This document shows, in pieces, positions 1 to 20,035 of a DNA stretch of 20,035 nt. Below the pieces are notes generated by a model. The model saw only the letters and a program-made list of their open reading frames with translations. It did no database searches and was not told the origin of the DNA. Location: IMG/VR virus record IMGVR_UViG_3300034167_000016, positions 1 to 20,035 of that record, one strand, 5' to 3'. This DNA comes from a virus. The first letter of the stretch is position 1; every line of letters starts with the position of its first letter. The translations under genes were made by a program, and so were the position numbers.

Positions 1-1
1 T

Positions 2-232
2 TGGAAAGAAAGACAAACTCTTAGTAAAAAAGTAACAGACACTTCTAAAGTAGACCGAGATCAGCAACTAAAAGCTGCAGATATTGGTAATAATAATGGA
101 GCTTCTGAAACGGTAGCTAAAAAGAAATATCGTAGACAAGATATTATGAAACTTATGACAACAGACCCAGACAGATATGATGCAATGTCTAATGAAATTA
201 TGGCAGCATACCGAGAAGGTCGTGTAATTTAA
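2..232 (+). CDS. C-terminus of probable capsid scaffold/assembly protein (5' truncated)
   Basis: An open frame enters from the left edge and ends at TAA 230-232, giving 76 residues of an otherwise unseen protein. The visible part is charged and hydrophilic: Lys/Asp/Gln-rich, then a polar linker with an Asn run, then a helical end containing DPDRYDAMSNEIMAAYREGR. It lies directly 5' of the capsid gene with a 21-bp gap, where T7-like and many other tailed phages keep the scaffold protein. Scaffold proteins typically end in a short charged helix that binds the coat subunit, and this tail fits that picture. The function is inferred from position and composition; no catalytic motif is visible. It could instead be the C-terminus of another head morphogenesis protein. 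Confidence 0.6.
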   Translation, partial: WKERQTLSKKVTDTSKVDRDQQLKAADIGNNNGASETVAKKKYRRQDIMKLMTTDPDRYDAMSNEIMAAYREGRVI

Positions 233-253
233 CATTTTAAAAAAGGATTTATC

Positions 254-1165
254 ATGGCTTTAGGAACAGATCAAGTAACCATTACCACGGCGGCAACCTT
301 TATTCCAGAAATTTGGAGTGACGAGATTGTTGCAGCCTACAAAAAGAACTTAGTTGCAGCAAACCTCTTTAAAAAGATGTCTTTTGCTGGTAAAAAGGGT
401 GATACAGTTCGTATCCCTGTACCAACACGAGGCACTGCAGCTGTTAAAGCAGCAAATACACAAGTAACTCTTCAAGCAGCTACTGAAACAGATATTGCTG
501 TATTGATTGACAAACATTACGAATATTCAAGATTAATTGAAGATATCGTCGAAGTACAAGCTCTATCATCACTCCGTCGTTTTTATACAGATGATGCTGG
601 TTATGCTTTAGCTAAACAAGTTGACACATCACTAATCCAATTAGGTCGTACATTTAATGGTGGATCAGCTGTAACTTATGGTAACGCATACATTGGTGGT
701 GATGGTACTACTGCTTACACATCAAGTTCATCAAATGCTTCTGCATTAACATCTGCTGGTATCCGTAGAACTGTACAACGTTTAGATGATAATGATGTTC
801 CAATGGAAGGTCGTTTCTTCTTGATTCCACCTTCAGCAAGAAACACATTAATGGGTATTAGTGAATATGTAGCACAATCCTTCGTAGGTGAAGTAGGTGC
901 TGGTAACACAATCCGTAATGGTGAAATTGGTAATCTTTATGGTATCCCAGTATTTGTATCTTCAAACGTTGATACTGCAACTGGTGGTGCTCGTATTGCC
1001 CTTATGGGTCATAAAGATGCTGCTGTGTTAGTTGAACAACAAGGTGTTCGTTCACAAACACAATACAAGCAAGAATATTTAGGTACTCTATACACTGCAG
1101 ATACTCTCTATGGTGTTAAAGAACTTAGAGATGGTTCTGTAATTCCATTAGCAGTTCCTGCTTAA
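254..1165 (+). CDS. Major capsid protein (HK97-fold type)
   Basis: This 303-residue protein would form the icosahedral head shell. It begins MALGTDQVTITTAATFIPEI followed by WSDEI, a start typical of podovirus coat proteins without a cleaved delta domain. A basic stretch around residues 37-57 (KKMSFAGKKGDTVRIP) resembles the N-arm/E-loop region of HK97-fold coats, and a long helix-rich middle and a C-terminal ELRDGSVIPL segment follow. The length suits an HK97-fold coat of a small podovirus. The ATG is preceded by AAAAAGGA at a suitable distance. It follows the scaffold-like gene and is followed at once by a strong hairpin terminator, much as T7 gene 10 precedes its terminator. Codons are enriched in CGT and GGT relative to the rest of the window, as expected for a very highly expressed gene. 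The fold assignment is by pattern recognition, not alignment. Confidence 0.85.
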   Translation: MALGTDQVTITTAATFIPEIWSDEIVAAYKKNLVAANLFKKMSFAGKKGDTVRIPVPTRGTAAVKAANTQVTLQAATETDIAVLIDKHYEYSRLIEDIVEVQALSSLRRFYTDDAGYALAKQVDTSLIQLGRTFNGGSAVTYGNAYIGGDGTTAYTSSSSNASALTSAGIRRTVQRLDDNDVPMEGRFFLIPPSARNTLMGISEYVAQSFVGEVGAGNTIRNGEIGNLYGIPVFVSSNVDTATGGARIALMGHKDAAVLVEQQGVRSQTQYKQEYLGTLYTADTLYGVKELRDGSVIPLAVPA

Positions 1166-1172
1166 TGCAGTT

Positions 1173-1199
1173 TAGCCCTTCGTAAGAGGGGCTATTTTT
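1173..1199 (+). terminator. Intrinsic terminator after the capsid gene
   Basis: TAGCCCTTC (1173-1181) pairs with GAGGGGCTA (1186-1194) as a 9-bp stem with one G-T pair. The loop is GTAA, a GNRA-type tetraloop, and five T residues follow (1195-1199). It sits 7 bp after the capsid stop codon. It should cut transcription partly or fully, giving the capsid gene more transcript than the fibre genes downstream. Confidence 0.88.
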
Positions 1200-1246
1200 A
1201 TGTCTATTCTTATCAGTAGGCATAAATATACTTAAAGGAGACTGTT

Positions 1247-1435
1247 ATGTTAGTTAGAGAAAAAGCAACAGGTCAAGAATTATATGTTACTGAGAGTGAA
1301 GTTAAAACTTATCTTGGTAGCTCAGCTTGGGAAGTAGTTAAGGAAACTGTTAAAGCTCCTAAAGAGGAAGTAACAGAAAAGCCAAAAGCCACTAAAGAGA
1401 AAAAAGAAAGTATTTTAAACAAACTCTTTAATTAA
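1247..1435 (+). CDS. Small Lys/Glu-rich hypothetical protein (62 aa)
   Basis: The ATG has a strong ribosome-binding site, AAAGGAG at 1234-1240, six bases upstream. The protein has a short ordered-looking N-terminal half ([19 protein letters not shown], then a WEVVKE segment) and a charged Lys/Glu/Pro-rich tail ending in an amphipathic [10 protein letters not shown]. It is the first gene after the capsid terminator and stands just ahead of the fibre genes. Small proteins with a similar plan, a short folded start and a KEEV/KAPK-rich tail, often lie between capsid and tail genes in marine phages, but I cannot name a function. A minor head decoration or assembly role is conceivable from position only. 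There is no signal peptide or membrane segment. Confidence 0.7.
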
Positions 1436-1443
1436 GGAATATC

Positions 1444-3441
1444 ATGGCAATTTTTCGTGGAGCAGGTGGTTCAGGTGATGCTACAACAGATGCAACTAGT
1501 GAAGGTATAGTAGCCTCTAATGCAGCTACGGCTGCTGCAGCTAGTGCTTCTGCTGCTGCTACAAGTGAAACAAATGCTGCTTCAAGTGCCTCTGCTGCCT
1601 CAGCAAGTGCAAGTGCAGCATCTAGTTCCGCATCTAGTGCAGCTAGTTCAGCTTCTACAGCAACTACTCAAGCAACAAATGCTTCTACTTCAGCAACTGC
1701 AGCTCAAACTGCACAAACTAATGCAGAAACAGCTGAAACCAATGCAGAAACTGCAGAGACTAATGCTACTGCTAGTGCTATTTTAGCTAATGATTGGGCT
1801 ACAAAAACATCAGGTCCAGTTGCTGGTGGAGAATACTCAGCTAAATATCATGCTAGTTTAGCTTCAACTTCTGCAAGCAATGCCTCATCTTCTGCTTCAA
1901 CTGCTACTACACAAGCTTCTAATGCAAGTACATCTGCAACTAATGCAGCTAATAGTGCAACGGCTGCTGCTGCTTCATTTGATAGTTTTGATGACATTTA
2001 CTTAGGTGCTAAAGCAACAGCTCCTACACTAGATAATGATGGTAATGCTTTACAAACAGGGTCTCTTTATTGGAATACAACTTCTAATTCTTTATTTATT
2101 AGAAATGGTGGTGCTTGGGATCCAGCTGCTTTTTCTGCATCAGGATCAGTAACTGCTTTTAATACAAGAACAGGTTCAGTTACATTAACAAGTGGTGATG
2201 TTACTGGAGCATTAACTTATACACCACTAGCACCATCAGCAATTGGTACAACAGTACAAGCTTATGACGCTGATTTAGGTGCTATAGCTGGATTAACTTC
2301 TGCTGCTGATAAAGGTATTCAATTTACTGGTGCAGGCACTGCTTCAACATTTGATTTAACAACAGCTGGTAAAGCATTGCTAGATGATGCAGATGCTTCT
2401 GCACAAAGAACTACATTAGGTTTAGGTACTATTGCTACTGCTGCAGCTCCTGCTGGCACAGTTGTAGGTACATCAGATACTCAAACATTAACAAATAAGA
2501 CAATTGCTTTAGGATCTAACACAGTTAGTGGTACTTTAGCACAATTCAATACAGCAGTTACAGATGCTGACTTAGTATCTTTAGCAGGTACTGAAACACT
2601 TACAAATAAAACTCTTACATCACCAACACTTACAACACCAGCATTAGGTACACCTAGTTCAGGAACATTAACTTCTTGCACAGACTTACCTATAGGAACA
2701 GGTGTTAGTGGACTTGGTACTGGTGTAGCTACATTTTTAGCAACACCATCTAGTGCTAATTTAATAAGTGCTGTTACAGATGAAACAGGAACTGGTGCTC
2801 TAGTATTTGCTACTTCACCTACTCTTGTTACTCCAATATTAGGAACTCCAACTTCAGGTGATCTAACTAATTGTACTTTCCCTACTTTAAACCAAAATAC
2901 AACTGGAACAGCTGCTGGATTATCAGCAACATTGGTAGTAGGATCAGGAGGTACTGGAGCAACTACTCTTACAGGTGTACTTAAAGGTAATGGCACTTCA
3001 GCATTTACAGCAGCTACTGCTGGTACAGACTATTTAGCTCCACCTTCAGGTACAGCAATTCTTAAAGCTAACTCAGGTGGTGCTTTAGCTAATGCTACAG
3101 CAGGAACAGACTATGCAGTTCCTACAACAGCATCTACATGGTCAACATCACAGCGTGGTACAGTCACTACAGACAATGATGGTTCATTTGATATGTCAGT
3201 GACTAATAACTTTAAATGTACTCCTACAGCTACATTTGCTCTTACATTTACTAACATTACAGCAGGTCAATCAGGCTATGTATTATTGGTAAACACAGGT
3301 GGTTATACTGTCACAGCAGCAGCAACTACTAAAATAAATACTACATTCTTAGCTACAGTAAGTGCAGCAGGTACATACTTACTATCATACTTTAGTGATG
3401 GAACTAATGTATATGTAACTACTGGTGGGATAATGGCATAA
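1444..3441 (+). CDS. Ala/Ser/Thr-rich tail fibre protein
   Basis: A 665-residue fibre-like protein preceded by AAGGA seven bases before the ATG. Residues 1-25 form a Gly/Asp-rich head ([14 protein letters not shown]...) of a kind found at the start of many marine phage fibres, probably the virion-attachment end. Residues about 28-180 are a low-complexity A/S/T/N shaft, interrupted near 110-140 by a [20 protein letters not shown] segment that recurs in phage tail fibres. The middle is built of Thr/Gly/Leu-rich repeats (LTNKT at about residues 349 and 387, and a 23-24-residue SPTL...TP.LGTP.SG.LT.C repeat at 393 and 458). The C-terminal ~100 residues look like a beta-rich tip ([23 protein letters not shown]). 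The stop overlaps the next ATG (TAATG), so the two fibre genes are probably translated together. The role is host attachment; the receptor is unknown. Confidence 0.8.
1525..1983 (+). repeat. Low-complexity Ala/Ser/Thr-coding tract of the fibre shaft
   Basis: GCT/GCA, AGT/TCT/TCA and ACT/ACA codons alternate in imperfect short repeats (AS, SA, AAT, TSA, NAE units), with one more complex insert at roughly 1774-1863. The codon choice varies between synonyms, so the protein pattern is kept more strictly than the DNA pattern. This points to selection on a fibrous shaft rather than to recent DNA slippage. Confidence 0.75.
2620..2883 (+). repeat. Two copies of a 23-24-residue repeat within the fibre
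   Basis: Copy one is 2620-2691 and copy two is 2815-2883. They share SPTL.TP.LGTP.SG.LT.C followed by a terminal P. The separation is 195 bp. Each is followed by a Gly/Thr-rich spacer, consistent with a stacked beta-repeat fibre stalk. Confidence 0.65.
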
Positions 3442-5864
3442 TGGCTGTTCTTAATAATAGTAATGCTATTAGTACTACTGGTGGTTATGACATAAATAAC
3501 TCACTTCGCTTTAGACGTAGTGCATCTGCTTATCTATCAAGAACACCAGCAAGTAATGGAAATGCACAAAAATTTACTTATAGTGTTTGGCTTAAAAGAG
3601 GAGTTTTAAGCGTAGATTATTTAGGGTTATTTTCAGCAAATACTGGTGCTGGTGGTGGAGATGGGTGTTATTTTAATAGCACTAATTCTATTAGATTTTA
3701 TGTAGCTGGAGCTACAGCTGGAGATTTAGTCACTACACAAGTATTTAGAGATTCATCAGCTTGGTATCATATTGTTGTAGCAATAGACACTACTCAAGCA
3801 ACTGCATCAAATAGAATTAAAATTTATGTAAATAACAATCAAGTTACAGCATTTAGCACAGCTTCATATCCAACTCAAAATTATAATTTTTTAAATTTTA
3901 ACACATCATCTTATGCTCAAAGAATTGGACAACTTTATACAGGATATTTTGACGGATACTTAACAGAAATAAACTTCATTGACGGACAAGCCCTAACTCC
4001 ATCATCATTCGGCGAAACAGATATAGTAACTGGCTCATGGGTAGCTAAGAAATACACAGGTACATATGGCACTAATGGTTTCTATTTAAACTTCTCTGAC
4101 ACTTCGGCTCTTACAACTACAACCAATGTAGGTTTAGGTAAAGACTTTAGTGGTAATGCTAATAGATGGACTACTAACAATATATCTATCACTAGTGGCA
4201 CAACCTATGATGCTATGATAGATAGTCCTACGCTAACAAGTGCGACTGTGGCTAATTACTGTATGCTTAATCCTTTAAGATATGGCACAGGTTCAAGTTC
4301 AACTACAACTATTTCAGACGGAAACTTAAAGTTTGCAAGTTCAAGTAATGCTGGTTCTGTTGTAGGCACAATGAATATACCATCAACAGGTAAATGGTAT
4401 TGGGAAGCAGTTGTTCCTACTCAAACATATAATTTTATGATGGTTGGAGTTATTAAAAATCAAGAGGCATTAGCAAATTTAAATGGTGCTGTTGGTTTAT
4501 TATCAACAGGATATGCTGTTTATACCTCCAATGGACAAAAATATAATAATAGTGCAAATTCAACATATATGGCTGCTCCAGCACAAAACACAGTCGTTAC
4601 TGTTGCTTATGATGCTGATACAGGCTCATTATATGTAGGTGCTGGAGGTTCTTGGGCTAATGGTAGTGGTTCCACTAACCAAGCGTTTGCTACTGCATCT
4701 GCTGCTTATACAGGAATTACGGGTGATATTTCACCAGCAGTAAGTTTTGATACTGGTAATTGTATTGTAAACTTTGGTCAAAGACCATTCACTTACACAC
4801 CACCTACAGGATACAAAGCACTAAACACATATAACCTACCTGATAGCACTATCAAAAAAGGTAATACTGTGATGGATGCAACGCTATATACAGGAACAGG
4901 TGCATCTTTATCTATTACTAATGCAGGTGCATTTAAACCTGACTTTGTTTGGATGAAGGGAAGAAGCAATGTTCGCAACAATAACTTGTATGATAGTGTA
5001 AGAGGAACAACAAAAGAATTAAGTTCAAACTCAACAGGCGCTGAATCTACTAATTCAACTGGTCTTACTGCGTTTAATTCAAATGGTTGGACTATTGGTT
5101 CTGATGGTGGTATTAACACCTCTAGCGAAACTTATGTAGGATGGCAATGGCAAGCTGGTCAAGGAACTAATACATCTAACACAAGTGGTTCTATCACGAG
5201 TACTGTATCTGTAAATACAACTGCTGGGTTTAGTGTTGTGACTTATACAGGAACAGGTGCTAATGCTACAGTAGGACATGGTTTAGGTGTTGCACCTAGA
5301 ATGATAATATTTAAATCTAGAAGTGCAGCACAAAACTGGGCTGTTTATCATGCTTCTATTGGGGCAACACAATATCTTCGTTTAAATGGAACTTTAGCAG
5401 CTACTACAGATTCTACTTTTATGAATAATACTTCTCCAACGAGTTCAGTATTTTCAGTTGGTTCTAGTAGTGATGTCAATGCAAATACAGGAACATTTGT
5501 AGCTTATTGCTGGGCAGAAATAGCAGGGTTTAGTAAGTTTGGTTCTTACACAGGCAATGCTTCTACAGATGGACCTTTTATATACACAGGATTTAGACCT
5601 AAATTTGTGATGATTAAATGTTCTTCAAGTACCACAAATAGTGTATGGGTAATTAAAGATACATCAAGAAATTTATATAACACAGCAAATGCAAATTTAT
5701 ATGCCGACCAATCATTAGCAGAAGATACGACTTCTACGGTTAATATAGATTTATTATCTAATGGTTTTAAATTAAGAGGCACATACCCAGGAATAAACGC
5801 AGCACAAACTTACATATACATGGCATTTGCAGAAAACCCATTTAAAAACGCTAACGCAAGATAA
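3441..5864 (+). CDS. Large virion adhesin with LamG-like, SPRY-like and repeated C-terminal modules
   Basis: 807 residues. Residues about 25-200 look like a concanavalin-A/LamG-type lectin fold: SASAYLSRTP, FTYSVWLKRG, a RIKIYVNNNQ strand and FDGYLTEINFIDG. A short linker with FYLNFSD and GKDFSGNANRWTTNNIS follows (to about 245). Residues about 315-460 resemble a SPRY-like module (GKWYWEAVV, VTVAYDADTGSLYVG, NFGQRPFTY). Residues about 495-807 hold three copies of a motif ending in Lys: FKPDFVWMK near 496, APRMIIFK near 620 and FRPKFVMIK near 716. Each is followed by Trp-containing strands. I recall this C-terminal kind as DUF7483-like, which needs a search. Such proteins are common in aquatic phages and probably bind surface glycans. 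There is no enzymatic motif. The gene overlaps the upstream fibre gene by one base. Confidence 0.78.
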   Translation: MAVLNNSNAISTTGGYDINNSLRFRRSASAYLSRTPASNGNAQKFTYSVWLKRGVLSVDYLGLFSANTGAGGGDGCYFNSTNSIRFYVAGATAGDLVTTQVFRDSSAWYHIVVAIDTTQATASNRIKIYVNNNQVTAFSTASYPTQNYNFLNFNTSSYAQRIGQLYTGYFDGYLTEINFIDGQALTPSSFGETDIVTGSWVAKKYTGTYGTNGFYLNFSDTSALTTTTNVGLGKDFSGNANRWTTNNISITSGTTYDAMIDSPTLTSATVANYCMLNPLRYGTGSSSTTTISDGNLKFASSSNAGSVVGTMNIPSTGKWYWEAVVPTQTYNFMMVGVIKNQEALANLNGAVGLLSTGYAVYTSNGQKYNNSANSTYMAAPAQNTVVTVAYDADTGSLYVGAGGSWANGSGSTNQAFATASAAYTGITGDISPAVSFDTGNCIVNFGQRPFTYTPPTGYKALNTYNLPDSTIKKGNTVMDATLYTGTGASLSITNAGAFKPDFVWMKGRSNVRNNNLYDSVRGTTKELSSNSTGAESTNSTGLTAFNSNGWTIGSDGGINTSSETYVGWQWQAGQGTNTSNTSGSITSTVSVNTTAGFSVVTYTGTGANATVGHGLGVAPRMIIFKSRSAAQNWAVYHASIGATQYLRLNGTLAATTDSTFMNNTSPTSSVFSVGSSSDVNANTGTFVAYCWAEIAGFSKFGSYTGNASTDGPFIYTGFRPKFVMIKCSSSTTNSVWVIKDTSRNLYNTANANLYADQSLAEDTTSTVNIDLLSNGFKLRGTYPGINAAQTYIYMAFAENPFKNANAR

Positions 5865-5876
5865 CAGGAGAAAACT

Positions 5877-6341
5877 ATGTTTTTACTAAACGGAAATAGA
5901 TTAGCAGAGGGTACCTCCTTTTATGATGCTAATGGTACACAATACCCACCACAATGGCTAAATACTTCTACAGAAGAAGAAAAAGCAGCTATTGGCATTA
6001 CATGGGTAGCTGACCCTGTTCGTGCTGATGATAGATTCTATTGGGATGGTGATATAAACAACCCTAAAGCTCTTGAAGATAAACTTGAAGAAGATGGTTC
6101 TACAACTAAAGGACTTAAAAGTCAATTTGTAGTTCAAGTTAAAGACACAGCAGGTAAACTACTTAATGCTACAGACTGGTATGTTATTCGTAAATCAGAG
6201 AGAAATGTAGAGATCCCTGCAGAAGTAGCTCTAAAACGCACACAAATCGTTACAGAGTCAAATAGATTAGAAGTTGACATTAATGGTGCAACAACTGTAG
6301 AAGAACTAATTACAGTACTTAATAATCAAAATTGGAGTTAG
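5877..6341 (+). CDS. Fibre-associated hypothetical protein (154 aa)
   Basis: A clear CAGGAG ribosome-binding site precedes the ATG, 12 bp after the adhesin stop. The N-terminal part (YDANGTQYPPQWLNTSTEEE then KAAIGITWVADP) reads like the short proteins that follow tail-fibre genes in marine phages. The centre has an FVVQVKDTAGKLL strand and a DWYVIRKSE segment, and the end is helical (ALKRTQIVTESNRLEVDING, then VEELITVLNN). Position and the acidic helical C-terminus would suit a fibre assembly chaperone or a small fibre-tip subunit. No enzyme motif is seen, and I cannot assign a named family with confidence. The last codons contain the GGAG used by the next, very small gene. Confidence 0.7.
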   Translation: MFLLNGNRLAEGTSFYDANGTQYPPQWLNTSTEEEKAAIGITWVADPVRADDRFYWDGDINNPKALEDKLEEDGSTTKGLKSQFVVQVKDTAGKLLNATDWYVIRKSERNVEIPAEVALKRTQIVTESNRLEVDINGATTVEELITVLNNQNWS

Positions 6342-6343
6342 TA

Positions 6344-6511
6344 ATGGTTAAGACAGATGTAGAAGCAAGGCTATCAACACATGAAGAGGTTTGTGCCCTT
6401 CGTTATGAACAGATTAATGCTCGTCTTAAAAGGTTAGAACAAATTCTTTTAGGTACAGCAGGCTTTGTTATTATATTTCTTTTAACCCAGTTTGTAAATT
6501 TAGCTAAGTAA
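6344..6511 (+). CDS. 55-aa coiled-coil plus one-transmembrane protein (XhlA-like, lysis cassette)
   Basis: A 55-residue frame runs from ATG 6344 to TAA 6509-6511. A GGAG at 6334-6337 lies six bases before the start, inside the end of the previous gene. Residues 1-34 are a charged, heptad-like helix (LSTHEEVCALRYEQINARLK, then RLEQ). Residues about 35-53 are a single hydrophobic span (ILLGTAGFVIIFLLTQFVNL) ending in Lys. This plan of soluble coiled coil then C-terminal membrane anchor is that of XhlA-type lysis proteins and some small holins or pinholins. It stands first in a run containing a metalloprotease, a holin and an endolysin, which supports a lysis role such as holin partner or membrane anchor. 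The assignment is by architecture only. A tail-tape or fibre anchor is possible but less likely. Confidence 0.75.
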   Translation: MVKTDVEARLSTHEEVCALRYEQINARLKRLEQILLGTAGFVIIFLLTQFVNLAK

Positions 6512-6512
6512 G

Positions 6513-6851
6513 ATGCTATTAACTAAACAAAACTTGCGTAAACTCTATGCCTGTTTTGTTAAACTACCCCCATTTAATCTGTACCCAATGCCAGCACCTC
6601 ATAAAGTGGGCTTTGGAGTTATGGATACAAAGGGAGAAGTGTTAGGGTACTTTCACACTTACCCTACAAGAATAGAAGTAGATGTTGCTAATGATTCTTT
6701 TTTAAAAGTATCTGAGACCCTTATGCACGAAATGGTCCATTGTATGTTATGGAATAGTGGACATACAGATTATGATAAGCACTCAGTTAAGTTTAAAAAA
6801 TATTCTAAAATAGTTTGTGAAGAGTATAACTTTAATTTAGAGGAATTTTAA
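6513..6851 (+). CDS. SprT-like zinc metalloprotease (112 aa)
   Basis: Residues 72-76 read HEMVH, the zinc-binding HExxH helix with Glu73 as catalytic base. His90 in KHSVKFKKY is placed as the third zinc ligand of the SprT/Spartan family, where the pattern is H...F after the HExxH helix. The N-terminal half (VGFGVMDTKGEVLGYFH, then RIEVDV) would supply the edge strands of a minimal gluzincin fold. The size is near that of the catalytic core alone, with no C-terminal Zn ribbon. The gene starts two bases after the stop of the 55-aa membrane protein, and its stop overlaps the holin ATG (TAATG). Phage SprT-like proteins have no settled role. Here the position in the lysis cassette is the main hint; virion protein processing or DNA-protein crosslink removal are alternatives. 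Confidence 0.78.
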   Translation: MLLTKQNLRKLYACFVKLPPFNLYPMPAPHKVGFGVMDTKGEVLGYFHTYPTRIEVDVANDSFLKVSETLMHEMVHCMLWNSGHTDYDKHSVKFKKYSKIVCEEYNFNLEEF

Positions 6852-7216
6852 TGGATCCAATTACACTATTAGCAGCATTAGGACCTTTAGCTGTTGACTT
6901 AGGTAAATCCCTAATCAATAAGTTTATAGCTCCTGATGTGTTTAAACCAGCTACTATAGAACAATATGCTCAAATGAAATCTATTGACTTAGAGTTCTTT
7001 AAAGTAATGAATGAAGCAGGTGGAGGTAATCCATCTTACCCTTGGGTAGAAGCCATAGTTAGATTAATGCGACCTATCATAGGGCTTCTTGTGCTTTCTA
7101 CATGGGTTATTATGCACCTTAATGGTACAGCAACTCCTGAAGTAGATAACTTTGCTAGTGCAGTTGGATTCTATCTCTTTGGAGAACGCAGTTTGTTCTA
7201 TATTAAGAAGAAATGA
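6851..7216 (+). CDS. Holin of the three-TM/GTA-holin type
   Basis: 121 residues. The N-terminus has a moderately hydrophobic helix (residues 4-25, ITLLAALGPLAVDLGKSLIN), followed by a soluble stretch. Residues about 66-90 (EAIVRLMRPIIGLLVLSTWV) are a strong membrane span introduced by the R-x-x-R-P turn characteristic of the phage 3TM holin family. A third hydrophobic segment (about 101-117, FASAVGFYLFGERSLFYI) ends in KKK. The layout and the conserved RP and GER residues match the GTA/3TM holin family (PF11351-like). Holins form lesions in the inner membrane that time the release of the endolysin. The gene overlaps the protease upstream by one base and the endolysin downstream by four (ATGA), a classic holin-lysin arrangement. 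Confidence 0.8.
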   Translation: MDPITLLAALGPLAVDLGKSLINKFIAPDVFKPATIEQYAQMKSIDLEFFKVMNEAGGGNPSYPWVEAIVRLMRPIIGLLVLSTWVIMHLNGTATPEVDNFASAVGFYLFGERSLFYIKKK

Positions 7217-7647
7217 AACTAACTCCTAACTTTAGTTTAGAAGAACTTACATTTAGTCAAGTAGCATCAAGAAGAGGAATAGATAATACACCCTCTGCTA
7301 AAGTAAAAGATAATTTAGAAAGACTTGCTTTATTTTTAGAACAAGTCCGTAAAGTGGTTAATAAACCCATATCCATAAGTTCAGGATATAGATCAAAGGA
7401 AGTTAATGAATCAGTGGGTGGATCTAAGACATCTCAGCATTGTGAGGGGTGTGCAGCTGACTTTAATGTCAAAGGAATGTCTCCTGATGCTGTGGTTAGA
7501 GCCATTGTCACTGCTGATCTTCCTTACGATCAGGTCATATTAGAATTTGATAGTTGGATACATATATCTATTCCAACTGTTAAAGGCAGTACCCCTAGGA
7601 AACAAGCCTTAGTAATAGATAATAAAGGTAAAAGAAACTTTAACTAA
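7213..7647 (+). CDS. Endolysin, peptidase M15 family (M15_3-like)
   Basis: 144 residues, a single peptidase domain. The motif SQHCEGCAADF provides the zinc ligands His76 and Asp83, and WIHISIP provides the third ligand His117. The usual early SSGYRS motif is at 56-61. These are the M15 (D-Ala-D-Ala carboxypeptidase / L-alanyl-D-glutamate peptidase) signatures, and the length is typical of phage M15 endolysins that lack a wall-binding domain. It should cleave peptide stems of peptidoglycan after the holin opens the membrane. No signal peptide or SAR anchor is present, so it depends on the holin. The start overlaps the holin stop as ATGA at 7213-7216. Extra Cys77 and Cys80 within the zinc motif are unusual but do not replace ligands. 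Confidence 0.9.
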   Translation: MKLTPNFSLEELTFSQVASRRGIDNTPSAKVKDNLERLALFLEQVRKVVNKPISISSGYRSKEVNESVGGSKTSQHCEGCAADFNVKGMSPDAVVRAIVTADLPYDQVILEFDSWIHISIPTVKGSTPRKQALVIDNKGKRNFN

Positions 7648-7659
7648 AAGGAAAATATT

Positions 7660-7794
7660 ATGCCAATGGTCGGAATGAAGAAGTTTGCTTATACTTCAAA
7701 AGGTAAAAAAGAAGCTAAAGAATATGCAAAGAAAACTGGTAAAAAAATGGCTGCTAAACCTGTTAAAAAAGCTGGTGCAAAGCGTGGCTACTAA
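7660..7794 (+). CDS. 44-aa highly basic protein
   Basis: ATG 7660 to TAA 7792-7794, with an AAAAGGAAA ribosome-binding site just upstream. It starts MPMVGMKKFAYTSKGKK and continues with alternating Lys and Ala. There are 14 Lys and one Arg in 44 residues, against two Glu, with a terminal GAKRGY. Tiny proteins with this MPMVG.KKF.YT.KGKK start are a recurring element of aquatic phage genomes in my recollection, usually close to fibre or lysis genes. The composition is that of a nucleic-acid-binding or DNA-condensing tail, so binding to packaged DNA or to RNA is a reasonable inference. There is no direct evidence of function. Its end overlaps the next gene by 11 bases. Confidence 0.72.
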   Translation: MPMVGMKKFAYTSKGKKEAKEYAKKTGKKMAAKPVKKAGAKRGY

Positions 7795-7936
7795 ACCAGG
7801 ACTGTATGCTAACATTAATGCTAAGCGTGCTAGAATTAAAGCAGGCTCAGGTGAAAAGATGCGTAAGGTAGGGGCGAAAGGTGCTCCTACTGCTAAAGCG
7901 TTTAAACAATCATTAAAGACTGCGAAAAAGAAATGA
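7784..7936 (+). CDS. 50-aa basic protein (MATKPGLYANI type), GTG start
   Basis: GTG 7784 begins a 50-residue protein starting MATKPGLYANINAKRARIKA. The same frame is open further upstream from a TTG at 7685, but that longer version would be out of frame inside the 44-aa gene. Its added residues are Leu/Lys shadow sequence, so the GTG is preferred. The MATKPGLYANI...R..I.AGSGEKMRK..GAPT pattern is one I recognise from many phage small proteins. It has 15 Lys/Arg and a single Glu. The ribosome-binding site is poor, so initiation probably depends on ribosomes finishing the 44-aa frame 11 bases later. Its TGA overlaps the next ATG (ATGA at 7933-7936). The function is unknown; it may bind nucleic acid. 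Confidence 0.78.
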   Translation: MATKPGLYANINAKRARIKAGSGEKMRKVGAKGAPTAKAFKQSLKTAKKK

Positions 7937-8229
7937 GTACTCCAGCATGGACAAGAAAAGAAGGCAAGAATCCTAAAGGTGGATTGAATGCCAAAGGAAG
8001 AGCTAGTTATACAGGAGGCACTCTAAAAGCCCCTGTTAAAACTGGTGATAACCCTCGTAGGGCTTCTTTCTTAGCTCGTATGGGTGGTATGCCTGGACCT
8101 GAAAAGAAACCTAATGGAGAGCCTACAAGATTACTACTATCTCTTAAAGCTTGGGGTGCCTCTTCTAAAGCAGATGCAAAAGCTAAAGCTAAAGCCATAT
8201 CTAACAGAAATAAAAACAAAAAGAAGTAG
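7933..8229 (+). CDS. 98-aa basic protein, DUF6321-like
   Basis: It starts at ATG 7933 inside the ATGA overlap and reads MSTPAWTRKEGKNPKGGLNA, then KGRASY...NPRRASFLARMGGMPGPE..NGEPTRLLLSLKAWGASSKADA and a Lys-rich end. The GLNAKGR, RRASFLARM, MPGPE and LKAWG blocks are those of a small phage family I recall as DUF6321. The protein is strongly basic, Gly/Ser/Lys-rich and lacks membrane segments. It is the last member of a coupled trio of tiny basic genes placed between the endolysin and the promoter for the tail genes. Its TAG stop (8227-8229) is followed immediately by the -35 box of that promoter. The biochemical role is unknown; structural or DNA-binding roles are guesses. Confidence 0.82.
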   Translation: MSTPAWTRKEGKNPKGGLNAKGRASYTGGTLKAPVKTGDNPRRASFLARMGGMPGPEKKPNGEPTRLLLSLKAWGASSKADAKAKAKAISNRNKNKKK

Positions 8230-8258
8230 TTGACAAATAGCCATACTTATGGTATAAT
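8230..8258 (+). promoter_or_regulatory. Consensus sigma70 promoter with extended -10
   Basis: TTGACA at 8230-8235 and TATAAT at 8253-8258 are separated by exactly 17 bp. The last three spacer bases are TGG, giving an extended -10 (TGnTATAAT). All 12 core positions match the consensus. Transcription should start near 8264-8266, about 20 bases before ATG 8285 of the tail tubular A-like gene. It provides a second entry into the late operon after the lysis genes. Confidence 0.88.
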
Positions 8259-8284
8259 TGTTATATATACTGGGAAAATTACAC

Positions 8285-8926
8285 ATGACTTATTTAGAAA
8301 TTGTCAATAGGGTTTTAAGAAGGCTTAGAGAGCAAGAGGTTGAATCTCTTACTGTTAATACTTATTCTACGCTTATTGCAGACTTAGTTAATGAAGTTAA
8401 ACGAGATGTTGAAAACTCATGGAATTGGAGTGCTCTTCGTACAACTTTAACTGCTACCACTGCCCCTGACTTATTTAATTATGTCTTAACTGGCACTGGA
8501 ACTAGATTTAGAGTATTAGATGTTATTAATGATACAACTAATACTTATATAGAAAGTAGACCAGGGTCTTGGTTTGATAGACAGTTTCTTATGGCTACTG
8601 TCCAAAAAGCTGCTCCAGCTTACTACAACTTTAATGGTGTAGATGCAAATGGTGACACACAAGTTGATGTATTCCCTATACCTGATGGTATTTATGATTT
8701 AAGATTTAATGTTATCCTTCCACAAGCTGATTTAGTACTTGCTACTGATGTTTTACAAATTCCTGCACCTTTAGTTATTGAAGGAACACTAGCTAGGGCT
8801 ATCTCTGAACGAGGTGAAGATGGTGGATTTATGGAACAAGAACAACGCTTCAGAAGTATGCTTGCTGACTATATTGCTATAGAAGCAGGGCATAGATCTG
8901 ACGAAACAGTTTGGTATCCTAGTTAA
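8285..8926 (+). CDS. Tail tubular protein A-like head-tail adaptor
   Basis: 213 residues from ATG 8285 ([20 protein letters not shown]). The frame can be extended to a TTG at 8258, but that codon overlaps the -10 box of the promoter and would lie upstream of its transcript, so ATG 8285 is chosen. The helical N-terminal half ([20 protein letters not shown]-like, with the WNW at about residues 45-47) and the beta-rich second half ([20 protein letters not shown]) match podovirus gp11/adaptor-type proteins as I know them. These form a ring between portal and nozzle. The next gene is the nozzle (gp12)-like protein, starting within the TAATG overlap, which strongly supports the call. A weak GGGAAA precedes the start. 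Confidence 0.82.
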
Positions 8927-10965
8927 TGGCTGGTCCATTAAAAACCACTAGTATAACAGCTCCTGGATTCATGGGTTTAAATACCCAAGATTCAGGGGTT
9001 ACTCTTGAGAGTGGTTATGCTACTGTTGCTAATAATTGTATTATTGACAAATATGGTCGTTTAGGTGCTAGAAAAGGTTGGGATCTTTTAACAGATCCTA
9101 TTAATGCTGTATTTACAGCTTCTATTACTACTACTACAATGACTGTGCATTCAGTTACCTCAGGTACATTATCTATTGGTACTATATTGTCAGGTACTGG
9201 TATTACTGCAGGAACTACAATTACAGCTTTAGGTACTGGTACTGGTGGAACTGGTACATATACTGTTAGTGCATCACAAACAAGAAATGGTATCTCAGGT
9301 ACTTACGCTAGAACATTAGCAGTGGTAACAGTAACAGCAACTGCACATGGTCTATCAGTAGGTGATACAGTTTATTTAGACTTTACTTCAGGTACTGCTG
9401 CAGATGGTGCCTTTGCAATTACAGCCGTTACGGCAAATACATTTACAATTACTCATGGAACTAGTGGAACTACTAGTGGTAGTGTAACAATATATAGACC
9501 AACAACTGCTTCTAATGATCTTACTACAGGTAGTTATTTAGAGTCTATATTTGAATTTAAAACAATTGGTGGATCTATTAGTTATTTATCATCAGGTGAT
9601 GGTAAATTATATGCTAGTAGTACAACAACTAGCCTTACTAGAAAATATGTATTTGGTGCAGATTCAGGTGGTCCTGTAGCATTAAGTACTCAACCTAACT
9701 TTACAGGAAATAGATGGCAGTGGGCTGCCCTTCCTGAAGGTAGTGGTGCAGCTGCAGAATCTTATGCTTTTGCTGTTCAGTCAGGTAATCCTTTCCTTGT
9801 ATATAGAGAAGGTGGTCATAGTGGTCCTTTTGTATTTCAAAGAGTAGGTACAGATTATGGAACTGCTCCAACTGGAGTAACTACATTTGACCCTGATACA
9901 GTATTAGCCTCTTTTGGTAGAATATGGGTTGGTGGACTAACAGATAATAAAACAACTGTATTTTATAGTAAATTACTTGATGGTGCTCATTTTACAGGAG
10001 CAGGAAGTGGTTTATTAGATATTGGTGGTGTTGTTGGACAGAATGATGAAATTGTATCTATTGCTCAACATAATAAATATTTAGTTATATTCTGTAAGAA
10101 TAACATTGTAGTTTATCAAGGTGCTAATGATCCTACAACAATGACATTAGCTGACACTATTAAAGGTGTTGGATGTATTGCTAGAGATTCTGTACAGAAT
10201 ACAGGTAATGATTTAATATTCCTATCTAAGAGTGGTGTTAGAAGTTTTAATAGAACTGTACAAGAAAACTCTATGCCACTGCGGGAACTCTCTCTTAATA
10301 TTAGAGATGACTTAGTTAGTTTTCTTACTGTAGAAACTTTAACTAATGTAAAGAGTGCTTATTTTGAAAGAGATGCTTTTTACTTAATTACTTTCCCAGG
10401 TTCTAAGACAATGGTTTATTTTGATCTTAGAAACATATTACAGAATGGGGCAGCAAGAACTACTATTTGGAATAATAATGCTGGTATAACTTATAAAGCG
10501 TTTTGTAGTACAGAAGATAGAAAACTTATTCTAGGTGTACCAAATGGTATGGCAGAATATACAGGATATTTAGATGATACTGCTAGTTATACATTTAGTT
10601 ATTATACATCTAACTCAGACTTAGGTGCACCAACACAAGAGAAAATGCTTAAAAAAGCTAACTTAGTTGTTATTGGTAGTGGAGATCAAGACTTTGTATT
10701 TAAGTATGGGTATGACTATACATTAAATCCTCAGTCAGTCACTATTGTACAAAACTTAGGTACTAAAACATTTTCCAAATTTAATACAACAGCTAAATAT
10801 AATATTAGTAAATATGCCTCAGCAGGTATTGGTGTTAATTCAATTTCTATGCCATTATCAGGATCAGGCAAAGTAATTCAATTTGGAGTTGAAGCTACAG
10901 TAAATGATAATCCAGTATCAATACAAAAAATAGATGTCTATCTTAAAACAGGGAAAATTTTATAA
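8926..10965 (+). CDS. Tail tubular protein B-like nozzle protein with inserted beta modules
   Basis: 679 residues. The N-terminus ([20 protein letters not shown], then [19 protein letters not shown]) and the middle ([53 protein letters not shown]) form the beta-propeller-like body of gp12/nozzle proteins of short-tailed phages. Residues about 65-195 are an insertion of Thr/Gly-rich modules: [20 protein letters not shown] followed by [11 protein letters not shown], and then an [13 protein letters not shown] unit. The protein is in the length range of T7 gp12 but carries this insert. It would close the distal tail tube and contact fibres. It overlaps the adaptor gene and the next fibre gene by one base each (TAATG), indicating one transcript and coupled translation. 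Confidence 0.83.
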
Positions 10966-11621
10966 TGTCTAACTATACCAAAACCACTAACTTTCTTGCT
11001 AAAGATTCTTTACCTGAAATTGATTCAGGAAAGATTATTAAAGGTTCAGAGTTTGATGCTGAGTTTAATGCTTTACAAGTAGCTATAAATACTAAAGCTG
11101 ACTTAGCTTCTCCTGCTTTTTCAGGTGTTCCTACAGCTGCTACAGCATCAGCAGGAACTAGTACAACACAAATAGCTACTACTTCTTTTGTTACTACAGC
11201 ATTACAAGCTTTATACCCTATTGGAGCTATTTATTCATCTACATCTTCTACTAATCCTGGAACTACATTTGGATTTGGTACATGGGTAGCTTATGGTGCA
11301 GGTCGTGTATTAATAGGACAAAGTGGTACTGGTCTTTATGTAGCAGGAAATACTGGTGGTAGTGCAGATGCAGTTCTTGTAAGTCATACTCATACTGCTA
11401 CTGTTACTGACCCTGGACACTTACATACATTTAGAGATGTTGCTGCATCTAGTGGTAGTGCAACAGATCCCTATGGTTCAAGTGATGGTCGTCTTGGTAC
11501 ATCTTCTACAGCTACAGCTACAACAGGAATTACTGTAGCAAATAGTACAGAAGGTGTAAGTGCAACTAATGCTAACTTACCTCCTTATGTTGTTGTGTAT
11601 ATGTGGAATCGTACTGCATAA
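10965..11621 (+). CDS. Short tail fibre/collar protein with gp10-like tip domain
   Basis: 218 residues. The N-terminal segment (LPEIDSGKIIKGSEFDAEFN, then ALQVAINTKAD) is a recurrent attachment or trimerisation start in podovirus fibres. A linker (ASPAFSGVPTAATAS) follows. From about residue 84 comes YPIGAIYSSTSSTNPGTTFG, GTWVAYGAGRVLIG and an end LPPYVVVYMWNRTA, the C-terminal collar/baseplate-gp10 type domain. Two His-x-His pairs (His141/143 and His152/154) flank a short loop. HxH pairs coordinate metal in phage T4 fibre tips, so a metal-bound trimeric tip is plausible here. The gene directly follows the nozzle gene. Together with the two fibres near the capsid it makes three receptor-type proteins in the window. 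Confidence 0.8.
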   Translation: MSNYTKTTNFLAKDSLPEIDSGKIIKGSEFDAEFNALQVAINTKADLASPAFSGVPTAATASAGTSTTQIATTSFVTTALQALYPIGAIYSSTSSTNPGTTFGFGTWVAYGAGRVLIGQSGTGLYVAGNTGGSADAVLVSHTHTATVTDPGHLHTFRDVAASSGSATDPYGSSDGRLGTSSTATATTGITVANSTEGVSATNANLPPYVVVYMWNRTA

Positions 11622-11981
11622 GTGATTAAAGTAGAATATGCTAATCTTCTATATAGAATATATGGAAGTCCCAAAGAAGGTAAAAAAAAGTTTTTAGAAG
11701 AGGCACTGACTTGGGAATATTATCCAGTTTATCGTAATAATGAAACAGTAGCTTTATTCGTAGTAAAAGGTAATAGAATACATTGTGGATGTCTTCCTGA
11801 ATATAAAGGCAAGTGGTTTCCAATGAAGATGTATAAGAGATTGGTTAAGAATATAGTGTTAAAATATGGAAGAGCTGAAACATCTACTTTTCCTGAAACA
11901 AAAGAGTTTGTAGAAAGACTTGGGTTTAAGGAAGTAAGTAGGAATGAGAACATTATTAATTTTATAAAGACAGAGGTTTAA
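11622..11981 (+). CDS. Small GNAT-acetyltransferase-like protein (119 aa), GTG start
   Basis: The GTG start follows the previous TAA without a gap. The protein reads like a minimal GNAT fold: a helical start, strand pairs ALFVVKGNRIHCGCLPEYKG, an RLVKNIVLKYGRAETSTFPE helix-strand and the typical GNAT end EFVERLGFKEV. The acetyl-CoA pyrophosphate loop (Q/RxxGxG/A) is not clearly present, so catalytic activity is uncertain. In T7 the gene between the nozzle (gp12) and the first ejection protein (gp14) is gp13, a protein of similar size needed for assembly. This gene occupies the equivalent place, so a morphogenesis role is possible. Its Lys/Tyr/Phe-rich composition and lack of fibre repeats set it apart from neighbours. 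Confidence 0.65.
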   Translation: MIKVEYANLLYRIYGSPKEGKKKFLEEALTWEYYPVYRNNETVALFVVKGNRIHCGCLPEYKGKWFPMKMYKRLVKNIVLKYGRAETSTFPETKEFVERLGFKEVSRNENIINFIKTEV

Positions 11982-11982
11982 T

Positions 11983-12780
11983 ATGAGTTTTGTTACAGAT
12001 GCACTTGGATTAACTGGACAGGATGAACCTGACTATAGTAAAATGGAATTTAAACCTTATTCTATTTCAGGTCCTACTGGTGGAGTAAGTTTTGAAGGTC
12101 AATCAGGAAAGGTTAGTCTTTCTCCTGAACTTCAAGCTCTGTATGCTAAATATACAGGAGCTGCTACTGAAGCCTTACCTTCAGCAGAACAAACTGCTTT
12201 TGCTACAGATGTAAGTAATTATGGTAGAGGTTTATTTGGTCAAGCTACTGGTATGGATACTAGTAAAATGACTTCTGATTATTATAATAGTGTACAGAAT
12301 ATATTAAATCCACAAAGAGAAATGGAAAATACTACTTTAGCTAATACATTATTTTCTCAAGGTAGAACAGGTATGGGTGCTGGTGTATCAGGTGGTGGTT
12401 ATATTAATCCTGAACAATATGCTTTATTTAAAGCTAGAGAAAATCAAAATCAACAAATCTTTTTAGGTGCTGAAGATAGAGCTAGACAAATACAAATGGA
12501 TCAGATACAAAGAGGTTTAGGTTATTATGGTATGGGTAATGAACTTAAATATCAACCTTATCAAACTTCAGCAGGTTTATTAGGCACAGGTGTTAATTTA
12601 GCTAATGTTAATAATCCTTATATTGGATATGGATTACAAGCAGGTACAGCAGGAGCTCAAGCCGGTGCTAATATAGTTGGTGCTCAACAAGCTTATATGG
12701 ATACACAAATGGGTTTTTGGGGTGATTTAATTGGTGGTGCTTCTACAGCTTATGGTGGTTATATGGCAGGTAGAAAATAA
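11983..12780 (+). CDS. Internal virion (ejection) protein, gp14-like position
   Basis: 265 residues, start one base after the previous stop, with AGAGG upstream. The sequence is Gly/Ala/Gln/Tyr-rich. The N-terminal third is an extended region, the centre has NPQREMENTTLANTLFSQGR and an FKARENQNQQIFLGAEDRAR helix, and the C-terminal third has a hydrophobic glycine-zipper-like run (LQAGTAGAQAGANIVGAQQA, then FWGDLIGGASTAYGGYMAGR). A moderately hydrophobic Gly/Ala helix at the end would suit T7 gp14, which inserts in the outer membrane during DNA ejection. The QREMENTTLANTLFSQGRTG block is one seen in many aquatic phage internal proteins. The role is inferred from gene order and composition, not from a catalytic motif. 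Confidence 0.65.
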   Translation: MSFVTDALGLTGQDEPDYSKMEFKPYSISGPTGGVSFEGQSGKVSLSPELQALYAKYTGAATEALPSAEQTAFATDVSNYGRGLFGQATGMDTSKMTSDYYNSVQNILNPQREMENTTLANTLFSQGRTGMGAGVSGGGYINPEQYALFKARENQNQQIFLGAEDRARQIQMDQIQRGLGYYGMGNELKYQPYQTSAGLLGTGVNLANVNNPYIGYGLQAGTAGAQAGANIVGAQQAYMDTQMGFWGDLIGGASTAYGGYMAGRK

Positions 12781-12790
12781 GGAGATTTAA

Positions 12791-14107
12791 ATGGCGACAA
12801 TAGTTCCTGGATTATTTGGTAAATCTTCTGCAGATGTTGCAGCAGAAACTCAAAAACGTATAGATGATTTTCTTAATGTCTCTAGACAAAGGACTGGTCC
12901 TGGGTCAGGCAAACGACAATTAGGTGCTTCTTCTGGTGTTCTTTTAGGTCAACTTGCTAAAGGTTTGTTTGGTATTAAAAATGCAGAAGAACAAGCAGCT
13001 GCTAAAAATGAAGATATGGCTAAGTACTTTAATCAAATTGTTGATGATGAGACTAGAAAAGACCCTGGTAAATACTATTCATTAGCAGCTGAAGTAGCTA
13101 ATAAATTTGGTGATTATACTAGAGGAGATCAACTTACACAAATAGCTCTTGATAAAGGTGCTGACTATCAGTATAAACAATCTCAAATTAAAAACAATGA
13201 ACTTCAAGGTGTTAAAACAGAATTAGAAGTTAATGCATTAAAAGCAGAAGAAGTAGGTATGGTTGCTAATGGTTTTTTAAGTTCCTATACTAAAGCTACA
13301 GATGATGCTACTAAGAGTAAGATTTGGAATAATGTTATGACTACTCTTGAGAAAAAAGGAATAGATACTACTATTGCTAAAGAATTACCTATGGATCAAC
13401 ATACTAATTATCTACAAAGTTTAGTTGATGGTTCTGAAAATAGTGCTACTCGTTTTAAAAATACTAAACTTGCTATTGATACACAAACTAAGTATGATAA
13501 AATGGAACAAGATAATAAAATTAATGCTGCTAGAAATGAACTAACCAATCAAAAAATGGACTTAATGGTTATGCTTACTAGAGAAAGAATTGGTAGCAAT
13601 GAAAAAATAGCATTAGAAAATAGACTTAATGGTATTGATAAGCAATTACAAGGTCTAGATATATCTAGTGCTTGGAGATCTCAAGCAGAAGCTTCAAGTA
13701 AAATAGGTACAAAAGAATCTGATATGAATACTAGAAAGTATCTTTCAGAAACTGTTGGTTTAGATGATAAAGATATTCCTAAAGCTCTTTTAGATTTTAA
13801 TACTGTTTACAAAAGTAATTTAGATCAAAAGGATATGGATCCTAAATCACCTAACTATCTTAAACCTAAGTACTCATCTATTGAAGCATTTAATATGACT
13901 CAAAAACTTATTGAATCTAAAGTAGGTAAAGAAAAAACTTGGGGTGGTTTAGGTAGTAAGACTACTTATTCAAATCCACCAACTATTACTCCTGCTGCTT
14001 CTACAGAAACTCCTCCTGTTAATCTATTAAAAGAAGGTGCTAATACAGCTTTTGATAATGGTCAAGTTTGGTCACTTAAAGACGGAAAACCTATTAGAGT
14101 AAAATAA
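12791..14107 (+). CDS. Internal virion (ejection) protein, gp15-like position
   Basis: 438 residues with a strong AAGGAG ribosome-binding site. The N-terminal part (VPGLFGKSSADVAAETQKRI, FLNVSRQRTG, SGVLLGQLAKGLFGI) gives way to long, charged helices over residues about 70-330 (NEDMAKYFNQIVDDETRKDP, KGADYQYKQSQIKNNELQGV and many KMEQDNKINAARNEL-type repeats). The C-terminal part is Pro/Thr-rich, ending QVWSLKDGKPIRVK. Such long alpha-helical proteins next to a larger partner fit T7 gp15, which builds the periplasmic tube. There is no transglycosylase motif. The stop overlaps the next ATG (TAATG). Confidence 0.65.
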   Translation: MATIVPGLFGKSSADVAAETQKRIDDFLNVSRQRTGPGSGKRQLGASSGVLLGQLAKGLFGIKNAEEQAAAKNEDMAKYFNQIVDDETRKDPGKYYSLAAEVANKFGDYTRGDQLTQIALDKGADYQYKQSQIKNNELQGVKTELEVNALKAEEVGMVANGFLSSYTKATDDATKSKIWNNVMTTLEKKGIDTTIAKELPMDQHTNYLQSLVDGSENSATRFKNTKLAIDTQTKYDKMEQDNKINAARNELTNQKMDLMVMLTRERIGSNEKIALENRLNGIDKQLQGLDISSAWRSQAEASSKIGTKESDMNTRKYLSETVGLDDKDIPKALLDFNTVYKSNLDQKDMDPKSPNYLKPKYSSIEAFNMTQKLIESKVGKEKTWGGLGSKTTYSNPPTITPAASTETPPVNLLKEGANTAFDNGQVWSLKDGKPIRVK

Positions 14108-17100
14108 TGGCAAATACTTGGAATGTTGTATCACAATCTCCAGTAGAAGAAAATTTAGTAGGGGTTGCACCAGAAATAACTGTAACCCCCACTTCTCAAT
14201 GGAATGTTGTTAAAGAAGAACCTGCTCAACCTGAAACTAATATAGTTAAGGGAGTTGGAGGTGAAGCTTTAGCAGCAGCCAATCTTATTGCAGAAACCCC
14301 TCAGTTTATTGGTTCAGCTATTAACACATTTTTAGATGCTACTTATCAAGGTTTTGAAAGTAGTTTAAAAGGAGCACCTCGTATTGATTGGGGTAAAGCT
14401 CGTGAGAATGCTAATAGTTCTGTTAGAATGCTTAACTTTGAAGATGAGTTTAAAAGTTTTGCTGATGCTATAGGCTTAGGTAGTGAGTATGAAAATTCAA
14501 AGATTAATCAAGGGTTACAAACTCTTGGTGAAAAGATTGATTGGGTTGCTGAAAAAGGTGAAACTAACTTTGGTATTCCTAAAGAAGGAACTAAACTAGT
14601 TATAGATGCAGCAATGATTGTTGGTATTCCTGGTGTGGGTAAAGTTAAAGATGTTGTTTATGATAAACTAACTACTCCTTCTGCTAAAGAACAAATTAAA
14701 TATGAAACAACTACTAAAGCGGACTTAGGTTATACTTCTCAATGGAAAGTAGATCCTAAAAAGACTGCTTCTGAACAACTTAATAAAGAGATAGTAGGTG
14801 AACTTACTGTTCCTAAATCTGCAACTAGTTCAAAAGAATTAGCAGATTCTCTTTATACTCTTACTGATATTAAAAAAGCAGATGAAACTATTGTTGCTCA
14901 ACTTGAAAGAGAATTTAATAAACTAGGTATTAATCCTGCTTTAAAAGAAAAGTTTAGACGTTATACTGAACAAACTGCTTTAGGTAATGAGCAAATTAGT
15001 AGTAATATTCGTCAATTAGAAAAAGAAATTAAAGGTGTTCATCAAGAAAATGCAGCATACTTTCAAGATTCTAATTTAAGATCTGCTGTTAATCCTAATG
15101 GTACTACTCTTTGGAAAGACTTTGGATTTAAAAAAGAAGTACTTGATAATAAAAAAAGAATTGAAACTCTTGAATTAGAGATTGAAAAAGAAAAACAAAA
15201 GTATAAACAAAGAGAAGAACTTACTCTTGAAGAACAACAAATGTACAATCAAACTGTTGGTCCTCAACTTGCTAAGATTACAGATCTTAACAGATACCTT
15301 CATGATGAAGGTTTAGTACCTAAAATTGAATTAGATCCTACTAAGGTAGGTGGTTATGCTCCTCGTTATGGTATGCCTGAAAAGAAATCTGCTTGGCAAT
15401 ATATAAAAGACAAACTTGCAGGAGATAAATATGGTTTAAACCAAGACTTTGCTACTGCCTTACTTCCTTCTGCAGCTAAAGAACGTGCTATATTTGCCCA
15501 TGAGTTTCCTGATGGTACCCGTAATATTGTGTCCTTTAAAGGTAACTCTATTGTTAAATGGGAAAAAGGTACTCCTAAACAATATATGCAAAGGGCAGGA
15601 GAAGAACTTAAAGCTGGGGATAAACTAGGTAGAGGTACTTTAAAAGAAGCTACTTTAGATGAAATTGAATTAAACACTCCATATAGATATTCTCGTAATC
15701 TTAGTGCTGTTACTGGTACTAGACTAACAGAACTTAGAGACCTTGCCAGAGTTAATGAGTGGATTAAACAATTTAAAAACTCAGATTACTTTAAAGAAGT
15801 AGCTCATGAAATTAAACCTGGAGTTAATGCTCCTCAAGGGTTTGTACGTCCTGAAAACCTTGAAAAGTTTCCTCAATTAAATAATTATGTATTTGAACCT
15901 AGAGTTGCAGAAATTTTAAGTGATTTTAATAAGACATGGCAACCTAACTTTTTAACTGAGGCTAGTAATGGTCTTGTTAAAAATATGATGTTAAACCCTT
16001 TACCACATATGCACAATGAGTTAGTTCACTGGTTTATTAACCGGGGTGCTAGTGGTATTTTAACACCTAAAGGTATATTACAATTTGCTGAGACTCTTCC
16101 TAAAGCTGTTATGGAAGTAATGGATAGAGGCCCTATGTTTAGAGAGATTATGAGACAAGGTGGATCTGTTATGTCTGCTAATGTTCGTAACAATGCTCTA
16201 TTAGATAAAGCATTTAAAGAAAATCTTACTCTTACTAGTAAAGATCCTAAATTTGTAGAGTATGCAAAACGTTTAGGTAGGTCTCCATTAGACCTATATG
16301 AAGGTATCTCTAAGTTTTCTAACAAATCTATGTGGACTGTTCGTGATATTTTATATACACAGCTTGTTATGGAAACAATGACTAAGGGTAAAGTAGATTT
16401 ACCTACTGCAATTAAGTCAGTAGAACGACACATGCCTTCTTATCGTTTGCCTAGTCGTGTAGGTGAAAAGATATTAGGAGCACAAGTGTCTCGAATGACT
16501 GCTAAAATGCTACAAAATCCGTCATTTGTTATATTTGCAAGATACAAACATGGTATGTTAAGTTCTTTACTTAATACTAGTAAAGACCTATTAATGTTAG
16601 ATCCTAAGGTTAAGAAATCTAAACAGTTTAAAGAAGGTACAGATGCAGCTTTAGCTACAGCAATTGCTATAGGTGCTGTTTATCCTTTACTTGATTCTTT
16701 TGCACAAGCATTAACAGGAGATCAAGATTCTAAGGTTAGACGTGCAGGGGTACTACATTTATTTGATGCTGTAGGTGAAATATCTGCAAGTAAGAAAGAT
16801 CCTTATTCTTTATTGTCTGCTGTTATTACATTTAATCCTACATTACAAGCTCTATTCCAATTAGCTGCTAACTATGAATTATATAATAGACGTAATATCT
16901 ATAACGTAGAGGATGATTGGGATCTTATAGCTACAGATGTAGGTAAGTATCTTCTTAAAACAGTTCCTCAAGCAGGTGAAACATTACGAGCAACAAGTGA
17001 ATTTGGTGGTGGATTTAAACAATGGTTAGCTAAACAGTTTGATGTTAAGACTAAAACTTTTGAACAAAAAGCTAGGGAAGAAGATCAAGTGGAACGTAGG

Positions 17101-17139
17101 AAATCTGCTGCAGAGAATCGTAAATGGGGTGGACAATAA
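14107..17139 (+). CDS. Large internal virion (ejection) protein, gp16-like position
   Basis: 1010 residues, the last plus-strand gene. The N-terminus carries repeated SQW/TW-[NK]-V motifs at Trp5, Trp32 and Trp213, with Pro-rich linkers. A hydrophobic helical segment lies at about 49-80 (GVGGEALAAANLIAETPQFI) and another at about 160-180 (AAMIVGIPGVGKV). Residues about 270-390 form a highly charged coiled coil (RQLEKEIKGVHQEN, KKRIETLELEIEKEKQKYKQ). The C-terminal third is helical with a hydrophobic segment near 840-865 (ALATAIAIGAVYPLLDSFAQ), and the end is basic and Glu-rich. T7 gp16 has a similar place and makes the inner-membrane part of the ejection channel. Unlike T7 gp16 I see no lytic transglycosylase motif. 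A lysozyme-free ejection protein is the best reading. Confidence 0.68.
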   Translation: MANTWNVVSQSPVEENLVGVAPEITVTPTSQWNVVKEEPAQPETNIVKGVGGEALAAANLIAETPQFIGSAINTFLDATYQGFESSLKGAPRIDWGKARENANSSVRMLNFEDEFKSFADAIGLGSEYENSKINQGLQTLGEKIDWVAEKGETNFGIPKEGTKLVIDAAMIVGIPGVGKVKDVVYDKLTTPSAKEQIKYETTTKADLGYTSQWKVDPKKTASEQLNKEIVGELTVPKSATSSKELADSLYTLTDIKKADETIVAQLEREFNKLGINPALKEKFRRYTEQTALGNEQISSNIRQLEKEIKGVHQENAAYFQDSNLRSAVNPNGTTLWKDFGFKKEVLDNKKRIETLELEIEKEKQKYKQREELTLEEQQMYNQTVGPQLAKITDLNRYLHDEGLVPKIELDPTKVGGYAPRYGMPEKKSAWQYIKDKLAGDKYGLNQDFATALLPSAAKERAIFAHEFPDGTRNIVSFKGNSIVKWEKGTPKQYMQRAGEELKAGDKLGRGTLKEATLDEIELNTPYRYSRNLSAVTGTRLTELRDLARVNEWIKQFKNSDYFKEVAHEIKPGVNAPQGFVRPENLEKFPQLNNYVFEPRVAEILSDFNKTWQPNFLTEASNGLVKNMMLNPLPHMHNELVHWFINRGASGILTPKGILQFAETLPKAVMEVMDRGPMFREIMRQGGSVMSANVRNNALLDKAFKENLTLTSKDPKFVEYAKRLGRSPLDLYEGISKFSNKSMWTVRDILYTQLVMETMTKGKVDLPTAIKSVERHMPSYRLPSRVGEKILGAQVSRMTAKMLQNPSFVIFARYKHGMLSSLLNTSKDLLMLDPKVKKSKQFKEGTDAALATAIAIGAVYPLLDSFAQALTGDQDSKVRRAGVLHLFDAVGEISASKKDPYSLLSAVITFNPTLQALFQLAANYELYNRRNIYNVEDDWDLIATDVGKYLLKTVPQAGETLRATSEFGGGFKQWLAKQFDVKTKTFEQKAREEDQVERRKSAAENRKWGGQ

Positions 17140-17143
17140 GAAA

Positions 17144-17161
17144 AAGCCCTTATGAGGGCTT
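17144..17161. terminator. Bidirectional intrinsic terminator between convergent operons
   Basis: AAGCCCT (17144-17150) pairs with AGGGCTT (17155-17161) around a TATG loop. On the minus strand the hairpin is followed by a clean T run (17145-17141, then C), a strong terminator for the reductase operon. On the plus strand it is followed by CTCTTT, a weaker tract, 4 bp after the stop of the last structural gene. It separates the two convergent transcripts. Confidence 0.85.
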
Positions 17162-17284
17162 CTCTTTAGATAGTACTAATCGTACTATTAGTAAGTCAAT
17201 AACTGTGTAGGTAAAGGCATCATCACTAAGGAACTCAATCCCTAGTGAAGCTCCACTAATTAAGCTTAGTTCATATTCTATCAT
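17150..17284 (-). CDS. 44-aa protein translationally coupled to the ribonucleotide reductase
   Basis: ATG at 17284-17282 overlaps the reductase stop TGA (17283-17281) as ATGA. The frame runs 44 codons to TAA at 17152-17150, filling almost the whole gap before the plus-strand genes. It reads MIEYELSLISGASLGIEFLS, then an Asp pair, FTYTVIDLLIVRLVL and a charged SKEKPS end. The alternating hydrophobic pattern predicts a small two- to three-strand beta unit rather than a membrane helix. I recall small proteins of this shape (a start like LSL.SG.S.GIEF and an end like ..DL.I.R..) in other aquatic phages, which supports a real gene. Its function is unknown. The TAA lies within the hairpin of the terminator, which links translation of this gene with the end of transcription. 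Confidence 0.75.
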   Translation of the reverse strand: MIEYELSLISGASLGIEFLSDDAFTYTVIDLLIVRLVLSKEKPS

Positions 17285-19164
17285 ATTTCACATGCTCCTG
17301 CTGTACAAGCTAAGGTTTGTTGACCAGTAGTATTATCTTCCTGTTCTAGAAAATCAGCCCAATCTATACGACTAGGAGTCTTTGCTAGTTGTTCTTTATA
17401 CTCTTCTTCACTACAATCTTCATAAGGTGCTTGTTGATATGTGTGATTAGAGTATGGTAAGAAAGATACACCACTAATTTCGTCAAAGTGCTTCCATACC
17501 CATGATCCTACTTCAGGCCATTCATCATCTTTTACTGAAATAGTAACGCTAGGTTTATGTTCACACCAGTGTCTTTGGTATATTAACCAAATTTCTAACT
17601 GTTCAATAGCTGTCTTATCATTTCTAAGAATAGCATTTTTAGGTGCTTTCATAGGGAAACTAAAGACTGCTGTTGAATCAGGTCTAAATACTTCATCCTC
17701 TACAGATACTCCCATAGATTTTAAGTAGTCATAGATAGGATCTTTTTTATCCATGCGTATACGTCTAATGTAAAAATTATTGTGACGTGCGTGGATGCCA
17801 CTAGCGGAATCAACCAACTGTGACACAGTACCTGAAGGTTTAACGCAAGTAATAGAAGCAGAAGGTTGGATATCAAATTGCTTTGCATATTCCTCATTTG
17901 TCGTCCTAGAGACATCTCTTAACCTTTCTAACAGTTTAGGATCAGGATTGTTAGTAATCTTAGCATCCATGATACCTGTTAAACTAACTCCTAATAGTCT
18001 CTCTTCAGACGTATTCTTAAGCCACTCAGAAGATAGAAACTGAAAGTTAGTTAAGGTTGATTGGATAGTTCCAAGTATTGTTGCGAGCCTGACCTTCTTA
18101 GTAAGGGTAGATTCGGTATCATTTTCCCGTACAACCACTTCCGTAAGATTACAGAATTGTTTATCACGAAGGATAATCTCTGAGCATGGATTGGTTCCGT
18201 AACTGAGAGTAGGATCTCGTCTTCCCCACTTATTTGCTTGATTCTGAGCAGCAACACGATTAAAGATTCCTCGTTCACCTGATTTGGATTTAACCAAACT
18301 GAGCCACTCTTCCATGAAAGTTTCACTATCTGGTTTCTCCGTGTATGCCACTGAGTTATTTGCGAGTCCTCTATGTGAATTATCATTATACCATGCTCCT
18401 GTTTTAGCATCTCTCATACGTTTATCTGTAAGATTAGAAAGAGAAATAAGAGCAGATCTTCTAACACCACCAACTACTACAATCTCTCCAATCATACACA
18501 TAATATCATGTACTTCAATAGAGTTTAGTTTACGTCCTACTGCACCTTTAAATGTGTGTACTACAAACTCAAACAGTTTCTTTAAAGGTTCAGGACCACT
18601 AGCACGACCACCAAACACTTTAAGTCTAGCCCCAGCTGGTCTTACTCTACTGTAATCAAATGTAGGTATATCACCTTCCCAAAGGGATGATACTAGTTTC
18701 TTAAAGGCCTTAGCCCATCCTAGTTTACTATCTTCAACTACAATTACATCATCACATTGTTTTAATTCAGAAGGAATCTCTGGTAGTTTAGCAATCTCTT
18801 GACGTTCACAAGAGAAGCCAACCCCTGTACCGTTCATGAGTATATATAAAGCTTCACTAAAAGCACGTTTATTATTAACAGCAAGATAAGAACAATTATA
18901 AGCAGCGATGTTATCTCTTTCACAGGCCTCTCCAGCACTCATTAAAAGCCTCATAGAAGGCATTACTTCTAACTTTAAAACAGAATTGTGTAGTTCATCC
19001 CAAGTATTTGTATCTAATGTTACTTTAGTTTTAAGGTAATTAGTAAGACGTGTTACTGTTTCTTCCCATGTTTCTCTGCGATTTTTTTCAGGAATGTAAC
19101 GAGCATACCTGCTCATCGCAATTACTTCCTGGTAAACACTTGGTAAACTACTCATATGTATCAT
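17281..19164 (-). CDS. nrdJ: Adenosylcobalamin-dependent (class II) ribonucleoside-triphosphate reductase
   Basis: This enzyme reduces ribonucleotides to deoxyribonucleotides for phage DNA synthesis using a B12-generated thiyl radical. Landmarks match the monomeric Lactobacillus-type enzyme. Cys91 in YNCSYLAV is one of the redox pair. Asn325, Cys327 (radical) and Glu329 lie in NPCSEI, and Cys338, exactly 11 residues later, completes the pair. KPSGTVS is at 442-448. The C-terminal CTAGACEI has Cys620 and Cys625, the C-x4-C redox tail. No N-terminal ATP cone is seen. It is 627 residues, shorter than the ~740 of the bacterial enzyme, with the region between Cys91 and Cys327 reduced. The listed start, ATG 19164, overlaps the upstream gene by 17 bases; ATG 19155 (MSSLPSVYQ) and the later ATG before SRYARY are alternatives, and AGAGG is poorly spaced for each. 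A 44-aa gene is coupled at the stop. Confidence 0.92.
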   Translation of the reverse strand: MIHMSSLPSVYQEVIAMSRYARYIPEKNRRETWEETVTRLTNYLKTKVTLDTNTWDELHNSVLKLEVMPSMRLLMSAGEACERDNIAAYNCSYLAVNNKRAFSEALYILMNGTGVGFSCERQEIAKLPEIPSELKQCDDVIVVEDSKLGWAKAFKKLVSSLWEGDIPTFDYSRVRPAGARLKVFGGRASGPEPLKKLFEFVVHTFKGAVGRKLNSIEVHDIMCMIGEIVVVGGVRRSALISLSNLTDKRMRDAKTGAWYNDNSHRGLANNSVAYTEKPDSETFMEEWLSLVKSKSGERGIFNRVAAQNQANKWGRRDPTLSYGTNPCSEIILRDKQFCNLTEVVVRENDTESTLTKKVRLATILGTIQSTLTNFQFLSSEWLKNTSEERLLGVSLTGIMDAKITNNPDPKLLERLRDVSRTTNEEYAKQFDIQPSASITCVKPSGTVSQLVDSASGIHARHNNFYIRRIRMDKKDPIYDYLKSMGVSVEDEVFRPDSTAVFSFPMKAPKNAILRNDKTAIEQLEIWLIYQRHWCEHKPSVTISVKDDEWPEVGSWVWKHFDEISGVSFLPYSNHTYQQAPYEDCSEEEYKEQLAKTPSRIDWADFLEQEDNTTGQQTLACTAGACEI

Positions 19165-19333
19165 AATCCTCTAGTTCGTTGTTTATTTCTTTTGACAACC
19201 TGTCAAAGTTGTCTTCTATTTTGTCTTGAAAAGAATCAACTATCTCTTCTGATGTAAGATTAAGTAGTTCCATTAACGTTATTTCGTCTAACTTCTTTAA
19301 ATCTTCACACAGTTCGTAGAATGTTCTATTCAT
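19148..19333 (-). CDS. Small acidic hypothetical protein (61 aa)
   Basis: ATG 19333 begins two bases after the stop of the 60-aa gene upstream. The protein is acidic and helical: YELCEDLKKLDEITLMELLN, LTSEEIVDSFQDKIEDNFDR, LSKEINNELEDYDTYE. The pattern of an LxELLxLTSEEIVDxFQDxIExN helix is a form I recall from small early proteins of aquatic and T7-like phages, without a known function. It could act by protein-protein contact, for example by binding a host or replication factor. The last 17 bases overlap the reductase start at ATG 19164, and the frame ends in GATTATGATACATATGAGTAG, which contains two candidate reductase starts. No membrane segment or metal motif. Confidence 0.72.
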   Translation of the reverse strand: MNRTFYELCEDLKKLDEITLMELLNLTSEEIVDSFQDKIEDNFDRLSKEINNELEDYDTYE

Positions 19334-19335
19334 GC

Positions 19336-19518
19336 TTAGCTTTCTGATGACCGACCATTGTTATTATGTTTTGGCATGGACAATTGGTCCATATCCTCCA
19401 CTGTTAGTTTCTGTTCTCTTATTTTCTTTCCGAAGATTCGATCCCAATTCTCTTCTCCATCCTTGGATAAAGGCTTTGATACGAGACTGTCTCCTGTTAC
19501 ATCGTTCTTTGTTGCCAC
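19336..19518 (-). CDS. Small hypothetical protein (60 aa), GTG start inside the DUF3310 frame
   Basis: GTG 19518 has a perfect AAGGAG (19531-19526) seven bases upstream. The protein reads MATKNDVTGDSLVSKPLSKD, then GEENWDRIFGKK and a Lys/Glu-rich end. The VTGDSLVSKP and NWDRIFGKK blocks are a recurring small-phage-protein pattern, so this frame looks genuine. It overlaps the 3' part of the DUF3310 gene by 155 bases in another frame. Its stop lies two bases before the next ATG. The function is unknown; it is probably soluble and helical at the end. It is a member of the minus-strand nucleotide/early operon. Confidence 0.8.
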   Translation of the reverse strand: MATKNDVTGDSLVSKPLSKDGEENWDRIFGKKIREQKLTVEDMDQLSMPKHNNNGRSSES

Positions 19519-19717
19519 TTTCTAACTCCTTAAGTAGTTCAATATAATGAATAACCTTATCCAAGTCTTTCATTCCACCCTTGTCCCTCCATCTACAGAT
19601 GTATTTAATTACATTACCTTCAATGAAAGGGATATTGTTTTTATGAATAAATTCAGTGGGTTGTATTACAAACTTCTTGTAATGATTACCATCCACCTGT
19701 TTATTTAATGCATTCAT
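19364..19717 (-). CDS. DUF3310 protein (T7 gp1.7-like nucleotide kinase family)
   Basis: Residues about 1-66 are a complete DUF3310 domain: QVDGNHYKKFVIQPTEFIHK, NNIPFIEGNVIKYICRWRDK, GGMKDLDKVIHYIELLKELE. The GNHY, I.GNVIKYICRW and GG..DL.K..HYI blocks are diagnostic. T7 gp1.7, which contains this domain, is a nucleotide kinase, so a dNMP metabolism role beside the reductase is a natural inference. The ~50 residues after the domain are Arg/Lys/Asn-rich and read as the off-frame shadow of the 60-aa gene. The CGA at 19504-19502 is one transition from TGA, so a short ancestral end is possible. Transcription is from the consensus promoter just upstream, and the expected leader is only about 11 bases. 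Confidence 0.85.
   Translation of the reverse strand: MNALNKQVDGNHYKKFVIQPTEFIHKNNIPFIEGNVIKYICRWRDKGGMKDLDKVIHYIELLKELESGNKERCNRRQSRIKAFIQGWRRELGSNLRKENKRTETNSGGYGPIVHAKT
19526..19531 (-). promoter_or_regulatory. Strong ribosome-binding site for the GTG-start 60-aa gene
   Basis: AAGGAG on the minus strand, 7 bases before GTG 19518 and inside the DUF3310 coding frame. It decides the start of the 60-aa gene, since no ATG is available at that point. Confidence 0.85.
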
Positions 19718-19734
19718 ATTAATTTTGTCCTATT

Positions 19735-19763
19735 ATTATATCAAGTATCGTTGAATCTGTCAA
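19735..19763 (-). promoter_or_regulatory. Consensus sigma70 promoter with extended -10, minus strand
   Basis: Minus-strand TTGACA (19763-19758) and TATAAT (19740-19735) with a 17-bp spacer ending TGA, giving an extended -10. All 12 core positions are consensus. TTGACA begins immediately after the TAG stop of the 77-aa gene. It should drive the DUF3310 gene, the two small genes, the reductase and the 44-aa gene, with a start near 19728. Confidence 0.88.
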
Positions 19764-19997
19764 CTATAATCCTGGGTTTGCTTCAACTAATCTCTTAGCA
19801 TCATACTTTTTAATACCTTCATAATGTTTTGATTCATTTTCATTTTTATATAAAGGAGTTATAGTTACATTATGTTTCTGTGTTTTTAAATCTTTAAACC
19901 AAGATAGTTCTGTAGGTTCAAAGAAAGCAATCATCTTCCAAACTAATTGCCCTTTTGAATTTAGTTCTTCTACTAACCAAGCATCAGGTTTTATCAT
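19764..19997 (-). CDS. 77-aa hypothetical protein
   Basis: It begins MIKPDAWLVEELNSKGQLVW and has a central KMIAFFEPTELSWFKDLKTQ, a VTITPLYK strand and a Lys-rich end. The 'PDAWLVE...ITPLYK' layout is shared by many short uncharacterised phage proteins in my recollection. The start ATG lies in an ATGA overlap with the partial gene to the right, so translation is probably coupled, and no good ribosome-binding site is visible. Its TAG stop abuts the -35 box of the promoter for the next genes. No enzyme, membrane or metal motif is seen; the function is unknown. Confidence 0.7.
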   Translation of the reverse strand: MIKPDAWLVEELNSKGQLVWKMIAFFEPTELSWFKDLKTQKHNVTITPLYKNENESKHYEGIKKYDAKRLVEANPGL

Positions 19998-20035
19998 ATG
20001 TTTACCAACTTAACTGAACCTTTTTCTTTAAGGTT
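19994..20035 (-). CDS. 3' end of an unidentified minus-strand gene (partial)
   Basis: A frame from the right edge gives NLKEKGSVKLVNI and then TGA, which overlaps the ATG of the 77-aa gene (ATGA), the usual spacing in this operon. Only 13 codons are visible, so the product cannot be named. A second frame is also open to TAA for ten codons, so this is a guess supported by the overlap. Confidence 0.4.
   Translation of the reverse strand, partial: NLKEKGSVKLVNI

Follow-up and report, generated by a model that had tools for sequence, protein, structure and literature searches.

Two sites in a stretch of 20,035 nucleotides (hereafter the window), part of the genome of an uncultured tailed water phage, look like perfect bacterial promoters. 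Each begins directly after a TAG stop codon and each has the word ATACTT in its spacer. The original prediction was that the two are copies of one regulatory cassette fitted into minimal intergenic space. The locus thus raises two questions: whether these sites are promoters at all and, if so, whether they have anything in common beyond the elements that RNA polymerase reads.

Two full-consensus promoters in the window

The pattern TTGACA-N(15-19)-TATAAT has exactly two exact matches in the window, at 8230-8258 on the plus strand and at 19735-19763 on the minus strand. Dinucleotide shuffles of the same sequence gave a mean of 0.05 exact matches, and none of them reached two. The minus-strand site (19763-19735) reads TTGACA GATTCAACGATACTTGA TATAAT, with TGA ahead of the -10 element, and the plus-strand site reads TTGACA AATAGCCATACTTATGG TATAAT, with a spacer ending in TGG. 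At both, the hexamers agree with the consensus at 12 of 12 positions and the spacer is 17 bp long, so that the -35 TTGACA, the -10 TATAAT and the TGn next to the -10 expected of sigma70 extended -10 promoters are all present. Spacers of sigma70 promoters range from 16 to 18 bp, 17 being best. The two sites fall within the non-coding fraction of the window, which amounts to ~3%. The description of them as perfect promoters of this design was accordingly confirmed, and so was the TAG before each TTGACA, which is the in-frame stop of the preceding open reading frame (Table 1).

The next-best site, 6498-6470 on the minus strand (11/12, without TG), was rejected as a promoter: it lies antisense within an ORF of 55 codons with conserved counterparts in relatives. 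This ORF (6344-6511, plus strand, ATG start) occupies an apparent intergenic gap, is below the 60-aa cut-off and has a hydrophobic stretch close to its C-terminus. No Rfam family was matched in the window.

Table 1. Features around the two promoters (window coordinates)
Feature	Position	Strand	Basis or remark
DUF6321 gene, 5' of plus-strand promoter; TAG stop 8227-8229 abuts -35	7933..8229	+	family match
Promoter, adaptor/structural gene run	-35 8230-8235; spacer 17 bp, ends TGG; -10 8253-8258	+	consensus and conservation
Predicted start, plus-strand promoter	~8265; 20-nt leader, ATG at 8285	+	start inferred
SU10-type adaptor protein gene, first 3' of plus-strand promoter	8285..8926	+	PF24175, E 2.9e-12
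Terminator-like hairpin, gap where two gene runs converge	17141..17164	-	consensus match only
Class II (B12-dependent) ribonucleotide reductase (RNR)	17281..19164	-	family match
61-aa ORF, DUF3310-to-reductase interval	19148..19333	-	ORF call
DUF3310 gene (PF11753), first 3' of minus-strand promoter	19364..19717	-	E 5.4e-09; PHROG 236 'nucleotide kinase'
Predicted start, minus-strand promoter	~19728; 11-nt leader, DUF3310 ATG at 19717	-	start inferred
Promoter, DUF3310/RNR gene run	-35 19763-19758; spacer 19757-19741, TGA 19743-19741; -10 19740-19735	-	consensus and orthologous-position conservation
77-aa ORF, 5' of minus-strand promoter; TAG stop 19766-19764 abuts -35	19764..19997	-	ORF call

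Profile searches gave no protein-family match for the 77-aa ORF or for the 61-aa ORF. A same-strand gene precedes each promoter, so that both are internal to gene runs. The idea that one promoter faces each operon was thus right about direction, but neither site is at the head of its run. Among named phages, MEP401 and MEP402, two Methylophilales phages whose records place them in Zobellviridae, come closest at the RNR gene. For the window's own strain, the longest record found was a public contig of 23.9 kb (G001); it matches all 20,035 bases at 99.97% identity and continues for another 3.9 kb.

Conservation at the same genes in relatives

Upstream of the adaptor gene, the exact pattern TTGACW-N16-18-TGN-TATAAT was sought within 100 nt of the gene in the 79 relatives having the gene start, and it was present in 72. 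Among 25 non-redundant relatives with the site, TTGAC, TG and TATAAT are invariant and the spacer is always 17 bp, while most positions within the spacer vary. TAG stands directly 5' of the -35 element in 13 of these 25 and serves as stop of the upstream frame in only 6; at many of the other sites the upstream gene stops with a TAA located 8 nt earlier. TAG has therefore outlasted its role as a stop codon at this site and is not a required part of the promoter.

Ahead of the DUF3310/RNR genes, exact -35 (TTGACW) and -10 elements occur in 21 of 30 non-redundant relatives (a tally that includes L038, whose site falls outside the main scanned stretch) and the exact site is absent in nine. Some of the 21 are without TG, and some have a gene other than DUF3310 next to the promoter. 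As a control, the opposite strand of these stretches gave best sites of at most 10/12. The TGA stop of the upstream gene commonly lies inside the -35 box (T-TGA-CA), and a TAG that directly precedes TTGACA and serves as the stop of the upstream gene is found only in the closest relatives of the window (L006, L007, L009 and L011). The claim that the promoters are beyond chance is borne out by this same-gene conservation together with the shuffling result.

In several relatives (L069:1164, L077:397, L085:8222, also L073 and L081) the ATG of the DUF3310 gene lies 0-1 nt 3' of TATAAT. Since this is before any plausible start, the mRNA made from such a promoter could not contain that ATG.

Promoters of the same class across whole relatives

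Exact matches to TTGACA-N16-18-TATAAT were found in 17 of 21 records scanned, and a reversed control pattern gave zero exact matches across the same 21. In 11 relatives (the window's own strain left out; many relatives' records are incomplete) we located ~46 intergenic or gene-end sites, 2-6 per genome, on the basis of crude gene calls except in annotated records. Nearly all of the relatives' promoters of this class lie between genes; in the annotated genomes of MEP401 and MEP402 there are four sites each, all of them either intergenic or running 11 nt into the end of a gene.

Three promoters in relatives, G011:4456-4484 (+) (in L166), G014:27054-27082 (+) and G012:15642-15670 (+), contain in their spacers a dyad, CAGAATG-AAAA-CATTCTG, or variants of the form CAGAA..TTCTG. 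Each has a divergent promoter ~100 bp away, and the arrangement is operator-like.

One recurrent match, inside the DNA polymerase gene (TTGACTTT...TATGGGATAAT...AGTATAG; G001:1245-1273 (+), L003:8052-8080 (+) and homologues), was set aside. The conserved protein stretch LDFDPKVWDN precedes it in many relatives, for which reason coding constraint is the simpler and likely cause; most have G at -12, and in other relatives the match is absent.

G011 was also considered as a proxy for the complete genome of the window and rejected, only its structural part being a match: the structural genes are 87-90% identical, most of the RNR side is unalignable and the polymerase gene differs. Module exchange between lineages with a common promoter design is the probable cause of this mismatch.

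Probable host sigma70 promoters in a compact genome

The reading that best accounts for these observations is that both sites are strong full-consensus promoters (TTGACA-N14-TGN-TATAAT), internal to two gene runs and recognised by the housekeeping sigma70 RNA polymerase of the host. We hold this to be very probable on sequence grounds; use of the host polymerase, the start sites and the timing are predicted. The minus-strand promoter would provide extra or separately timed transcription of the DUF3310/class-II RNR genes (nucleotide supply), and the plus-strand promoter would do the same for the head-tail adaptor and the structural genes that follow it. Selection would act to preserve the sigma contacts along with the 17-bp geometry, the spacer being left free to drift. 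The -35 box would be forced up to, or into, the preceding gene's stop codon, since ~97% of the genome is coding. The general rule is one of genome compaction: the -35 element abuts or overlaps whichever upstream stop is present, often as T-TGA-CA.

The search for phage transcription factors covered two families. For T7-type single-subunit RNA polymerase (PF00940) the result was negative in the window and in eight relatives or records, some of them incomplete, with T7 itself detected as positive control; sigma70 region 2 was likewise not detected, either in the window or in the whole relatives searched. The host housekeeping holoenzyme is consequently the expected reader. MEP401, MEP402 and some other relatives have TTGACT, one base off TTGACA. 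Promoters of the betaproteobacterium Burkholderia cenocepacia have been reported to be without a conserved -35 TTG (PMC8407463), so that a preference for this consensus on the part of the phage's host is not a given.

Bases beyond the consensus

We also compared positions outside the sigma70 elements, using 35 non-redundant intergenic sites of the phage family and 139 sites with the same core pattern, mostly from unrelated viral contigs, among the matches listed. T at -4 is present at 29 of the 35 family sites (83%) versus 38 of the 139 (27%) among the matches listed from unrelated phage promoters, and TATA at -1 to +3 at 16/35 (46%) versus 14/139 (10%), again among the matches listed. A is found at +1 in 83% of the family sites. 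T at -4 is moreover constant at different genes of single genomes (MEP401, 4/4; G017, 5/5; G018, 4/4; G015, 4/4). Such a pattern would be expected if T at -4 and TAT at -1 to +2 were read by a phage-coded factor, or caused a sigma-dependent pause at the start, thereby defining a co-regulated set. However, some of the family sites are orthologous to one another, and the pattern was spotted only in retrospect; for these reasons the -4/start-region element is a lead only. Furthermore, the unrelated sites preceded by TAG also have most often A at +1 with T at -1 and +2, if more weakly, among the matches listed, and the minus-strand site of the window has T at -4 but is without TAT at the start. 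All told, we regard co-regulation through these bases as unlikely.

At four non-redundant sites in relatives an ATG is located exactly 6 nt 3' of TATAAT, that is at the predicted +1, and the sequences suggest that these phage mRNAs are likely to be leaderless. The A of an ATG coincides with the predicted start, at different genes, in L003 (MEP401) at 10759-10794 (+) and 29814-29779 (-), and in L171 and L175. A wider formulation would be a single genome-wide promoter class: next to perfect sigma70 elements there would be a family element spanning -4 to +3, which would either link initiation to a phage factor or a programmed start-site pause, or set the start exactly on ATG and so yield leaderless mRNAs; this too we consider unlikely.

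The cassette and chance

With host sigma70 promoters as the preferred reading, a copied module consisting of a stop TAG and a promoter, placed at chosen positions in the genome, is very improbable. It would account for the TAG at both sites of the window (2/2), at two sites in G011 and at two in G014, and for the recurrence of the promoter design 2-6 times per genome. Against it, TAG precedes only ~6 of the ~46 promoters in the 11 whole relatives and acts as the stop at just 6 of the 25 adaptor sites, and TAG is the stop of 4 of the 22 genes in the window. The predicted outcome of a wider scan, at least three further intergenic matches and few genic ones, was obtained in relatives as far as the promoter design is concerned; the TAG gave no such result. 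Nor are the two sites alike elsewhere: compared by eye, they have no common sequence outside the sigma70 elements, their spacers and flanks being unrelated. ATACTT is indeed present in both spacers, but it is absent from the orthologous ones; the chance of sharing it is ~5% (p ~0.055 for any 6-mer common to two such spacers). The cassette of TAG, TTGACA and ATACTT is thus mostly refuted. The likeness that drew attention to the two sites is mostly sigma70 consensus plus coincidence, the common TAG stop and ATACTT being local accidents in so tightly packed a genome.

The idea that an A+T-rich genome simply yields such matches by chance can practically be dismissed in spite of the low G+C content of the window (35.5%) and the lack of any excess of weaker promoter-like sites (60 versus 74 in shuffled sequence), given that exact sites are 40-fold above expectation and are retained ahead of the same genes despite drift in the spacer.

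Relation to known promoters and significance

With every core element at consensus, the two sites resemble sigma70 promoters having a full -35, a 17-bp spacer and an extended -10 (TGn, TRTGn). T is present at -17 in 91% of the non-redundant family sites, a similarity to the TRTG form reported from Gram-positive promoters (PMC2613000). Unlike typical sigma70 extended -10 promoters, those of the phage family have all elements perfect together and kept across relatives, a -35 element fused to stop codons, and the extra T at -4 and TAT around +1. The promoters of MEP401 and MEP402 have the 17-bp spacing, TG and TATAAT in common with those of the window, and in both phages one promoter precedes a short gene 5' of RNR (MEP401 gp21, MEP402 gp22) whose start resembles DUF3310 genes; they differ in that TTGACTTT is used and that at two of the four sites per genome an ATG lies 6 nt past the -10 element. 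We found no published transcription study of MEP401, OM43 phages or Zobellviridae promoters.

In lambda PR' the pause element occupies the register +1 to +6, which differs from the -1 to +3 of the family. Promoters of the lambda PR' and Q type have a sigma-dependent, start-proximal pause (PMC6606751), and the second TATA-like word of the family, just past the -10 element, is reminiscent of these; judged from the bases, the likeness is a resemblance only.

Taken as sequences, the two sites are almost certainly real, conserved and strong sigma70-type promoters and, beyond the leads described above, ordinary ones. The analysis provides a confident promoter map, obtained from sequence only, for a large uncultured phage group whose nearest cultured relatives infect methylotrophs. 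It tells real conservation (sigma contacts and spacing) apart from eye-catching coincidence (TAG and ATACTT), and it illustrates how, where spare DNA is nearly absent, promoters come to lie within stop codons and, in relatives, up against start codons.
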